From Thermococcus sp. 4557 (GTDB lineage: Archaea > Methanobacteriota_B > Thermococci > Thermococcales > Thermococcaceae), in the NCBI RefSeq assembly GCF_000221185.1, contig NC_015865.1, positions 806,001-870,000 of the forward strand: a DNA stretch of 64,000 bases, written 5' to 3'. Under the pieces are notes generated by a model. That model saw nothing but the letters and a program-made list of their open reading frames with translations, had not been told where the DNA came from and did not search any database. Every line of letters begins with the position of its first letter. Within the stretch, counting starts at the first letter, position 1. Shown piece after piece: positions 1 to 64,000 of this stretch. The position numbers and the translations under genes were made by a program.

Positions 1-2
1 GT

Positions 3-341
3 GTGTTCCTCAGGGGGCATCCGTTCCTCTACGGCCTCTCGGCCTCTTTTATCCTGTTTTTGATATTCACCGCCCTCCCCCGCTCCCCTGTGCCCCCGGC
101 CATAACGTCCCTCCTGGGACTCTTCGTGACGCTACACTTCTACTCCATGCCAGCCCATCTGGACGAGAGGGGAAAGTATGCCCTCGCCATTGGCTTCCTG
201 GCCTTCTGGTTCGTGCCCTACGGCATAATCCTTGAGCTCAACGGCGTGAGGGGTGAGGCTCTCCTCGGCGTGGCCACCTTCACGGTCCTCGCCTGGAAGC
301 TTAGGGGAGTGTCTGCCACAGGGTATTTCCAGGGAACGTGA
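3..341 (+). CDS. Integral membrane protein, C-terminal part
   Basis: The reading frame is open from the window edge to a TGA at 339-341, so the gene may begin upstream; the first usable codon here is a GTG at 3. The 112 visible residues are very hydrophobic and form about four membrane helices separated by short basic or acidic loops. I do not recognise a family. It converges on the radical SAM gene, leaving ten bases between the two stops. Function unknown. Confidence 0.6.
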   Translation: MFLRGHPFLYGLSASFILFLIFTALPRSPVPPAITSLLGLFVTLHFYSMPAHLDERGKYALAIGFLAFWFVPYGIILELNGVRGEALLGVATFTVLAWKLRGVSATGYFQGT

Positions 342-351
342 ACCTCAACGC

Positions 352-1497
352 TCAGAAGAACTTCCCGAACATGTACTGGGGGATAGGGCACTGAACGATC
401 CGTCTGGCCCAAAGACAGTCGGCACAGCTCGGCTCGTTGCCCCAGCAGTCGATGTCGCTCGTTTTCACGAAGTCACAGGAGTCCTGAAGGGGACAGTCAG
501 TACACGAGGGGTACATGTAGTTCTTCATTGTAAAGCGGAACCATGTGTATCTTTCGCTGGTCCATATCTCGGCGAGGCTCTTCTCACGGACGTTTCCAAA
601 CGAGTACGCGTTCACCTTCTTCTTTCTGCCGAAGATGTACTCGTAGTATGTGTGAAGGAAGCGGTAGCAGGGGGCAACCTCTCCGTCCCACCGGATAACG
701 GCCACGTTGTTCTCGTCGAAATCACACTGCCTCTCGGTCTTCAGCTCGAAGTATGGTATCTTCACATAGAGGCCCTCGTGGGCGACCTTGTAGAGTTCGT
801 CCACTATGGGTTCCACATCAACGCTCCCGTCATATATGATGTCATCGACCTGCTCCTCGGTCATTGGAAGGAGGTTCGAAACAAGCAGGGCATCGACGCC
901 AAGTTCTTTAAGGTACCTCGCAAGATCCGGCAGTTCCCTGTAGTTCTCCTTCGTCAGGACGACCTCGACGCCTATGCTGGGCCTGTGGGTTCCAGCCTCC
1001 TCCCGGTATTTCACGAGCTTTTTTATCTTGTCCGCGGTAACCGCAGCCGCGATATGCCCCAGGGTTATTGCGTTCTGAACCGTTGGGACGGTGTCCATGG
1101 AGAAGTATATCAGCTCAACGCCGAGTTCGGCGAATTCCCGAAGCATGCTGTCTGTAAGGAGTGTTCCGTTGCTGCTCATGCCGAGGGCAAAGCCGCGCCT
1201 CTTGACCTCACGCACCATGTCCATGAAACGCGGATGAACCGAGGGCTCACCTATTCCGCCAAAATATATCAGCTTAAGGTCTGGGAACTCCTCGGCATCA
1301 TCGAGAATCTTGAGAAAAAGCTCCCAATCCATGTCACCCTCGCTGTCCTCCCAGTACTGCTTAAAGCACATCTCGCACTTCAAGTTGCATCGGCTTGTGG
1401 TCTCTATGTAGAGATACTTCATATCGAGCTTCGGCCTGACTATGACCTTTCCGTCCCACAGGGTGAAAGTGTACTCCTTATCGAGTTTTATTCCCAT
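352..1497 (-). CDS. Radical SAM/SPASM maturase of tungsten aldehyde oxidoreductase
   Basis: A 381-residue radical SAM enzyme. The [4Fe-4S] cluster motif CNLKCEMC lies near residue 38, and a Cys-rich SPASM-type C-terminus (CTDCPLQDSC, then CADC) should bind auxiliary Fe-S clusters. It lies directly downstream of the AOR gene on the same strand. That is the usual place in Thermococcales for the protein annotated as tungsten cofactor oxidoreductase radical SAM maturase (cmo-like), so a role in modifying the tungstopterin or its peptide environment is inferred from context. A good ribosome site (GGAGG) precedes the ATG at 1497. The exact reaction is not known from the sequence. Confidence 0.85.
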   Translation of the reverse strand: MGIKLDKEYTFTLWDGKVIVRPKLDMKYLYIETTSRCNLKCEMCFKQYWEDSEGDMDWELFLKILDDAEEFPDLKLIYFGGIGEPSVHPRFMDMVREVKRRGFALGMSSNGTLLTDSMLREFAELGVELIYFSMDTVPTVQNAITLGHIAAAVTADKIKKLVKYREEAGTHRPSIGVEVVLTKENYRELPDLARYLKELGVDALLVSNLLPMTEEQVDDIIYDGSVDVEPIVDELYKVAHEGLYVKIPYFELKTERQCDFDENNVAVIRWDGEVAPCYRFLHTYYEYIFGRKKKVNAYSFGNVREKSLAEIWTSERYTWFRFTMKNYMYPSCTDCPLQDSCDFVKTSDIDCWGNEPSCADCLWARRIVQCPIPQYMFGKFF

Positions 1498-1609
1498 CTC
1501 AACCGCCTCCGGCGAGGCTGCCGGACATCACGTTACCATATTAAAGCATCATCTCAGTAGAAGGCGCTAAAAACCTTACTGGATAAAAGTGTGTAAAAGA
1601 TAAAAGAAT

Positions 1610-3430
1610 TCAAAGGAATTCCTCGATGCCAAGCTCCTTCGCTTTCTCCGGTGGAACCTTTCCGTCCGGGGTCCAGCCGCGGAGAGCGTAGTAGCGCGGC
1701 AGCATCTCCTTGAGCCTGACGACGTGGCCCTTGTTCGGGCCCTCAGGCATGGGCTCCTCAAGGAAGCGCTTCGGCAGGCTGTCGTCCCTCTCCGGATCGA
1801 GACCGGCTTTGAGGTTGAATATCCTCTCGGCGTTCCAGATGCGCTCGCCTATCTTGAGGTACTCCTCCGTCGAGAAGTCCCAGCCAAGGGCCGCGTTGAG
1901 GAGGTCTCTGAAGTCATCCGCACCGAGGCCAAAGGTCGTGAAGAGACACAGGCCGGCGGCATCGATGACCGCGCTGAGGTTCTGGAAGACTATCAGCATG
2001 TTGACCTTATCGTCACCTATATCGTGCGGATCCATCTTGTACGGGTAGCCGAGTATCTCGGGGCTTATCATGTAGTTCTTTATGTGACAGCCGCCGCGGT
2101 TGTTGGTGGCATAGCCGAGACCGTGCCCCTCTGCACCTCTCGGGTCATAAGCAGGGAGCTCGAGCTTCTTAACGCCCATGAAGTAATCAACACCGCCAAA
2201 CCTCTCGGCCAGGCGGTAACCGCCCTCCGCCAGAGTGTCTCCAAAGCCCTTTCTATAGGCGATCTTCTCGATGTAGTAGTGAAGAACCTCCGTGTTGCCC
2301 CATCTGAAGGGCGGCGCGTCCTCCCCAACGTCCTCGGGCTTGAGGAGACCCTTCTCCCAGAGCTCCATGGCCGTGGCAAGCGTTCCACCCGTCGAGATCG
2401 TGTCGAGACCGTACTCATCGCAGAAGTGGTTGGCCTCGATTATGCTGGCCAGGTCATTTATGCCCAGGTTAGCTCCCAGGGCCCAGATGCTCTCGTACTC
2501 CGGCCCCTCGGTAACACCAACGCTCGGGAGCTTGTTGACCCTGCCACATCCAATGGGACAGGCATAGCACGGCTGGTTTCTGATCAGATACTTGGCGGTC
2601 ATGCCCTCGCCACTCTGCTCTTCCGCGTACTCAAAGATACCGGTCTGGAAGTTGCGGACGGGGTAAAGGCCGTTGGAGTTTATGATGTTAACGAGAACCG
2701 CGGTTCCGTACTTTGGAAGACCTCCGCCGGCAACGGGGTCGTTCCTCAGCTTGTTAACCTTCTCCTTAACGACCAGCATGAACTTCTGCTTGTCCGCAAT
2801 GGGAACCCTCTTGCTTCCCTCCACCGCTATGGCCTTGAGGTTCTTGCTTCCCATAACGGCTCCAACACCTGCCCTTCCCGCGGCACGGTGACCGTCATTG
2901 ACAATGGCCGCGAACTTGACGAGATTCTCTCCCGCGGGCCCTATGCTGGTGATGCGGAGCCTCTTACTTCCGATTTCCTTTCTAAGCGCTTCCTCCGTCT
3001 CGCTGACAATCTTGCCCCAGAGATGGCTCGCATCACGGATCTCAACGTTCTCATCTTTGATATAGATGTAGACGGGCTTCTCAGCCTTGCCCTCAATGAC
3101 TATGGCATCCCAGCCGGCGAACTTCAGCTCGGCGCCGAAGTAGCCACCCGAGTTTGACATCGTTATGAACCCGGTCTGGGGGCTCTTGGTAACAACGTTG
3201 TACCTTCCACCCGTTGGGGCACTGGTTCCGCTCAGCGGTCCGGGTGTAATTATCAGCTTGTTCTCGGGGCTCAGGGGGTCCACCTTCGGATCCATCTCTT
3301 TCAGAAGGAGGTATATTGCCAGCCCTCTGCTGCCAAGCCACTTCTTGGCTAATTCCTCGTCGTACTCTTCAACCTTAACCTCCCCCGTGGAGAGGTTTAC
3401 ACGTAGAAACTTACCCCAGTTGCCATACAT
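1610..3430 (-). CDS. aor: Tungsten-containing aldehyde:ferredoxin oxidoreductase
   Basis: Oxidises aldehydes to acids with ferredoxin as electron acceptor in the cytoplasm, during peptide and sugar fermentation. The 606-residue product follows the Pyrococcus furiosus AOR sequence almost throughout. It has the N-terminal pterin domain, the [4Fe-4S] ligands in CYACPIGC (about residues 288-295) with a fourth Cys in DAAGLC (about 494), and the HGLGYATNNRGG segment of the active-site channel. The frame is open to a codon at 3457, but I start at the ATG at 3430, which gives the family N-terminus MYGNWGKF. A TATA element at 3462-3471 puts transcription start about ten bases upstream, so the leader is very short. 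Confidence 0.95.
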   Translation of the reverse strand: MYGNWGKFLRVNLSTGEVKVEEYDEELAKKWLGSRGLAIYLLLKEMDPKVDPLSPENKLIITPGPLSGTSAPTGGRYNVVTKSPQTGFITMSNSGGYFGAELKFAGWDAIVIEGKAEKPVYIYIKDENVEIRDASHLWGKIVSETEEALRKEIGSKRLRITSIGPAGENLVKFAAIVNDGHRAAGRAGVGAVMGSKNLKAIAVEGSKRVPIADKQKFMLVVKEKVNKLRNDPVAGGGLPKYGTAVLVNIINSNGLYPVRNFQTGIFEYAEEQSGEGMTAKYLIRNQPCYACPIGCGRVNKLPSVGVTEGPEYESIWALGANLGINDLASIIEANHFCDEYGLDTISTGGTLATAMELWEKGLLKPEDVGEDAPPFRWGNTEVLHYYIEKIAYRKGFGDTLAEGGYRLAERFGGVDYFMGVKKLELPAYDPRGAEGHGLGYATNNRGGCHIKNYMISPEILGYPYKMDPHDIGDDKVNMLIVFQNLSAVIDAAGLCLFTTFGLGADDFRDLLNAALGWDFSTEEYLKIGERIWNAERIFNLKAGLDPERDDSLPKRFLEEPMPEGPNKGHVVRLKEMLPRYYALRGWTPDGKVPPEKAKELGIEEFL

Positions 3431-3461
3431 GGACATCGCCAAAGAATAAATGGACATTAAT

Positions 3462-3471
3462 GCATATAAAT
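3462..3471 (-). promoter_or_regulatory. TATA box of aor
   Basis: GATTTATATGC-type TATA element on the minus strand, about 35 bases before the chosen aor start. It supports the ATG at 3430 over the upstream in-frame codon at 3457, which would lie before the expected transcription start. Confidence 0.55.
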
Positions 3472-3677
3472 CTTGGCGAAAATAAAGGATGTTGCGAAAA
3501 CAAATGTGTTAAACAGGTATGTTGACATCGACGTGGACTAAGGGGTAAAGGACTTCTATAAGCCCACAACTCTTCCCTGCGTTTAAATTCCCGCAGGATT
3601 CACAGAATGCGGCGGAGATATCGAGACCACGGCACAGCTTCCAGGAGGAGCCGGATCAACCTCGATGTTCACCTATG

Positions 3678-3702
3678 GTTTATAACGCAGCCACTTATAA
3701 AT
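3678..3702 (+). promoter_or_regulatory. hypA promoter with SurR-type half box
   Basis: GTTTATAAC (3678-3686) matches the SurR core GTTn3AAC. It sits directly upstream of a TATA element, CTTATAAATG (about 3693-3702). The third GTT of the extended consensus is absent. A box upstream of TATA is the activating arrangement reported for SurR at hydrogenase promoters in Pyrococcus. The rest of the 274-base interval back to the aor start contains no gene that I can see. Confidence 0.55.
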
Positions 3703-3731
3703 GACGGGGAGAACATTCTAGCGGTGGTATC

Positions 3732-4151
3732 ATGCACGAGTGGGCCCTGGCTGATGGGATAGTTAGAACAGCCTTAGATTACGCAGAGAAGGAAGGTGCA
3801 TCAAAGCTCCTCGCCGTTCAGGTCGTTCTCGGCGAACTCCAGGATGTCAACGCCGAGATAGTCGAGTTCGCGATGAAGGAGCTCCTCAAAGGAACCATTG
3901 GAGAGGGCGCGGAGATAGAGTTCATCGAAGAAGAGGCTGTTTTTAAGTGCCGCGACTGCGGCCACGAGTGGAAGCTTAAAGATGTTAAAGGAAACTTCGA
4001 CGAGCGCATAAAGGAGGACATACACTTCATCCCCGAGGTTGTTCACGCGTTTCTAGCCTGTCCGAAGTGCGGCAGCAGGGACTTCGAAGTCGTTCAGGGC
4101 AGGGGAGTTTACATAAGCGGCATAAAGATCGAGAAGGAGGGGGAGGCATGA
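3732..4151 (+). CDS. hypA: Hydrogenase nickel incorporation protein HypA
   Basis: Nickel chaperone for [NiFe]-hydrogenase maturation; with HypB it delivers Ni to the large subunit. The 139-residue protein starts with the conserved MHEWALADGIV, whose His2 is the usual Ni ligand. A zinc domain formed by CRDC and CPKC lies in the second half, separated by the longer insert typical of archaeal HypA. It is the first gene of the maturation cluster, has its own TATA box, and overlaps hypB by four bases (ATGA). Coupled translation with its partner ATPase fits the HypA-HypB complex known from Thermococcus kodakarensis. Confidence 0.95.
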   Translation: MHEWALADGIVRTALDYAEKEGASKLLAVQVVLGELQDVNAEIVEFAMKELLKGTIGEGAEIEFIEEEAVFKCRDCGHEWKLKDVKGNFDERIKEDIHFIPEVVHAFLACPKCGSRDFEVVQGRGVYISGIKIEKEGEA

Positions 4152-4879
4152 TAAGCATAGACCCGCGCGTCAAGGGCATAGAAGGCAGGCTTGAGAAGGT
4201 GAAGCGCATAATCCCCGTCGTCAGCGGAAAGGGCGGGGTTGGAAAGTCACTCGTCTCCACCACGCTGGCCCTGGCTTTGGCGGAGAAGGGCTACAAAGTT
4301 GGCCTCCTTGACCTCGACTTCCACGGTGCGAGCGACCACGTCATCCTTGGCTTCGAGCCAAAGGAGTTCCCGGAGGAGGAGTACGGCGTAATCCCGCCGA
4401 CGGTTCACGGGATAAAGTTCATGAGCATCGTCTACTACTCCGAGGACAAGCCGACGCCCATGAGGGGTATGGAGGTCAGCGACGCCCTCATAGAACTCCT
4501 CACAATAACCCGCTGGGACGAGCTGGACTACCTCATCATAGACATGCCGCCCGGCCTTGGAGACCAGTTCCTCGACGTCATGCGCTTCCTCAAGAAAGGT
4601 GAATTCATCGTGGTGGCAACACCGTCAAAGCTGGCCATTAACGTCGTCAGAAAGCTCATCGAGGTTCTGAGGGAGAGGGAATACAAAATCCTCGGAATCG
4701 TCGAGAACCTTAAGCTGGACGAGGAGAAGGACATCAAGCGTCTCGCGGAAGAGTTCGGCACCACCTATCTGACCGGTATCCCCCTCTACCGGGACCTGGA
4801 AGCAAAGATTGGAAACCCCAAAGAACTTCTAAAGACGGATTTCGCGGAGAAGATAAGGGAAGTCGCGGAGAAGATTTAG
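4148..4879 (+). CDS. hypB: HypB, Mrp/MinD-type ATPase for nickel insertion
   Basis: ATP-dependent partner of HypA. It is not the classical HypB GTPase but the Mrp/MinD-type ATPase that replaces it in Thermococcales. The deviant Walker A GKGGVGKS lies near residue 33, the switch segment DLDFHGASDH follows, and YLIIDMPPGLGD is the Walker B region. The frame is open upstream, but the ATG at 4148 has a strong AGGAGG site inside the end of hypA and gives the 243-residue family length. Overlap with hypA suggests co-translation. A pyrimidine-rich stretch follows the stop. Confidence 0.93.
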   Translation: MISIDPRVKGIEGRLEKVKRIIPVVSGKGGVGKSLVSTTLALALAEKGYKVGLLDLDFHGASDHVILGFEPKEFPEEEYGVIPPTVHGIKFMSIVYYSEDKPTPMRGMEVSDALIELLTITRWDELDYLIIDMPPGLGDQFLDVMRFLKKGEFIVVATPSKLAINVVRKLIEVLREREYKILGIVENLKLDEEKDIKRLAEEFGTTYLTGIPLYRDLEAKIGNPKELLKTDFAEKIREVAEKI

Positions 4880-4886
4880 CGAAGGG

Positions 4887-4900
4887 TTTTTCTTTTCTTC
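4887..4900 (+). terminator. T-rich terminator candidate after hypAB
   Basis: A run of T with interspersed C directly after the hypB stop, as expected for archaeal oligo-T termination. No hairpin is seen. hycI starts only 28 bases later, so read-through is possible. Confidence 0.3.
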
Positions 4901-4927
4901 ATCCTAAAACCCGTTAAAGGTGAAACT

Positions 4928-5401
4928 ATGGAGCTCCTCGAACTCCTCAAGAAGGCCAAACGGGTCGTCGTCTGCGGAATAGGGAACGAGGTTAGGGGGG
5001 ACGATGCATTCGGCGTCCTCGTTGCCGAGAGGCTGAAGGAAATGGTGAACAACCCAAACGTTCTCATCCTCAACTGCGGAGAGGTTCCGGAGAGCTACAC
5101 TGGAAAGATAACAAAATTCGAGCCCGATCTGGTGGTCTTCGTTGATGCGGTTGACTTCGGCGGGGAGCACGGAGAGATAGTTCTGGCCAATCCGGAGGGA
5201 ACCCTCGGTGAGGCAGTCTCGACCCACAGCCTGCCGCTCAAGGTTCTGGTGGGCTACCTGAAGACGCGCCTCAACGCGGAGTTCGTCCTCCTCGGCTGCC
5301 AGCCGGCCGTTCTGGGCCTCTTCCAGGAGCCAAGCGAGATTATAACCGAACGGGCGAAAACACTCGCGGAATCGCTGGCCGGGGCCCTTGGAGGTGGTTG
5401 A
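4928..5401 (+). CDS. hycI: Hydrogenase maturation protease HycI
   Basis: Aspartic-type endopeptidase that trims the C-terminus of a [NiFe]-hydrogenase large subunit after nickel insertion. The 157-residue product has the family start VVCGIGNEVRGDDAFG, whose Glu/Asp are metal-sensing residues. The second metal-binding region is VVFVDAVDFGG, and a THSLPL segment supplies the conserved His. A GGTGA ribosome site precedes the ATG. The next small membrane gene begins at the base after the stop. Which hydrogenase it serves (membrane or cytosolic) cannot be read from the sequence; annotation as HycI follows the T. kodakarensis cluster. Confidence 0.92.
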   Translation: MELLELLKKAKRVVVCGIGNEVRGDDAFGVLVAERLKEMVNNPNVLILNCGEVPESYTGKITKFEPDLVVFVDAVDFGGEHGEIVLANPEGTLGEAVSTHSLPLKVLVGYLKTRLNAEFVLLGCQPAVLGLFQEPSEIITERAKTLAESLAGALGGG

Positions 5402-5635
5402 GTGGACTGGAGGGCTCTGTACCTCATCGCGGGAGCGCTGTTTATCCTCGCATTCCTCCTCGACATCAGAGCCGAAGAGAATCGAAGCGAGACCCTGAAG
5501 GACCTGTTTCTCGGGCTGGCGTTTCTAGCGTGGTACGCTGAGATGACCCTTCCGGCGCTGGTATTCATCGCTGCCTCCATCATAGTGTACTATCCGGAGA
5601 TGCGGAAGTGGTGGATCAGACGGAGGTATGGCTAA
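5402..5635 (+). CDS. Small two- to three-helix membrane protein
   Basis: A 77-residue product starting with GTG immediately after the hycI stop (no gap). The GGAGGTGG site lies in the end of hycI, so translation is probably coupled. It has an N-terminal helix (LYLIAGALFILAFLLDI), a short acidic/basic loop, and one or two further helices. The C-terminus is basic and rich in Trp and Arg. No family is recognised. Its place between hycI and hypC suggests a link to hydrogenase assembly, but that is only context. Confidence 0.7.
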   Translation: MDWRALYLIAGALFILAFLLDIRAEENRSETLKDLFLGLAFLAWYAEMTLPALVFIAASIIVYYPEMRKWWIRRRYG

Positions 5636-5711
5636 CCTCCCACCGGTGACATCCCACTGAGAAGCTTCCCCTTTGAAAACTTTTCTCGGTGCAGCACGCT
5701 TTAGATCCGCG

Positions 5712-5737
5712 GTTGAAAACCAGAGGTTTAAAAAATC
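5712..5737 (+). promoter_or_regulatory. hypC promoter: full SurR box next to TATA
   Basis: GTTGAAAACCAGAGGTT (5712-5728) is an exact match to the extended SurR consensus GTTn3AACn5GTT. Its last GTT runs into a TATA element, TTTAAAAAATCC, so the box sits on the BRE side. In Pyrococcus this arrangement activates hydrogenase genes when no sulfur is present. Confidence 0.7.
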
Positions 5738-5747
5738 CCTAAAAAGG

Positions 5748-5768
5748 CCTGTGAGAACTAATCACAGG
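5748..5768 (+). repeat. Inverted repeat at the hypC transcription start/leader
   Basis: Arms CCTGTGA (5748-5754) and TCACAGG (5762-5768) are perfectly complementary with a 7-base spacer. The site straddles the expected transcription start (about 25 bases past TATA), and its second arm contains part of the AGGTGA ribosome site of hypC. It could be a second protein operator or an mRNA hairpin that masks the ribosome site. Confidence 0.55.
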
Positions 5769-5777
5769 TGAGAGAAA

Positions 5778-6002
5778 ATGTGCCTAGCGATTCCGGGAAG
5801 GATAATCGAAATCACAGGAAAAACCGCGGTTGTAGACTTTGGAGGCGTGAGAAGGGAAGTTCGCCTCGATCTGCTCCCAGAGGTCGGAGTCGGGGACTAC
5901 GTCATAGTCCACACGGGCTTCGCAATAGAGAGGCTCGACGAGGAGAGAGCGCTGGAGATACTCGAGGCGTGGGCAGAGGTCGAGCGGGCGCTGGAGGGAT
6001 GA
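5778..6002 (+). CDS. hypC: Hydrogenase assembly chaperone HypC
   Basis: Small chaperone (74 residues, normal length) that works with HypD in building the Fe(CN)2CO unit of [NiFe]-hydrogenases. It starts with the essential MCLAIPG, in which Cys2 binds the iron centre. It continues with the OB-like barrel ending in GDYVIVHTGFAIERLDEE. It overlaps hypD by four bases (ATGA), so HypC and HypD are made together, matching their known complex. Its promoter carries a full SurR box and a leader inverted repeat. Confidence 0.96.
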   Translation: MCLAIPGRIIEITGKTAVVDFGGVRREVRLDLLPEVGVGDYVIVHTGFAIERLDEERALEILEAWAEVERALEG

Positions 6003-7117
6003 ACGTGACCGACGTCCTGAACGCCTTCAAGGACAGAGAACTGGCCCAGAAGGTCGTGAGGAAGATACGCGAGGAGGCGAGGGGCCTCGATGAGCTCCGC
6101 TTCATGCACGTCTGCGGAACGCACGAGGATACCGTAACCCGCTCCGGAATACGCTCTCTTTTGCCCGAGAACGTCAAGATAGTCAGCGGTCCGGGCTGTC
6201 CGGTCTGTATAACCCCCGTTGAGGACATCGTCAAGATGCGCGAGATTATGAGGGAGGCCTACGCTGAGGGAGACAGGATAATCCTGACCACCTTCGGCGA
6301 CATGTACAAAATCCCCACTCCCCTCGGGAGCTTCGCGGATTTGAGGGGCGAGGGCTACGACGTGAGGGTGGTTTACTCCATATTTGACACCTACAAGATA
6401 GCCAAGGAGAACCCGGAGAGAACCGTCGTTCACTTCAGTCCCGGCTTCGAGACCACCACCGCCCCCGCGGCCGGAATGCTCAACGCCGTCGTTGAAGAGG
6501 GCCTTGAAAACTTCAAGATATACTCAGTCCATCGCCTGACGCCTCCGGCCGTTGAGGCCCTCGTGAAGGCCGGAACGCGCTTCCACGGGCTCATAGACCC
6601 AGGTCACGTCTCAACTATAATAGGCGTCAAAGGATGGGAGTACATAACGACCGACTACGGCATACCGCAGGTCATAGCGGGCTTCGAGCCGGTGGACATG
6701 CTGATGGCAATTCTGCTCCTCGTACGGATGGTCAAGAACGGCGAGGTGGAGATACTCAACGAGTACACCCGCGCCGTCAGGTACGAGGGCAACGTCGTTG
6801 CCCAGAAGCTCATCGAGAAGTTCTTCGACGTCACCGACGCCAAGTGGCGCGCCCTCGGAACCATACCCGAAAGCGGGCTTGAGCTGAAGAAGGAGTGGAG
6901 GGAGCTAGAGATAAGGACGTACTATGATCCAGAGGTTCCCGAACTCCCGGACCTCGAGAAGGGCTGCATCTGCGGCGCAATCCTTCGCGGTCTGGCGCTG
7001 CCCCCGCAGTGCCCGCACTTCGGCAAGACCTGCACGCCGCGGAGTCCAATAGGGCCGTGCATGGTCTCCTACGAAGGAACCTGCAGCATCTTTTACAAAT
7101 ACGGAGCTTTGTTCTAA
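5999..7117 (+). CDS. hypD: Hydrogenase maturation protein HypD
   Basis: Iron-sulfur protein that is the scaffold for Fe(CN)2CO assembly. Of a longer open frame I take the ATG at 5999, which overlaps the hypC stop and gives 372 residues, the family length. Characteristic motifs are MHVCGTHEDT near residue 38, GPGCPVCITP near residue 65 with its cysteine pair, HFSPGFETTTAP, and the Cys-rich C-terminus CICGAILRG...CPHFGKTC that binds the [4Fe-4S] cluster. Convincing by sequence and by the hypC-hypD order. Confidence 0.96.
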   Translation: MNVTDVLNAFKDRELAQKVVRKIREEARGLDELRFMHVCGTHEDTVTRSGIRSLLPENVKIVSGPGCPVCITPVEDIVKMREIMREAYAEGDRIILTTFGDMYKIPTPLGSFADLRGEGYDVRVVYSIFDTYKIAKENPERTVVHFSPGFETTTAPAAGMLNAVVEEGLENFKIYSVHRLTPPAVEALVKAGTRFHGLIDPGHVSTIIGVKGWEYITTDYGIPQVIAGFEPVDMLMAILLLVRMVKNGEVEILNEYTRAVRYEGNVVAQKLIEKFFDVTDAKWRALGTIPESGLELKKEWRELEIRTYYDPEVPELPDLEKGCICGAILRGLALPPQCPHFGKTCTPRSPIGPCMVSYEGTCSIFYKYGALF

Positions 7118-7125
7118 CACCAAAG

Positions 7126-7177
7126 GTTGAAAACTCCTCTCCGGTTTTTAACTTTTGGTTTTAGAAACCTATAAAGG
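7126..7177 (+). promoter_or_regulatory. hypF promoter: two SurR-type boxes and TATA
   Basis: GTTTTTAACTTTTGGTT (7144-7160) matches the extended SurR consensus GTTn3AACn5GTT exactly. A second core GTTGAAAAC lies at 7126-7134. Both are upstream of a TATA element, CCTATAAAGG (about 7168-7177). The hypF start follows at 7210 after a GAGAGG site. Tandem boxes suggest cooperative activation. Confidence 0.65.
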
Positions 7178-7209
7178 CTCAGATTACGAAGAAGAAACCG
7201 GTGAGAGGA

Positions 7210-9528
7210 ATGAAGGCCTACCGACTTCACGTTCAAGGCATCGTTCAGGCCGTTGGATTTCGGCCCTTCGTCTACAGAATCGCCCACGAAAACAACCTGC
7301 GGGGCTACGTCAAGAACCTCGGCGATGCGGGAGTTGAGATAGTAGTCGAGGGCAGAGAGGAGGATATAGCGGCTTTTCTGCGAGACCTCAGGGAGAAGCT
7401 TCCCCCGCTCGCGCGGATAGAGATGATAAGGAAGAAGGAGCTCCCTCCCCAGGGCTTCGACCGCTTCTACATCGAAAAGAGCTCCCAGGGCGGGGAAGGC
7501 GGGGACTCGATAATCCCGCCGGACATAGCCATATGCGAGGACTGCCTGAGGGAGCTCTTTGATCCGACGGACAAGCGCTACATGTACCCCTTCATCGTCT
7601 GCACCAACTGCGGGCCCAGGTTTACAATCATCGAGGACTTGCCCTACGACCGCAAGAACACGACGATGCGCGAGTTTCCGATGTGCGACTACTGCGAGAG
7701 CGAGTACAGGGACCCACTAAACAGGCGCTACCATGCTGAACCCGTCTGCTGTCCGGTCTGCGGGCCGAGCTACCGGCTTTACACGAACGATGGAGAGGAA
7801 ATCACGGGCGACCCGCTGAAGAGGACGGCCGAACTCATAGACAAGGGCTACATCGTCGCAATCAAGGGAATAGGGGGAATACACCTCGCCTGCGACGCAA
7901 CCAACGAAGAGGCAGTCGCGGAGCTGAGGCGGAGAACCCACAGGCCCCAGAAGCCCTTCGCGATAATGGCTAAGGACGTCGAGACTGTCGAGGAGTTCGC
8001 CTTTTTAAGCAGAGAAGAACTCGAGGAGCTGACTTCTTACAGGAGGCCGATAATAACCCTCCGCAAGAAGGAGCCGTTCCCCCTCCCGGAGAACCTCGCA
8101 CCGGGACTGCACACCATAGGCGTCATGCTGCCCTACGCGGGTACCCACTACATACTCTTCCACTGGAGCAGGAGCAGGGTTTACGTCATGACATCCGCGA
8201 ACTACCCTGGAATGCCCATGGTCAAGGACAACGACCGGGCCTTCGAGGAGTTAAAGGATGTCGCCGACTACTTCCTCCTCCACAACAGGAAGATACTCAA
8301 CAGGGCCGACGACAGTGTCATCAGGTTCGTCAACGGGAGAAGGGCGGTGATAAGGCGCTCCCGCGGCTTCGTTCCCCTGCCAATAGAGATACCCTTCAAC
8401 TACCGCGGTTTAGCAGTCGGGGCGGAGCTTCTCAACGCCTTTGGAGTAGCTAAAAACGGGAAAGTCTACCCGAGCCAGTACATAGGGAACACCTCGAAGG
8501 TCGAAGTCCTCGAGTTCATGGAGGGGGCAATAAAGCACTTCCAGAGGATTCTCCGCGTTAGGGACTTCGACTTAATAATCGCAGACCTCCACCCGAGCTA
8601 CAACACGACGAAGCTGGCAATGGAGCTCGCGAACGAGATGAACGTTGAGCTCCTCCAGGTGCAGCACCACTACGCCCACATAGCGAGCGTCATGGCCGAG
8701 CGGAAGCTGGACGAGATGATAGGCATAGCCGTTGACGGAGTCGGCTACGGGACGGACGGCCACACCTGGGGCGGAGAGGTGATATACCTGAGCTATGAGG
8801 ACGTGGAGAGACTGGCCCACATAGACTACTACCCGCTCCCGGGCGGAGATTTGGCCAGCTATTACCCACTGAGGGCCCTGATGGGCATCCTGAGCAAGGT
8901 CTACGGCGTCGAGGAGCTCGAGGGAATAATAGAGAGGTGCTGTCCGAAGGCCATCGAGAGCCTCCGCTACGGGAGGGTGGAGTTCAACGTCGTACTGACC
9001 CAGCTGGCGAAGGAGGTCAACACGAGCTACGCCTCATCAACGGGAAGGGTTCTCGATGCCTTCTCGGTCCTTCTCAACGTGGCATACAGGAGGCACTATG
9101 AGGGCGAACCGGCCATGAAGCTGGAGAGCTTCGCGATGCGCGGGAAGAACGACCTTAAGTTCGAGGTTCCAGTTGACGGAGAGCTGATAAGGGTCGAGGA
9201 GCTCTTCGCACAGGCACTCGACGTCATCGACACCGCCAGTCCGGCGGACATAGCCTACTCGGCCCACCTCGCCCTCGGAAGGGCCTTCGCTGAAACGGCC
9301 GTGGAGAGGGCGAAGGAGTTCGGGGTTAAGAACGTTGGGATAAGCGGCGGCGTCGCCTTCAACGAGCTCATAGTCAAGACCGCCAGGAAGATCGTCGAGG
9401 CCGCGGGACTGAGATTCCACACGACCCACGAGGTCCCGCGCGGGGACAACGGAATAAACGTCGGTCAGGCCTTCCTCGGCGGGCTGTACCTCGAGGGGTA
9501 CCTAACAAGGGAGGACCTGATGCTGTGA
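7210..9528 (+). CDS. hypF: Carbamoyltransferase HypF
   Basis: Makes the thiocarbamate on HypE from carbamoyl phosphate and ATP, the source of the cyanide ligands. The 772 residues hold, in order: an acylphosphatase domain (HVQGIVQAVGFRPF, about 5-90), a paired zinc-finger region (CEDC...CTNCG...CDYC...CCPVCG, about 105-180), a YrdC-like nucleotide-binding domain (about 195-380) and a Kae1-like domain with the HHYAH metal motif near 490. I use the ATG at 7210, which has a well-spaced GGTGAGAGG; the GTG at 7201 lies in that site. Separate SurR-type promoter. Confidence 0.96.
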   Translation: MKAYRLHVQGIVQAVGFRPFVYRIAHENNLRGYVKNLGDAGVEIVVEGREEDIAAFLRDLREKLPPLARIEMIRKKELPPQGFDRFYIEKSSQGGEGGDSIIPPDIAICEDCLRELFDPTDKRYMYPFIVCTNCGPRFTIIEDLPYDRKNTTMREFPMCDYCESEYRDPLNRRYHAEPVCCPVCGPSYRLYTNDGEEITGDPLKRTAELIDKGYIVAIKGIGGIHLACDATNEEAVAELRRRTHRPQKPFAIMAKDVETVEEFAFLSREELEELTSYRRPIITLRKKEPFPLPENLAPGLHTIGVMLPYAGTHYILFHWSRSRVYVMTSANYPGMPMVKDNDRAFEELKDVADYFLLHNRKILNRADDSVIRFVNGRRAVIRRSRGFVPLPIEIPFNYRGLAVGAELLNAFGVAKNGKVYPSQYIGNTSKVEVLEFMEGAIKHFQRILRVRDFDLIIADLHPSYNTTKLAMELANEMNVELLQVQHHYAHIASVMAERKLDEMIGIAVDGVGYGTDGHTWGGEVIYLSYEDVERLAHIDYYPLPGGDLASYYPLRALMGILSKVYGVEELEGIIERCCPKAIESLRYGRVEFNVVLTQLAKEVNTSYASSTGRVLDAFSVLLNVAYRRHYEGEPAMKLESFAMRGKNDLKFEVPVDGELIRVEELFAQALDVIDTASPADIAYSAHLALGRAFAETAVERAKEFGVKNVGISGGVAFNELIVKTARKIVEAAGLRFHTTHEVPRGDNGINVGQAFLGGLYLEGYLTREDLML

Positions 9529-9575
9529 GGAAAGAATTTAACCAAAAAACACAACTATGTAAACGGGTGTAGTGA

Positions 9576-9902
9576 ATGCCGGTGCTCCAGAGGGAGGAAC
9601 TCGAAAAAATCCTCAACGAGGTAAAGTCTAGGCTCCAGGAGATTCTGGGCGATGACTTGGCCGAGGTCATCCTCTTCGGCTCCTACGCGAGGGGGGAGGC
9701 GAGGGAAGACAGCGATGTGGATGTGCTGGTCGTGGTTAGGAGAAGGCTGACAATCGATGAACACGACAGGCTTAACGAGGTCACGGAGAAGTACATCATG
9801 GAGAGGGGACTCGTTATTTCGCTCATCGTTTATCCAGTCAGTCCGGGAATGGAGCACGACCCGCTGATTCAGAACGTCCACGTGGAGGGTATTAAGGTAT
9901 GA
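9576..9902 (+). CDS. MNT-type minimal nucleotidyltransferase (antitoxin candidate)
   Basis: A 108-residue nucleotidyltransferase of the polymerase-beta fold. The active-site motif is present as LFGSYARGEAREDSDVDVLV, giving the Gly-Ser and the two metal-binding Asp residues. An overlap of four bases joins it to a HEPN gene. Such MNT/HEPN pairs are an abundant archaeal toxin-antitoxin type in which the MNT protein neutralises, in studied cases by AMPylation, the HEPN ribonuclease. The unusual point is its place between hypF and hypE. A weak TATA (AATTTAACC, near 9536) could drive it separately. Confidence 0.85.
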   Translation: MPVLQREELEKILNEVKSRLQEILGDDLAEVILFGSYARGEAREDSDVDVLVVVRRRLTIDEHDRLNEVTEKYIMERGLVISLIVYPVSPGMEHDPLIQNVHVEGIKV

Positions 9903-10291
9903 ACAAATACGAAGAGATGCTAAAAAAAGCTCGGGAGAGCATTGAAGCGGCTAAAACCCTGCTGGAACGGGGTTTCTATGGGTTTGCCCTCTCAAGAGCA
10001 TACTACACAATGTTCTACTGTGCGGAGGCCATTCTGCTGACAAAAGACATCAGTGTTTCAAAGCATTCCGCCCTCATAGCCCTCTTCGGAAGGGAGTTCG
10101 TCAAGACGGGAAAAGTTCCTCACAGGTTTTTCACCCATCTGCGGACGGCATTTAACCTTAGGCAGACGGCCGATTACTCCTTCGTGGTTGATATAACCGA
10201 GGAAGAGGCGCGCGAGAACATAAGGCGCGCCGAAGAATTCCTCGAATTTACGAGGCACTACCTCTCATCCAAGGGATTTTTGGAGGAATGA
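9899..10291 (+). CDS. HEPN-domain protein (toxin candidate)
   Basis: A 130-residue all-helical HEPN protein (PF05168-like). The conserved helix reads LSRAYYTMFYCAEAILL. In active HEPN ribonucleases this region normally carries an Arg-x(4-6)-His motif, RAYYxMFH in this subfamily; here a Tyr stands where the His is expected. It may therefore be catalytically weak or act as a binding module. It overlaps the MNT gene upstream by four bases and its TGA overlaps the region before hypE, whose ribosome site (GGAGG) lies in its last codons. Confidence 0.8.
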   Translation: MNKYEEMLKKARESIEAAKTLLERGFYGFALSRAYYTMFYCAEAILLTKDISVSKHSALIALFGREFVKTGKVPHRFFTHLRTAFNLRQTADYSFVVDITEEEARENIRRAEEFLEFTRHYLSSKGFLEE

Positions 10292-10293
10292 GT

Positions 10294-11310
10294 ATGATTG
10301 AGAAGATAAAGCTCGAACACGGGGCAGGCGGAGAGATAATGGAGGAGCTCCTAAGGGACGTCGTACTGAAGAGCCTGAGCCTGAAATCTGCCGGTGGAAT
10401 CGGACTGGATGCCCTCGACGACGGGGCGGCGATACCATTCGGCGATAAGCACCTCGTCTTCACGATAGACGGCCACACGGTCAAGCCACTCTTCTTCCCG
10501 GGTGGAGACATAGGACGCTTGGCGGTAAGCGGGACTGTCAACGACCTGGCGGTGATGGGGGCCAAGCCCTTAGCTTTGGCCAACTCCATGATAATTGGAG
10601 AAGGCTTCGACGGTGAGGACCTGAAGAGAATCCTCCGCTCGATGGACGAGACTGCCAAAGAGGTGCCGGTTCCCATCGTCACCGGCGACACCAAGGTTGT
10701 TGAGGACGGTATAGGCATCTTCGTCATAACCGCTGGAATAGGAATCGCGGAGAGGCCTGTAAGCGACGCCGGAGCGAAGGTAGGCGACGTTGTTCTGGTC
10801 AGCGGAACGATAGGCGACCACGGGATAGCGCTGATGAGCCACCGCGAGGGAATAGCCTTCGAGACCGAGCTGAAGAGCGACGTTGCCCCGATATGGGAGG
10901 TCGTCGAGGCGGTGGCTAAAGCGATAGGCTGGGAGAACATACATGCCATGAAGGACCCAACCAGGGGCGGCCTAAGCAACGCCCTTAACGAGATGGCGAG
11001 GAAGGCCAACGTTGGAATACTCATATGGGAGGCCGACGTGCCCGTGAGGCCGGAGGTCAGGGCGGCGAGCGACATGCTGGGCATAAGCCCCTTCGACGTC
11101 GCCAACGAGGGCAAGGTTATTATGGTCGTTCCAAGGGAGCACGCGGAGGAGGCGCTGGAAGCCATGAGGAGCACTGAGAAGGGAAAGAACGCGGCGATAA
11201 TCGGCGACGTCATAGAGGACTACAGGGGCAAGGTTCTCGTGGAGACGGGCATAGGCGGAAAGCGCTTCCTTGAGCCTCCAGCCGGAGACCCGGTTCCGAG
11301 GGTCTGCTGA
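10294..11310 (+). CDS. hypE: Hydrogenase maturation protein HypE
   Basis: Receives the carbamoyl group from HypF on its C-terminal cysteine and dehydrates it with ATP to a thiocyanate, the cyanide donor for HypC/HypD. The 338-residue protein has the PurM/AIRS fold, with LEHGAGGE at the start, FTIDGHTVKP, the ATP-binding GDTKVVE and DPTRGGLSN. It ends with PRVC, so the essential C-terminal Cys is present. I choose ATG 10294, seven bases after GGAGG, over the ATG at 10288, which is too close. It closes the hyp cluster. Confidence 0.96.
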   Translation: MIEKIKLEHGAGGEIMEELLRDVVLKSLSLKSAGGIGLDALDDGAAIPFGDKHLVFTIDGHTVKPLFFPGGDIGRLAVSGTVNDLAVMGAKPLALANSMIIGEGFDGEDLKRILRSMDETAKEVPVPIVTGDTKVVEDGIGIFVITAGIGIAERPVSDAGAKVGDVVLVSGTIGDHGIALMSHREGIAFETELKSDVAPIWEVVEAVAKAIGWENIHAMKDPTRGGLSNALNEMARKANVGILIWEADVPVRPEVRAASDMLGISPFDVANEGKVIMVVPREHAEEALEAMRSTEKGKNAAIIGDVIEDYRGKVLVETGIGGKRFLEPPAGDPVPRVC

Positions 11311-11335
11311 GCCCCTTTTCACGATTCCCACTTTT

Positions 11336-11370
11336 GTCCTTAACCTTCGGTTTGGGAAAGCCGTATAAGG
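11336..11370 (+). promoter_or_regulatory. SurR-like box and TATA upstream of the TBP-like/desulfurase operon
   Basis: GTCCTTAACCTTCGGTT (11336-11352) differs from GTTn3AACn5GTT at one base. It lies just before a TATA element, GTATAAGG (about 11363-11370). Same geometry as at hypC and hypF, which suggests that the next two genes respond to the same regulator. Confidence 0.5.
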
Positions 11371-11400
11371 CTCTTTTTCCAATTTTGACCGGTGGGGGAG

Positions 11401-11694
11401 ATGATAATCGCAAAGCCCTGCGTAACGATGAAGGGGATTGTCATAAGCGGCTACTCGTGGGACAGGAAGGTGAAAGTTGACCTCACGAGAACCGCCCAGT
11501 GCCTGAAGGAGAAGGGTTACACCGTGAAGAAGCTCCTGCCGGGGATGATGCTCATTCTCGAGATGGAGGGCTACGAAACGAGCGTCTATCCGAGCGGCAA
11601 GATAATAATCAAGCTCCTTGAGGACTCAAAGAAGGGTGAGGAGCTCGCTCGAATAATCTACGACTGCGCTGGAGTTCTGGAGGTGGTTTCATGA
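11401..11694 (+). CDS. Small protein resembling a single TBP repeat
   Basis: A 97-residue protein of no assigned function. I start at ATG 11401 after GGTGGGGGAG. The second half (LPGMMLILEMEGYETSVYPS, then GKIIIK and a helix) follows the pattern of one TATA-binding-protein repeat, in which a strand-turn SSGK(I/L)V is followed by the long helix. Only one repeat is present, so it could dimerise. Its stop overlaps the start of a cysteine desulfurase (ATGA), and the shared promoter has a SurR-like box. DNA binding is not shown; the fold could also serve an enzyme-partner role, for example with the desulfurase. Confidence 0.55.
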   Translation: MIIAKPCVTMKGIVISGYSWDRKVKVDLTRTAQCLKEKGYTVKKLLPGMMLILEMEGYETSVYPSGKIIIKLLEDSKKGEELARIIYDCAGVLEVVS

Positions 11695-12890
11695 GGATTC
11701 CGGAGGACGTTAGAAAGGACATTCCGCTGACCGAGGAGGTCATATACTTCGACAACACGGCCACTTCGCTCACGCCAAGGCCGGTTATAGAGGCGATGGA
11801 CGAGTACTACCTCAAGTACCGCGCCAACGTTCACAGGGGAATACACAGGCTCTCTCAAATGGCCACTCACAAGTACGAGGAGAGCAGGAAAGTAGTTGCC
11901 GACTTCCTCAACGCGGAGTTCGAGGAGATAGTCTTCACCAAGAACACGAGCGAGAGCCTCAATTTAGTTGCTCTCGGCCTCGAACATCTCTTCAAACCCG
12001 GCGACAAGATAGTGACGACTCCCTACGAGCACCACTCGGATTTGCTCCCATGGCAGAGGCTGGCCAAAAAGCTCGGCCTCAAGTTAGAGTTCATAGAGGG
12101 CGACGACGAGGGCAACCTCGACCTGAGCGACGCTGAGAAGAAGATTAAAGACGCGAAGCTCGTCGCTGTTCAGCACGTCTCCAACGCCCTCGGCGTTATC
12201 CACGAGGTCGAGGAGCTTGGCAAGATGGCGAAGGAAGCAGGGGCGATATTCGTCGTTGATGCCGCCCAGAGCGCCGGCCACATGGAAGTGGACGTGAAGA
12301 AACTCCACGCGGACTTCCTGGGACTTTCCGGCCACAAGGGGCCGATGGGGCCGACTGGAATAGGCGTCCTCTACATCAACGAGGAGTTTTTTGAAACCTT
12401 TGAGCCTCCGCTGATAGGCGGGGGGACGATAGAGGACGTCAGTCTGGATGGTTACAAGCTGACCGAGCCGCCCGAGCGCTTTGAGGCTGGAACGCCGAAC
12501 ATAGGCGGTGCCATAGGCCTCGCCGCTGGAATAAAGTACATCGAGAAAATCGGGATAGACAGAATCGAGAGACAGGAGCACAAGCTGGTCAAGAGAATAA
12601 CGGAGGGACTCGACGAGCTCGAAGTGCCCTGGTACGGGCCGAGGAACCTGAAGAAGCACGCCGGTGTCGTCAGCTTCAACGTTCCACCGCTCCACCCCCA
12701 CGACGTCGCGGCGATACTTGACGAGCACGGCATCATGGTGAGGAGCGGTCACCACTGTGCTTTACCGGTGATGAAGAAGCTCGGGATAAACGGCACGGTT
12801 AGAGCCTCGTTCCACGTCTACAACAGCGTGAAAGAGGTCGAGACTTTCCTCGGGGTCATGGAGGAGCTGGTAAAAAGTTTGAGGGGCTAG
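11691..12890 (+). CDS. Cysteine desulfurase, SufS/Csd type
   Basis: PLP enzyme that takes sulfur from cysteine for Fe-S cluster or thio-cofactor synthesis. The 399-residue class-V aminotransferase fold has YFDNTATSLTP at the start, EHHSDLLPW (the His that stacks on PLP), the DAAQSAGH cofactor Asp/His, the Schiff-base Lys in SGHKGPMGPTG, and the catalytic Cys356 in RSGHHCALP, typical of the group II (SufS-like) loop. Translation is coupled to the TBP-like gene. Proximity to hypE and hypD suggests Fe-S supply to hydrogenase maturation, which is inference. It overlaps the next convergent gene by four bases. Confidence 0.93.
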   Translation: MRIPEDVRKDIPLTEEVIYFDNTATSLTPRPVIEAMDEYYLKYRANVHRGIHRLSQMATHKYEESRKVVADFLNAEFEEIVFTKNTSESLNLVALGLEHLFKPGDKIVTTPYEHHSDLLPWQRLAKKLGLKLEFIEGDDEGNLDLSDAEKKIKDAKLVAVQHVSNALGVIHEVEELGKMAKEAGAIFVVDAAQSAGHMEVDVKKLHADFLGLSGHKGPMGPTGIGVLYINEEFFETFEPPLIGGGTIEDVSLDGYKLTEPPERFEAGTPNIGGAIGLAAGIKYIEKIGIDRIERQEHKLVKRITEGLDELEVPWYGPRNLKKHAGVVSFNVPPLHPHDVAAILDEHGIMVRSGHHCALPVMKKLGINGTVRASFHVYNSVKEVETFLGVMEELVKSLRG

Positions 12891-13786
12891 AGGGGCATCT
12901 CGCCCCATTCCACGTCTATAGTCTCCGGCGTGCGGTAGATGAAGGCCGCCTGCCCCTTGTGGACGTGCTTCCTCATCGGACCCGGTGGAACGCCGTTCGT
13001 TTCATAGATAACGCTCTGAGTATCCGGGTCGTGGTAGAGGAGCAAACTCGGGCCCACGAGGTTCATTATCGACTCCACAGCGTACTGCGTAGCCAGAACC
13101 GTGACCCTGCTCCGTAGGGGCCTCGTTATGAGGGGAATCGCGGCGCTCCCCGCGGTGGTGTAGGCCAGGACCGCGGCATCGCTGACCCCTATCATCGTAT
13201 TCCTCCTCTTTCTAACGACGGCCGCCACGATGAGAAAGGTCATCCCCGCGAGGGTTATGCTGTAGGTCTCCCCGAGGTTTACCAGGACGTTCCCCCCAAA
13301 CCCGGGGGCTTTGCCAGAGTAGAACGCCTCATCGAGGGGTGTGTAGCTCTCCCCGATGACCTCGGCGTACTTGGTCCTTGACTTCGCCGCCTCCGGGACG
13401 CTCTTCACCTTGCCTGCGAGGAAGTCCGCGTAGAGCCTCTCGGTCAGCGTCCTGTCGAGGCCGTAGACGGTCTGCACTATGGTGGCCGCTGTGTAGCCAT
13501 CGAGGAGCCCCGCCGAGGCAAGGGCTATCGGGTCAAGGCCCGTGCCCTTTCCATCCTCCACCTTGATGACCGTGTCAAAGCCCTCCTCCGGGAAAGTCCC
13601 GGCGGTGTCGAAGATCACCGTTTCGTAGCCCATCTCCCGATATTTCCCTGCAAAATACTCGAGGGCCTTTCCGGGCCATTCGTCCATGCCGAAGACCTTC
13701 AGAGTTCTGCCGTGATAGACGGGGTCGTAGAAGACGTCCTCACCTTCTCTCTCAAAAAGTCTGACCGCTATGCGGCTGTACTTCAT
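12887..13786 (-). CDS. Unknown protein resembling a degenerate HerA/VirB4-type ATPase
   Basis: A 299-residue protein with no firm family. Its layout resembles a HerA/VirB4-like core: FGMDEWPGKALEYF where a P-loop would be (GK kept, Thr replaced by Ala, one residue longer), then VIFDTAGTFPEEGFD, then GKGTGLDPIALA (compare the NPL segment of VirB4), then MIGVSDAAVL in the Walker B place without the Glu, then SRVTVLATQ and KGQAAFIY. I infer a non-hydrolysing relative. Start chosen at ATG 13786 after GGTGAG; a TATA element lies at about 13815-13826. Convergent 4-base overlap with the desulfurase. Confidence 0.6.
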   Translation of the reverse strand: MKYSRIAVRLFEREGEDVFYDPVYHGRTLKVFGMDEWPGKALEYFAGKYREMGYETVIFDTAGTFPEEGFDTVIKVEDGKGTGLDPIALASAGLLDGYTAATIVQTVYGLDRTLTERLYADFLAGKVKSVPEAAKSRTKYAEVIGESYTPLDEAFYSGKAPGFGGNVLVNLGETYSITLAGMTFLIVAAVVRKRRNTMIGVSDAAVLAYTTAGSAAIPLITRPLRSRVTVLATQYAVESIMNLVGPSLLLYHDPDTQSVIYETNGVPPGPMRKHVHKGQAAFIYRTPETIDVEWGEMPL

Positions 13787-13843
13787 GCATCTCACCGGTT
13801 AAGGATAGGAAAAGGTTCTATAAACGGCTTCTGGTTCGTCCAC

Positions 13844-14980
13844 CTAAACGACCTTCACCATCCTCTCCATCCAGGGGCTCAGCCTCACCCGTATGTAGCC
13901 CCTCAGCCTTTCATCGACCTCGCTGTCCCCGGTGTAGACCCTGACAACGCCGCCGGCTATCTTTGAGGGAGTCGCGACCACGAGGATGTTCTCCTTCGGA
14001 ACCCCCCTCAGGACCTCCGCCGAGAACTGCTGGTTTCCCCTGCCAAAGAGGAAGTTGAGGCCCCCGATGACCGTAACGACGATTTTGGGGTTCCTGTCAA
14101 CAAACCTGAGGAGGTCTTTCTCTGTTGCGTCCTTCACTAGGAGTCTGGCCCCCCCATCTTTAACCTCGACCACGTCAACGCCGAGGAGAGTCCCATCTAT
14201 TCCAAGCAAGTCCTTTATTCTCTTTATCGTCGAGCCGGAGCCGAGGAAGTAAACGCCGTCGTTCTCAAGTATCTCCTCTGCAACGGTTTCAGCTATCGCC
14301 TCAAGCTCCGCCTCTTCATCGAGGGGGATTCCCTCCTTACTCCCCTGGACGAGGGTCTCAACGACCGGAACGAGGGCCTTTCCGTAGGTTCTGGCCTTAA
14401 CCTCGTCGTGCCTGTAGGCTTCCTCGTCTATGTCCCTGACTTCCCTCTCCTCAAGCCCCGCCCTTCCCCTGAGGAACTCTACGAGGAGCTTCGCCGCGTC
14501 CTCGGGTGATGTTGCAAAAACCCCGGAGTACATCTTGACGCCGGTGGGGATACCGAGGATTGGGAGCCTCTCATCAACGGCCTCAACAACGTCCCTGGCG
14601 GTTCCATCGCCGCCGGCAAAGAGGAGTAGCTCGACCTTTCCGATCATTCTCCTCGCGAGCTCCTTCGTGTCCTCGGGGGTGGTGTCGGGAAGCTCAATCC
14701 CCTCAACTTCCCGAAAGCCTATCTCCCTGTGCCTGATAACCTCGTAGGGAAAATTGAACTCCCTGAGGACGTTCTCCCCGAGCGGCCCCGGGCCGGTGAG
14801 GAACTTTACTTTCTCCACCTCTTCGTATTGGCTCAGCTCGCTGAGGAAGAGCCTCACGAGGTCTTGAGCTATCGGCCTCGCCCCCCGCTTCACGGCCTCC
14901 TCAACGACACCATCGGTCCCCTTTAGGGCCACCTTACCTCCCATTCCAGCTATGGGGTTGATTATCAGTCCAACGCGCAT
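13844..14980 (-). CDS. ATP-NAD kinase-like protein (COG3199 type)
   Basis: A 378-residue relative of NAD and diacylglycerol kinases. It starts with MRVGLIINPIAGMGGKVALKGTDG and carries LLFAGGDGTARDVVEAV near residue 115, the GGDGT signature of the fold. A long C-terminal half contains VTVIGGLNFLFGRGNQQ, typical of the archaeal/bacterial COG3199 group. The physiological substrate of this group is not settled, so NAD kinase activity is only likely. The ribosome site AGGTGA overlaps the stop of the upstream channel gene, so the two are probably co-transcribed. Confidence 0.8.
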   Translation of the reverse strand: MRVGLIINPIAGMGGKVALKGTDGVVEEAVKRGARPIAQDLVRLFLSELSQYEEVEKVKFLTGPGPLGENVLREFNFPYEVIRHREIGFREVEGIELPDTTPEDTKELARRMIGKVELLLFAGGDGTARDVVEAVDERLPILGIPTGVKMYSGVFATSPEDAAKLLVEFLRGRAGLEEREVRDIDEEAYRHDEVKARTYGKALVPVVETLVQGSKEGIPLDEEAELEAIAETVAEEILENDGVYFLGSGSTIKRIKDLLGIDGTLLGVDVVEVKDGGARLLVKDATEKDLLRFVDRNPKIVVTVIGGLNFLFGRGNQQFSAEVLRGVPKENILVVATPSKIAGGVVRVYTGDSEVDERLRGYIRVRLSPWMERMVKVV

Positions 14981-14984
14981 GCTA

Positions 14985-16430
14985 TCACCTCATGTATTTC
15001 CTCGCGAACACCGTCAGGAAGACCGCCCACATGAACATGCCAAACAGGGCCTCGACCGAGGCTATGATCCTCCCCACTCCAATGGGATGATAATCCCCGT
15101 ATCCCAAGGTCGTTGCGGTAACAACGCTGAAGTACTCGTAGTCGAGAAAGCCCATAGCTCCGGAGATGCCCTCGACGCTCCGCGTCAGAAAGAACAGGAT
15201 TGGGAAGAAAACGTTGACCGCGCCGAGCCATATGAGTATGGGCCTCTTCCAGTCGGTGCCGTACTTGCAGGTCAAATCCGCGAAGAGCCACTCGAAGAGT
15301 GCTTCCATCCTCATGAAGAGCCTCTTAATCCCCTTCCTCCTGCCGCTCAGCCGGGAGTTCCTCTTGGCCACCATCTCCAGGTAGTAGTAGCGGTCGGCCC
15401 TCTCGAAGTCCCCGTTCCGCTCCCAGCTTATCCTGGCGAGGCGGTAGAGCACCTCTGCCGCGCGGTGGCTCTTGAACTTGCAGTCCTCGACCTCAACGAA
15501 GCCCTCGACGTTGAGTTCCACCGGGATATTGGGCAGAACCGTGGAGTTCCAGGCAAAGTCGCCGTGGAAAGACACCTTCCGGAATATCAGGTTGCCCATG
15601 ACCCTCATGTGCACGAACTCGGGATTCCTGAGCCAGCTTCCCAGAATTTCGGCGTGACCGAAGACGTTGAGGTTCTCGAGCACGAGGTTGCCGTGGAACC
15701 GCCTTATGCTGAGCCTGACCTCCCTCTTGAAGCGCGCCGACTGGTCGAAGCCTATGTCCCGGAGGACGAGGGCGGTGACCTTAACGGCCCTCTCGTGCGA
15801 TTCGGATGGCTTTATTCCATGCTCCTCGAGGATTTTTCGCAGGAGGGGGTAGCGGACGTTTATTCCGATCCTCCTAACATCACTCAGGTCGCTCAGCTCT
15901 ATCCTCCCGGTGGCAGTTCTGCGCTCCCCGTACTCCTTCTCGCCCTCCTCCCCCCTGCCGGTGTACTCGGTTGAGTTTATCATGACGTAGCGAACGCTCG
16001 AATTCCTGATGTAGACCGAATTGGAGAACCCCACGCGGAGCAGGTTCAGGCCGAAAACGTGAGAGCCGTGAACGGTGAACGTTCCCAGCTCACTCTCAAA
16101 GACGACCAGCCTGCCCACCGTGGAGTTGTAGAATGTTACACCCGGCACGTTAACCCCATCGAAGAGTATTGTCCTGACCTGGGAGTTTTTAAAGACTATC
16201 GGCTTCTCGGCTTTGAAATCGCTTATTTTGACGTCGTAGAGGTAAACACCCTCAAAATAGGTCTGGCCCGCCCTAAGCCTCTTGAGAAAAGCCTCCTCCT
16301 TCAACCTCTTTATCTCATCCCCCAAAAGCTTCTCGCCCTCGTCGTAGGGGATATGGAGGGGGCAGTAGGCGGAGCCCTCGACGGGCTTCAGCCTGCACTT
16401 CCTTCCGTTTTCATAGACGTACTCGCACAT
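14985..16430 (-). CDS. K+-channel-like protein with zinc-knuckle and pentapeptide-like head
   Basis: A 481-residue protein. Residues 395-481 form a two-helix channel: a membrane helix (about 395-416), a pore loop with the K+ filter TLGYGD (441-446), and a last helix (454-475). Residues 1-30 hold Cys2, Cys12, Cys23 and His26, a probable zinc knuckle. Residues 55-320 consist of short repeated strands (IVFKNSQV, VTFYNSTV, LVLENLNV, LIFRKVSF) like pentapeptide-repeat solenoids. A helical linker precedes the membrane part. The much longer open frame runs antisense to the neighbour; the ATG at 16430 has GGGGAGAGC in front. Regulation of the pore by the cytoplasmic head is inferred. Confidence 0.8.
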   Translation of the reverse strand: MCEYVYENGRKCRLKPVEGSAYCPLHIPYDEGEKLLGDEIKRLKEEAFLKRLRAGQTYFEGVYLYDVKISDFKAEKPIVFKNSQVRTILFDGVNVPGVTFYNSTVGRLVVFESELGTFTVHGSHVFGLNLLRVGFSNSVYIRNSSVRYVMINSTEYTGRGEEGEKEYGERRTATGRIELSDLSDVRRIGINVRYPLLRKILEEHGIKPSESHERAVKVTALVLRDIGFDQSARFKREVRLSIRRFHGNLVLENLNVFGHAEILGSWLRNPEFVHMRVMGNLIFRKVSFHGDFAWNSTVLPNIPVELNVEGFVEVEDCKFKSHRAAEVLYRLARISWERNGDFERADRYYYLEMVAKRNSRLSGRRKGIKRLFMRMEALFEWLFADLTCKYGTDWKRPILIWLGAVNVFFPILFFLTRSVEGISGAMGFLDYEYFSVVTATTLGYGDYHPIGVGRIIASVEALFGMFMWAVFLTVFARKYMR

Positions 16431-16462
16431 GCTCTCCCCACTCGGAGTCTTCCGCAGGATAA

Positions 16463-17413
16463 TTAAGGTTTTCTCCTGCTCGGAAGGGCGCGCATGTAGA
16501 AGCGCCTTCCCCCGTACTCGAGTTCGATTAGCTTTCCGTCCCGGATAAGCCCTTCCACCACGTCCCAGTCGGCCCCTGCTTTTCTCAGGAGCTCCCTCAC
16601 GGCTTCTTCCCTCATCGGGTGCACGGCGGTTATGCTCAGCAGGTCTTCCTCGACGTTCCCGGTTGAGGCGAAGGCGTTCCCCTCGTAGCCTATGAGGTAT
16701 TCGACCCGGTCCCCGCCGAGCCTCTCCGAGAACAGCTGGTAGGCGAGGTGTATCGTCTCCTCGCTCGCAGGTTCGACCCACGGTTCGGCGGGAGGCCTCG
16801 TGGGGATTCCTATGTACGCCTTGTCCGGCCCGAGCTCCGCCAGAAAGTCAGCAATTTTTTCAAGTTCTCCACCGTAGTCAACGTTTATCAGCATGGTCTC
16901 GGTAACGAGCTTCCCTCCGAAGCCGTCCGCGAAGGTCAGCATGCCGTCGAGGATTTTCTCAAGCGAGAGGCTCCTGTGAGGTCTGTCCACCCTGCGCCAG
17001 AAAGAGTCGCTCACAGCATCGAGCTTTAGGGAGACGAAGTCGAACTCAAAAAGCTCCTCCCTGACGTCCTCGCGCCATATCAGCGAGGAGTTCGTGAGTA
17101 TCGCAAGGGGCAACCCGAGGGTTTTCAGCATCTCCACCTCCCTGGACAGGTTAACGTCGAGCGTCGGCTCCCCGTCGGGAACGAAGGTGATGTAGTCTAT
17201 CCTTTCCCCGGCCGCTTCTGCCTCCTCGACCTTCCGCGAAACCTCCTCGAAGATCAGTTCCGGCTCGTAGAAAGCCCTCCTCTCAACCTCCATCCTCAGG
17301 GTTCTGCCTATCTGGCAGTAGACGCATGCATAGCTACAGACCTTGTCGGGTATGTTGTTTATCCCAAGGCTCTTACCGAGTCTCCTCGATGGAACCGGAC
17401 CGAAGGCTATCAT
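16463..17413 (-). CDS. Radical SAM protein (COG0731-like)
   Basis: A 316-residue radical SAM enzyme starting MIAFGPVPSRRLGKSLGINN. The cluster motif is CSYACVYC near residue 30, and FVPDGEPTLD is the usual second motif. This N-terminal signature belongs to the group related to wybutosine enzyme TYW1 and other archaeal radical SAM proteins (COG0731). No flavodoxin domain is present, and the C-terminal 80 residues form a small winged-helix-like segment (VREEAVRELLRKAG type). Function not assigned. Start chosen at ATG 17413 after GGTGGTGA. Confidence 0.8.
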   Translation of the reverse strand: MIAFGPVPSRRLGKSLGINNIPDKVCSYACVYCQIGRTLRMEVERRAFYEPELIFEEVSRKVEEAEAAGERIDYITFVPDGEPTLDVNLSREVEMLKTLGLPLAILTNSSLIWREDVREELFEFDFVSLKLDAVSDSFWRRVDRPHRSLSLEKILDGMLTFADGFGGKLVTETMLINVDYGGELEKIADFLAELGPDKAYIGIPTRPPAEPWVEPASEETIHLAYQLFSERLGGDRVEYLIGYEGNAFASTGNVEEDLLSITAVHPMREEAVRELLRKAGADWDVVEGLIRDGKLIELEYGGRRFYMRALPSRRKP

Positions 17414-17529
17414 GTCACCACCGGGATTAGGTTGCCCTAAAAGCGTATAAGTTTTGCCCAAACGGAAGGTTCAAAATGGGAAGGAAGAATGATAACAGGA
17501 TAATCACCGCTGGGGAGTGAGGTGTTCGC

Positions 17530-18270
17530 ATGCTGCTGACCGAATTCAAGAAAAAGGCCCTGAAGCTCATCGATGAGGAGCTCAAAGTTCTGGACTTCTC
17601 CTTTGGCCTGCCCTACACCTACGTGCTGATTGAGGGGAAGAGGAGAAAAGCCCTCGGCGTTGCCATGACCCTCCCCGAGGAGATAGGGAGATTTGACAAC
17701 TCCATCGAGGAACCCGTCCTGGAGGCGTTCATTGAAAGGGCCGACAGCCTCAACATCATCGAGAGGTCCCTGGGCATGGCGACGATAAACGCGGTTTCTC
17801 AGTACTACATCGACTTGAGTGATGCAAAGTGGGTTGACGCCGTGGAACTGCTCGACGGTGACATCGAGAAGGTAGCCGTCATTGGGAACATGCCGCCGAT
17901 AGTCAGGGCCCTGCGGGAGAGGGGCTTCAAGCTCTACGTCTTCGAGAGAAACCCGAAGCTCTGGGACAGGGAAACGCTGAGCGATTCCCTGGAGTACTGG
18001 CTCCTGCCGGAGGTGGACGCCGTGATGGCGAGCGCCTCCTGCATGATCAACGGAACCCTCGACATGCTCCTCGACAGGGCAAAGAACGCCAGGATTTTCC
18101 TCCTGACCGGCCCCACGGGACAGGTCCTCCCGGAGTTCCTCAGGGGCACCGGGGTAACCCACGTGGCCTCGATGAAGGTCGTGAAGGTTGAAAGGGCGAT
18201 ACTCCAGCTGAAGCTCGGCTGCTTCAGGGGCTTCTCCGACGAGAGCAGGAAATACGTCCTCGAAATATGA
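17530..18270 (+). CDS. DUF364 protein (putative heavy-metal chelation family)
   Basis: A 246-residue cytoplasmic protein with the DUF4213/DUF364 architecture. An N-terminal enolase-like half ends in LGMATINAVSQYY, and a Rossmann-like C-terminal half has VAVIGNMPPIV, a strand ending in VFERNP, and VMASASCMINGTLD. Family members are linked to metal or cofactor handling, but no reaction is proven. It has a GGTGTTCGC leader before the ATG, is divergent from the radical SAM gene, and is followed by a pyrimidine-rich stretch. Confidence 0.8.
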   Translation: MLLTEFKKKALKLIDEELKVLDFSFGLPYTYVLIEGKRRKALGVAMTLPEEIGRFDNSIEEPVLEAFIERADSLNIIERSLGMATINAVSQYYIDLSDAKWVDAVELLDGDIEKVAVIGNMPPIVRALRERGFKLYVFERNPKLWDRETLSDSLEYWLLPEVDAVMASASCMINGTLDMLLDRAKNARIFLLTGPTGQVLPEFLRGTGVTHVASMKVVKVERAILQLKLGCFRGFSDESRKYVLEI

Positions 18271-18273
18271 GGG

Positions 18274-18293
18274 TTTCTTCTTCCTTCTTTATT
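18274..18293 (+). terminator. Pyrimidine-rich terminator candidate
   Basis: A T/C tract just after the DUF364 stop, as expected for archaeal oligo-T termination. No stem is present. Confidence 0.35.
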
Positions 18294-18349
18294 CCGGCCC
18301 CACTGAATGAACCATTCTGGACATTACAGTATCCTCCGCGTCACGAATC

Positions 18350-18379
18350 TTTTTAAACTAAACCGGCCTCCCGGAGGCC
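18350..18379 (+). promoter_or_regulatory. MFS transporter promoter with palindromic operator
   Basis: The TATA element TTTTTAAACT (about 18350-18359) is followed by a perfect inverted repeat GGCCTCC-C-GGAGGCC (18365-18379). It lies between TATA and the expected start of transcription (about 18380). This is the common site for archaeal repressors. Confidence 0.5.
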
Positions 18380-18393
18380 TCAAGGTGAGAAAA

Positions 18394-19638
18394 ATGAGTC
18401 AGAGAGTTGCCATCGCGGTGAGGAACGCATCGGTCGCAAACCGCTACCGCTACATCCCCAAGATGCCCAGGTGGTTCTACTCCTTCGTGCCGTTCAAGGT
18501 GGCCACCGGCGGAAGCTCCGCCCTGGTGAGCCTCTACCTCCTGGAACTCGGGGGGAACGCCTCAACCGTTGGATTGACCTTCGCCCTCGCGAGCTTAGCC
18601 TCGATGCTCGGCGCGCTGTTCTGGGGCAGGGTGAGCGACAGGACACTGCGGAGGAAGCCGTTCATACTTCTCGGCTTTGCCAGCGTTCCGCTCTTCCTCA
18701 CGGCGATGGCCTTCGTGAAGACCCCGGCTCAGCTCATCGCGGTAAACACGGTGTATGCATTTTTCCTCGCCTCAACCCTATCGGTTCCCATAGCCCTCGT
18801 GCTGAGGAGCGTGAGGAAGCACAGCTGGGACCACGCTATCGGCAAGTTCAACGAGATAAGCGGCTGGGGGTGGGTCCTCGGACTGGTTCTCGGTTTCGGC
18901 CTGTCGAGGTTCCTGACCATGCCCCAGCTGTTCATAGCATTTGCCATCCTGGGCCTGCCCTCTGTCTTCATGGGGGAGCGGATGATACGGGAGGCTCCGA
19001 TATACATCAACAGGCGGGCCATCAAAGCCTTCGGCAACTACGTCGTCGAAAAGGCCCGCTACTTCCCCAGCTTCATACTGCACACCAACTTCAGCCTCCC
19101 GGAGGGCCTCGGGAGGTTCTACATAGCCTTCCTGCTCTTCTGGATAGCGGCGGGCCTCTACTTCCCCCAGATGCCGGTGCTCCTCACGAGTGAGGGCTAC
19201 ACGAGGGAGGTCGTGTACCTGGCACTCATAGCCAACTCCGCGGTCTCGGCGATGAACTACACCCGCGTCGGGGCCGCGATGGGGGGAGGGAAGGAAGGGG
19301 TCCTGAGAAAGGGGCTGCTCCTCCGCGCCGGGGCCTTTGCTGTGATGGTGCTCGGAATCCTGCTCTCCCCGGTGCTGCTTCCACTGGCCGTTGCCTCCTA
19401 CATCCTGGCGGGCTACTCCTGGGCCTTCATCGGAATCTCCTCGACTGCCATAGTGAGCGAGAGGGCGGGAGAAAAGGAGAAGGGCAGCGCGATGGGGACT
19501 TACAACGTCGTGGGCTCGGCGGGGTACATCGCGGGCAGCGCCATAAGCGGGGCACTCATATCATCGGCGGGATTTGGTGCGGCGTTTGGCCTCGGGCTTG
19601 CCCTGGTTGGGGGGAGCATCGCCCTGCTGAAAAAGTGA
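18394..19638 (+). CDS. MFS transporter
   Basis: A 414-residue transporter with about twelve membrane helices in two halves and a short charged N-terminus. The loop between helices 2 and 3 reads GRVSDRTLRRKP, the motif A of the major facilitator superfamily. The ATG at 18394 follows AAGGTGAG; the upstream in-frame codon lies before the promoter. The substrate cannot be told from the sequence. A palindromic operator in the core promoter suggests that it is induced by a ligand, as with drug or metabolite exporters. Confidence 0.85.
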   Translation: MSQRVAIAVRNASVANRYRYIPKMPRWFYSFVPFKVATGGSSALVSLYLLELGGNASTVGLTFALASLASMLGALFWGRVSDRTLRRKPFILLGFASVPLFLTAMAFVKTPAQLIAVNTVYAFFLASTLSVPIALVLRSVRKHSWDHAIGKFNEISGWGWVLGLVLGFGLSRFLTMPQLFIAFAILGLPSVFMGERMIREAPIYINRRAIKAFGNYVVEKARYFPSFILHTNFSLPEGLGRFYIAFLLFWIAAGLYFPQMPVLLTSEGYTREVVYLALIANSAVSAMNYTRVGAAMGGGKEGVLRKGLLLRAGAFAVMVLGILLSPVLLPLAVASYILAGYSWAFIGISSTAIVSERAGEKEKGSAMGTYNVVGSAGYIAGSAISGALISSAGFGAAFGLGLALVGGSIALLKK

Positions 19639-19649
19639 GAAGAGAGGGT

Positions 19650-20975
19650 TCAGAACTTGAGAACCCTGGCAAGGACTATGAGGGGGTCCCAGACCGGGGC
19701 GAAGGGCGGTGCGTAGGCCAGATCCGTGAAGAAGGCATCCTTCGTGGTGAAGCCCGCGGTGAGCATCGTTGCGGCCGTGTCTATCCTGGGCAGTATCTCG
19801 GCGCCGACGACCTGAACGCCGAGGAGTTTATTGGTCTCGTTGTCAACGACCCCCTTGAGCCATATCGGCTTTGAACCCGGATAATAATGCGGCCTCGTGC
19901 CGGCTTTTATGAATGCCGTCCTGACGTCGTAGCCCTCCCTGATGGCCTCCGCCTCGGTTAAACCGGTTTTTCCTATTTCCAGGTCAAGGAACTTGGTTAC
20001 ACTCGTTCCGAGAACGCCCGGGAAGATCACGTCCCTTCCGGCGATGTTGCTTCCGGCAACGTATCCCATCTTGTTTCCGGGCGGGGCAAGCGGTATCCAG
20101 ACGCGCCTGCCTGTTATCAGGTGCCTCGTCTCGGCGACGTCACCGGCGGCGTAGACGTTCTCGACGCTGGTTTCCATCCTCTCGTTGGTCCAGATGGCCC
20201 CGGTCTCTCCAATCCTGACCCCCAGCTCCCTCGCGAGCTCGGTGTTGGGCTTTATGCCCGTCGCCACGATCACCATATCTGCGGGGTACTCACCGGCGTC
20301 CGTGATAACCCTCTCGACTTTTCCATCGCCCTCAAAGCGCATCGTCAGTTCCTGAAGGCGGAGGTTGAGGTGGGCTTTGAGCTTCTCCTCAACGATGTCG
20401 GTGATCTCCTTGTCGAAGGTTTTCCTGAGGATGCGCTCGCTTCTGCCGATGAGGGTGACGTTCTTGCCCTGGGCAACGAAGGCCTCGGCCATCTCGAGGG
20501 CTATGTAGCCCGTTCCAATGACGGCGACGTTCCTGACATCGTGCTTTTCCATGTACTCCCTTATCGCGACTGCGTCGGGCGGAAGGTCTGCGGTGAAAAC
20601 CCCCTCAAGGCCGCAGCCATCTATGGCCGGAACCTGGGGGGAGGCACCGTTGGCGAAGACGAGGTAGTCCCACTCGTAGGTGTGCTCCCCATCGGGTTCC
20701 CTGACCCTGACCGCCCCCTGGTCAACCTCAATGACCTCAGCCCTCATGTGGAGGTCTATGCCCCTCTTCTTGATGAAGACCTCGGGCGGGTAGTGCATGA
20801 GCTTCTCCTCCGGCGAGATGCCCTCAACGACGTAGGGCACGCCGCAGGGAGCGTGGCTGACCCACTCCGTTGCCTCGAAGACCTTGACGTCCCACTCGGG
20901 TTTGAGCTTCTTAACGCGCGAAGCCGCGCTCATTCCAGCCGCTCCACCGCCTATGATAACCACCGTCTTCTCCAT
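19650..20975 (-). CDS. nsr: CoA-dependent NAD(P)H sulfur oxidoreductase
   Basis: FAD enzyme that reduces elemental sulfur/polysulfide with NAD(P)H and CoA, also called CoA disulfide reductase-like. The 441 residues follow the P. furiosus NSR closely: the FAD motif [10 protein letters not shown], active Cys44 in SHAPCGVPY, a second dinucleotide motif [14 protein letters not shown] (the third Gly is Ala), [10 protein letters not shown] for FAD, and the C-terminal dimer domain ending [14 protein letters not shown] start at ATG 20975. A full SurR box lies just upstream within the core promoter, matching the known repression of this gene when sulfur is absent. Confidence 0.93.
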
Positions 20976-20993
20976 GAGCATCACCAGAAAGGG

Positions 20994-21017
20994 GTTCAAA
21001 ACCTAAGGTTAAAAAGA
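20994..21017 (-). promoter_or_regulatory. nsr promoter with full SurR box
   Basis: On the plus strand 20994-21010 reads GTTCAAAACCTAAGGTT, an exact GTTn3AACn5GTT. On the minus strand the TATA-like CTTTTTAACC (21008-21017) overlaps its distal end, so the box covers the region from TATA towards the transcription start. That is a repressing position, opposite to the hyp promoters. Confidence 0.7.
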
Positions 21018-21035
21018 TTGGTGGGAGGAAATCGG

Positions 21036-22202
21036 TCATTCCTTCCGGTCCAGGAAGTATTTTCTGCCCTTAACCTCCACCATGCGATAGACTTCGCCTT
21101 CTCTGAGCTCCATGCGCGGCTTCTCCAGCTCATAGGTTTCATACGTCTCCATGTCCATTAGCTGGACCTCGGTCGGAGTTATACTGGTCACCATGGCTTC
21201 CTTTCTTTCGCCCTCCACCGCATCTATGCCCTCCCGCTTCACGGTCTTCCAGTCGCGGCGCTCCGTCTCACGGGTGACCAGGTTGGTGAGCGTCATACCC
21301 TTTCCGTCCACGCCCTCCACGGTGTAAACGTTGCCGCGCCTGTCCATCACCAGGTCACCCCTCTGAAACTTCGGAATCCTGATGCTCACGCTCGCGCGGT
21401 GAACCTCCTTACTGGTCTGTCTGTCAACGCCGACCAGCTCGTAGGCCTCGCTTATCGTGCCCCCGAAGCGCTCCTTTATCGCCTGGGCGAGCTTTCTGGC
21501 ACTTGAAGTAGAGCCCATGTAGAAGTCCATGCCCTCCTCCTTCTCTATGGTGTCCTGGATGAAGCCCATCCTGTCCCTGCGCATTATCTCGTCCACCTTC
21601 TCCTCGACGAGCTTTCCTATGGCCTTTCTTTCCTCCTCAGTCAGCGGCCTGCCCTCGGCACGGACCTGGAGTATGGCCTCGAAGTAGCCGCCGAGGAACT
21701 TGGAACAGCGCGGACAGACGGTCTGGCGGACATAGACGGTAACGTGTTTGGTCTCGTCGTGGAGCTCGCGCTGGAGCTCGTGAATCCTGGCTTTTACACG
21801 GACCGCATAGGCCACTATCGCCGGAAAGTGTTCAAGGTGAAAATCAGCGGGTTCAAAGGCCACCGCGGCCCGTCCAACAGGAAGCTCGTCAATTTCGTCA
21901 AGTTCCTCCGGGGAGACCATCTCGTACTCCACGATTTTCTCGCTGAAGGAATCCTCGAGGGCCTCCATGAGGGCGTTTTCGGCCACTTCGAATATAAGCT
22001 CCTCAAGGTCATAGCTCGCCGGATCAACCCAGACGCCCCTCTTTCTGTAGCTCCCGCAGTTCTGGCAGAGCTCCGTGTTGACCTCATTCTCAATCAGCAA
22101 AACCGGGTTCTCCTTTCTGAAGCAGACCTGGCAGAGCCCGTCTATCAGCGGCCCCCCTTCGCTCTCGCTTATCCCGCACCTGTAGCAGAATCTCTCGCTC
22201 AT
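21036..22202 (-). CDS. Archaeal NMD3-family ribosomal protein export/biogenesis factor
   Basis: A 388-residue homologue of eukaryotic NMD3, a large-subunit biogenesis adaptor. Two zinc-binding clusters are visible: CYRCG...CQVC at the start, then CQNC, with a later CPRC (about residue 155). A positively charged middle domain follows, and the C-terminal region is beta-rich (FQRGDLVMDRRGNVYTVEGVDGKGMTL). Archaea have no nuclear export, so a role in 50S maturation or quality control is assumed. Start at ATG 22202 behind GGTGAGAG, not the GTG at 22211. Own TATA at about 22228-22240. Confidence 0.88.
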   Translation of the reverse strand: MSERFCYRCGISESEGGPLIDGLCQVCFRKENPVLLIENEVNTELCQNCGSYRKRGVWVDPASYDLEELIFEVAENALMEALEDSFSEKIVEYEMVSPEELDEIDELPVGRAAVAFEPADFHLEHFPAIVAYAVRVKARIHELQRELHDETKHVTVYVRQTVCPRCSKFLGGYFEAILQVRAEGRPLTEEERKAIGKLVEEKVDEIMRRDRMGFIQDTIEKEEGMDFYMGSTSSARKLAQAIKERFGGTISEAYELVGVDRQTSKEVHRASVSIRIPKFQRGDLVMDRRGNVYTVEGVDGKGMTLTNLVTRETERRDWKTVKREGIDAVEGERKEAMVTSITPTEVQLMDMETYETYELEKPRMELREGEVYRMVEVKGRKYFLDRKE

Positions 22203-22247
22203 CTCTCTCACCGGTGAGTGGTGCGGGGAGAGGTTTAAAAAGGTAGC

Positions 22248-22547
22248 TCAGAGGAAGAGCCGGGCCATCTGAGCGTGTGGAACGCCCTGGATTCTGAGAA
22301 CCCTGTCCTCATCAACGTAGCCGAGCTCTATTGCCTTGGAGACGCAGCGTTCACCGGTGAGGTTGGCGATTGTGGCTTCTTGAAGCAGGGAGCCAAGGGC
22401 ATCTTCCTCAACAAGTTCTCCCCGATAAAACCGCTCCTTGACCTCGAGCTTGAGGTCGCCCTCCCTGAAGGTCTTCCCGAGGAGCTCCTCATCACATGCC
22501 GCGAGGAGAACCTCCCCCTGAACCCGGTATATTTTAACGTATATCAT
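22248..22547 (-). CDS. DUF424 family protein
   Basis: A 99-residue protein starting MIYVKIYRVQGEVLLAACDEELLGKTFREG, typical of the archaeal DUF424 family. It continues with TIANLTGERCVSKAIELGYVDED and ends in a hydrophobic IQGVPHAQMARL strand. Its function is unknown. The gene is just upstream of nmd3 on the same strand, a common archaeal neighbourhood that suggests a translation role. The longer open frame has no ribosome site; ATG 22547 follows GGTGGCG, and a TATA (CTTTTAAACC) lies near 22578-22588. Confidence 0.8.
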   Translation of the reverse strand: MIYVKIYRVQGEVLLAACDEELLGKTFREGDLKLEVKERFYRGELVEEDALGSLLQEATIANLTGERCVSKAIELGYVDEDRVLRIQGVPHAQMARLFL

Positions 22548-22633
22548 GAGCGCCACCGGAGTGAGAAACGCGGGCGGGTTTAAAAGAGTTGGTGCAACTG
22601 ACAAAAATCGAGAAAGGAAGAAGATTGAGGGCA

Positions 22634-25600
22634 TCAGCCCTCGGAGTTTTCAATATCCTCCACGGCCTGTTCAAGGATCTTGTATGCCTTGAGGATGTTG
22701 ACGTAGGCCTTGCGCATGTACGGCAGCGCCGCTATCGCCAGGCTGTCCCTGCCAGGAGTGATGTACTTCTCTGCCTCCTCGTAGTACTGGTCCGCGAGCT
22801 CCTTGTAGTGCATGGCCTCCTGGAGGGTCTCGTTGTCAACACCGAGCTCGACGGCCTTCTGGTAGAGCGGGTCGAACTTCTGGTCGTACCTCCAGTAAAG
22901 CATGTACCAGACGTAGTTCATGGTGGAGAGCCTAGTGTAGTCGGACTGTGTTCTGTAGTCAACCCTGATCGTTCCCGGGGAGTTAAGGCGCATCGTCACG
23001 TAGAGCAGCAGACCATCGGAGACTTTTCTCGCGCTCACATTCAGGATGTCGGCGTCCTCGCTGTTGACGTGGTAGTAGGTCGTATCTGTAGGCAGCTTGA
23101 GGAGCACAGTAACCTTGGTGCCGTGTTCTCCGTTCACGGTGATGTAGTATATCCTGCCGGCGTCGATGACCTTGGTGATGGAGGCTTCTCCGATGCTCTC
23201 GCCTATCGAGTAGACCCAAGGCACATTGTTCTCATCAACGGCCCTGGCGTACACGGTCATCTCGTTGTTGTCCGGGTTGACGTCCTGTGGAGCGGAGAGC
23301 ACGATGTTGTATGAGTGCATGGTGATGTCAGCCACAGGTACGCTAAACGTCACCGCGTAAACGTCTCCCGGCTGCACAAGTGGGATCGTTACCTGGACGT
23401 CGGTCGGCAGGCCGTCTCTGAAGAGCGTTACCTGAACGTTTGTGGCGTTGTAGGGTCCATCGTTGGTGACGTAGGTTGTGATCTCGTAGTTACCGTTGAT
23501 GTCCGGAACGCTACTGGTCTCGATGCCGGTGAGTCTGACATCGTACGGCACCGGGGTTATGGTGACCGGAATCTGGAACAGTATTGGGTTCTTGCTGGTT
23601 CCCATTAATATTATTCCGTTCAGAGGTGTGCTGGCGCTGAGGTGCTCATCCGTGAGGTTGTACATCATGTCGACAGTGTATCCAGTGTCGGTCTTGGTGA
23701 CGTTCTTGACGATGAGCTCGTTGCCCTCTATTGTGGTTATCATGAGGTCGTAAGTGGCGTTTCCTGGAGAGGGGTTGCTGTAGGAGTAAACCTTAATCAC
23801 ATACTGGCCTGGGTACGGGAAGCTCAGTGAGACGTGCTCGTCAGCGGTTGCGGTCAGCGAGCTTCCAACCTCGATCAGGGTGCCGCTGGCGTTGTAATAG
23901 ACGTACAGGTCAAGGTCAACTCCCGCGAGGTCGTCCCAGATGCTGGTGAGCTGTACATCGAGGACCGGCGAAGTGGTGACGTTCACCGTGTAGTAGTCAG
24001 AGTCTCCAGTCGGCGGGGCCACTATGTTCTGGTAGACTGATGGTGTGCTGAAGCCGGTAGCCATCACAGAGAGGTCTCCGGCCCACTCCGGCAGCTCCAC
24101 GTTAAAGGTCTTCTCACCAACCCTCGAGTCGAGAACCTCAACCCAGTTCTCCGGATAAAGCCTTGCCATGCCCACACGGCCGTAGAACGTCCTGTAGCTA
24201 GCGTTGCCGTCGAAGAGAACGTTGTGGAGCCAGAGTGCGTGGAGTCCCTCTGAGGCCTTACCAGCTATAAGCTCCTCGTTGGTGCCGCTGGAGGTCTGGT
24301 AGATGAATAGTCCCGCTCCCACGTATCCGTCATCGCTCCTACCGACTTCCTTCAAGGAGTACGGTCCCATGACATCCGGGTATTTCATGCTCCACACATC
24401 AACGCTCGGACCGAGGAGGTGCAGGTTGATATCGGTTATCGTGCCGTCCCATGCGACGTCGGCGAGCACATAGCTGCCCTCCTTGACCTCCGGCACGTTG
24501 AAGTAGAACAACCTCCAGTCACCGCTCTCGTACCTCCAGCCCCAGTCAAAGTATCCGTAGACGTTGCCGTTATCGTAGAGGCCGTTTGATTCGTTGTTGC
24601 CTCCGAATTCGAACTCGGAGGTGGGTGACGCCACAACAACGCTGACCGGTATGGTCGTCTCCTTACCATCGTGCTTGAGATATATGGCACCCTCGTAGAT
24701 GCCGTACGGGGTGTCCTGTGGGACTGTTATCATGGCAGTGAACGTACCGGTTCCATCCGGCTTTATAGTGATGCTGTCCCTGTCAATGGTGACCCAGTCC
24801 CAAGGAACCCTCTTGTAGAACTCCAGCTTAACCTTGGCCGGGTACATGCTGGTCTTGCCGTAGAGGAGCATTATGTCCCTTATCTGGATGAACATCATGT
24901 CGTGGTACTTCTGGAGCGGGTTGCCGAGCATTGCAGAGGCCACGTCACCCTCCTTCGAAGCCTGCTGGAGCAGGTTGAGGGTGGCGTTGCCGTCCACAAA
25001 GGTCAGATCCCAGATCCTGAACCACGGATAGGCATCCGCGACGTAGTCGCTGTTGTTGTCGAAGTTATCATAGGAAGTGTACAGGGTCACCTTCATGAGA
25101 TCGGTGTCGTTCGGAATGAACTGGTCTATTCTGTAGTAGCCCCAGGAGTTTCCGACAACGTCGAACTCAACCTCACCTATCTTCTGGAAGACCTCCGCGG
25201 AAACGTTGACCTCCTTTGAGCTGTTGGGGTTCATGTTCTTGACGGTAAACGTCTGGGAGTCGCTCTGTCCTGGATACAGAACGTTGGCAAACCCATCATA
25301 GTCCGTCTTTCCTGCGGCCCACTCGGACGGTGAAACCACTATACCGTCCATGTTCTTTGCGGCCTCAACGGCGCTGTAAGCGTCGAGGAATCCAGCACCC
25401 TGGGTGAAGACGTCGTGGTTGACGTTCTTGGCGGTGCTCATGAGTATCTCCTTGACCTCCTTAGCAGTTGGCCAGGTGCCGTGGGTCTCGTAGTAGGCCT
25501 GGTACACGAGTGCAGCTATTCCCGATGCCATCGGGGTGGCGAGACTGGTTCCACTCCAGAGGTCACTGGCCCAGAATCCATCTCCAACCGAGTTAAGGGC

Positions 25601-28273
25601 CAAGCTGCCCAGTGCGAACTCACCTACGGCAAGGACATCAGGGTCTGGCTGTCCCAGGGCGTTCGGTCCCTTGTTGGAGAAGTCCGCTGCGTCACCGTAG
25701 TTCGCGCCGAACTGCTGCCACGGGCCATCGTCATATCCAAAGAAGCCCCTGTATCCCCATTCAACAGACGCACCCACCGTTATCACGAACGGGGAAGCGC
25801 CCTCACTCGTGACGGTTCCATAGCCGGGTCCACCGTTACCCGCCGCGAAGAAGAAGGTCGTCGTTGGGGCGTAGATGTTCGTTATGTAATAAAGGAACCT
25901 GTCCTCCCAGGTGTATCCTTTGCTTATGGTCGCAGACGCGCCGTAGCTGTTGCTGACTATCTGGGCCTCGTCGCCGGTTCCGGGTTTTCCATCGTATCCC
26001 TCAACGGCGAAGTACACGTAGTCAATCCAGCTTCCACCCTGGTACATCGATCCCTCAGCAATTATCTTGGAGTCTATGGCGTTACCAAAGGTCCGCCCGT
26101 AGAAAGTTCTACCCCTAGCCCCAACGGCAGCGGCACAGAGGGTTCCGTGGTCACCTCCGCCGGTGTATACGTTGCCGATCATGAACGCGACGAGCTCACC
26201 GTTGGCGGGTATAGTGAGGGGCATGCCCCATCTCTCAGCAACCACGTCAGAGTACGGTATCGGAGTCTTTCCATCGGCTATGTAGTAGATCATGCCTCCT
26301 GAAAGGTCTGCGTAGCTGTCCTGACCGAACTCTCCATTCATGGAATCCCAGAAGTCGAGCTGTATCACAGGGTTATCCTTGGTGTGGCCGACGTCCTTGT
26401 TGAAGTCAGTGACAGTAGCCGGAGCTATGTCCGCATAAACCGTGTCGTAGGTCTGGTTAGAGTTCGGGTCGGTGACAAGTATGTATCCTCCAAACCAGTC
26501 GGTCCAGAGCGCTATGTCCGGGTGGAGGCCGAGCTTCATTATTCCGCTGGTGGTGGGAACGCTGAGGTCGTCGTTTAGAGGTAGTTTAATGTCAGCATAA
26601 AATCCTCCGAGGAGAGTATCATACGCATAGGCGGTGTATCCGACAAGGAGCGGTGTGGCACTATCGTCGGGGAAGATGTAGTCGGCGAACATGTCGGTTG
26701 GGCTCTGGTAAATTCCCCAGTAAACCTCACCGCCGTGATACGGGCCGCCGGCGTAGTCGTAGAGAATCGTGGGGACGGGGAAGTCCTGAATGGCGTCGGC
26801 AACGTGCAGGTAGTTCATGGTGAAGTTGTACTTGATGGTTGTGTTGTCGAAACCGCCGTCATAGAGGTAGTCCTCGCTTATGAGCCAGAGCTTCCCACCG
26901 CCGTTGAGATAGGCGGTGAGGTTGCCAACGTCGGAGTCAGTAAGGGTGCTGTACCAAGCGGCACCCGTGAACCATATGACAAGGCTGTAGTTGCTGAGGA
27001 CCGTCAAGTTGGGACCGTTGGCGGTCTCGTTTGGAACCTCGTAGTAGGTGTAGTTGACTCCTATCGCATTCAGCGCGGTCTCGTAGAAGACTTCAAGGGA
27101 GTCTCCACCGTCATCGTCAACGAGGAGGACGTTGCTAACGTTTCCAACCCACTGGAGGGTGTTGTACACAACCTGGGTCCTCTCACTGTCGTCCGGTATG
27201 TTTGCGAGACTCATCGAGGTAAACACCGTGGTGAAGTTGCCCTTATAGCCTATGCCAAAGTATCCCGGAATGATGTAAGGTGTAACATTGACTATGGTCG
27301 GGGAGTACCAGGAGTACAGGTACCCCGTGTAGGTGTACGCATCAGGGAAGGTCGCTCCAAGGATCAGGTAGTACAGCAGCGAGTTGTCATCAAAGGCTAT
27401 TGGCCAGCCGTAGTACGGGGAGGACGGGTTCGTGTCCACGGCGTAGGCATCCTGGAGGTCCGGGTTACCAAAGTCAACGCCGCTGTCGATGACAGCAACC
27501 TTTACACCCTCTCCGGTGACGTTGAGGTTGAGCCACGTGTTGTATGAGCCGTGGTGGTAGACGGCAAAGATGTCCTCCGGCTCGGGCTCAGCGGCCGCCG
27601 GATTAACCTCGGGAACCGCTATGGTTGCCATGCCGTTAACCGCGGGGCTGTTCCTCTGAAGTTCCTTCAGCTTTCCTTCAACGAGTCCGTGGAAAGTCGC
27701 AACTTTCTTCCCATCCAGCATCTCGCTTCCCGGCTTCCAGTTCCTGACCCTGTCCGCGAACTTTGAGTGCGGGATGGGCACTGACTTGGCAGATACCTCG
27801 TCGTTTTTCTCCATATCAATCGGATCGAATGGCGAGCTCCGGGTTATCCCATCAACCTCGGGAATCGAGGCTATTTTCATGAGCGCGTTAATGCTGTCCT
27901 CCTTGACCGGGATTAGAGCAAGATAGACGAAGTTGCCCATGAACTCGGTCTTGCCAACGACGTCAACGCCCCTGAGAGAAGCCCCAATGTCCTTAGTGGC
28001 AGAAATGTGAATCATGACCCACTTCTGACCGTGGATCTCAACGATACCCTGAGAGTCTTTCCCTTTTAGGATATCTAGCAATTTTGGTTCAATCTTTTCA
28101 ATAGGGGACACCTGGGACTCACTGCTAACTTCTGTCGTTGTCCCAACTTTCTGGACAGTTGCAGTTATGCCAGCAACAGAGGTATTTCCAGCTGCCACCC
28201 CATGGAAAGCCACTGGCACTACTGAAAGCAGCATCACTACCGCGATCAAAAGGCTTAAAGCCTTTTTATTCAT
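22634..28273 (-). CDS. Giant secreted subtilisin-like serine protease
   Basis: An 1879-residue extracellular S8 protease of the pyrolysin kind. It has a signal peptide (about 1-28), a propeptide to about 230, and the catalytic Asp263 (VIDSGVDFG), His709 (GGDHGTLCAAA), oxyanion Asn813 (AAGNGGP) and Ser910 (GTSLATPMASG). The 446 residues between Asp and His are far more than in normal subtilases. They include about 360-490, a Rossmann-like domain (VLLVDDDGG, LSNYSLVIWFTG, LNGGGKLWLISEDY). After 950 come beta-sandwich domains, including PPC-like and CARDB-like parts, and a helical tail. Many N-glycosylation sequons. GGAGGTG ribosome site; TATA at about 28327-28336. Confidence 0.92.
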   Translation of the reverse strand: MNKKALSLLIAVVMLLSVVPVAFHGVAAGNTSVAGITATVQKVGTTTEVSSESQVSPIEKIEPKLLDILKGKDSQGIVEIHGQKWVMIHISATKDIGASLRGVDVVGKTEFMGNFVYLALIPVKEDSINALMKIASIPEVDGITRSSPFDPIDMEKNDEVSAKSVPIPHSKFADRVRNWKPGSEMLDGKKVATFHGLVEGKLKELQRNSPAVNGMATIAVPEVNPAAAEPEPEDIFAVYHHGSYNTWLNLNVTGEGVKVAVIDSGVDFGNPDLQDAYAVDTNPSSPYYGWPIAFDDNSLLYYLILGATFPDAYTYTGYLYSWYSPTIVNVTPYIIPGYFGIGYKGNFTTVFTSMSLANIPDDSERTQVVYNTLQWVGNVSNVLLVDDDGGDSLEVFYETALNAIGVNYTYYEVPNETANGPNLTVLSNYSLVIWFTGAAWYSTLTDSDVGNLTAYLNGGGKLWLISEDYLYDGGFDNTTIKYNFTMNYLHVADAIQDFPVPTILYDYAGGPYHGGEVYWGIYQSPTDMFADYIFPDDSATPLLVGYTAYAYDTLLGGFYADIKLPLNDDLSVPTTSGIMKLGLHPDIALWTDWFGGYILVTDPNSNQTYDTVYADIAPATVTDFNKDVGHTKDNPVIQLDFWDSMNGEFGQDSYADLSGGMIYYIADGKTPIPYSDVVAERWGMPLTIPANGELVAFMIGNVYTGGGDHGTLCAAAVGARGRTFYGRTFGNAIDSKIIAEGSMYQGGSWIDYVYFAVEGYDGKPGTGDEAQIVSNSYGASATISKGYTWEDRFLYYITNIYAPTTTFFFAAGNGGPGYGTVTSEGASPFVITVGASVEWGYRGFFGYDDGPWQQFGANYGDAADFSNKGPNALGQPDPDVLAVGEFALGSLALNSVGDGFWASDLWSGTSLATPMASGIAALVYQAYYETHGTWPTAKEVKEILMSTAKNVNHDVFTQGAGFLDAYSAVEAAKNMDGIVVSPSEWAAGKTDYDGFANVLYPGQSDSQTFTVKNMNPNSSKEVNVSAEVFQKIGEVEFDVVGNSWGYYRIDQFIPNDTDLMKVTLYTSYDNFDNNSDYVADAYPWFRIWDLTFVDGNATLNLLQQASKEGDVASAMLGNPLQKYHDMMFIQIRDIMLLYGKTSMYPAKVKLEFYKRVPWDWVTIDRDSITIKPDGTGTFTAMITVPQDTPYGIYEGAIYLKHDGKETTIPVSVVVASPTSEFEFGGNNESNGLYDNGNVYGYFDWGWRYESGDWRLFYFNVPEVKEGSYVLADVAWDGTITDINLHLLGPSVDVWSMKYPDVMGPYSLKEVGRSDDGYVGAGLFIYQTSSGTNEELIAGKASEGLHALWLHNVLFDGNASYRTFYGRVGMARLYPENWVEVLDSRVGEKTFNVELPEWAGDLSVMATGFSTPSVYQNIVAPPTGDSDYYTVNVTTSPVLDVQLTSIWDDLAGVDLDLYVYYNASGTLIEVGSSLTATADEHVSLSFPYPGQYVIKVYSYSNPSPGNATYDLMITTIEGNELIVKNVTKTDTGYTVDMMYNLTDEHLSASTPLNGIILMGTSKNPILFQIPVTITPVPYDVRLTGIETSSVPDINGNYEITTYVTNDGPYNATNVQVTLFRDGLPTDVQVTIPLVQPGDVYAVTFSVPVADITMHSYNIVLSAPQDVNPDNNEMTVYARAVDENNVPWVYSIGESIGEASITKVIDAGRIYYITVNGEHGTKVTVLLKLPTDTTYYHVNSEDADILNVSARKVSDGLLLYVTMRLNSPGTIRVDYRTQSDYTRLSTMNYVWYMLYWRYDQKFDPLYQKAVELGVDNETLQEAMHYKELADQYYEEAEKYITPGRDSLAIAALPYMRKAYVNILKAYKILEQAVEDIENSEG

Positions 28274-28326
28274 CCTGACACCTCCTACTCGTAATGTTCA
28301 TCTATACTGTAAAGGTCGCATGGATA

Positions 28327-28336
28327 TAAAGATTTC
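28327..28336 (-). promoter_or_regulatory. TATA box of the subtilase gene
   Basis: CTTTATATCC on the minus strand, about 55 bases before the ATG. It gives a leader of roughly 30 bases that includes the GGAGGTG ribosome site. The remainder of the 283-base interval to 28556 holds the divergent operon's promoter (TATA near 28500-28510) and nothing else that I recognise. Confidence 0.5.
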
Positions 28337-28556
28337 GTTCTTCAGAGTGACCTCACAGCCCTAGTCACCCATGTAACACCGCTGGTGGCTATTTGTGAAC
28401 ATCAAAGACCGTGTCATACCTCGCCAATCGCCGCGAGAGAACACTATACCCTGTGATTTGAAGAATACCGCACCAATGAGGGATGCGAAATCCACCAAAA
28501 CATATAAAACCGAGCAGAGCAGCACATGAATTTAGCGGGTAGCGTGGTGAGAACGT

Positions 28557-29222
28557 ATGAACAGAGAGAAGGTTTTGGCCGCTGTTGTGGTCGTGGCGAT
28601 CCTCGGGTTGGCTTTTAATTACTACACGCAGCACTATCAGGGCGGCGAAATATACGAGGCCGCCAACCATGCCTTCGGGCTCCTGACAAAGGGGTTCAAC
28701 GTAACTATAACCGTGGAGACCGTTGATGGGGAGACCGTTACCGGGACACTTCTGAGCGTTCAGGGATCGACGATAAACATCATATCCGACGGAAAAGTGC
28801 TGAGCGTGGGAGGCCCGAGTGCCACGAAGGAAGACCTCAGGGCCAGGCTCATAAAGGTTGACTATCGCGGAAAGGTCTACGTCTACGAGCTTCCCCCTCG
28901 GCTGGGAGAAATGAGTGGAATAATCGATAACATAACCGTTGACGCCTACTCCGAGAGGTTCAGCGGCATAATCTACATCGAGGGAGAGATAAGCCCGATA
29001 CAGCTCGGGATGCTCAAGTACCGGGCCGACTACCTCTCATACGGCTCCGTCACGATAAACCAAGTGAGCGGCAACGGGGCGGTTATAAGCACCAACATGG
29101 TGCCGATAGAGTTCCTTAAGGAATATCTCGGCGACTACAGGGTGTACCTCTACGGAACACTCAGCGTGAACTCGGAGGAGAGAAACCTGCCCCTGAAGAT
29201 CCTTGAGGTGAGGACTGGATGA
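28557..29222 (+). CDS. Membrane-anchored protein, first gene of a polysaccharide operon
   Basis: A 221-residue protein with one N-terminal membrane helix (VLAAVVVVAILGLAFNYY) and an outside domain of beta strands. It begins with VTITVETVDGETVTGTLLSVQGSTINI, a small barrel-like pattern. No family is recognised. It overlaps the next gene by four bases, so it belongs to the four-gene operon of membrane proteins running to 32732. A TATA element (AACATATAAAACC, about 28500-28510) fits a start of transcription some 25 bases before the ATG. A role in surface-polysaccharide making is context only. Confidence 0.7.
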   Translation: MNREKVLAAVVVVAILGLAFNYYTQHYQGGEIYEAANHAFGLLTKGFNVTITVETVDGETVTGTLLSVQGSTINIISDGKVLSVGGPSATKEDLRARLIKVDYRGKVYVYELPPRLGEMSGIIDNITVDAYSERFSGIIYIEGEISPIQLGMLKYRADYLSYGSVTINQVSGNGAVISTNMVPIEFLKEYLGDYRVYLYGTLSVNSEERNLPLKILEVRTG

Positions 29223-30223
29223 AGGGACTGCCCTTCCTCATTCCCCTGCTGTTCATCGGATTCATATCCCTCGGCCTGGCAGAGCCGAAGACGATGGCGA
29301 TGGGCGTGGCGTTTGCAGTTTCAATAATCCTGGGAATCTACAAGGGGGCCGAAATAGAATGGGACGATCGGGGGCTGAATATCGATGAGAGGTACATAGT
29401 ATGGGCGTTCTGGATCGCAATAGCGATAATAGGACTGCAGATTCTGATGCTTCGCAGCGTCCCGCTGCTCAACCCTTCCGTGAGGACCAGCCTCAACCCC
29501 AGGCTCACCGCGCTGACTTATTTCCTCGGCGTGCCCTCCAGCGTATACCTGTTCCTGAGGGGAAGGAGGTACGCCCTGGCGTATCCCGTTGCGGTTGCGC
29601 TCTACGCCTACAGAACCCCCGTCCTCGTCAGCGTTATAGCCCTCGGCGCCGCGTACTACGAGGGGACGAGGAAAGAAGGAAAGGTCAAACCATACCACAT
29701 TGCCGCGGCCGTAGCGGCCCTCGTCATCCTTGGACTCGGGATAACTTTCCTCAGGGGCGAGACACTGGAGAGCCTGTGGATCAGGGTTCAGAGTTCCACC
29801 TCAGTCCTGGATATAATAGTGTGGAGGGCAGGGTGGAAGGGCCTCTACCACGGCTACCTTCAGTGGTCAGGAATAAAATCGTACCTCACAGGCGGATATT
29901 CGCCCAGGGGACTTGTGGCTAAGTTCCTTTACGTACACACGGGCGTCACCATAACCCCCACCCTTCTCGGCGGAATGTACCTGGACTTTGGAGTGTTCGC
30001 GGTCATCGAGGGATTTCTGCTCGGCGTTTACTACGGGATGATCGGGAGGGCGGTTCATCCTGTTACGATGACCCTCTACTACTCAACCCTGGCCTACGGT
30101 ATCGTCGGCGTCGAGACCGGAATACTCGACCTCCCTGTGTACCTTCTCTTCGGCCTCGGGGCGTACATAATCATCACAGGGTGGAGAAGCGCCAAGGGGA
30201 AGCCCGGTGGGATTGGGTCATGA
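29219..30223 (+). CDS. Polytopic membrane protein, likely polysaccharide polymerase
   Basis: A 334-residue protein with roughly ten membrane helices. The layout is like Wzy-type oligosaccharide repeat-unit polymerases: a long outside loop (residues 180-240, with RVQSSTSVLDIIVWR and GYSPRG), then GGMYLDFGVFAVIEGFLLGVYYG, a motif often seen near the end of such proteins. Its product and the next gene share this end segment, so the two are probably paralogues. Overlaps both neighbours (ATGA). Assignment is by topology and motif only. Confidence 0.6.
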   Translation: MKGLPFLIPLLFIGFISLGLAEPKTMAMGVAFAVSIILGIYKGAEIEWDDRGLNIDERYIVWAFWIAIAIIGLQILMLRSVPLLNPSVRTSLNPRLTALTYFLGVPSSVYLFLRGRRYALAYPVAVALYAYRTPVLVSVIALGAAYYEGTRKEGKVKPYHIAAAVAALVILGLGITFLRGETLESLWIRVQSSTSVLDIIVWRAGWKGLYHGYLQWSGIKSYLTGGYSPRGLVAKFLYVHTGVTITPTLLGGMYLDFGVFAVIEGFLLGVYYGMIGRAVHPVTMTLYYSTLAYGIVGVETGILDLPVYLLFGLGAYIIITGWRSAKGKPGGIGS

Positions 30224-31341
30224 GGCTCAGCACAGTCTTCTGGGCGTCGGCAATCCTTTACCTCATCACTGCCCTGATTTCAAAAACCGTGTACTCAGAC
30301 CTCCTGCCCGGGCCGGAGGCGGCGCCCCTGGCATACGCGCTGGCGTTTCTCGGGGTCATCGCGGTTTCGTATCGCCTGAGCGGAAAGCTGGATGATAGTT
30401 ACAAGACCAAGCTCTACCTGGCGGTGCTGGTTGTCGTTCTGTCCCTCCTCGGGTGGTGGGGCCTTATCCTTGCGCTGGCCATAATCGGAGCCACGGAGGC
30501 TATTATACACTACGAAGCGCGCAGCGTTGAGAGCAACCCCGAGAACGCCCGCAGGGAGCTCCGGATCATCCTGACCCTCGTCGTGCTCGTGCTCTTCGCA
30601 ATACCCGTGGCCGCGGGGGCCGTGCCCCTTCTCAGGCCTGAGGCAAGGTACTCCACTTTCAGGCTGTTCTACCTGGCGGCTGGTTACTTCACGGTTGTTG
30701 TGCTGTCTCTAAAGCCCGACTTCAGGATTTTCCTCCTTGGGGAGGCGATAGCCGCGGTCTCGACCTTCCGGACGATAGGGCTGGCGGTGGCATTGGCATA
30801 CTTCCTTAGGATGATACAGCAGAGAAGTCCAAAGGCCGACATCCTGGGAGGGAGGCGCTACTTCATAATCGGGGCCGTGCTTCTGACCCTCCTCGCGGTG
30901 TTTGGGATAAGGTACTACACCACCGTTCAGACGTATCCTACGTGGAGCCTGGGGTTCTTCGAGACCCTCCTCTACAGACCCGGCGTGACGTACACAGTTT
31001 ATGAAAGGCTCTTTCACCTCGGGATGCCCTGGGGGGAGAGGGGGATACTGTTCTCAACCGATCCCAAGGGCTACGTCGGCTCCCTCTTCGGGCGGGACGT
31101 CGGGTACACGTACACCATTTTCGGCCAGCCCGCCTACGATTTCGGGCTCCTCGGACTGGTTGAGGGGGCCTTCCTGGGGATGGCACTCGCGGACGCTGAG
31201 AGGAGAAGACCCACCGCGGTCCTCTCGGTGACCCTCATGACCCTGATGGTTCCCATAGGCGTGGACGCGTTCTTCCTTTCGGCCATGGCTTTCCTGGCGT
31301 ACCTGTCTGTGGAGGTGGACGTATGGAAAAGAAGTCACTGA
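30220..31341 (+). CDS. Polytopic membrane protein, second polymerase-like paralogue
   Basis: A 373-residue protein with about ten membrane helices. It resembles the preceding product in the second half: RYYTTVQTYPTWSLGFFETLLYRPG, then GQPAYDFGLLGLVEGAFLGMALAD, matching the DFG/EG(A/F)(F/L)LG pattern. I start at the ATG at 30220, which overlaps the upstream stop and has GGTGGG before it; an earlier frame start would overlap by 43 bases. A Wzy-like repeat-unit polymerase or related lipid-linked sugar enzyme is likely. Overlaps the next gene by 19 bases. Confidence 0.6.
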   Translation: MRLSTVFWASAILYLITALISKTVYSDLLPGPEAAPLAYALAFLGVIAVSYRLSGKLDDSYKTKLYLAVLVVVLSLLGWWGLILALAIIGATEAIIHYEARSVESNPENARRELRIILTLVVLVLFAIPVAAGAVPLLRPEARYSTFRLFYLAAGYFTVVVLSLKPDFRIFLLGEAIAAVSTFRTIGLAVALAYFLRMIQQRSPKADILGGRRYFIIGAVLLTLLAVFGIRYYTTVQTYPTWSLGFFETLLYRPGVTYTVYERLFHLGMPWGERGILFSTDPKGYVGSLFGRDVGYTYTIFGQPAYDFGLLGLVEGAFLGMALADAERRRPTAVLSVTLMTLMVPIGVDAFFLSAMAFLAYLSVEVDVWKRSH

Positions 31342-32732
31342 TATTCCTGATTCCATTACTTTTGGCCCTGTGCGTCAGCCTGCTGACGATGCCCCCGTCA
31401 AACACTATAACATACGACGGCGCGCTCTACATAGACATAGCGAGGAACCTCGCGGAGGACATCACGGACTTCACTTATCAGGGAATCTACATGATGTACC
31501 GGCCGCCGCTCTATCCCTACACCCTCTCGATTCCATACCGCTCCATCCATGAGCCGTACTCACAGCTCACCGTCGCCCGGACAGTCTCGATGCTGTTCTT
31601 CGCATTAACCGCGGTGCTGACCTACCTGCTCACGGTGGAGATGTTCGGGGACCCACTCAAAGGCGTCGCCGCGAGTCTGTTCTACATCTTCAACCCCCTG
31701 GCGTTCACCATGGCGACCAGGGAGCTCGTGCACAGCGAGTTTACATTCTTCTACACCCTGGCGGTCTATCTGTTCTACACGGGCAGAAAGCGGGGCGCCC
31801 CATACAGGATATACCTATCCTTCGTATCCGCGGGCCTCGCCATCCTGACCCGCTACACCGGACTCTCCATACTCGGGGTATTCATAGCGTATCTGTGGCT
31901 CACCGACCACTGGGAATGGGTTAAGAAGAGGGAGTACTGGGTTGGCTTCGTCATCCTCGGCCTCACCCTCGCCCCCTGGCTTTACATGGGGCACCTGCAC
32001 TATGGAGGCCCCTTCAGGCCGTTCAGCGTGGCATCGAGGGTGGTGACGCTTGACAGACCCGTTTCGGTGTCGGACTACCTGCACCTGCTCCGCGAGGACG
32101 TTGGCCTTCTGCTTCCGGCACTCGCAGCCCTGGGCTTCATCCGACTCAAAAAGGATGACAAGGGCTGGCTGCTCGTAAGCTGGCTCTTCGTGGGGCTCAT
32201 GGGGATACTGACGGTAACCCACAAGGAGACGCGCTTCATAACGTTCCTCTCACCGGCGATTGGAATACTCGCAGCGGAGGGGGTGTGGCTGACAGGGGAC
32301 ATCATCAAGGCAGTCTCCGGGAGGACAGGAAGGAGAATCGGGACAGGCCGCACGGCTCTTGTCGTTCTCATCCTGGCGCTGATACTAACGGTGCCAATAG
32401 CCGCCCGGGCGACAGGACTGAAGGAGACGTGGAACAGATTTGGAAGATACGAATCCGAGGTCGTAGGCTACGCCGCGACAACATACGGTGGCGAAAAGAT
32501 CCTAGTCTCACCGGGTATGTACACGGTGGCGGGCTTCTACTACCCCCACGCCGCCGTGGATATGCTGCTCGACAGGAAGACCGTCCTCGACAAAATCTCG
32601 CAGGGGTACTACGACACCATCATACTGAAGGAGCCGACGGACCACCTAAACATCGAGGAGAGCGGGAACTATGACCTCGCCGTGGAGTTCTACGATGGAA
32701 AGTTCAAGATATACATCAAAAAGGAGAATTAG
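31323..32732 (+). CDS. GT-C type glycosyltransferase (GT39/ArnT-like)
   Basis: A 469-residue membrane enzyme with an N-terminal membrane helix and a first outside loop carrying TYDGALYIDIARNLAED, the acidic motif of GT-C transferases that use polyprenyl-phosphate sugars. MMYRPPLYPY is the companion motif after it. About ten further helices and a small C-terminal outside domain follow. It probably transfers sugar from a dolichol carrier to glycan or lipid outside the cell. Last gene of the operon; its GGAGGTGG site lies inside the preceding gene. Confidence 0.78.
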   Translation: MEKKSLIFLIPLLLALCVSLLTMPPSNTITYDGALYIDIARNLAEDITDFTYQGIYMMYRPPLYPYTLSIPYRSIHEPYSQLTVARTVSMLFFALTAVLTYLLTVEMFGDPLKGVAASLFYIFNPLAFTMATRELVHSEFTFFYTLAVYLFYTGRKRGAPYRIYLSFVSAGLAILTRYTGLSILGVFIAYLWLTDHWEWVKKREYWVGFVILGLTLAPWLYMGHLHYGGPFRPFSVASRVVTLDRPVSVSDYLHLLREDVGLLLPALAALGFIRLKKDDKGWLLVSWLFVGLMGILTVTHKETRFITFLSPAIGILAAEGVWLTGDIIKAVSGRTGRRIGTGRTALVVLILALILTVPIAARATGLKETWNRFGRYESEVVGYAATTYGGEKILVSPGMYTVAGFYYPHAAVDMLLDRKTVLDKISQGYYDTIILKEPTDHLNIEESGNYDLAVEFYDGKFKIYIKKEN

Positions 32733-32866
32733 GGTACCTTAAAGCGCCGATGGACACATTAGCTTTCCCTTTCATTCCTGTACGCTGGGGAACACCTCTG
32801 GATAGTTAATTTTAAATATGAGCCTTCGATATATCACCCGCAGTAAACAATTGTGGAGGGATTCGC

Positions 32867-35218
32867 ATGAGCGAATACAAGTTTATAAAGTGGTTTGAGG
32901 ACCTCAGGAAGACCGACGTTCCCCTCGTCGGTGGAAAGGGTGCCAACCTCGGAGAAATGACCAACGCGGGAATACCCGTCCCGCCCGGATTCTGTGTTAC
33001 CGCCGAGGCCTACAAGTACTTCGTCGAGAACGTTAAGCTTGAGGACGGTACCGTTCTCCAGGACTGGATTATGGGCGTCATCGCCGAGACCAACGTTGAT
33101 GACAGCAAGCAGCTCCAGGAGAACACCGCCAAGATCAGGCAGAAGATTATCGAGCTCCCGATGCTCCCCGAGATAGCCAAGGAGATTGAGGACGCTTACA
33201 AGAAGCTCAGCGCCAGGTACAACAAGGACGCCGTTTACGTCGCCGTTAGGAGCTCCGCTACCGCCGAGGACCTTCCCGAGGCCAGCTTCGCCGGCCAGCA
33301 GGAGACCTACCTCGACGTCTACGGCGTTGACGACGTCATAGACAAGGTCAAGAAGTGCTGGGCCAGCCTCTGGACCGCGAGAGCTACCTTCTACAGGGCC
33401 AAGCAGGGCTTCGACCACAGCAAGGTTTACCTCAGCGCCGTCGTCCAGAAGATGGTCAACAGCGAGACCAGCGGTGTCATGTTCACCGCCAACCCGGTCA
33501 CCAACGACAGGAGCGAGATAATGATCAACGCCGCCTGGGGCCTCGGTGAGGCCGTCGTCAGCGGCAGCGTTTCCCCGGACGAGTACATCGTCGAGAAGGG
33601 CACCTGGAAGATAAAGGAGAAGTACATCGCCAAGAAGGAGGTCATGGTCGTCCGCAACCCGGAGACCGGCAAGGGCACCGTTTACGTCAAGGTCGCCGAC
33701 CACCTCGGCCCAGAGTGGGTTGAGAAGCAGGTTCTCACCGAGGAGCAGATCATCGAGGTCGCCAAGATCGGTGCCAAGATTGAGGAGCACTACGGCTGGC
33801 CGCAGGACATTGAGTGGGCCTACGACAAGGACGACGGCAAGCTCTACATCGTCCAGTCCAGGCCGATCACCACCCTTAAGGATGAGGTTAAGGCGGAGGA
33901 GACTGAGATGACCGAGGAGATGAACGTCCTTCTCAAGGGTCTTGGAGCTTCACCCGGCGTTGGTGCCGGTAAGGTTGTCGTCATCTTCGACGCCAGCGAG
34001 ATAGACAAGGTCAAGGAGGGCGACGTCCTCGTCACCACCATGACCAACCCGGACATGGTTCCGGCCATGAAGAGGGCCAGCGCCATCGTCACCGACGAGG
34101 GCGGAAGGACCTGCCACGCCGCCATCGTCAGCCGTGAGCTCGGCATCCCGGCCGTCGTCGGTACCAAGGAGGCCACCAAGAAGCTCAAGGACGGCATGCT
34201 CGTCACCGTCGACGGTACCAGGGGTGTCGTCTACGAGGGCATAGTCAAGAGCCTCGTCAAGAAGGAAGAGGAAGAGAAGGCCGCCGGCCAGGTCGTCGTT
34301 GCCGGTGCCCCGCTCGTCACCGCCACCGAAGTCAAGGTCAACGTGTCCATGCCGGAGGTCGCCGAGCGCGCCGCCGCCACCGGCGCCGACGGTGTCGGTC
34401 TCCTCAGGGCCGAGCACATGATCCTCGGCATCGGTGCCCACCCGATCAAGTTCATCAGGGAGGGCAAGGAGGAGGAGCTTGTCGAGAAGCTCGTCGAGGG
34501 CATCAGGACCGTCGTCGAGGCCTTCTACCCGAGGCGCGTCTGGTACAGGACCCTCGACGCCCCGACCAACGAGTTCCGCGAGCTTCCGGGTGGAGAGGAG
34601 GAGCCGGACGAGAGGAACCCGATGCTCGGCTGGAGAGGAATCAGGCGCGGTCTCGACCAGCCGGAGCTCCTCAGGGCCGAGTTCAAGGCCATCAAGAGGC
34701 TCGTCGACGAGGGCTACGACAACATCGGTGTTATGCTCCCGCTCGTCAGCCACCCCGAGCAGATCAGGAAGGCCAAGGAGATCGCCATGGAGGTCGGCCT
34801 CATTCCGCACAAGGACGTCGAGTGGGGTGTCATGATCGAGACTCCCGCTTCAGCTCTCATCATCGAGGACCTCATCAAGGAGGGCATTGACTTCATCAGC
34901 TTCGGTACCAACGACCTCACCCAGTACACCCTCGCCATCGACAGGGACAACGAGCGTGTCTTCAAGCTCTACGACGAGAAGCACCCGGCAGTGCTCAAGC
35001 TCATCGAGAACGTCATCAAGACCTGCAAGAAGTACGGCGTTGAGACCAGCATCTGCGGCCAGGCCGGCAGCGACCCGAGGATGGTCAAGCTCCTCGTCAG
35101 GCTCGGCATTGACAGCGTCAGCGCCAACCCGGACGCCGTCGAGCTCGTCAGGAAGACCGTCGCCAGGGAAGAGGCCAGGCTCAGGCTTGAGGCCGCCAGG
35201 AAGGCCCTCCGCGAGTGA
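32867..35218 (+). CDS. ppsA: Phosphoenolpyruvate synthase
   Basis: Interconverts pyruvate + ATP and PEP + AMP + Pi; in Thermococcales it is needed for gluconeogenesis and probably for glycolysis. The 783-residue protein holds an ATP-grasp domain (LVGGKGANLGEM, AVRSSATAEDLPEASFAGQQ), the phospho-His domain with catalytic His in GGRTCHAAIVSRE (about residue 410), and the PEP-binding barrel (GSDPRMVKLL, ICGQAG near the end). Codons are strongly biased to GCC, GTC, AAG and GAG, a sign of very high expression, like gdhA in this window. TATA TTTTAAATATG near 32810-32820. Confidence 0.97.
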   Translation: MSEYKFIKWFEDLRKTDVPLVGGKGANLGEMTNAGIPVPPGFCVTAEAYKYFVENVKLEDGTVLQDWIMGVIAETNVDDSKQLQENTAKIRQKIIELPMLPEIAKEIEDAYKKLSARYNKDAVYVAVRSSATAEDLPEASFAGQQETYLDVYGVDDVIDKVKKCWASLWTARATFYRAKQGFDHSKVYLSAVVQKMVNSETSGVMFTANPVTNDRSEIMINAAWGLGEAVVSGSVSPDEYIVEKGTWKIKEKYIAKKEVMVVRNPETGKGTVYVKVADHLGPEWVEKQVLTEEQIIEVAKIGAKIEEHYGWPQDIEWAYDKDDGKLYIVQSRPITTLKDEVKAEETEMTEEMNVLLKGLGASPGVGAGKVVVIFDASEIDKVKEGDVLVTTMTNPDMVPAMKRASAIVTDEGGRTCHAAIVSRELGIPAVVGTKEATKKLKDGMLVTVDGTRGVVYEGIVKSLVKKEEEEKAAGQVVVAGAPLVTATEVKVNVSMPEVAERAAATGADGVGLLRAEHMILGIGAHPIKFIREGKEEELVEKLVEGIRTVVEAFYPRRVWYRTLDAPTNEFRELPGGEEEPDERNPMLGWRGIRRGLDQPELLRAEFKAIKRLVDEGYDNIGVMLPLVSHPEQIRKAKEIAMEVGLIPHKDVEWGVMIETPASALIIEDLIKEGIDFISFGTNDLTQYTLAIDRDNERVFKLYDEKHPAVLKLIENVIKTCKKYGVETSICGQAGSDPRMVKLLVRLGIDSVSANPDAVELVRKTVAREEARLRLEAARKALRE

Positions 35219-35322
35219 AGCCTTCCATCTCTCTTTTCTATCTATCTGGTATCTGTTCTTGATAGACGTTCCTAGACCAACATCACCGTTCATTAGCCCT
35301 TCAATGGATGGCTCTTTTATCC

Positions 35323-35363
35323 ACAGTAAACTTTTTATACCAACGTTTCGATAGCCATCTCAA
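35323..35363 (+). promoter_or_regulatory. Promoter of first MATE gene, shares sequence with the other two cluster promoters
   Basis: ACAGTAAACTTTTTAT (35323-35338) is repeated exactly at 36760-36775 before the DUF2334 gene. After TATA, CGTTTCGAT and the spacing to the start codon recur at the second MATE gene (TATA near 37645-37655). The start codon lies where transcription should begin, so the mRNA is near leaderless. Confidence 0.5.
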
Positions 35364-36766
35364 TGACGCGCGAAATGGAGGCAATGAGGGAGCGGATCAT
35401 CAGCGGGCCGATAGTTAAAACACTCATTCTGTTAGCCTACCCTTTAATCATAAACCAGCTCGTGCAGGTTCTCTACAACCTCACCGACACGTTCTGGCTC
35501 GGAAAGCTAGGAAGGGAGGAGTTAGCGGCACCTGGGACTGCGTGGCCCCTCGTCTGGTTCTTCATGTCCCTTGGGATGGGGTTCGCGACGGCAGGCTTCG
35601 CCTTCGTCAGCCAGTACGTCGGGGCGAGGGAGTATAAAAAAGCCAATCGTGCGGCTGGGGCGCTCTACTCCCTAATGATGCTCTTTGCAATTGTGGTTGG
35701 AGTGTTCGGCGTCATTTCGGCCCCATACCTCCTCCGTTTTATGAACGTGAGCGATAGTGTCTACCCCTACGCCCTGTCATACACGCGCATAATCTTCGCG
35801 GGGATACCCTTTTCATTCACGCTCTTCGCCTTCAACTTCCTCCTGAGGGCTATAGGCGACACCAGAACGCCGGTCAAAATAAACATAGCCACCGTACTCC
35901 TCAATCTGGTCCTGGACCCGTTCTTCATCTTTGGCTGGGGCCCCTTCCCGGAGCTGGGAGTCGTCGGTGCGGCGGTAGCCACGATGCTCTCCAACAGCCT
36001 CGGATCCGTTGTCGGTGGATACCTCCTCTTCAAGGGGAAGGTCGGGATACACCTCACGGCTCACAACCTCAAACCAGACTGGCCATTCTACACGCGCATC
36101 TTCCGCGTTGGCATACCCTCAAGCGTTGGTTCCTCGACAACGGCCCTTGGCTTCGTCATACTAACAAGGATAATCTTCACCCTCGGCGGTCAGTTCGGTG
36201 AGGCGGATGTAGCTTTTGCCACATACTCCATAACCAACAGGCTAACCAACTTCATGTTCGCCTTTTCCGATGGAATAAGCATGGCGATGGGGACGATGAT
36301 CGGCCAGACGGTCGGTGCGAAGCTCTACGAGAGGGCCAAGACCATAGCCGAGAAAACGATGGTGATAAACTTCACGATCCTCAGTGCGGGAACGCTCCTG
36401 TTCGCGCTTTTCCGCGTCGAGATATTCAGGTTCTTCATCAACGACCCGGCGATAATAGCCGAGAGCGCCAAGGTGGTGAAGTACTTCTCCGCCTCACTCC
36501 CGTTTTTCGGAATATTTTCCGCTGTAGAGAACGTCTTCAGGAGTGCGGGACACACAAAGAAGAGCATGGTAATTGACATGTTCCGCCTCTGGGTGCTCAG
36601 GCTTCCGCTGAGCTACGGCCTCGGAATCCTTATGAAGGACACCGCAGGAATGTGGCTGGGGATGGGTCTGAGCAACGTTCTCGGTGCGGTTGTTGCGCTC
36701 GCCTGGTTCCTGACAGGAAGCTGGATGAGCCGCATCATAGAGGAGGACCACTCCCCAGGACAGTAA
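35363..36766 (+). CDS. MATE family multidrug/metabolite exporter
   Basis: A 467-residue antiporter of about twelve helices. It begins with the family stretch GPIVKTLILLAYPLIINQLVQ and continues with YNLTDTFWLGKLGREELAAPG, which carries the conserved Asp of helix 1. Residues 115-180 and 330-400 are the matching halves, each with RxxxxxxGDTRTPVK-like or SAGHTKKS-like segments. It is paralogous to the gene at 37679; the pair flanks a DUF2334 gene and all three promoters share elements. Efflux substrate unknown. The start at ATG 35363 has no ribosome site and lies at the expected transcription start. Confidence 0.88.
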   Translation: MTREMEAMRERIISGPIVKTLILLAYPLIINQLVQVLYNLTDTFWLGKLGREELAAPGTAWPLVWFFMSLGMGFATAGFAFVSQYVGAREYKKANRAAGALYSLMMLFAIVVGVFGVISAPYLLRFMNVSDSVYPYALSYTRIIFAGIPFSFTLFAFNFLLRAIGDTRTPVKINIATVLLNLVLDPFFIFGWGPFPELGVVGAAVATMLSNSLGSVVGGYLLFKGKVGIHLTAHNLKPDWPFYTRIFRVGIPSSVGSSTTALGFVILTRIIFTLGGQFGEADVAFATYSITNRLTNFMFAFSDGISMAMGTMIGQTVGAKLYERAKTIAEKTMVINFTILSAGTLLFALFRVEIFRFFINDPAIIAESAKVVKYFSASLPFFGIFSAVENVFRSAGHTKKSMVIDMFRLWVLRLPLSYGLGILMKDTAGMWLGMGLSNVLGAVVALAWFLTGSWMSRIIEEDHSPGQ

Positions 36767-36800
36767 ACTTTTTATCATTTGGATGCAGAGTATCACCCGG
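36760..36800 (+). promoter_or_regulatory. Promoter of the DUF2334 gene overlapping the MATE stop
   Basis: The TATA element CTTTTTATC lies inside an ACAGTAAACTTTTTAT copy that includes the MATE stop codon. The GTG at 36800 falls about 25 bases downstream, so a leaderless start is likely; it also removes the unlikely residues before the membrane helix. Confidence 0.45.
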
Positions 36801-37645
36801 TGAACCCCTTGGGGACCAGGCACCTCGCACTCATGCTCATCATCCTGGCCGTTCTGGCGGTCGTGGCAGGGAGCGTCACCCACAACGCCCCGTACACTCC
36901 ACCCCCGGACGGGGGATTTTCTCGCCACACAGACCAAAACGAGGGCGTCCTGGGAATCACGGTCAGAAAAGAGGAACGAAAAACCAACAACGAGCCGCCA
37001 TTAATCCTCGTCCACGACGTCACCCCGTACTACTTCGAGGACATCAGGCAGATTATAGCGGTTCTCGATGAGTACAACTGCTCAAACTCCACTATCCTCT
37101 TTGTCATTCCCGTCTTCGACACAACCCACTACGGGGACGAGTGGAGCCTCCGGAATCACCCGGATTTTGTGAACTATCTCCATGAACTCCAGCGGAGGGG
37201 CTACCGGGTGGAGCTCCACGGCTACGGGCACACCTACCACGAGTTCAACTGCTCCTACGAGACGGCGAACGAGAAGCTCGACAACGCCACCGCCCTGATG
37301 AGCTCCCTCGGGTTCAGCAACCTCACCCTTTTCCTCCCGCCCGCTTGGGCGCTCAACAACGAATCCCTCCGGGCCATTCTGGAGCACAACCTCACCGTTG
37401 TCATGCCCAACTGGCTCATACTCCCCAACGGAACCCGGCAGAGGATATGGAACCGTGAGTACACGTGGTACATAGGCGAGAGCCAGGTGGACGACAGACT
37501 GTCCGTCGCCCTCCATGACTACAGGAAAACCTCCGAGGAGGGGATTCCCTTCTACCTCTCGGTTCATCCCGGGGTGGTCAACTACGGGGGCGGACTTGAC
37601 TTCCTGAGGGCGTTTTTGAGGACAACCTGCGACCAAAAATCATAA
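36800..37645 (+). CDS. DUF2334 polysaccharide-deacetylase-like protein, membrane anchored
   Basis: A 281-residue protein with one N-terminal membrane helix (LALMLIILAVLAVVAGS) and an outside domain of the NodB/DUF2334 type. LILVHDVTPYYFEDI holds the Asp of motif 1, and VELHGYGHTYHEFNC holds the HxxxH-type metal ligands. Further on, LFLPPAWALNNESL and FYLSVHPGV supply the later motifs. A hydrolase acting on acetylated sugars outside the cell is likely. I use GTG 36800. It sits between two MATE genes, each with its own promoter of similar build. Confidence 0.78.
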   Translation: MNPLGTRHLALMLIILAVLAVVAGSVTHNAPYTPPPDGGFSRHTDQNEGVLGITVRKEERKTNNEPPLILVHDVTPYYFEDIRQIIAVLDEYNCSNSTILFVIPVFDTTHYGDEWSLRNHPDFVNYLHELQRRGYRVELHGYGHTYHEFNCSYETANEKLDNATALMSSLGFSNLTLFLPPAWALNNESLRAILEHNLTVVMPNWLILPNGTRQRIWNREYTWYIGESQVDDRLSVALHDYRKTSEEGIPFYLSVHPGVVNYGGGLDFLRAFLRTTCDQKS

Positions 37646-37678
37646 ACCTTTTATAGCAGCGTTTCGATTGCGGTCTGA

Positions 37679-39118
37679 GTGAAGATGAAGGGCGAGAAAA
37701 TCCAGAGAATGAGGGACCAGATACTGAACGGCCCGATAGAGAGAACCCTCCTCATCCTCGCGGGCCCGCTCATAGTAAACAACCTGGTTCAGGTGGTGTA
37801 CAACATAACGGACACCTTCTGGCTGGGCAAGCTCGGGAGGGAGGCGCTCTCAGCCCCGGGAACGGTCTGGCCGATAATAGGAACGCTGATGGCCCTCGGG
37901 ATGGGCTTCACAACGGCGGGCTTCGCCTTCGTGGGACAGTACATAGGTGCCGAGGAGTACGAGAAGGCAAACCGCTCCGCGGGGGCGCTCTACTCACTCA
38001 TGACGCTCTTCTCGGTCGCCACAGCCATAGTGGCCCTTCTGATTCTCCCCTATGCCCTCCGCTTTATGCGCGTGAGCGAGAACGTCTACCCCTACTCCCT
38101 GACCTACGCCACCATAGTTTTCCTTGGACTGCCGTTCTCCTTCGCGTTCATGGCCTTTGGTGCCCTCATGAGGGCCGCGGGCGACACAAAGACGCCCGTC
38201 AAGATAACGCTCCTCACAGTGCTGATAAACATAATCCTGGACCCCCTCTTCATCTTCGGCTGGCTGGGCTTTCCTGAGCTCGGCGTGGCCGGGGCGGCGC
38301 TGGCGACGGTTATAGCCAACGTCGTCGGAGCGGCCATTGGACTCTACCTCCTCTTCACGGACCGCGTTGGGATAAGCCTGAGCATTGAGAGCCTCAAGCC
38401 CGACTTCGAATTTTACGGAAAGCTCTTCAGGGTCGGCCTCCCATCGAGTATAGGCCAGTCCGCAAACAGCTTTGGATTCGTGATACTCACAAGGATTATC
38501 TTCGGCTTCGGCGACGTTACCTACGCCGCCTACACCATAACCACCCGCCTCGTGAACTTCCTGACCGGCATATCGAGGGGTATAAGCATGGCGATGGGAA
38601 CCATGATAGCCCAGAACGTCGGGGCGGAGAACTACGGGAGGGCAAAGAAGATAGCGGAGAGGACGATGGCCATAAACTTCGCGATAGCCAGTCTTGCCGT
38701 GGCCGTCATTGGACTCTTCCGCGTCGAGATATTCCGCTTCTTCCTGAACGATCCTGAGGTCATCAGGGAGAGCGCGGTGGTTCTCAAGTACTTCCTGATC
38801 TCCGTGCCCTTCTTCAACGGCATCTTCATAGTCGTGAACAGAACCTTCAGCTCCGCAGGTCATACCAAGAAGAGTATGGCCCTGGGAATATTCCGCCTCT
38901 GGGGCCTGAGGATTCCGCTCAGCTACGCCTTCGGCTACGTAGGGGCCATCACAGTCCTGGGAATCACGATACCCCTCGCGGAGCTCTTCGACTTCACGAG
39001 TAAGGGTGTGTTCTTCGGCATGGGGATGAGCAACTTCATAGCGGCGATAGTGGCCCTTGCCTGGTTCCTGCGCGGCACCTGGATGAAGCGCATTATCGGG
39101 GAAGAGTCAAAAAAGTGA
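37679..39118 (+). CDS. MATE family exporter, paralogue of the gene at 35363
   Basis: A 479-residue transporter aligning throughout with the first MATE gene (GPIERTLLILAGPLIVNNLVQ; YNITDTFWLGKLGREALSAPG; GDTKTPVKIT; SAGHTKKSMA). About twelve helices; an extra loop near residue 430 is the main difference. I take the GTG at 37679, which aligns with the ATG of the paralogue and lies at the expected transcription start after CTTTTATAG. The ATG at 37685 is an alternative. A recent-looking duplication with its regulatory region. Substrate unknown. Confidence 0.87.
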   Translation: MKMKGEKIQRMRDQILNGPIERTLLILAGPLIVNNLVQVVYNITDTFWLGKLGREALSAPGTVWPIIGTLMALGMGFTTAGFAFVGQYIGAEEYEKANRSAGALYSLMTLFSVATAIVALLILPYALRFMRVSENVYPYSLTYATIVFLGLPFSFAFMAFGALMRAAGDTKTPVKITLLTVLINIILDPLFIFGWLGFPELGVAGAALATVIANVVGAAIGLYLLFTDRVGISLSIESLKPDFEFYGKLFRVGLPSSIGQSANSFGFVILTRIIFGFGDVTYAAYTITTRLVNFLTGISRGISMAMGTMIAQNVGAENYGRAKKIAERTMAINFAIASLAVAVIGLFRVEIFRFFLNDPEVIRESAVVLKYFLISVPFFNGIFIVVNRTFSSAGHTKKSMALGIFRLWGLRIPLSYAFGYVGAITVLGITIPLAELFDFTSKGVFFGMGMSNFIAAIVALAWFLRGTWMKRIIGEESKK

Positions 39119-39187
39119 TACACTGACGGCGGAAATTGGCAGGCGGAAGTCTAATAAACCCCTCGCCGAAGGGGTTTCGGTGAGAGC

Positions 39188-39856
39188 ATGAAGAGGGACG
39201 AACGCTGGGAAGGTGTTTACTCCTTTGAGGACAGCCCCTTCATCATGGAAATACTGACGGAGCTCAGGGACGAGAGAACAGGGCCGATAGCCTTCAGAAA
39301 GGGCCTCGTTAAGCTCGGCCGCTACATGGCCTACGAGCTGACGAAGACCATGGAGGTCGAGAAGGTCCCCATAAAGACCCCGCTCGAAGAAACCGAGGGG
39401 ACGCTCATAAAGGACAGGCGCAACGTTATCATAATCACGGTTCTCCGCGCGGCGATACCACTCATGGAAGGTCTCATTAAGGTTCTCGACCACTCCAGGG
39501 TCGGCATCGTATCCGCCTCCCGCGGCAAGGCCCCCAAGTTCGAGATAGAGATGAAGTACGTTAAGGTGCCCCAGGTAAAGCCCGAGGACACGGTTATCAT
39601 AGCGGACCCCATGATAGCGACCGGCTCAACCCTCATCAAGGTTCTCGACGAGGTCAGGAAGTACGGGGATGCCAAGCGCTACGTCATAGTTGGGGTCCTG
39701 GCAGCGCCGGAGGGAATAAGCAGGATAAAGGAAGCCCACCCGGACGTTGAGATATTCGTGGCCGCGATAGACAGGGAGCTGAACGAGAAGGGCTATATCC
39801 TCCCAGGCCTCGGCGATGCCGGCGACAGGGCCTTTGGTGCGCCGATAAAACTCTAA
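39188..39856 (+). CDS. upp: Uracil phosphoribosyltransferase
   Basis: Salvages uracil to UMP with PRPP. The 222-residue product has the PRPP motif [14 protein letters not shown] near residue 137. Upstream is [14 protein letters not shown], and the uracil-binding end reads [15 protein letters not shown]. All are diagnostic of UPRT. A GGTGAGAGC site precedes the ATG. It follows the second MATE gene by about 70 bases and is followed by a T-rich stretch and tRNA-Leu, so it is probably a single-gene unit. Confidence 0.96.
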
Positions 39857-39860
39857 CGCC

Positions 39861-39880
39861 CTTTACATATTCTTTTTCAC
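39861..39880 (+). terminator. T-rich terminator candidate after upp
   Basis: Pyrimidine/T-rich tract including TCTTTTTC directly after the upp stop; no stem. Confidence 0.35.
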
Positions 39881-39953
39881 TCAAAGCCCTAACGGGACAG
39901 AGTTTAGTTAAGTTTATAAATCAGAGGTTGGTTATTTTCCTTGGCCCTCGTGA

Positions 39954-40041
39954 GCGGGGGTTGCCGAGCCTGGTCAAAGGCGGTGGACTCAAGATCCACT
40001 CCCGCAGGGGTTCAGGGGTTCAAATCCCCTCCCCCGCACCA
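39954..40041 (+). tRNA. tRNA-Leu (anticodon CAA)
   Basis: An 88-base class II tRNA with encoded CCA. The acceptor stem GCGGGGG pairs with CCCCCGC, followed by A and CCA. The anticodon loop CTCAAGA gives anticodon CAA, reading TTG codons. There is a long variable arm (CCCGCAGGGG region) and a T arm with GGTTCAAATCC. No intron. A TATA element (GTTTATAAATC, about 39912-39922) lies about 35 bases upstream. No integrated element follows: the next 170 bases hold only a short imperfect hairpin (TTTGCCTTCGCAAAG) and no gene. Confidence 0.96.
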
Positions 40042-40213
40042 TTGAAACTTTGCCTTCGCAAAGCTTCAGCGTTGACGGAAAGAGTGCGTGCAATTCTAAA
40101 AACGCGTGTCTTCTAAGTGGGTTACGCTCCAATTGTCAATCTAATAGCGTTTCAGTGCTGACGATGGTATGCCCGAACAAGAGCCAAAATGAGACCTGCA
40201 AAAAAGAAAAACC

Positions 40214-40897
40214 TCAGCGCTCGAGCCTCTTGACGCCTTCCCTCGTGCCGACGAGGACTATGTCGGCTATGTCCGCGAAGATGCCGTTCTCAACGACGCC
40301 CGGAATGTTGTTGAGCTCTATCTCAAGGTCGAGCGGGTCGTCTATGCGGTGGAACCTGGCGTCGAGTATGAAGTTGCCGTTGTCAGTAACAACCGGCCCA
40401 TCCTTCCTGCTCGCCATCCTCAGCTCTGCCGTCGCGTTGAAGACCTCTATCTCCTCGGCTATGGCGCGCCATGCGGCCGGAATGACCTCGATGGGAACCG
40501 GCATCCTCTGGCCGAGCCTCTCGACGAGCTTGCTCTCGTCAACGAGGACGAGGAAAGTTCCTGCCCGGTACTCGATTATCTTCTCCATGGTGAGCGCCGC
40601 ACCGCGGCCCTTGATGAGGTTGAGGTTGGGATCAACCTCGTCAGCGCCATCGACGGCTATGTCTATCGCATCGACCTCGTCCAGGCCGACAACGGGTACG
40701 CCGTTCTCGAGGGCGAGGAGCCTCGCCTGATACGAAGTCGGGACGCCGTAGACGTCCTCAAGCTCCTCCTCCATGATGAGCTTGCCGAGGTACTCGATGA
40801 AGTAGGCCGTGGTCGAGCCGGTGCCGAGGCCAACTATCATGTCGTCCTCAATGAACTTCAGGGCCTCTTTGGCGACGGACCTTTTGAGTTCCTCCAT
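40214..40897 (-). CDS. rpiA: Ribose-5-phosphate isomerase A
   Basis: Interconverts ribose-5-phosphate and ribulose-5-phosphate; in Thermococcales it joins the reverse ribulose monophosphate pathway to nucleotide synthesis. The 227-residue product has VGLGTGSTTAYFIEYL (phosphate loop), DGADEVDPNLNLIKGRGAA with the catalytic Asp/Lys, and VTDNGNFILDARF. GGGGTGATCC precedes the ATG. It lies four bases after the upstream membrane-protein gene, so both are on one message. Confidence 0.96.
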   Translation of the reverse strand: MEELKRSVAKEALKFIEDDMIVGLGTGSTTAYFIEYLGKLIMEEELEDVYGVPTSYQARLLALENGVPVVGLDEVDAIDIAVDGADEVDPNLNLIKGRGAALTMEKIIEYRAGTFLVLVDESKLVERLGQRMPVPIEVIPAAWRAIAEEIEVFNATAELRMASRKDGPVVTDNGNFILDARFHRIDDPLDLEIELNNIPGVVENGIFADIADIVLVGTREGVKRLER

Positions 40898-40901
40898 AGG
40901 A

Positions 40902-41270
40902 TCACCCCACGGAAGTCAGGTTGCAGGTCACGGTGGCGTTTCCGTTCACCACCATCTTGTACAGCAGGCTCTGATTGGAGTAGCACTGCGGGGTAAAGCT
41001 GGTCATGAGTGAATAGCTGAGCATCGTGAAGTAGAGCCAGAACAGCGCCCAGCCCCAGAAGGCCTTCTTGAGCACTGCCCGCTCCTCTGGTATCTCGGGC
41101 GGCAGTCCCTTGATGACCGCGAGCACGAACCTGTCGATGATGAAGTACAGGGCCAGGCCTATGAGCCACCCATACTGTATCTTAGCCGCAGCCACTCCGC
41201 TGATTATCCCTGTTATGACCCCCCATAGATAAACCGTGAGTGAAAATTTATGCTCGATAGCCAGTTCCAC
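40902..41270 (-). CDS. Small membrane protein upstream of rpiA
   Basis: A protein of about 122 residues with three or four membrane helices (TVYLWGVITGIISGVAAA; GWLIGLALYFIIDRFVLAVI; WALFWLYFTMLSYSL). Its outside C-terminus carries two cysteines and sequons. I start at GTG 41270, which is spaced from AGGTGA; the GTG at 41279 lies in that site. Probably co-transcribed with rpiA. No family is recognised with confidence. Confidence 0.7.
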   Translation of the reverse strand: MELAIEHKFSLTVYLWGVITGIISGVAAAKIQYGWLIGLALYFIIDRFVLAVIKGLPPEIPEERAVLKKAFWGWALFWLYFTMLSYSLMTSFTPQCYSNQSLLYKMVVNGNATVTCNLTSVG

Positions 41271-41315
41271 ATTCTTCACCTACGACTAGCTTTTAAAAGG
41301 GGCTTTAAAACCTTT

Positions 41316-42647
41316 CTACCCTATGGTCTCAAGGAACCTCCTGCCCCTCTCCGTCAGCCCGTAATAGACCCGTCTCCCCTTTCTGTGGGTCTCCTCGATA
41401 AGCCCCATGCTCTCGAGCTCGCGAAGGTGCTGGTAAACGGCCTGGTACTTGAGCGGCTTCTCCAGTGCCTCCCATATCTCATAGCCGTACATGCTCCTCC
41501 CGCTCAGCAGCTTCAGTATCTCGAGCTTGGTTCCGCCGACGGTGAACTTCTCCCTGCTCTCGGAGTAGTGTCCCTTGAGGCCCGAACTTGTAACTATAAG
41601 GGCTATCCTGTCGTCGCGTTCGAAATAATTCTCCTCCGCCAGTTTGAGGAGTGCAGGGACGATAACCGAAGAGGCGTACTCCGCGAATATCCCCTCCCCG
41701 GCAAGGAGCCGCTGCCCCAGGTCAAGCTCGTCCTCGCCGACGAGAACAGCGGTTCCCCCGCTGGCGTGTATAGCCTCCAGGGCGAGCTCTTTCATGACTG
41801 GGCTCTTCACGTACAGGGCCAGCGCCTTGGTCGGCTCGGCCCGCGGCTCAACTCCAAGCACCTCGCTCGCTATGGGGGAGCACTTCTCGGCCTGAACGGC
41901 GATCAGTTTCGGCATCTCATCAACCACACCCACCTCGATGAGCTCCTTGAAACCCTTGTAGATGCTGTAGAGGTTGCTGCCGCTTCCAGTCGGGACTATC
42001 ACGTGCGTCGGGTTCAAATCCTCCCAGAGCTCGAAGGCCAGCGTTTTCTGCCCCTCCAGACCGATGAGATTGCTCTCGGGGGTGACGTTGTAGAGCCCCC
42101 TGCCCTCAGCCAGCCCCTCCGCGTAGTTTATGCCCTCGTCCACGCTCTCCCCGTACCGTATGAGCTTTGCCCCGAGGGCCACTATCTGATTGAGCTTGCC
42201 CTGCTCCACGAGCTTCGGCACGACGGTGTAGGCTGGTCTGCCGGCTCTGGCGGCGTAAGCGGCAAGGGAAGCTGCCGCGTTCCCATTGCTCGCCACCACA
42301 AAGCCGTTTTCTGCGTGGGGAAGGCCATAGGAAACGGCAACGGTCGTGAGACGGTCCCTGAAGGAGCCGGTGGGGTTCCTGGTCTCGTCCTTGATGAAGA
42401 CGTTGAGCCCAAGCTCGCGGCCGAGTTTGGCCCTTATGAGGGGCGTACCCCCCTCCCGAAGGCTCACGACCTCAGGGACGTCCGGCAGAAGCTCCCGGTA
42501 TCTCCAGACACCGGGTTCACGGTTCCGCCACCTGGACGGGTCGACTTTCTCGTAATCGTAGGGTATCTCCAGACGCTCCCCGCAGGAGCACCCAGGGGGA
42601 ATAAGGGAAGAATAGAGACGCCCGCAGCTGGGACAGCGGACCTTCAT
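41316..42647 (-). CDS. Threonine-synthase-like protein fused to a winged helix; PLP Lys replaced by Arg
   Basis: A 443-residue fusion. It begins with a zinc ribbon (CPSCG...CSCG, 5-23). A fold-type II PLP domain of the threonine synthase kind follows (about 50-355), and a PadR-like winged helix ends it (about 370-443: KLEILKLLSGRSMYGYEIWEAL, YQHLRELESMGLIEE, GLTERGRRFL). The PLP lysine of GSFKDR is Arg97 here (NPTGSFRDR, codon AGG at 42357-42359), while the phosphate cup GSGSNL and the SNGNAAAS loop are kept. It may sense an amino acid or PLP and bind DNA rather than catalyse. Start at ATG 42647 after GGTG; 25 bases after fttA. Confidence 0.82.
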   Translation of the reverse strand: MKVRCPSCGRLYSSLIPPGCSCGERLEIPYDYEKVDPSRWRNREPGVWRYRELLPDVPEVVSLREGGTPLIRAKLGRELGLNVFIKDETRNPTGSFRDRLTTVAVSYGLPHAENGFVVASNGNAAASLAAYAARAGRPAYTVVPKLVEQGKLNQIVALGAKLIRYGESVDEGINYAEGLAEGRGLYNVTPESNLIGLEGQKTLAFELWEDLNPTHVIVPTGSGSNLYSIYKGFKELIEVGVVDEMPKLIAVQAEKCSPIASEVLGVEPRAEPTKALALYVKSPVMKELALEAIHASGGTAVLVGEDELDLGQRLLAGEGIFAEYASSVIVPALLKLAEENYFERDDRIALIVTSSGLKGHYSESREKFTVGGTKLEILKLLSGRSMYGYEIWEALEKPLKYQAVYQHLRELESMGLIEETHRKGRRVYYGLTERGRRFLETIG

Positions 42648-42672
42648 TTTCACCACTTCTCGATCCCGGCCG

Positions 42673-44619
42673 TCACTTGAGCCTTATGGCGTCGAGGTTG
42701 TTCGGAGCGCGAGTTGAGAGGCCGAACTTCTTGTGTATGCTCGTGCTGAGGTCGAGGCACTTGTGGGCCTCGCCGTGGACGGTTATGACGCGCTCCGGCC
42801 TGGGCCTCAGGCGGGCTATGTAGCTTATGAGCTCCCTCCTGTCGGCGTGACCGGAGAAGCCGTCTATGGTGTGAACCTCCATGTTGACGTTGACTACCTC
42901 CGTCTTTCCGCCCTCTCCGACGAGCGGTATCTCGCGTAAACCTCTCTGCACCTGCCTTCCGAGGGTTCCCTCCGCCTGGTAGCTCACGAAGACCATGCTG
43001 TTCTTCGGGTCTGAGGCGAGCTGCTTGAAGTACTCAACGCTCGGTCCGCCGACGAGCATGCCCGAGGTGGCTATGATTATGGCCGGCTCGCCGGAGTCTA
43101 TGATGTCCTGCCTCTCGCGTGAGTTAGCGACGGGCTTGAATATCGGGTTGAGGAACGGGTTGTAGCCCTCGTGGAATATCTGCTCGCGCAGGTGCCTGCT
43201 GAGGTACTCCGGATAGGCCGTGTGGATCGCGGTAGCCTCCCATATCATTCCGTCGAGGTAAATCGGAACCTCGAGTCCGCCTATCCTTGCATACTCCTCG
43301 AGCACCATCATTATCTCCTGTGCCCTACCGACGGCCATGGCCGGGATGAGCACCTTTCCACCGCGCCTGATGGTCTGGTGGATGACCTCTATGAGCCTCT
43401 TCTCCGCCTCCTCCCTGGGCATCTGGTAGTCGTTGCTTCCACCGTAGGTGGACTCCATCACGAGGGTCTCGAGGCGCGGGAACCTGCTGACGGCCGGCTC
43501 GAAGAGCCTGGTCGGGATGAACTTGAAGTCGCCGGTTATGGCTATGTTGTGGAGCCCGTTGCCTATGTGGAGGTGCACTATGGACGATCCAAGGATGTGG
43601 CCGGCGTTGTGAAGGGTGAGCCTCATGTCAGGGGCTATGTCGCGGACCTCGCCGTAGTCGAGGGTTATGGTGTGCTTTATGACCTCTTTGATGTCCCTCG
43701 GCCTGTAGAGCGGCTCGACGCCGTTCATCTTCTGAATCTCGATGAAGTCCTGCTGGAGAAGAACCATCAGGTCCCTCGTCGGGGGAGTCGTGTATATCGG
43801 CCCGTCGAAGAGCTTGTAGCGGAAGAGGTACGGCAGCATTCCACTGTGGTCGAGGTGGGCGTGGGTTATGATGATGGCATCCAGGAGACCCGCGTCGAGG
43901 ACGTAGCGGAACTCCGGGGCCTCGAAGTGCGGGAAGGCCTTCTTGGGATCGCGGAGGGCGGCTATGTTGACACCAAAGTCGACCAGAACGTAGCTCTCGT
44001 TGGTCTGGACAAGGAGGGCGCTCCTTCCGACCTCACGGAAGCCCCCCAGGCCGGTTATGCGTATCCAATCGCTCTTGACCTCAGGCTTGCGGTAGATGTT
44101 CCTGCCCGCCTGGCGGAGGAACTTCCTCCTGTCCTTGGCCTCGGCCTGGAGTATCTGCCTTATCGAGTAGATGGTCTGGCTCTGGAGCGGAGGGGTTCTG
44201 ACGACCCTCGGCGCCCAGTGAACCTTCTGGGTTATGAGCCTCAGGGTTTCGCCGTTCTTGCCGATGACGAGGCCCGGCTTCTTGGCCTCTATGAGGACCT
44301 CACCGACGGACGGGTCGAAGCTTATGTTGGTTATCTCCGCCTCCGCCGGAACCAGGGCCTTTATCATGTCCTCCGCCTTTTCTGGCGGGAGGAGGACATC
44401 CGGGTCGGGGCGGACGCTTATGCGCTTTTTAAGAACCTTGGCGAGGTTCTTTATCAGCTCCCCGTCCCGCATTATGGCCTCAGGGTTCCTAACGTATATG
44501 ACCAGCTCGGGACCCTCGAACTCAACGTCGGTTATCCTCGCCTCGGGCGGAACCATCTGGCTTATTACAGCTTTTATATCGCGTAGTATATCTTCGACGA
44601 AGGTCTCTCTTCTTATCAC
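42673..44619 (-). CDS. fttA: FttA/aCPSF1, beta-CASP ribonuclease and transcription termination factor
   Basis: Archaeal CPSF73-like nuclease that ends transcription by cutting nascent RNA. The 648 residues have two KH-like domains (to about 175, with VIGKNGE), the metallo-beta-lactamase domain with HAHLDHSG (about 245-252) and further metal His residues (GHILGSS, GDFKF), the beta-CASP domain (LVMESTYGG, ATSGMLVGGPS), and a C-terminal HGEAHK. I start at GTG 44619, four to five bases behind GAGGTGAT. The GTG at 44628 lies within that site. It begins ten bases after psmB and is probably co-transcribed with it. Confidence 0.95.
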   Translation of the reverse strand: MIRRETFVEDILRDIKAVISQMVPPEARITDVEFEGPELVIYVRNPEAIMRDGELIKNLAKVLKKRISVRPDPDVLLPPEKAEDMIKALVPAEAEITNISFDPSVGEVLIEAKKPGLVIGKNGETLRLITQKVHWAPRVVRTPPLQSQTIYSIRQILQAEAKDRRKFLRQAGRNIYRKPEVKSDWIRITGLGGFREVGRSALLVQTNESYVLVDFGVNIAALRDPKKAFPHFEAPEFRYVLDAGLLDAIIITHAHLDHSGMLPYLFRYKLFDGPIYTTPPTRDLMVLLQQDFIEIQKMNGVEPLYRPRDIKEVIKHTITLDYGEVRDIAPDMRLTLHNAGHILGSSIVHLHIGNGLHNIAITGDFKFIPTRLFEPAVSRFPRLETLVMESTYGGSNDYQMPREEAEKRLIEVIHQTIRRGGKVLIPAMAVGRAQEIMMVLEEYARIGGLEVPIYLDGMIWEATAIHTAYPEYLSRHLREQIFHEGYNPFLNPIFKPVANSRERQDIIDSGEPAIIIATSGMLVGGPSVEYFKQLASDPKNSMVFVSYQAEGTLGRQVQRGLREIPLVGEGGKTEVVNVNMEVHTIDGFSGHADRRELISYIARLRPRPERVITVHGEAHKCLDLSTSIHKKFGLSTRAPNNLDAIRLK

Positions 44620-44629
44620 CGGTATCACC

Positions 44630-45241
44630 TCATTCCAGAAGACCCTTTATTTCCTCCTCGCTCCATTCCTTGTATCCTTCATCCGTGACGGTAACGAGGG
44701 TAACGCCACCGCCCGTAAAAACGTCCCTTCTGGTGGCGGCTTTTATTGCCCTGAGCGCGAGCTTAACGCCCTCTTCCAGTGTCATATTCTCCTTAAACTC
44801 CGCCTCAAGTATCGAGAAGGCGAACTCCATACCCGAACCGGCGGCCGTGAACCTGTCCTCGGTAACGCCACCGGCCATGTCCACGGAATAAAGCCCGGGC
44901 TCTCCGGTGTGGCCCGCTATGAGAAACCACCCAAAGTACGGCATGAACCTGCTCCCGTGAAGCACGTTAGAAGTCAGGGTCGCGAGGGCCTTAACGCTCA
45001 TCTCCTTACCCACCTTGGCCCGGTAGAGTTTGGCCTCGGCCCTCAGAAGCCTGACGAGGCTGAGAATGTCGCCGACGCTGCCGGCACCGGCCAGGGCCAG
45101 GTGGTCGTCTATCCAGAAGACCTTGGTAACGTTCTCTGAGAGCACCATGTTGCCCAGAGATGCCCTTCTGTCCGCTGCCAGGACTACGCCGTCCTTACAT
45201 ACAATGCCGACCGTAGTCGTTCCCTTTAGCTTTTCAGTCAA
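44630..45241 (-). CDS. psmB: Proteasome beta subunit
   Basis: Catalytic subunit of the archaeal 20S proteasome. A seven-residue propeptide (MTEKLKG) ends before the catalytic threonine in [21 protein letters not shown]. The Asp of that segment and the Lys of VTKVFWIDD complete the site, and [12 protein letters not shown] is a typical later motif. The 203-residue length is normal. The start codon is TTG at 45241, six bases behind GGGGTG. fttA follows on the same strand after nine bases. The genome probably has a second beta gene elsewhere. Confidence 0.95.
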
Positions 45242-45359
45242 TTACAACACCCCTGCTGGTATGTTTTTAGAACAGAAGAACCTCTACAACGCCACTTTAG
45301 GGGAATAGTATTTAAAGGTTTCGTCCAAAATGGCCTTTTAGATGCAGCGGGGTGGTGAA

Positions 45360-46523
45360 ATGAAAGAGATAATACTCCTCACCGGGCCGCCCCTCAACGG
45401 GCGTGACGAGTACATAACCGAGGCGCTGAAGCTCGCCGAAGGGGAGAGCTACGCCTACTACCACGTCTTCGACTACATCAGGGAGGTCGGAAAGGAGCTG
45501 GGCGTTAAGATAACCAGGAAAAACGTTCTCGACTTCGCCATAAGCCACCAGGATTTGATGAACGAGATACGGGACGAGGCTTTCAATAGAATAAGAAAGG
45601 AGATAGACGAAAGCGGGGAAAAATTCCATCTCGTTTCAACGCCGAGCCTCTTCCGCTGGGGAAGCGGAAGCGTCATCGGATTCACCACAAGCAATCTAAA
45701 GCTTCTGAGGCCGAACCGCGTGATAATAGTCCTCGACGACGTCCTATCAGTCAGAAGGCGCATCATCAACGACCCGGAGTGGTTCGAGCGCTTCGGCGAG
45801 AATCCTGAGAACATAAAGCTCACCACCCTAGTCATGTGGCGCGAGGATGCCATAAACCACGTCAAGACCCTGATACACGAGCTGAAGAAGGAAGGCATCG
45901 AGGTTCGCTACATCCTCCAGTTCGGCATAAGGCACCCCTACGAGGTCTTCCTCGACCTGATATTCCACGAGGCCGAGAAGCCGCTCGTCTACCTCAGCTA
46001 TCCAATGACCGGCCACGAGGAGGAGTACTACCACCGCGTTAGGGACTTCTACGACAAACTGAGCGGGCACTTCACGGTTCTCGACCCAGGGGCTCTGGAC
46101 GACTGGTGGGTCGTTGCCGAGTACGACGCCCAGGTCAACAGGGACCCCTCGATAACGCACATCAAAATCAAACATCTCCTGGACGGCGAACAGGTGGAGG
46201 AGCTTGACAGGGAGGACATAGAGCAGGCCACTGACATACTGAGGCGCCAGCTCGTCGAGAGGGACTTCAACCTCGTCGACGTTAGCAAGGCCATAGCGGT
46301 TTACCACTACGCGGAAGGCGTTTCTGCCGGCGTTATCAGTGAGATGGCCGAGGCGTACAGGACGTTGGCGGCGATATACCTTTACTACCCGTTCAAGAGG
46401 CGCCCGAGCCCGTTCATGGAGTTCTACGGCATGCAGAACCCGTCGAGGAGGACGATGTTCAAGGATGAGGACGAGATGATAAGGGCGATGGTCGAGGAGA
46501 AGGAATACTGGGCCAAGGTGTGA
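45360..46523 (+). CDS. P-loop kinase-like domain fused to an NDT-like domain
   Basis: A 387-residue protein annotated in relatives only as an ATPase. Residues 1-190 look like a P-loop nucleotide kinase, but the loop reads TGPPLNGRDEY, with Arg in place of the usual Lys and no Ser/Thr. Residues 205-380 start with KPLVYLSYPMTGHEEEYYHRV, which resembles nucleoside 2-deoxyribosyltransferase-like/DUF4406 proteins, and contain the later KAIAVYHYAEGVSAGVISEMAEA (compare the NDT motif near the catalytic Glu). A nucleotide-handling role is inferred. ATG 45360 follows GGTGGTGAA; TATA AGTATTTAAAGG near 45307. Confidence 0.72.
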   Translation: MKEIILLTGPPLNGRDEYITEALKLAEGESYAYYHVFDYIREVGKELGVKITRKNVLDFAISHQDLMNEIRDEAFNRIRKEIDESGEKFHLVSTPSLFRWGSGSVIGFTTSNLKLLRPNRVIIVLDDVLSVRRRIINDPEWFERFGENPENIKLTTLVMWREDAINHVKTLIHELKKEGIEVRYILQFGIRHPYEVFLDLIFHEAEKPLVYLSYPMTGHEEEYYHRVRDFYDKLSGHFTVLDPGALDDWWVVAEYDAQVNRDPSITHIKIKHLLDGEQVEELDREDIEQATDILRRQLVERDFNLVDVSKAIAVYHYAEGVSAGVISEMAEAYRTLAAIYLYYPFKRRPSPFMEFYGMQNPSRRTMFKDEDEMIRAMVEEKEYWAKV

Positions 46524-46527
46524 AGGG

Positions 46528-46890
46528 ATGGAGAAGAAGACAGAGGAAGGGCTCGAAATCGAGCTCATAGGCTTTCGCACCTTTTTTCATGAATTTTTGA
46601 GGGTCCTCTACTACGTGAAGAGCATCCTCCTCGGCCTCTTTGCCCTGATAGTGGTTTTCGGAGTGGTTCTATCATTCCAGGAGTCCATAAGCATCGGCAA
46701 CGGAATCTACTTCGCCTTCGTTTCGGCCTTCACCGTCGGCTACGGTGACATAACCCCCACAACACCCGTATCCAAGTTCCTCTGCGCCCTCGTGCTCCCC
46801 CTGCTCGGCATGACATTCAGCGGAATAATGGTCGCGGCCGCGATGCAGGCGATATCGAGGCTCTACCAGGCAAAGGGCAGAAAGTCCTAG
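46528..46890 (+). CDS. Small two-helix potassium channel
   Basis: A 120-residue pore protein: a charged N-terminus, membrane helix 1 (about 31-50, ILLGLFALIVVFGVVLSF), the pore loop with filter TVGYGD near residue 72, and helix 2 (about 84-108). No cytoplasmic gating domain is visible, so it is a minimal KcsA-like channel or a partner for a separate regulator. It starts four bases after the P-loop/NDT gene (AGGGATGG), so the two are likely one operon. Confidence 0.87.
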   Translation: MEKKTEEGLEIELIGFRTFFHEFLRVLYYVKSILLGLFALIVVFGVVLSFQESISIGNGIYFAFVSAFTVGYGDITPTTPVSKFLCALVLPLLGMTFSGIMVAAAMQAISRLYQAKGRKS

Positions 46891-46953
46891 AATCTGAATC
46901 TTTTCACATTAATTCTCGGACGAACAGAAACGAATAGAAAAGGGGAGAAGAAA

Positions 46954-48213
46954 TCACTTCTTCACCCATCCGCGCCACTTCATGGCGTCGTAGACCCTCT
47001 GGACGGCGACGACGTAGGCGGCATCCCTCATCGGGATGTTCTTGTCCTTGTGGGTGTTGTAGACGTCCCAGAAGGCCTTGGTCATCTTCTTGTCGAGCTT
47101 GGCCCTGGTGGTCTCGGTGTCCCAGTAGTCGCCGGTTATGTTCTGGACCCACTCGAAGTAGCTGACGGTAACACCGCCGGCGTTACAGAGGAAGTCCGGT
47201 ATGATGAGGACGCCCTTCTCGTGGAGAATCTCGTCGGCCTCCGGGGTGGTCGGACCGTTGGCGAGCTCGGCGACGATCTTGGCCTTGATCTTGTCGGCGT
47301 TGTCCTTGGTGATGACACCCTCGATGGCGCTCGGGGCGAGGACGTCGACCTCGAGCTCGAGGAGCTCCTCGTTGGTGATGTTGGTGGCTCCCGGGAAGTC
47401 CTTAACTGAGCCGTTCTCCCTCTTCCACTTGAGGACCTCGTCGGCGTTGAGGCCGTCCGGGTTGTAGATGCCGCCCTTGCTGTCGCTGACGGCGACGACC
47501 TTCATGCCGTGCTCCTCGCTCATGATCTTGGCCATGTAGTAGCCGGCGTTACCGTAACCCTGGATGGCGATGGTCTTGCCCTTGAGGTCCATGCCGAGGG
47601 CCTTCGCGGCCTCACGGACGGTGTAGCTGGCACCGCGGGCGGTGGCGTCCATCCTGGCGACGATACCGCCAACTCCGGGCGGCTTGCCGGTGATGATACC
47701 GAAGCTCGGGACCTTCCTCCTGCTGATGGCCTCGTACTCGTCCATCATCCAGGCCATGATCTGCGGGTTGGTGTAAACGTCAGGGGCCGGAATGTCGGTG
47801 TACGGGCTGATGACGTCGTAGATGGCCCTTATATAGTTCCTCGCGAGCCTCTCCTTCTCCCTCTCGCTGAGCTCCTTCGGGTTAACGATAATACCACCCT
47901 TACCTCCACCGTAGGGGAGGTCAACGACGGCGACCTTCCAGGTCATCCAGGTGGCGAGGGCCTTGACGGTGCTGAGGGTCTCGGCCGGGTGCCACCTGAT
48001 ACCACCCTTGGTCGGACCGCGGGCCCAGTTGTGCTGAACACGGAAACCGGTGAAAACCTTAACAGAACCGTCGTCCATCTCGAGCGGAACGCTGACCTCA
48101 ACGATCCTCATGGGCTTCTTGAGCCACTCGAGGGCCTCTTCGCTTATGTCCATGAACTGGGCAGCCCTCTCGAGCTGCTTAACGGCCATCTCAAACGGGT
48201 CAATCTCGACCAT
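46954..48213 (-). CDS. gdhA: Glutamate dehydrogenase
   Basis: Converts glutamate and 2-oxoglutarate + ammonium with NAD(P), a very abundant enzyme in these cells. The 419-residue product shows the substrate-site Lys in [11 protein letters not shown], the catalytic Lys in [10 protein letters not shown], the dinucleotide loop [12 protein letters not shown] and the C-terminal [10 protein letters not shown]. Codon bias is extreme, as in ppsA. GAGGTGG precedes the ATG. The promoter is a textbook BRE/TATA (CGAAAGGTTTATATATGC, minus strand, to about 48264). Confidence 0.98.
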
Positions 48214-48263
48214 CTATACCACCTCAGGTTTCGGTAATTTGCGAGGTACTCTTAGGCATTTGC

Positions 48264-48281
48264 ATATATAAACCTTTCGAT
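48264..48281 (-). promoter_or_regulatory. Strong BRE/TATA promoter of gdhA
   Basis: CGAAAGGTTTATATATGC read on the minus strand, matching the consensus BRE plus TATA. Transcription should start about 20-25 bases further, near 48241, leaving a short leader with GAGGTGG. Confidence 0.8.
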
Positions 48282-48378
48282 AAAGGAGGCAGGAGAACGG
48301 TTAATTTTAAACAAAAAGTTATGTACGGAAATTTTCGACGAAAAGAAAAATCCTCCCGAAATCTTAGGGCGAAAAGAG

Positions 48379-48407
48379 GGATGTACATCCAAGATTTTTT
48401 ATACATC
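48379..48407 (+). promoter_or_regulatory. Palindrome GGATGTACATCC next to a plus-strand TATA-like element
   Basis: A perfect 12-base palindrome (48379-48390) is followed by TTTTTTATACATC (48395-48407). It would start a transcript near 48430 on the plus strand, antisense to the sRNA described next. No convincing protein is encoded there (the small open frame is rich in His, Pro and Arg). It may be an operator for gdhA or for the antisense transcript. Confidence 0.3.
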
Positions 48408-48474
48408 AAGGGACACAAAATTGCATCGATGAACCCAAGACAGACCCTATCATGTCCCGGAGCGATCCGGATGC

Positions 48475-48538
48475 GGCGCCCTCAGCGAGAAGTCGGTCAT
48501 CACCCATCAGCTCACTCTTGTTCCAATCATCGGGCACC
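48475..48538 (-). ncRNA. C/D box sRNA candidate
   Basis: A 64-base element read on the minus strand, in order: GGTGCCC (5' stem), C box core GATGA, guide 1 (TTGGAACAAGAGTGAG), D' box CTGA, TGG, C' box GTGATGA (exact), guide 2 (CCGACTTCTCG), D box CTGA, GGGCGCC. The two ends form a 7-base-pair stem with one G-T wobble, directly flanking C and D as a K-turn needs. A TATA-like TATTTAA (about 48562-48568) lies some 25 bases before its 5' end. It should guide 2'-O-methylation by fibrillarin. The C box deviates (CGATGA rather than TGATGA); targets are not identified. Confidence 0.7.
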
Positions 48539-48838
48539 ATCCATGGAATGGCATCGCGGGGTTAAATACTTGATGGAAATGCGCCGACAATGATTCGTCA
48601 TTCTGTGGTACCCGGGCACTATAATTGCCATAATGCCAAAGCTCAAATTAATGTTTTTTCAACACATTAAAGAAATGACGAGAAAGGAAATGCCACAGTT
48701 TAACGCTTGAGTAAATCGTCTTTTGTCGAAAAAAACTATTAGAAAGCTTTTTATAGAATGCCTTGTCTTATACATAATGCCCCAAAGCCATACACAGGGG
48801 TTTCATGATCCGAACATTTAAGAACGGGGGTGAATATT

Positions 48839-50398
48839 GTGGAACAACAGAGGGATCAATGGGCAACTAAGATTGGTTTGATTTTAGCAATGGCTGGAAA
48901 CGCCGTCGGTCTGGGTAACTTCGTGAGGTTCCCAACGCAGGTTGCCCAGAACGGTGGCGGAGCCTTTATGGTGCCGTACTTTATAGCTCTGTTCTTCCTA
49001 GGAATACCAGTGATGTGGATTGAGTGGGTCGCCGGTCGCTACGGTGGAAAGTATGGTCACGGTACCCTCGGTCCGACGTACTACCTCATGGCCAGGGAGC
49101 GCGTCAAGCCGAGAGGCGCACTGTGGTGGGGAGTTATCAGCGGTATGCTGGCCTTTTCACTGACTGTTCTCCTGAACAGCTACTACCTCCACCTCATCGG
49201 CTGGTCCGCGGCTTACTCCTACTTCAGCGCCACGGGCGCCTACTTCGGCCAGAACACCGGAGAGTTCTTCGGCAACTACCTCGGCAACCACGCCCAGGTT
49301 ATGCTGTTCTGGGGCATAACCGTTATCCTCCTCGCCATAGCCGTTGGACAGGGCGTCAGCAAGGGTATCGAGCGCTGGGTTAAGGTCATGATGCCGCTCC
49401 TCTACGTCTTCGCCATCATAATGGTCGGCTACGTGTTCGTCCTCGGCTCACCAATAGACCCCAACTGGAGCACCATCGACGGATTCAGGTTCATTTGGAG
49501 CCCCAACTGGGCGTACCTCAAGGACCACTTCGCGACGGTCATGCTCGCCGCAACCGGACAGATATTCTTCACCCTCTCGCTCGGTATGGGTATCATCCAG
49601 AACTACGCCAGCTACCTCGGCCCGGATGACGACGTTGCCCTCAGCGGTCTCGCAACGGTCTCCCTGAACGAGTTCGCGGAGGTCGTCCTTGGTGGTTCAC
49701 TCGCCGTCCCGCTGGCGACCGCCTACGCCCCCAAGATCGTGCCGCCCGAGATCCTCGAGCAGGGCAAGAACGAGGCCCTCGCTTGGATAGGCCAGAAGTT
49801 CGGCCTTGGATTCTCCTACACCAGCCTGCCCAACGTCTTCGTCAGCATGGGTGACATAGGAAAGCTCTTCGGAGCAATGTGGTTCCTCCTCCTCTGGTTC
49901 GCGGGCTTCACCTCAGCCATAGCCATGTACAACTACCTCACCGCCCTCCTCGAGGAGGACCTCAACATCAAGAGGAAGGTCGGAACCTGGGTAGTGCTCG
50001 TGCTCTACTTCATCGCGGGCCTTCCAGTTGTGTACATCAGCGGCTACCTCGACCAGGTTGACGCATGGGTCAGCTTCCAGCTCACGCTGCTGGCGCTCTT
50101 CGACATCATAGTGGCAGTGTACCTCTTCAAGCCCGACAACTTCTGGAAGGAGCTGCACCAGGGAGCATACATGAACGTCCCCGGATGGTACAAGCCGATA
50201 CTGCTCTACATAGCCCCAATACTCCTGCTGATACCGCTGATAGGATCCGCCCAGAGCCTCGTTGGAGCAACCCTTGAGTGGCCGGCCAGACTGGCAATAA
50301 TCTTCATGTGGATCATCGGTGCAGTGGAGAGCTACTACTCCATCAAGCGCAAGTACGGCGAGGAGCTCGAGAAGAACGAGGTCATCATAAGGGTCTGA
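48839..50398 (+). CDS. Na+-dependent amino acid transporter, NSS/SNF family
   Basis: A 519-residue LeuT-fold symporter. It begins with WATKIGLILAMAGNAVGLGNFVRFP, the Na+/substrate site of helix 1 with its unwound GNAVGLGN. It continues with NGGGAFMVPYF, a helix-6 region (GQIFFTLSLGMGIIQNYASYL) and about twelve helices. I use the GTG at 48839, which is well spaced from GGGGGTGA. The codon at 48830 lies in that site. A 35-residue membrane protein follows, matching the two-part methionine/alanine importers MetP-MetS, so methionine or alanine uptake is the best guess. Confidence 0.9.
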   Translation: MEQQRDQWATKIGLILAMAGNAVGLGNFVRFPTQVAQNGGGAFMVPYFIALFFLGIPVMWIEWVAGRYGGKYGHGTLGPTYYLMARERVKPRGALWWGVISGMLAFSLTVLLNSYYLHLIGWSAAYSYFSATGAYFGQNTGEFFGNYLGNHAQVMLFWGITVILLAIAVGQGVSKGIERWVKVMMPLLYVFAIIMVGYVFVLGSPIDPNWSTIDGFRFIWSPNWAYLKDHFATVMLAATGQIFFTLSLGMGIIQNYASYLGPDDDVALSGLATVSLNEFAEVVLGGSLAVPLATAYAPKIVPPEILEQGKNEALAWIGQKFGLGFSYTSLPNVFVSMGDIGKLFGAMWFLLLWFAGFTSAIAMYNYLTALLEEDLNIKRKVGTWVVLVLYFIAGLPVVYISGYLDQVDAWVSFQLTLLALFDIIVAVYLFKPDNFWKELHQGAYMNVPGWYKPILLYIAPILLLIPLIGSAQSLVGATLEWPARLAIIFMWIIGAVESYYSIKRKYGEELEKNEVIIRV

Positions 50399-50408
50399 GG
50401 TGATCGCA

Positions 50409-50516
50409 ATGGAAAGCTGGATAATCTACATGCTGATAGCGTGGCTGGCAATATTCGCCATGATGGGCTGGAGCATCAACAAGCTGCTCAAGGCGGAAAG
50501 AGGGGAAGTGTCTTAA
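50409..50516 (+). CDS. MetS-like small subunit of the NSS transporter
   Basis: A 35-residue protein, MESWIIYMLIAWLAIFAMMG then WSINKLLKAERGEVS: one membrane helix with a short positively charged inside tail. The ATG at 50409 follows TGAGGTGATC, a clear ribosome site that overlaps the transporter stop. Its size, single helix and position fit the methionine/alanine importer small-subunit family (PF16951), known as MetS in Corynebacterium, where it is required with MetP. In that family the small subunit is usually encoded directly after the transporter. Confidence 0.85.
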   Translation: MESWIIYMLIAWLAIFAMMGWSINKLLKAERGEVS

Positions 50517-50520
50517 ACCC

Positions 50521-50537
50521 TTTTTCTTTCTCATTTT
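50521..50537 (+). terminator. T-rich terminator candidate after the transporter operon
   Basis: TTTTTCTTTCTCATTTT directly after the metS-like stop. The next gene starts at 50550, so termination may be partial. Confidence 0.35.
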
Positions 50538-50549
50538 GGGGGGGTATAG

Positions 50550-51284
50550 GTGAAAAGCGAAAAAATACTTCTTGAAACTGCCGAAGTTCTCGAATCAACC
50601 CTTGAAAAGATCGAGAGGCTCGGCATCCTAAGTGAAAAGGAGAAGACGAAAGTCAAGAAATCCCTGGAGGAAGCCGCGAGGAACTTCCGTGAGGTCGCCT
50701 CCAAGGTCGAGAAGGACAACGAGGAGCTGGCAGAGTTCTTCTTCAAAAAAGCCAAGGAGCTCAAATTGATGAGCACCGACAAGGGCATAGAAAAGGAGGG
50801 CAAAAAGAACTACCTGAAAGCTGTGAACAAGGTCCTCCTGTATTCCAGGTCGGCCGAGTACGACTTCATCCCTAAGAAGCTCGTCGAGCTTAAGAGGGTA
50901 TACCGGAAATACATCTTCGGAATGACGTCGTTCTTCATCCTGACCGGTGCGTTCCTCAACCAGTTCTTCGCCATAACGGCGCTCATCCTGGCCATCCCGA
51001 TAATCCTGTCGATGCTGTCCCTTCAGAGGAGGGGCTACACCGGACTCCTGCTGGCCTATGCCTCGGCCCCGATTCCCCTGGTCGTGGGTTTCAACGCGAT
51101 AGTCTATTCCCTAGGTGCCCTACGCGACCCCAACCAGGTGAGCACCATAGCGGAGCACCTGGGGAAGAGCGTGTCCTTCGCGCAGGGATACCTGGTGTTC
51201 CTCACCATCCTGGCCGCGGTAGAAGTGTACCTGATAGCCAGCTCCCTCATCGAGCTCTACAGGAACAGGTACGCGTTCCTGTGA
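50550..51284 (+). CDS. Membrane protein with N-terminal coiled-coil-like domain
   Basis: A 244-residue protein. Residues 1-115 are highly charged and helical (KKSLEEAARNFREVASKVEKDNEELAEFF), probably a coiled coil or helix bundle in the cytoplasm. The rest has four membrane helices (about 122-140, 141-160, 168-190, 212-232). No family is recognised. It starts with GTG behind a run of G. It is convergent with the PII gene, 13 bases away. Role unknown. Confidence 0.7.
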   Translation: MKSEKILLETAEVLESTLEKIERLGILSEKEKTKVKKSLEEAARNFREVASKVEKDNEELAEFFFKKAKELKLMSTDKGIEKEGKKNYLKAVNKVLLYSRSAEYDFIPKKLVELKRVYRKYIFGMTSFFILTGAFLNQFFAITALILAIPIILSMLSLQRRGYTGLLLAYASAPIPLVVGFNAIVYSLGALRDPNQVSTIAEHLGKSVSFAQGYLVFLTILAAVEVYLIASSLIELYRNRYAFL

Positions 51285-51297
51285 AAAAAGAAAGCCC

Positions 51298-51615
51298 TCA
51301 GTAGAGGGCTTCGTTTCCCCTCTCCCCCGTTCTTATCCTAATCGCATCTTCCACGGGGCTTATGAATATCTTCCCATCCCCTGGTGTTCCGCTCCTCGCG
51401 TTCCTGATGATGACGTCAACCACCTTCTCAAGGTCTTTGTCCTTCACGACGACCTCGATCTTCATCTTCGGGAGAAGGTCGTAGGGCGGAACGCCCCCCT
51501 GAACGCCCCTCCCCTGTACCGGATAGACCGTCAGGGGCACGATGCCTATCTGCTTGAGGGCGTTCTTCACCCGGTCGAAATCGTTTCCCCTAATAATCGC
51601 CTCAACTTTCTTCAT
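51298..51615 (-). CDS. PII-family protein with a short T-loop
   Basis: A 105-residue PII signal protein. MKKVEAIIRGNDFDRVKNAL at the start and GTPGDGKIFISPVEDAIRIRTGE at the end are the standard PII signatures. The T-loop between VQGRGVQGG and LLPKMKIEVVV has only VPPYD, about seven to eight residues shorter than in GlnB/GlnK, and lacks the usual Tyr51 region. A partner other than AmtB is therefore likely. No amtB gene is nearby; neighbours are an amino acid transporter, gdhA and GH57 enzymes. ATG 51615 rather than the GTG at 51624. Confidence 0.83.
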   Translation of the reverse strand: MKKVEAIIRGNDFDRVKNALKQIGIVPLTVYPVQGRGVQGGVPPYDLLPKMKIEVVVKDKDLEKVVDVIIRNARSGTPGDGKIFISPVEDAIRIRTGERGNEALY

Positions 51616-51680
51616 GGCAACCACATAGATAGTTTGTCAAAACTTCAGAAAAGGCTTTCGAAACAAAAACAAAGGAAAAT

Positions 51681-53672
51681 TCAGAAAACCTGGGCCAGGA
51701 ACTTTCTCAGCCTCTTGGGCGAAATGCGCGTTCTTCTGGCCAGCTCCTCAACGTCCGCCATCTTGAGGTCCTCGATGCTATGAACCCCGGCTCGCTGGAG
51801 CTTTGCCAGCGTTTTCGGCCCGATGCCCTTTATCCTCAGGAGGTCGCTCTCGACCCTGCCAGGTTTTCCCTTCTTCCGCGTCCGGGGCTTTCTGGATTCC
51901 TCCGGGCTGGGCATCTTCACCTTTCGGGGGGACTTAACGACAATCTCCTTGACGACCTCGGTGGCGTACGCCCTCTCCGGAAGCTCCTCCCTCGGCCGTT
52001 CAACTGGCTCTTCACTCCTTTCGGGTGGAACCTCGGGCGGTTCGACGTACTCCTGGACCTCTGGGGGACTTTCGCTCACGTAGCTAGCGACAACCACTGG
52101 TTTGAATGGATTGTCCCTTTCCTCGAGCTCCTCAAGGAGCTTAACGTCGAAGTCTCCGGTTTTGACGTACCTCACCAGCTCGTTGGCCAGCCTGTGGAAG
52201 TCCCTGCTGTGCACCAGAATCCTCCTCTTTCCGTAATCCCTCGCCTGGCCGGTCGTTATGAGGAACTGCCAGTCGCTGGCCTCGAGTATCAGCAACTCCC
52301 TCGCAAGCTGTTCGAGGATTCTATCGGCGGTTCTGTCCCTTCCGTAGTACGCACTCGCCAGCGCCACCATCCGGTCCTCGGCTCTGTAGACGTGCCCCCA
52401 CGTCCATTCGGTCTCCTCGTTCCACCACGTCGAGTGATCCGCGTTGGCCCCCCACGAGCCCTCGGGGAGCTCAATCTCATACCTCTCGCCGGTGTAGTTG
52501 TCAAGATAGGAGGAGAGCGTTGTGGTGACGATTCCCCTTTCCGCCATCAGCTCAAGAACCCTTCCGAGCCACTTGACGCCCTCGAACCACCAGTGGCCGA
52601 AGAGCTCCGTGTCGTAGGGCGAGACGATTATTCCCTTCTCCCCGAACCTCTCCTCGAACTCACCCAGCAGCCTCTCCGCCAACGAGACGAAGTGCCTGGC
52701 GTGCTCCTCAACCCGCTCCATGGCCTTCCCTGGGTCGTAGAACTCCTTCTCGCCGAGGTCAACGTTTTTCCCCGTTACGCGCCAGTACTGGCCGCCGCTC
52801 TTTTCGGCCTTCCTGTGGAACTCCCTGTACCAGAAGTCGCCGGGATAGCCGTAGTGCGCGCTCCAGACCTGGTGGCCCGTTTCCCTGTTGCGGGCAAAGA
52901 CTGCCACCCGAGAACCCTTGATCCAGTAGGGCCTCAGCGTGCTCTTCTCTCCCTTGTAGAGCGGAATCTCGCCGTAGCCCTTCGTCACCGGACCCTCGTC
53001 GATCAGGTTGCTCTCCACGAAGAAGTACTCGATGCCGAACTCCTCCAGGAATTTCTCCATGCCCTTCCTCTCAACCTTCCTCCCGTCCGGCAGTTCCCAC
53101 TCCCCCGCCGGCCGGTAGGCGCATTCGGGCAGCCATATCCCCCTCGGCCGCCTGCCGAAGTGCTTCTCGTAAGTGGCGACTCCATTGGCGAGCTGAGCCC
53201 TTATCGCCTCGTCCCTGCCGAGGAGTGGCAGGTAGCCGTGCGTTGCAGCCGAGGTTATCACCTCGATGTATCCCGCATCCTGGAACTCGCGGAACTTTCC
53301 TACGATGTCGCCGTTTATGGCCCTCCAGTAGTCGTAGACCTTCCTGAAGTGGTTCAGGGAGGCCCTAACTGCCCTCTCGTCGTACTTGTCCGATTTCAGG
53401 TCTTCCTCGGTGGTTTCAATCTTCCGTGTCAGGTACCTCTCGAACTCGACCTTGATGTAGTCGTCGGCCAGCTGCTCGGCCAAGACGGGGGTTATGTTAA
53501 TCACGAGCTGGAACCTCACCCCCGAGGAGCGGAGGCGCTCGAACTCCATGAGGAGGGGCAGGTACGTTTCACTCATGGCCTCGTAGAGCCATTCCTCCCC
53601 GAAGGGCCATTTTCCGTGCTTTCGAACGTATGGAATGTGGGTGTGGAGGACGAATGTAAAGTAACCTTTCAC
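51681..53672 (-). CDS. GH57 1,4-alpha-glucan branching enzyme
   Basis: Makes alpha-1,6 branches in glycogen. The 663-residue product follows T. kodakarensis TK1436: LHTHIPYVRKHGKWPFGEEW at the start, nucleophile Glu183 (WLPECAYRP), acid/base Asp354 (VSPYDTELFGHWWFEG), and GSWGANADHSTWW. After a Pro/Glu-rich linker (about 535-600) comes a tandem helix-hairpin-helix tail (LLRIKGIGPKTLAKLQRAGV). The start is GTG at 53672. A TGM-like inverted repeat overlaps the leader. Confidence 0.94.
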   Translation of the reverse strand: MKGYFTFVLHTHIPYVRKHGKWPFGEEWLYEAMSETYLPLLMEFERLRSSGVRFQLVINITPVLAEQLADDYIKVEFERYLTRKIETTEEDLKSDKYDERAVRASLNHFRKVYDYWRAINGDIVGKFREFQDAGYIEVITSAATHGYLPLLGRDEAIRAQLANGVATYEKHFGRRPRGIWLPECAYRPAGEWELPDGRKVERKGMEKFLEEFGIEYFFVESNLIDEGPVTKGYGEIPLYKGEKSTLRPYWIKGSRVAVFARNRETGHQVWSAHYGYPGDFWYREFHRKAEKSGGQYWRVTGKNVDLGEKEFYDPGKAMERVEEHARHFVSLAERLLGEFEERFGEKGIIVSPYDTELFGHWWFEGVKWLGRVLELMAERGIVTTTLSSYLDNYTGERYEIELPEGSWGANADHSTWWNEETEWTWGHVYRAEDRMVALASAYYGRDRTADRILEQLARELLILEASDWQFLITTGQARDYGKRRILVHSRDFHRLANELVRYVKTGDFDVKLLEELEERDNPFKPVVVASYVSESPPEVQEYVEPPEVPPERSEEPVERPREELPERAYATEVVKEIVVKSPRKVKMPSPEESRKPRTRKKGKPGRVESDLLRIKGIGPKTLAKLQRAGVHSIEDLKMADVEELARRTRISPKRLRKFLAQVF

Positions 53673-53676
53673 TCTA

Positions 53677-53714
53677 TATCACCGGGAGTGTTATCGCACT
53701 CGGAGTATTTAACA
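53677..53714 (-). promoter_or_regulatory. Branching enzyme promoter with a TGM-like operator
   Basis: TATCACCGGGAGTGTTA (53677-53693) fits the Thermococcales glycolytic motif TATCAC-N5-GTGATA with one mismatch. It lies between a TATA-like GTTAAATACT (about 53703-53712, minus strand) and the start codon. The arm next to the gene also forms the GGTGATA ribosome site, so part of the match may be fortuitous. Confidence 0.45.
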
Positions 53715-53801
53715 TTATCCGGAACAGAGTTGGCCCCGTGAACACTTGCGAACACCGGTTAGGTTTAAAGGGGAGAGGAACAATCCGTGAGGGGTGAGAG
53801 A

Positions 53802-55754
53802 ATGAAGGAAGAGATGAGCAGCGTGGATATCCGCTACATCGTGAGGGAACTGCAGTCCCTGGTTGGCTCTCGCGTTGATAAGATTTACCACGACGGCGAT
53901 GAGATTAGGATAAAGCTCAGGACGAAGGAGGGGAGGCAGGATTTAATCCTTCAGGCCGGGAAGCGCTTCCATGTGACGACGTACGTGAAGGAGGCGCCGA
54001 AGCAGCCGTCGAGCTTCACCATGCTCCTCAGGAAGCACCTCAGCGGCGGGTTCATAGACGCGATAGAGCAGCACGGCTTCGACAGGATAGTGAAGATTCG
54101 CGTTGGGGACTACACCCTCGTCGGCGAGCTATTCAGGAGGGGAAACGTGATACTCGTGGACGGGGAGAACAGAATCGTTGCGGCGTTGCGCTACGAGGAG
54201 TACAAGGACAGGAGGATAATGCCGAAGGCGGAATACCAGTATCCCCCCGCCAGGGAGAACCCGCTCGAGGTAACGCGGGATAGGTTCATCGAGCTGATGC
54301 GGGAGAATGAAGAGCTCGAGCTCGTGCGCGCTCTGGCAAGGAAGCTCAACATGGGCGGAATGTACGCGGAGGAGATTTCCATCAGGGCCGGCTTCGACAA
54401 GACGACACCGGTTAAGGAGCTGAGCGATGAAGACCTGCTGAGGGTCTATGAGGCGATGATGGACACGTTCAATGATGAAGCGAGGCCCAACATAGTCCTC
54501 AAGGACGGAAACATGCACGACGTCGTTCCGATAGAGCTGAGAATCTACGAGGGGTTCGAGAAGCGCTATTTTACCACATTCAGCGAGGCCCTCGACGAGT
54601 ACTTTGGAAAGATAACCATGGAGAAGGCGAGGGTCGAGCAGACGAAGAGGCTCGAGGCCAAGAAGAGGCAGCTCCTCATGACACTCAGGAAGCAGGAGGA
54701 GATGCTCAAGGGCTTTGAGGAGGGGGCAAAGGCCAACCAAGAAATAGGGGACCTGATCTACGCGAACTACGCCCTCATAGAGAGGCTTTTAGAGGAGTTC
54801 AGGAAAGCCACGGAGACACTCGGCTGGGACGAGTTCAAGAAGCGTATAGAGGAGGGCAAGAGGGCCGGCAACAGGGTCGCGCTCATGGTGAAGGGAACCG
54901 ACCCGAAGGAAAAGGCCGTGACGATAGAGCTTGAGGGGAAGAAGGTCCGGCTGTACCTCAACAGGAGCATAGGCGAGAACGCCGAGCTCTACTACGAGAA
55001 GGCCAAGAAGTTCAGGCACAAGCACGAGGGGGCGCTTAAGGCCTACGAGGATACGAAGAGGAAGCTGGACGAGATAGAGAGGCTCATCGAGGAGGAGCTC
55101 AAGAAGGAGCTCAGCGTTAAGAGGATAGAGAGGAGAAAGAAGAAGTGGTTCGAGAAGTTCCGCTGGTTCGTCTCGAGCGAGGGCTTCCTTGTTCTGGCGG
55201 GCAAAGACGCCGGTACCAACGAGATTCTCATAAAGAGGCACATGGACGATAACGACCTCTACTGTCACGCGGACGTTTACGGCGCCCCGCACGTCGTCAT
55301 CAAGGACGGCCAGAAGGCTGGAGAAAAGACCATCTTCGAGGCCTGCCAGTTCGCGGTTTCGATGAGCAAGGCATGGAGCAGGGGCGTTTACAGCGAGGAC
55401 GCCTACTGGGCGCATCCGAACCAGGTCACCAAGCAGACGCCCAGCGGCGAGTATCTGGGCAAGGGGGCCTTCATGGTCTACGGCAAGAGGAACTGGCTCC
55501 ACGGACTTCCGCTCAAGCTCGCCGTCGGCGTAATCAACTACGAGGGCGAAGACTTCGTCGTCTGCGCCCCGGTCGATGCAATAAAGGCCCACACGAACAG
55601 ATACATCGTAATCCGCCCCGGTTCACTCAAGAAGAGCGAGCTGGTAAAGAGGATAAAGCGCATCCTCGAAAAGTGGGGCTACAAGGTAAGGGAAGAGGAC
55701 ATCATGTCAGCCCTGCCGCCCGGGAATGGCGAGATAGCCGAGGTCGTTGGCTAG
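53802..55754 (+). CDS. rqcH: RqcH/NEMF-family ribosome quality control protein
   Basis: A 650-residue protein (once called fibronectin-binding-like, NFACT) that binds stalled 50S subunits with peptidyl-tRNA and directs tailing of the peptide. NFACT-N is about 1-130, followed by HhH, a coiled coil (about 270-450, very charged, with KKRQLLMTLRKQEEMLKGFE) and the NFACT-R domain (about 455-560: FRWFVSSEGFLVLAGKDAGTNEIL, then DLYCHADVYGAPHVVIKDG). ATG 53802 has GGGGTGAGAGA in front. It overlaps the next convergent gene by four bases. Confidence 0.9.
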   Translation: MKEEMSSVDIRYIVRELQSLVGSRVDKIYHDGDEIRIKLRTKEGRQDLILQAGKRFHVTTYVKEAPKQPSSFTMLLRKHLSGGFIDAIEQHGFDRIVKIRVGDYTLVGELFRRGNVILVDGENRIVAALRYEEYKDRRIMPKAEYQYPPARENPLEVTRDRFIELMRENEELELVRALARKLNMGGMYAEEISIRAGFDKTTPVKELSDEDLLRVYEAMMDTFNDEARPNIVLKDGNMHDVVPIELRIYEGFEKRYFTTFSEALDEYFGKITMEKARVEQTKRLEAKKRQLLMTLRKQEEMLKGFEEGAKANQEIGDLIYANYALIERLLEEFRKATETLGWDEFKKRIEEGKRAGNRVALMVKGTDPKEKAVTIELEGKKVRLYLNRSIGENAELYYEKAKKFRHKHEGALKAYEDTKRKLDEIERLIEEELKKELSVKRIERRKKKWFEKFRWFVSSEGFLVLAGKDAGTNEILIKRHMDDNDLYCHADVYGAPHVVIKDGQKAGEKTIFEACQFAVSMSKAWSRGVYSEDAYWAHPNQVTKQTPSGEYLGKGAFMVYGKRNWLHGLPLKLAVGVINYEGEDFVVCAPVDAIKAHTNRYIVIRPGSLKKSELVKRIKRILEKWGYKVREEDIMSALPPGNGEIAEVVG

Positions 55755-56170
55755 AGCTTTTCGCCGCCCGCGACCACGAAGCCTATTACAAAGCTGAGCA
55801 GGGCTATAACGTAGCCCTCCGCCAGGATTCCAAAGTAACCGGAGCCGTAGACGTACCATGAGACCACGGTGAAGACGAACATCCCGACGGTGCCGATTCC
55901 GGGCCCGAGCCTGCCGCCCAGGACCCCGAAGAGCACCGCCACGAGGATCATGAATATCCCAGCAAAGAACGCTATGAAGGTGAACATGCCCGCGGTGCTG
56001 TTGGGGTTGAGCCACCAGAAGGCCCCCTCGAACCCGCTCGGGATGGTCAGGACTTCGCGGAGGATGCCGATGAAGGTTATCTCTCCGCCGTCAAAGCGGA
56101 ACCACGGCAGGGCGAAGGAGAGCACGACCAGCAGGGATGAGAGGAAGGAAAAGAGCCTCACCTTCGCCAC
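55751..56170 (-). CDS. Four-helix membrane protein
   Basis: A 139-residue protein with four membrane helices (LFSFLSSLLVVLSFALPWF; AGMFTFIAFFAGIFMILVAVLFGVL; GIGTVGMFVFTVVSWYVYGSG; EGYVIALLSFVIGFVVAGG). One outside loop (residues 24-55) is Gly/Trp rich. The layout resembles small membrane proteins found in archaea, but I cannot name a family. It is followed, on the same strand and upstream, by nikR (13 bases), so they may share a message. Confidence 0.7.
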   Translation of the reverse strand: MAKVRLFSFLSSLLVVLSFALPWFRFDGGEITFIGILREVLTIPSGFEGAFWWLNPNSTAGMFTFIAFFAGIFMILVAVLFGVLGGRLGPGIGTVGMFVFTVVSWYVYGSGYFGILAEGYVIALLSFVIGFVVAGGEKL

Positions 56171-56183
56171 CCCTCAAATTTTA

Positions 56184-56600
56184 TCAAACCAGTTCCCTCC
56201 CGGTGGTCGTCATCACGAGCTTCCCGTGCTTTACCCCCTTCAGGCTTATCAGCCTCTCGGCTATCTCCTTTATCCTCGTGGCCTTGCCCTTGACCACGAC
56301 GACCTCGAGGCAGTTGTGTTCGTCCATGTGGACGTGGAGGCTTGAGATTATCTCGTCAACGTAGTCGTGCTGGAGATCGAGGAGTTCCTTCACGACGTCG
56401 GCCTCGTCGTGGTTGTAAACTATCGTGATTGTACCGGCAACGTCCCGGTCTCCCTCCTCCCACTCGTGTCGGACTATAAAGTCCCGCATCATGTCCCTTA
56501 TTGCCTCGCTCCTGTTGACGTAGCCCTTCTCCTCAATTATACGGTCGAATCTTTCGAGCAGCTCATCCGGAACCGATACACCGAAGCGAGTGATCTTCAT
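56184..56600 (-). CDS. nikR: Nickel-responsive regulator NikR
   Basis: A 138-residue repressor with an N-terminal ribbon-helix-helix ([33 protein letters not shown]) and a C-terminal ACT-like nickel domain. The nickel ligands are visible as His (LQHDY), then HVH, then Cys in HNCLEVVVV. The long open frame upstream is a shadow; ATG 56600 with GGTGGTG gives the family N-terminus. Nickel control fits the hydrogenase maturation genes in this window. Its promoter region holds an inverted repeat that overlaps its TATA-like element. Confidence 0.93.
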
Positions 56601-56623
56601 AACACCACCGTAATCTCTTTGGA

Positions 56624-56661
56624 CGTCATCGTTAAAAACGTGACGCGAAAGCCTTTTATTC
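56624..56661. promoter_or_regulatory. Divergent nikR / 56682 promoter region with inverted repeat
   Basis: CGTCA (56624-56628) and TGACG (56641-56645) are complementary, and inside them CGTT-AAA-AACG (56630-56640) forms a second inverted repeat. The latter includes GTTAAAAAC, also a SurR core. On the minus strand GTTTTTAACG can act as the nikR TATA; on the plus strand CTTTTATTCC (about 56652-56661) is the TATA for the gene at 56682. A NikR operator controlling both is likely. Confidence 0.5.
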
Positions 56662-56681
56662 CCCCGGGGAAAGATAGGCCC

Positions 56682-57128
56682 ATGCCAATCGAGGAGCTGT
56701 ACGCCATAGCGACCAGGGAGCTCGCCAAGGACCTTGTGTTCGAGATAGACGAGGAGCCGGTGACCCTCTCCATAAGGGGGGTTCTGCTGGCGAGAACCGA
56801 CTCCAAGAGCTACAACTTCTCCTTCTTCGAGCTGAGCGAGGACGAATTCGTTCTCGCGGTTCAGATGAAGGGCTTCGTCGTCTACCTCGGCATCGAATCG
56901 GACGAGGAGCTGGAGGAAGAGGTCTACCCCGAACTCGTCAGAGCACTCTTGGAGCACCTCACGCCCCAGATAGCCCTCCTCATCACGAAGGCTGAGAAGG
57001 AGTACCCCGGAAGGGCCGACCTGCTCCTCGACGACGAGATGGGTCCTGACATGAAGGAGTTCTTCTACGGTCTCCTGGTCAAGCACAGGAAGGGCAGACC
57101 CGTCTACGAGCAGACGGAAGTGGCCTAG
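56682..57128 (+). CDS. Unknown protein divergent from nikR
   Basis: A 148-residue cytoplasmic protein, [20 protein letters not shown], followed by strands ([38 protein letters not shown]) and helices. Acidic; no cysteines, no membrane helix. The longer open frame upstream lies antisense to nikR. The ATG is about 25 bases after TATA, so the message is probably leaderless. No family recognised. Sharing a promoter region with nikR suggests a nickel-related role, which is inference. Convergent 4-base overlap with DUF389. Confidence 0.7.
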
Positions 57129-58126
57129 CTGAGGAGCTCCACAAGTACCAGAGTGACGAGCATAATTGCCAGCACCAGCATCGTTCTCTTCGTGTAGAGC
57201 TTTGCGGCCCTTCTCTCGTAGTAACTCCTGGGGGAGACGTTCAGGACGTAGAGTCCAAGTAGAGAACCGCTGAGAAGGCCGAGGACGTTCTCAACGGTGA
57301 GGACGAGCGAGCCCCTAAAAATTCCCCACCAGCCCATAGCGAGGGATATCCCTATGACCGTTGTCGGCGGGACGAGGGCGGCGGCGATCGAGACGCCGGC
57401 CAGAATCTCCGGGATTCTGCTAACTATGGCAACTATTCCGGCGTAGCCGAGGATTATAGCCAGGAGTATGTAAACCAGCCCGGAATCGCCGCGGACGAGT
57501 ATCTCGTGGGTTGGTTCGAGGGGCATTGAGCCCGCAAACCTCAGGGCCAGGGACACGAGGAGGGCCGACAGGAATATGACGCCGAGGAGCTTTAGGATTG
57601 AGGAAACGGCATCGAGGGCATCCCTTCCCTTGCCCATGACGATGTTGAGGGAGAAGCCGTAGAGCGGACCGAGGATCGGCGAGAGGAGCATGGCGGATAT
57701 TATCATGACTATGCTGTCGTTGATGAGGCCGAAGAGGGCTATAATCGAGGCAACGGCGCCGAGGGTGAGCTGAATCGGGTCGACCTGAGCCTGGTTGTTG
57801 GCGTTCTCGATGAGCCCCTCTATGGCCGCCAGGGTCCAGCGGCGCTTGAACTTCTTAAGGGACTTTACCGAGTTTGCGTACTTCACGGACTTCCCGCTGA
57901 CGGGGGCCCAGGTTATCGAGGAGTGACCCTTCCGCAGGTCAACGGCTTTCATCAGCTCGTCGACGACGTCGTTAATTACAAAATCCGGCACGAGGACGGT
58001 GAATTTGAGCGCCCTGTGCTCGTTGCTCTGCACTTCCTCGGCGTAGAACTGGAGGCTCCACTTGGTCAGAACATCCCTGACCTTCTCACCCTCGCCCTCG
58101 TCGCAGTAGATTTCCAGCCGGAGCAT
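57125..58126 (-). CDS. DUF389 family membrane protein
   Basis: A 333-residue protein with a cytoplasmic N-terminal domain (residues 1-75, [23 protein letters not shown], ferredoxin-like). Six to seven membrane helices follow, starting after [31 protein letters not shown], with [20 protein letters not shown] and [20 protein letters not shown]. This is the DUF389 (TIGR00341) pattern. The transported substance, if any, is unknown. GC-rich; no clear promoter seen. Confidence 0.85.
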
Positions 58127-58204
58127 GGCCCATCGGAGGGACTACGGGCCCAGCACTAATAACCCTTGTGGAAACACTTCGGAATAATTTGAAGCGATTG
58201 TAAA

Positions 58205-58230
58205 CCTTATAACCCTCTACGACGTAGAGG
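58205..58230 (+). promoter_or_regulatory. Promoter with a perfect 17-base palindrome between TATA and start
   Basis: The TATA element CCTTATAAC (58205-58213) is followed at once by CCTCTACG-A-CGTAGAGG (58214-58230), a perfect inverted repeat with a one-base centre. Transcription should start near 58233-58238, so a bound protein would block initiation. Confidence 0.6.
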
Positions 58231-58242
58231 TTATGGAGGAAC

Positions 58243-59592
58243 ATGGCGGGCAAACTGGCTGTCTCCATCGCCATCTCGGCGTTGCTCTCTTTCCTCGCGT
58301 GGATACTTCTCCAGCTCAACCACTTCCTCGGAGTCCTCCTCTTTATCTCCGCGGTTATCATACCCCCGGCGGTTTTCAGGGACTACTACAGCAAAAGGCC
58401 CCTCCTGCTGGCACCGTTTTTGGTCATCTCACTCGTCTCAATGGTACTCCTGACGCCCCCTCCTGTGATGGGGCCAAACCTTGAGTTCGGCCTTCACCAA
58501 GCAACCGGTTGCTGGGAAGGGGAGGGCGATACCTGGCCAATTGATGGGACGGCCGACGTTATGTATTCATGCAACCAAGTACTCGGTAACTCCACGGTAC
58601 GGGTTACTGGGAGCGCATGGAAATCGAGGAGGATTGAACTTCCCATTGTCGGCCACTTCGTGGCCATCTACGAGCCTCGCGGAAAGGTGAACAAGGCCTA
58701 CGACGATGCTACAAAACGCATCGAATCGAAGGGATACACCAAGCTCGTGGAGAATTATGGAACCTACTCCGGCATTATAGACGATTTCCTGTTCATCAAA
58801 GGCAACGGGTGCATTTATCTCGCAAAGATGAGGGTTCCGGGCGGAGGTCTAACTGTGGTCTCGGCCAGGGGGCACTGTCCGGGCGTCAAGGCTTTCGCAC
58901 TCCGGTGGAGAGACCCGGGCATCTGGAACGCCAGCGAACCGCCGATTTTTAGAGAATACCGCTTCAACTGGAGCTCAAGCGGGAGCGTCAGAGTTGGCAG
59001 GCTCAACCTATCTGACTGGCCCGGCGAGTGGGTTAAGAACACCTACGAAGCCATGGAAATCGAGCTCAAAGAAACTGGATACGTCAAGCGGATGGAGGGA
59101 AAAAGCGGGGACTGCAGGTGGTCGCTGTGGACGCGGGGCGGGGAATCAATCTACGTTTCCCTTCGGGAAAAAGAAATCATTGTGCTGAGAGGGAAAATGG
59201 AAGACGTTGAAAGAACCGCGAAGGGCCTTTCATGCGGGCTGAAGAACGGCCGGGAAGTTAGGGGGCCGACTCCTGAAGAAGTGCTCAACGCCGTAATTGG
59301 GGAGCTCAACGGGAGCTTTGTCCTGAAACCCGTCGGAGAACCCGCGCTCTGGGCCCTCGCTAGAAAAGAGTTTTTGACATCTGTGGGTGAGAAGAACGTC
59401 AGTGTGGCCCTTCTCGTGTACGGGATTCGCGGACAGTGCGACTACGCCCGCTACCTGCTCGACACTTCCGACGGAAGAACGACCTCCGTCTGCCTTGAAC
59501 GCGGAGAGTACTTCGTCGCCGTTGCCGTTAAAGGGGACGTTGAGGGAGTGAATGCCGTCCTGTCGTCAATGAAACGACTAAAGAAAACTTAA
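58243..59592 (+). CDS. Membrane-anchored protein with large outside domain
   Basis: A 449-residue protein with two to three N-terminal membrane helices (about 5-25, 27-42, 52-70). A long outside domain follows with seven or more cysteines (GCWEGEGD, YSCNQ, NGCIYL, GHCPG, DCRW, LSCG, GQCDYA), probably disulfide-bonded, and several sequons. Two similar-looking halves (GYTKLVENYGTYSG...FIKGNGCIYLAK and KETGYVKRMEGKSGDCRWSLWT) suggest a repeat. No family recognised. A palindromic operator controls it. Confidence 0.7.
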   Translation: MAGKLAVSIAISALLSFLAWILLQLNHFLGVLLFISAVIIPPAVFRDYYSKRPLLLAPFLVISLVSMVLLTPPPVMGPNLEFGLHQATGCWEGEGDTWPIDGTADVMYSCNQVLGNSTVRVTGSAWKSRRIELPIVGHFVAIYEPRGKVNKAYDDATKRIESKGYTKLVENYGTYSGIIDDFLFIKGNGCIYLAKMRVPGGGLTVVSARGHCPGVKAFALRWRDPGIWNASEPPIFREYRFNWSSSGSVRVGRLNLSDWPGEWVKNTYEAMEIELKETGYVKRMEGKSGDCRWSLWTRGGESIYVSLREKEIIVLRGKMEDVERTAKGLSCGLKNGREVRGPTPEEVLNAVIGELNGSFVLKPVGEPALWALARKEFLTSVGEKNVSVALLVYGIRGQCDYARYLLDTSDGRTTSVCLERGEYFVAVAVKGDVEGVNAVLSSMKRLKKT

Positions 59593-59742
59593 GACAGTCC
59601 GAGTTCCCTACTCAGGAAGAGAAAGTAATCCTGTCCAATCTCAGCGGCCTCCGTTTGTTTGACTTGCAGGGCTACGAGAGCTACCTCAATGGAAGCTCGA
59701 AGACTACGAACCGGAGCACTTTCCGGCGCTTGGGGGTTAACC
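59589..59742 (-). pseudogene. Coding-like segment after rnp3, possible small gene or remnant
   Basis: In the same frame as the Rpp30 gene, after its TGA, an open frame runs about 50 codons to TAA at 59589-59591. It ends IEVALVALQVKQTEAAEIGQ, then DYFLFLSRELGLS, which looks like a real amphipathic protein end. There is no start codon in frame; a GTG in another frame gives only a dozen residues. The stop overlaps the convergent gene by four bases, like real gene ends in this window. Probably the tail of a broken gene. Confidence 0.4.
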
Positions 59743-59744
59743 CC

Positions 59745-60428
59745 TCAAACTTTTTTCAAAAGCCTCCGGGGATAGAAGTTCAGGCTCGCTCTCGCCCTTG
59801 GGGCGTCCATGCCTATGTTTCTCCCGAGACTCATCAGATCCCCGGGCCCGCGAACCTCCCACCTCGTCTCCGCGGAGCTCGTGATGAACCTCGGCACGCC
59901 GTATTTGTCCACCAGCTGCCAGGTCTTCGTCATGAAGCGAAGTATCTGAACCCTCTCGTAGGGGCCCGCGGAGAGCAGGGGCGCCAGGGAGAATCCTATG
60001 GCAACTCCCCTCCTGGCGGCCATTCCCGCGAGGGTGTGGTCGAATCCCGGATCCTTCCTCCCGAGCCAGGGGCTTATGAGGGCATCAACACCGTTCTCAA
60101 TGGCGAGACGGTTCACCCTCATATCGCCGCCCTGAACGTAGAGGAGGGCACGGAGGTTCCTCTTCTTCACCTCCTTTATCAGACCCGGCCTGTTTGTAAC
60201 GAGCAGGAGGGCGACCTTTTCGTACCGCTCGCGGAGGAACCTGAGCTCATCCTTGAGCTCGCCCCAGTCGGGGGGACCATCGAGAACGAGCTTCTTCGTG
60301 AAGACGACCTCATCAAACCACTCACTGGCCAGCTCGTAGGCCTCCTCGCTTCTGACGTCCATCTCAACAAAATAGTCGCGGGAGAAGGATACCTCCTCCC
60401 CGTCCCCAAGGGGCGTCCCGACGCTCAT
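59745..60428 (-). CDS. rnp3: RNase P protein subunit Rpp30 (component 3)
   Basis: Protein subunit of archaeal RNase P, which trims tRNA 5' ends. The 227-residue product has a TIM-like barrel with VEMDVRSEEAYELASEWFDEVVFT, LLVTNRPGLIKEVKKRN, the conserved NRLAIENGVDALISPWLGRKDPGFDHTLA region, and PRFITSSAETRWEVRGPGDLMSLGRNIGM. I use ATG 60428, which overlaps the stop of the COG1325 gene (ATGA) with GGAGG in front, not the earlier in-frame codon. Co-translation with an RNA-binding protein suits an RNA-processing operon. Confidence 0.92.
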   Translation of the reverse strand: MSVGTPLGDGEEVSFSRDYFVEMDVRSEEAYELASEWFDEVVFTKKLVLDGPPDWGELKDELRFLRERYEKVALLLVTNRPGLIKEVKKRNLRALLYVQGGDMRVNRLAIENGVDALISPWLGRKDPGFDHTLAGMAARRGVAIGFSLAPLLSAGPYERVQILRFMTKTWQLVDKYGVPRFITSSAETRWEVRGPGDLMSLGRNIGMDAPRARASLNFYPRRLLKKV

Positions 60429-60880
60429 TCCTCCAGCCACTCCCTCACGGCTTTCACAACGGCTTCCTTCTTCATCGGGAAGGCCTTGACCTTTATCCTG
60501 ACCTGCACCACGTCCGGCCCCTCGTCTATCTCCGGCTCGCCGAGGTAGGCCTTCTGCTTGTTGAAGCGGATGTAGAAGGTTCCCTCCTCGTCGACCTTCT
60601 CATCAAGGTGGTCCAGGAGGTAGCGCCTGTCCTCCTCGCTCAGGAGCTCCTTGAAGTAGTCAATGAACTTCCTGACGGCCTTGCTCCGCTTTATCTCCAC
60701 GTTGACGACCTTGATGGGGTTGCCGAAGAAGCCCGTGGTCTCGTCTATGTCGAAGATGACATCCTCATCGTCTATCTCCTCGGGGATGAACGTCCCTATC
60801 GCCTCGAGAACCTTGTCCTCGTCCTCGGTGGCGTGGATGAACGTGGTAATCCTGATGTGATGCGCCCTTATCTTTGCCAT
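60425..60880 (-). CDS. RNA-binding protein of the COG1325 family (predicted exosome-related)
   Basis: A 151-residue protein, MAKIRAHHIRITTFIHATED, with the family pattern FFGNPIKVVNVEIKRSKAVRKF and FYIRFNKQKAYLGEPEI. COG1325 proteins are archaeal, linked by gene order to RNase P, ribosomal and exosome genes. Binding to RNA is likely; the target is unknown. Start at ATG 60880, after GGTGAGAGCG; the codon at 60946 has no ribosome site. Overlaps rnp3 by four bases. Confidence 0.85.
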   Translation of the reverse strand: MAKIRAHHIRITTFIHATEDEDKVLEAIGTFIPEEIDDEDVIFDIDETTGFFGNPIKVVNVEIKRSKAVRKFIDYFKELLSEEDRRYLLDHLDEKVDEEGTFYIRFNKQKAYLGEPEIDEGPDVVQVRIKVKAFPMKKEAVVKAVREWLEE

Positions 60881-60948
60881 CGCTCTCACCGGGGTTGATT
60901 CGACGCCGTGCTTTAAAAGGTAACCCACAAAACTGTTAGGCAACAATT

Positions 60949-60982
60949 ATAAACTTGTCCCACTAAAATGATATTGGTGGGA
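60949..60982 (+). promoter_or_regulatory. vapBC promoter with inverted-repeat operator
   Basis: The TATA-like AATTATAAAC (about 60945-60954) is followed by arms TCCCACTAA (60958-60966) and TTGGTGGGA (60974-60982), complementary at eight of nine positions with a 7-base spacer. The second arm holds the GGTGGGA ribosome site of vapB. It fits autoregulation by the AbrB-type antitoxin. Confidence 0.5.
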
Positions 60983-60984
60983 AA

Positions 60985-61215
60985 ATGCTGGCGAAAGTGG
61001 ATTCGAAGGGAAGGTTGTACCTCCCCAAGGAGCTGAGAAAGGACCTCCCACGAGAGGTTTACCTCGTGAGGGTCGAGGACGGTATCCTCATAATCCCCAA
61101 GCCGGAGGATCCCCTAAAGGAGCTCGAAGAACTGGGGAAGAAGCTCCCCGCCTTAACGCTCGAAGAGCTAAAGAGGGAGATAATAAAGGAAGCCGAAAAG
61201 CTCGCAGGTGAGTGA
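60985..61215 (+). CDS. vapB: AbrB/VapB-type antitoxin
   Basis: A 76-residue protein. The N-terminal swapped-hairpin domain reads MLAKVDSKGRLYLPKELRKDL, then YLVRVEDGILIIPKP, the SpoVT/AbrB DNA-binding signature. The C-terminal third is a charged helix (LEELKREIIKEAEKLAGE) that should bind and block the PIN toxin. It is followed at once by the toxin gene and preceded by an inverted repeat suited to autoregulation. Confidence 0.88.
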   Translation: MLAKVDSKGRLYLPKELRKDLPREVYLVRVEDGILIIPKPEDPLKELEELGKKLPALTLEELKREIIKEAEKLAGE

Positions 61216-61216
61216 G

Positions 61217-61585
61217 ATGGTCTACGCCGATACCGATTTCTTCCTCGCCCTCCTGAAGCCCAACGACTGGCTTAAGGACAACGCCAAGAGAATCTACGAG
61301 AGGTATAAGGGAGACATAACTACATCAGAAACAACCTTCATAGAGCTCCTTCTCCTCGCCAAGAGGTTCAATCTTGACCCGGTAAGGATCACCGCCGCGG
61401 TGATGGCCATAACAGGAATAGAAGACGACCTCTACCTGAGGGCGGCGTACTACATGAAGGAGCACAACCTCAACCCCTTCGATGCCTTTCAGGCCGCCCA
61501 CTGTGGGGGAACGATAATCAGCTCGGACAAGGCCTTCGACAGGGTGGGGATCAAGAGGATAAAGCTCGAAAGTCCAGAAAAATAG
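61217..61585 (+). CDS. vapC: VapC-type PIN-domain ribonuclease toxin
   Basis: A 122-residue PIN nuclease. The four acidic sites are visible: MVYADTDFFLALL (first Asp), TSETTFIELLLLA (Glu), LNPFDAFQAAH (Asp) and ISSDKAFDRVG (last Asp). I start at ATG 61217, with the ribosome site in the end of vapB; the GTG at 61208 would overlap that site. Cuts RNA when free of antitoxin; the target is not known. Confidence 0.88.
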   Translation: MVYADTDFFLALLKPNDWLKDNAKRIYERYKGDITTSETTFIELLLLAKRFNLDPVRITAAVMAITGIEDDLYLRAAYYMKEHNLNPFDAFQAAHCGGTIISSDKAFDRVGIKRIKLESPEK

Positions 61586-61591
61586 AGAGAA

Positions 61592-62452
61592 TTAGCCCTC
61601 GGGGGCACACGCTTCTCCAATCTGGACGTAAAAATACTCTGGACCGGGAAGGGAAATGGTCCTGCTGCCGACCTTAAACGTGAACTTCGGCTTCAGGTAA
61701 AACCCATCAACATCCCCACTGACGCCCATGTAGACCGCCACGACCGCCGAGGAACCCGGTGAGATGACGCCCGTCCTGACCTGACTCCAGGGGACTTCAT
61801 CTGGCACGTCCGTAATGCTGTCAGTATAGAAAACCCAAAAACCAATGGGCGACACTCCAGGAATCCTATAAGAGACGTTAAGAAGCTCAATCGGTACGTC
61901 TAAGCCGTTCCTTACCATGACAGTATATACCACCGTGCTCGGCTCGCCCTCGTGGAAGTAAACCGTGCCCCTACTCCTGTCGCCGAAGGTTATTTCCGTG
62001 ATGTTCACTGCAGGAGCGGTTTCAACGGTGAATTTGCTCAGTTTTAGTTTACCAGTAAATGTCTCCCCCCGACGCGTAAATAGCGTGAGCCTTATTTCTC
62101 CCCCCTCCCTGGAGGGGCCGCCGACCTTCAGAGGGATTCTCAATGGAAAACGTCCCCTAACTACATCGACAAGGGAATCAGGAGAGCTGGTATCATACTC
62201 CACCCGTCCCCTTTCAAGAGAGAGGTGCTCAAGATAGGAAGCCTCAACGGTCACGTTCCCCGAAGCGTTTCCGCAGATGTACACCGGCAACTCAAACGTG
62301 GAGCCTGAAACGGTGTAAACGTAGCCCCTGTATTCTTCTGGCCTGAGGTTCAGCGGCCTGGAAGGTGAACTTGTATTGAGCGACGCTTTTCCCACACCCA
62401 CTAAGAGGACAAGGAAAAGGAGAAGGATAAAAGCCACATACGGTTTCTTCAA
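61592..62452 (-). CDS. Secreted beta-rich protein
   Basis: A 286-residue protein with a signal peptide (KKPYVAFILLLFLVLLVGVGKASL). The body consists of beta strands with several sequons. The layout suggests two immunoglobulin-like or CARDB-like domains (FELPVYICGNASGNVTVEAS; VVYTVMVRNGLDVPIELLNVSYRIPG; ISPGSSAVVAVYMGVSGD). Two cysteines only. No catalytic motif. It is six bases downstream of the next secreted-protein gene, so the two form a unit of cell-surface proteins. Function unknown. Confidence 0.7.
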   Translation of the reverse strand: MKKPYVAFILLLFLVLLVGVGKASLNTSSPSRPLNLRPEEYRGYVYTVSGSTFELPVYICGNASGNVTVEASYLEHLSLERGRVEYDTSSPDSLVDVVRGRFPLRIPLKVGGPSREGGEIRLTLFTRRGETFTGKLKLSKFTVETAPAVNITEITFGDRSRGTVYFHEGEPSTVVYTVMVRNGLDVPIELLNVSYRIPGVSPIGFWVFYTDSITDVPDEVPWSQVRTGVISPGSSAVVAVYMGVSGDVDGFYLKPKFTFKVGSRTISLPGPEYFYVQIGEACAPEG

Positions 62453-62458
62453 GGTTAA

Positions 62459-63025
62459 TCACCCCTCAAGAGGTGTTGTTGTAGGCCTGCATTCCAGGGA
62501 TAGCTGATACTTAGTGTACGCTACCGCCGTGTTGCCGGTCCACACATAGTAGGTACCGCCCTTAGGATTCCAGTATACCTCGTACTCCTTCTGGATAACC
62601 TTCTTGACGGGAATTGATTTCCTAACGTAAAAATACAGAGTCTTCCCCTGCTCCACGTTGGCGGTACAGGTGGTATGTCTGCACACTTCACTTCCAATGG
62701 ACTCGCCTATCTCAGCCTCGAGTACAACGGCATCAACTTTTAATGAGCCAGAGACTGAGACACTTATACACCTGGTAGCCGTGTGAGATATGGAACACGA
62801 AGACAGCCCCGGATCATCACATCGCATTACTGCGTCCAGTTCATAAGGAGTCACCTGCAGGTAGTAGAATGTTATTGAGTCTATTTTCCAGACCCTTTCC
62901 CCAGTGGGGACAGATTGGGGAAGAGGCCCCCCATATTCCCACGAGGAGATAGCGCTAACGCTTCCTACTGTCACTCCAACCATCAGCAGTCCAAGCAGGA
63001 CTGCCATCAACGGCTTCCACTTCAA
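62459..63025 (-). CDS. Secreted Cys-rich protein
   Basis: A 188-residue protein with a signal peptide (MKWKPLMAVLLGLLMVGVTV, cut near SVSA). The mature part has seven cysteines (CDDPGLSSC, TRCISV, EVCRHTTCTANV, LECRP), probably disulfide-linked. I use the TTG at 63025, five bases behind GGAGGTGA. The GTG at 63040 lies ahead of that site and would give a poorer signal peptide. TATA AAATTTATAAGG at about 63075-63087. No family recognised. Probably co-transcribed with the gene at 61592. Confidence 0.7.
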   Translation of the reverse strand: MKWKPLMAVLLGLLMVGVTVGSVSAISSWEYGGPLPQSVPTGERVWKIDSITFYYLQVTPYELDAVMRCDDPGLSSCSISHTATRCISVSVSGSLKVDAVVLEAEIGESIGSEVCRHTTCTANVEQGKTLYFYVRKSIPVKKVIQKEYEVYWNPKGGTYYVWTGNTAVAYTKYQLSLECRPTTTPLEG

Positions 63026-63164
63026 GCAGTTCACCTCCACAGGTTGCTTTCGCTATGTGAAGTGCAACTAACCCTTATAAATTTTTCCTAGCACTATAAG
63101 TAAATATTATTATTTTTTCTTTCCAAGTATAATTTTTTCCAGAGCCGGGTCATACTCATAGAAT

Positions 63165-63242
63165 GGTTGAAAAGAAGCCCGAGTAAAAGAGTTGCATGAC
63201 GATGCAACGGGTTAGAATGAGAACCCGGGAGAGGCTTCAACC
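63165..63242. ncRNA. Possible structured RNA with a three-way junction
   Basis: The outer stem is GGTTGAA (63165-63171) with TTCAACC (63236-63242), extended inside by GCC/GGC (63177-63179 / 63233-63235). Within it are hairpin GTTGCAT-GACG-ATGCAAC (63191-63208) and, directly after, GGGTT-loop-AACCC (63209-63226). All stems are perfect. The element lies between rpl15e and a secreted-protein gene. TATA-like sequences exist for either strand (near 63128 on plus; near 63268 on minus). It has no clear C/D boxes and I cannot name a family. Confidence 0.5.
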
Positions 63243-63285
63243 GGACTTTAAACTACCGAGGTAGAATTAAAAGAACAGAAGGGCA

Positions 63286-63870
63286 TCACTTGCCCTTGCC
63301 CTTGTTGGCCCTTATGCTGGGCCTGACCTTCTCGGCGCCCTTGCCCTTGTTCCTCAGGCCGCGGCTCTTCCTGCCGGCGCTGGTGAGTCCGCGGAAGACC
63401 CTACCCTTGTGGGCCTTTCCGGCTATCCAGTTGATCTTGGGGTCAGCCTTGATGACCGGGTGGTGCGGGTCGACCATTATGACCTCAAACCACCTGTACA
63501 TTCCGTCCTCGCCGACCCAGTAGCTGTTGAGGACCTCGAGGTTCGGGAACTTGCGAGCGGCCTTCTCCTCGGCTATCCACTGGAGGCTCTTCTTCGGGCT
63601 GTACTTGACCATACCCATCTTGCTCGGCTTCCTTCCGCCCTTCCACCTGGGCCTCTTCCTTCCGCCCTTCCTGACGCGAACGCGGACGATAACGTAGCCC
63701 TGCTTGGCCTGGTAGCCGAGGCTCCTGGCCCTGTCGAGCCTGGTCGGCCTCTCGGCGCGGACGACGACCGGCTCACGGCGCCACTTTATCATCCTGACCT
63801 TGAGAAGGTCGCCAACGTAGCTCTTCTTCGGGCTCTTCCAGGCTTCCCTAATGTACTTGTACATGCTCAT
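63286..63870 (-). CDS. rpl15e: Ribosomal protein L15e
   Basis: Large-subunit ribosomal protein found in archaea and eukaryotes. The 194-residue product starts [18 protein letters not shown] and is very basic. It has the family stretch [55 protein letters not shown] and the Arg/Gly/Lys-rich end. I use ATG 63870 after GAGGTGAACG rather than the earlier codon at 63888. It probably stands alone, with a TATA in the interval to the window end. Confidence 0.97.
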
Positions 63871-63997
63871 CTCGTTCACCTCTTCCATGTTTGTGGTTCT
63901 CCCTTACGGGAACATCCCGCGGGTTTGCCCCGCCTAGTCGGTCGAGGTTCGAGGTTGAGTTTTTAAGGGTTGCGGAATAATGGATAGAGGTGATGAA

Positions 63998-64000
63998 ATG
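63998..64000 (+). CDS. Start codon of a gene beyond the window
   Basis: The last bases are GAGGTGATGAAATG: a good ribosome site and an ATG at the window end. A TATA-like TTTTTAAGG lies at about 63958-63966. Divergent from rpl15e. The product cannot be seen. Confidence 0.5.

Follow-up and report, generated by a model that had tools for sequence, protein, structure and literature searches.

We identify a threonine-synthase-like protein fused to a winged helix, encoded in a window of Thermococcus sp. 4557 DNA (the window being the whole stretch of 64,000 nucleotides analysed), as a candidate archaeal repressor of vitamin B6 genes, and we put the probability that it is a fold-type-II pseudoenzyme sensing PLP in this role at roughly 0.8, with binding of PLP and of DNA inferred. 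What the computations establish is the fusion itself, the loss of the Schiff-base lysine, a cofactor site that is retained beside a substrate site that is lost, operators at B6 genes, and the co-occurrence of operator and regulator. That the fused protein binds this operator, that PLP is its ligand, and that it is a repressor for which PLP serves as co-repressor are inferences.

A threonine-synthase-like domain joined to a PadR-like winged helix

The fused open reading frame runs on the minus strand from an ATG at 42647 to a stop codon at 41316-41318 (Table 1). Its PALP and PadR matches both exceed the Pfam cut-offs (39.7 bits for PF03551 against a gathering score of 27), which bears out the C-terminal PadR-like winged helix proposed in an earlier note on this DNA, and Pfam gave no GntR match in the protein. 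The best fold matches of the PALP domain are threonine synthases (Foldseek; 2d1f, 6cgq and 1v7c, E down to 1e-29), and NCBIfam NF004170 labels the whole protein threonine synthase with 746.6 bits. An AlphaFold2 model computed with 67 family members has a mean pLDDT of 91.9; in it the two domains are joined by a disordered linker at residues 358-369, and the winged helix consists of helices and a beta wing. The recognition helix lies at about residues 401-413 and reads YQAVYQHLRELE; across the 67-row alignment H407 is invariant, and Y405 and Q406 are conserved in at least 90% of rows. The same alignment has C8 and C22 of the N-terminal segment invariant and C5 and C20 at 90% or above, and we infer that this segment binds zinc.

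In the window, the gene belongs to a minus-strand stretch (40902-45241) in which it comes after psmB and a gene for a KH-domain CPSF-like nuclease, and before genes for a small membrane protein and rpiA. In Thermococcales, the window included, the fused gene usually comes after those for the proteasome beta subunit and KH-CPSF. The normal threonine synthase that the earlier note expected elsewhere in the source genome (G000) is present twice, as lysine-bearing paralogues at G000:C1:888962-890002 and 1599369-1600424.

Table 1 Features of the fused gene and its product, with window coordinates
Feature	Position	Strand	Basis
Fused gene, threonine-synthase-like domain plus C-terminal winged helix, 443 aa	41319..42647	-	Open reading frame and translation
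N-terminal zinc-ribbon-like segment, four Cys (C5, C8, C20, C22)	42582..42635	-	67-row alignment
PALP domain (fold type II, PLP enzyme), residues 61-353	41589..42467	-	Pfam PF00291, E 1.4e-65
Arg97 codon AGG, in place of the PLP Schiff-base lysine	42357..42359	-	Sequence, within NPTGSFRDR
Substrate/cofactor loop N121-G122-N123	42279..42287	-	N123 kept; N121 for Thr of threonine synthase
Gly-rich phosphate cup TGSGSN, residues 220-225, kept	41973..41990	-	G221/G223 invariant in Arg fusions
Thr353, retained counterpart of the residue that faces the pyridine nitrogen	41589..41591	-	Alignment column counts
Flexible linker from sensor to DNA-binding domain	41535..41573	-	pLDDT below 50 at residues 358-369
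PadR-like winged helix, residues 372-443	41319..41534	-	PF03551, E 4.9e-10; Pfam span 377-440

Association with a transporter component of the PdxU/HmpT family

Homologues of the fused protein were sought in 94 Thermococcales species genomes, and the search was then widened to 398 Thermoproteota genomes and to the other members of the window's phylum. Among some 65 fused genes in Thermoproteota, about 45 adjoin, or lie within one or two genes of, members of a single membrane protein family, the ECF transporter S-component PF07155, and this arrangement is found on either strand and alike in clades that carry Arg and clades that carry a hydrophobic residue at the lysine position. In Thermococcales the fused gene is far from both pdxST and the S-component gene. 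The sole PDB match of the S-component is chain S of 4hzu, which is HmpT/PdxU2 (E 2.5e-11), and the S-component of the source genome reaches 130.5 bits with PF07155 against a cut-off of 26.7. PdxU and PdxU2/HmpT, the known ECF transporters of B6, are PF07155 members, in a field where B6 transporters are still largely unknown (PMC9997740), and HmpT carries pyridoxamine (PMC4860826). Compared with the HmpT pocket, the archaeal S-components have D/E at E41 and W/Y/F at W76 but differ in carrying Lys for H84 and Glu for Q87, and these last two are invariant in all archaeal PF07155 loci that we examined. The substrate of the S-component is, by inference, a B6 vitamer; because Lys and Glu replace the pocket His and Gln of HmpT, the vitamer may not be pyridoxamine.

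Carriers of the fusion also differ from other genomes in their B6 economy. Among complete Thermococcales, the S-component is present in 52/52 genomes with the fusion versus 12/23 without it (p = 3e-7). Among Thermoproteota, pdxS is present in 6/69 genomes with the fusion versus 178/329 without (p = 4e-13), so that it is absent from 63 of the 69 carriers; this test is conservative because the group without fusions may contain a few that went undetected. Transport standing in for synthesis is what usually marks a vitamin importer, and the Thermoproteota carriers would take up B6 where synthesis is missing.

The surroundings of the S-component gene vary among groups. In up to 19 Thermoproteota loci a gene resembling AIR synthase/HypE-ThiL comes directly after it (for example L133:1441-2451, L130:4503-5513 and L080:2-571), and may encode a B6-related enzyme of unknown function. 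In one Thermoproteota group (L073-L076) an Lrp/AsnC regulator gene and a divergent glutamine-synthetase-like gene come before the fused gene, and an ABC/ECF-type ATPase gene comes after the S-component. In Thermococcales (L223, L225, L229-L232, L239 and L240) the S-component gene usually comes after a class III aminotransferase-like gene, which in turn neighbours a thioredoxin-reductase-like gene; on the opposite side lies a deoxyribose-phosphate-aldolase-like gene.

Putative operators at pdxST and the S-component gene

The S-component promoter of Thermococcus contains a conserved palindrome at the TATA box, and genome scans for this palindrome led to pdxS. The putative operator is TTCAAGTT-NN-AACTTGAA. 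With at most two mismatches to the 18-mer TTCAAGTTNNAACTTGAA, the source genome has just three sites: two in tandem, 24 bp apart, at the promoter of pdxST, which encodes PLP synthase (G000:C1:1085751-1085768 and 1085775-1085792), and one at the PF07155 S-component gene (1420509-1420526). All other matches in this genome have three mismatches, the level of a reversed-pattern control, and none of the operators lies within the 64-kb window. Two perfect 14-mer sites in other genomes (G013, 886943; G071, 1291654) were left out of the regulon because one of them follows a serine hydroxymethyltransferase-like gene and the other is inside a reading frame.

We then compared the distribution of the operator with that of the fusion, calling operators in Thermococcales at three or fewer mismatches to the 14-mer core in all of the promoters available. 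An operator precedes pdxS in 46/46 genomes that carry the fusion versus 2/23 that do not (p = 9e-16), one of the two exceptions being a genome only 73% complete (G052) in which no fusion was detected, and it precedes the S-component gene in 56/66 versus 0/12 (p = 1.5e-8). Since fusion status changes at least 4-5 times on the pdxS tree, the association does not come from one clade. The genomes are nevertheless related rather than independent, and the pdxS tree and the use of two phyla lessen the effect of kinship without removing it. In Thermoproteota, a palindrome centred on GTTNNAAC stands before the S-component gene in 19/46 cases versus 4/337 control genes (p = 4e-16), and its centre, GTT-NN-AAC, is that of the Thermococcales operator; such a site also lies immediately ahead of the start of at least one Thermoproteota pdxS (L259).

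At both pdxST and the S-component gene, the sites overlap the TATA box or lie just downstream of it, a position from which a bound protein would obstruct the archaeal polymerase; the usual place for an archaeal activator is upstream of BRE/TATA. Site position thus makes it less likely that the protein governs the same B6 regulon as an activator that PLP releases, in the manner of bacterial PdxR, whose apo form activates pdxST with PLP as anti-activator (PMC5320631); we leave this reading a small but real chance. A reading that we consider improbable is that the palindrome belongs to another regulator, with the fused protein acting as a co-sensor or merely co-occurring with it. Binding of the palindrome by the fused protein has not been shown, and in Thermococcales distance separates the fused gene from its presumed targets, as this reading would have it; against it, the fused protein has a winged helix of its own, operator and fusion co-vary several times on the tree, and in Thermoproteota the fused gene adjoins the operator.

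The earlier note had named the promoters of threonine or vitamin B6 genes, and that of the gene's own operon, as possible targets. The B6 part stands, in that operators are found at pdxST and at a gene of the PdxU family and track the fusion. Autoregulation was rejected, as no operator was found ahead of the fused gene in any of 70 cases (Thermoproteota and class relatives). The threonine branch fell as well. Descent from threonine synthase would suit a protein that controls threonine metabolism in response to threonine, homoserine phosphate or serine, and so would seven Thermoproteota loci in which a lysine-type thrC is divergent from the fused gene (L088, L089, L094, L097, L144, L145 and L148); at three of these loci a homoserine-dehydrogenase-like gene is close by. 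But the 70 fused genes without an operator include the thrC-divergent ones, neither threonine synthase gene of the source genome has a site with two or fewer mismatches, the substrate site has been lost, and the thrC neighbourhood may reflect no more than an origin by tandem duplication. We accordingly rejected a threonine regulon, and hold control of threonine genes to be a poor prospect.

Loss of the Schiff-base lysine across the fused family

The repressor that we propose descends from an enzyme whose catalytic lysine it lacks, and this loss runs through nearly the whole family. Residues were counted in an alignment of unique sequences, in which 128 fused proteins are readable at position 97: Arg occurs in 110, Leu in 5, Met in 3, Thr in 3, Ile in 2, Val, Ala and Phe in 1 each, and Lys in 2. 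Lysine is thus absent from 126/128 fused homologues from Thermococcales and Thermoproteota, and it is present in 12/12 stand-alone threonine synthases from the same loci, two of which are those of the source genome. Three proteins have Arg without the helix, and each is frameshifted or ended by a contig edge. The replacement of the PLP lysine by Arg in GSFRDR, reported in the earlier note, is therefore confirmed, and so is its linkage to the winged helix; a sequencing error at the codon is ruled out, and chance with it, because Arg is shared by nearly all orthologues in Thermococcales and also by Thermoproteota proteins of about 35% identity. These counts likewise support the note's idea that a sensor of the PLP fold has been coupled to a DNA-binding domain, for which there are as yet no binding data.

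In a maximum-likelihood tree of the synthase part, computed with column 97 left out, the fusions form one side of a branch (SH-aLRT 88), and those with hydrophobic residues fall mainly in a clade of 13. The two lysine fusions sit within Arg clades and, being nested there, look like reversions. Both have regained Lys in GSFKDR (L064, from genome G002, and L142, from genome G295). They would represent a natural covalent version of the regulator, although no PLP-binding data exist to support this. Genome G002 keeps operators at both pdxS and the S-component gene.

The hydrophobic subfamily (L123-L136) has L/M/T/I/V/A in place of Lys. No GTTNNAAC palindrome was found at its S-component promoters, where TAAGCT..AGCTTA-like repeats are seen instead in L126, L128, L129 and L132, and the subfamily seems to use another operator. 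Because the charge at position 97 is lost and the palindrome is absent, its ligand or its site may differ; this sister subfamily may sense a different B6 form.

Retention of the cofactor site and loss of the substrate site

We mapped residues by alignment to the threonine synthase of Thermus thermophilus, with their roles taken from general knowledge of threonine synthase structures. The PLP contact N123 is kept in 109/109 Arg fusions, G221 and G223 of the PLP phosphate loop do not vary among them, and position 353 is Thr in 104/109 Arg fusions and in 16/16 other fusions. On the substrate side, the loop Thr is replaced by N/D in 107/109 Arg fusions, and the next Thr has mostly become Ala, Met or Leu. 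The Arg of NPxRxEGQKT (position 196), found in 9/12 stand-alone synthases, appears in no fusion among the residues listed, which are G/V/S/T/A in Arg fusions and F/L/A/P in the others. The earlier note had held that phosphate cup and substrate loop both remain; this is correct for the cup and for N123, but not for the loop Thr. As far as the alignment can tell, then, the fused protein has lost its substrate contacts and retained its PLP contacts. A PLP site that is kept while the substrate site and the Schiff base are lost is the pattern to be expected of a PLP sensor, and a protein of this fold type can hold a PLP adduct without the lysine, as the Foldseek match 1d6s illustrates (according to its entry title, a K41A mutant of O-acetylserine sulfhydrylase with a PLP adduct).

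An active threonine synthase that the winged helix regulates or anchors, in which Arg stands in for Lys without loss of function, has the fold and the high-scoring NF004170 label to recommend it, but it can hardly be reconciled with a lysine missing from 126 of 128 fusions (16 of which have L/M/T/I/V/A/F, residues incapable of forming an aldimine), with altered substrate-contacting residues, or with the two lysine-type synthases in the same genome. The NF004170/PRK05638 equivalog model describes the fused regulator family, and its name, threonine synthase, is for this reason probably wrong for its members.

Relation to known systems

With threonine synthase (thrC; PRK05638/NF004170; PDB 1uim, 1v7c and 6cgq) the fused protein shares the fold, the GSFxDR motif, the cofactor-site residues and a similarity of about 30-40%. 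It differs in lacking the Schiff-base lysine, in its replaced substrate residues, in the added winged helix and in operator sites that place it in B6 rather than threonine control.

With the MocR/GabR/PdxR regulators it has in common the pairing of a PLP-enzyme fold with a winged helix, and sites at genes for PLP synthesis and transport. MocR proteins, however, combine fold type I with a GntR helix at the N-terminus, whereas the fused protein is of fold type II (PALP), carries its PadR-like helix at the C-terminus and lacks the PLP lysine; the earlier note had already set it apart from MocR by fold type. Bacterial PdxR controls pdxST and PdxU transport genes, and MocR is reported to be absent from Archaea (PMC5320631). 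By analogy, and with binding inferred, the fused protein may work like PdxR without belonging to the MocR family, the two being unrelated.

ThiR and RbkR, each an enzyme-derived domain with an HTH, are likewise archaeal vitamin regulators, but they differ in fold, vitamin (thiamine and riboflavin) and operator. Both appear in the predicted regulons of Pyrococcus furiosus, a list without a B6 counterpart (PMC10746257). We did not find the fused threonine synthase regulator, or any archaeal B6 regulator, in the open-licence literature (subscription journals were outside our scope); one paper describes another kind of thrC fusion, to cysH.

Discussion

The mechanism that we propose for the repressor is as follows. 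When PLP is plentiful, the retained cofactor site would hold PLP non-covalently, either free or as a PLP-amino acid adduct. Once loaded, the protein would occupy the palindrome as a dimer or a larger assembly, and from its position at or downstream of the TATA box it would keep RNA polymerase from pdxST and from the S-component gene. When PLP falls, the protein would release the DNA, and both synthesis and uptake of B6 would rise.

We think it probable, at somewhat less confidence than for the protein of the window itself, that the fusions make up an archaeal family of B6 transcription factors, built by joining a winged helix to threonine synthase and removing the lysine, so that free PLP is measured and not used. 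If so, archaea would have arrived at a second, independent solution to the problem that bacteria solve by MocR/PdxR, with a fold-type-II counterpart. The analysis names a candidate archaeal B6 regulator together with its operator and its regulon across two phyla, ties the archaeal PF07155 transporter family to B6, and sets right the name "threonine synthase" that databases give to proteins of many archaea. Should the proposal hold, the family would show clearly how an enzyme can become a sensor of the cofactor it once used.
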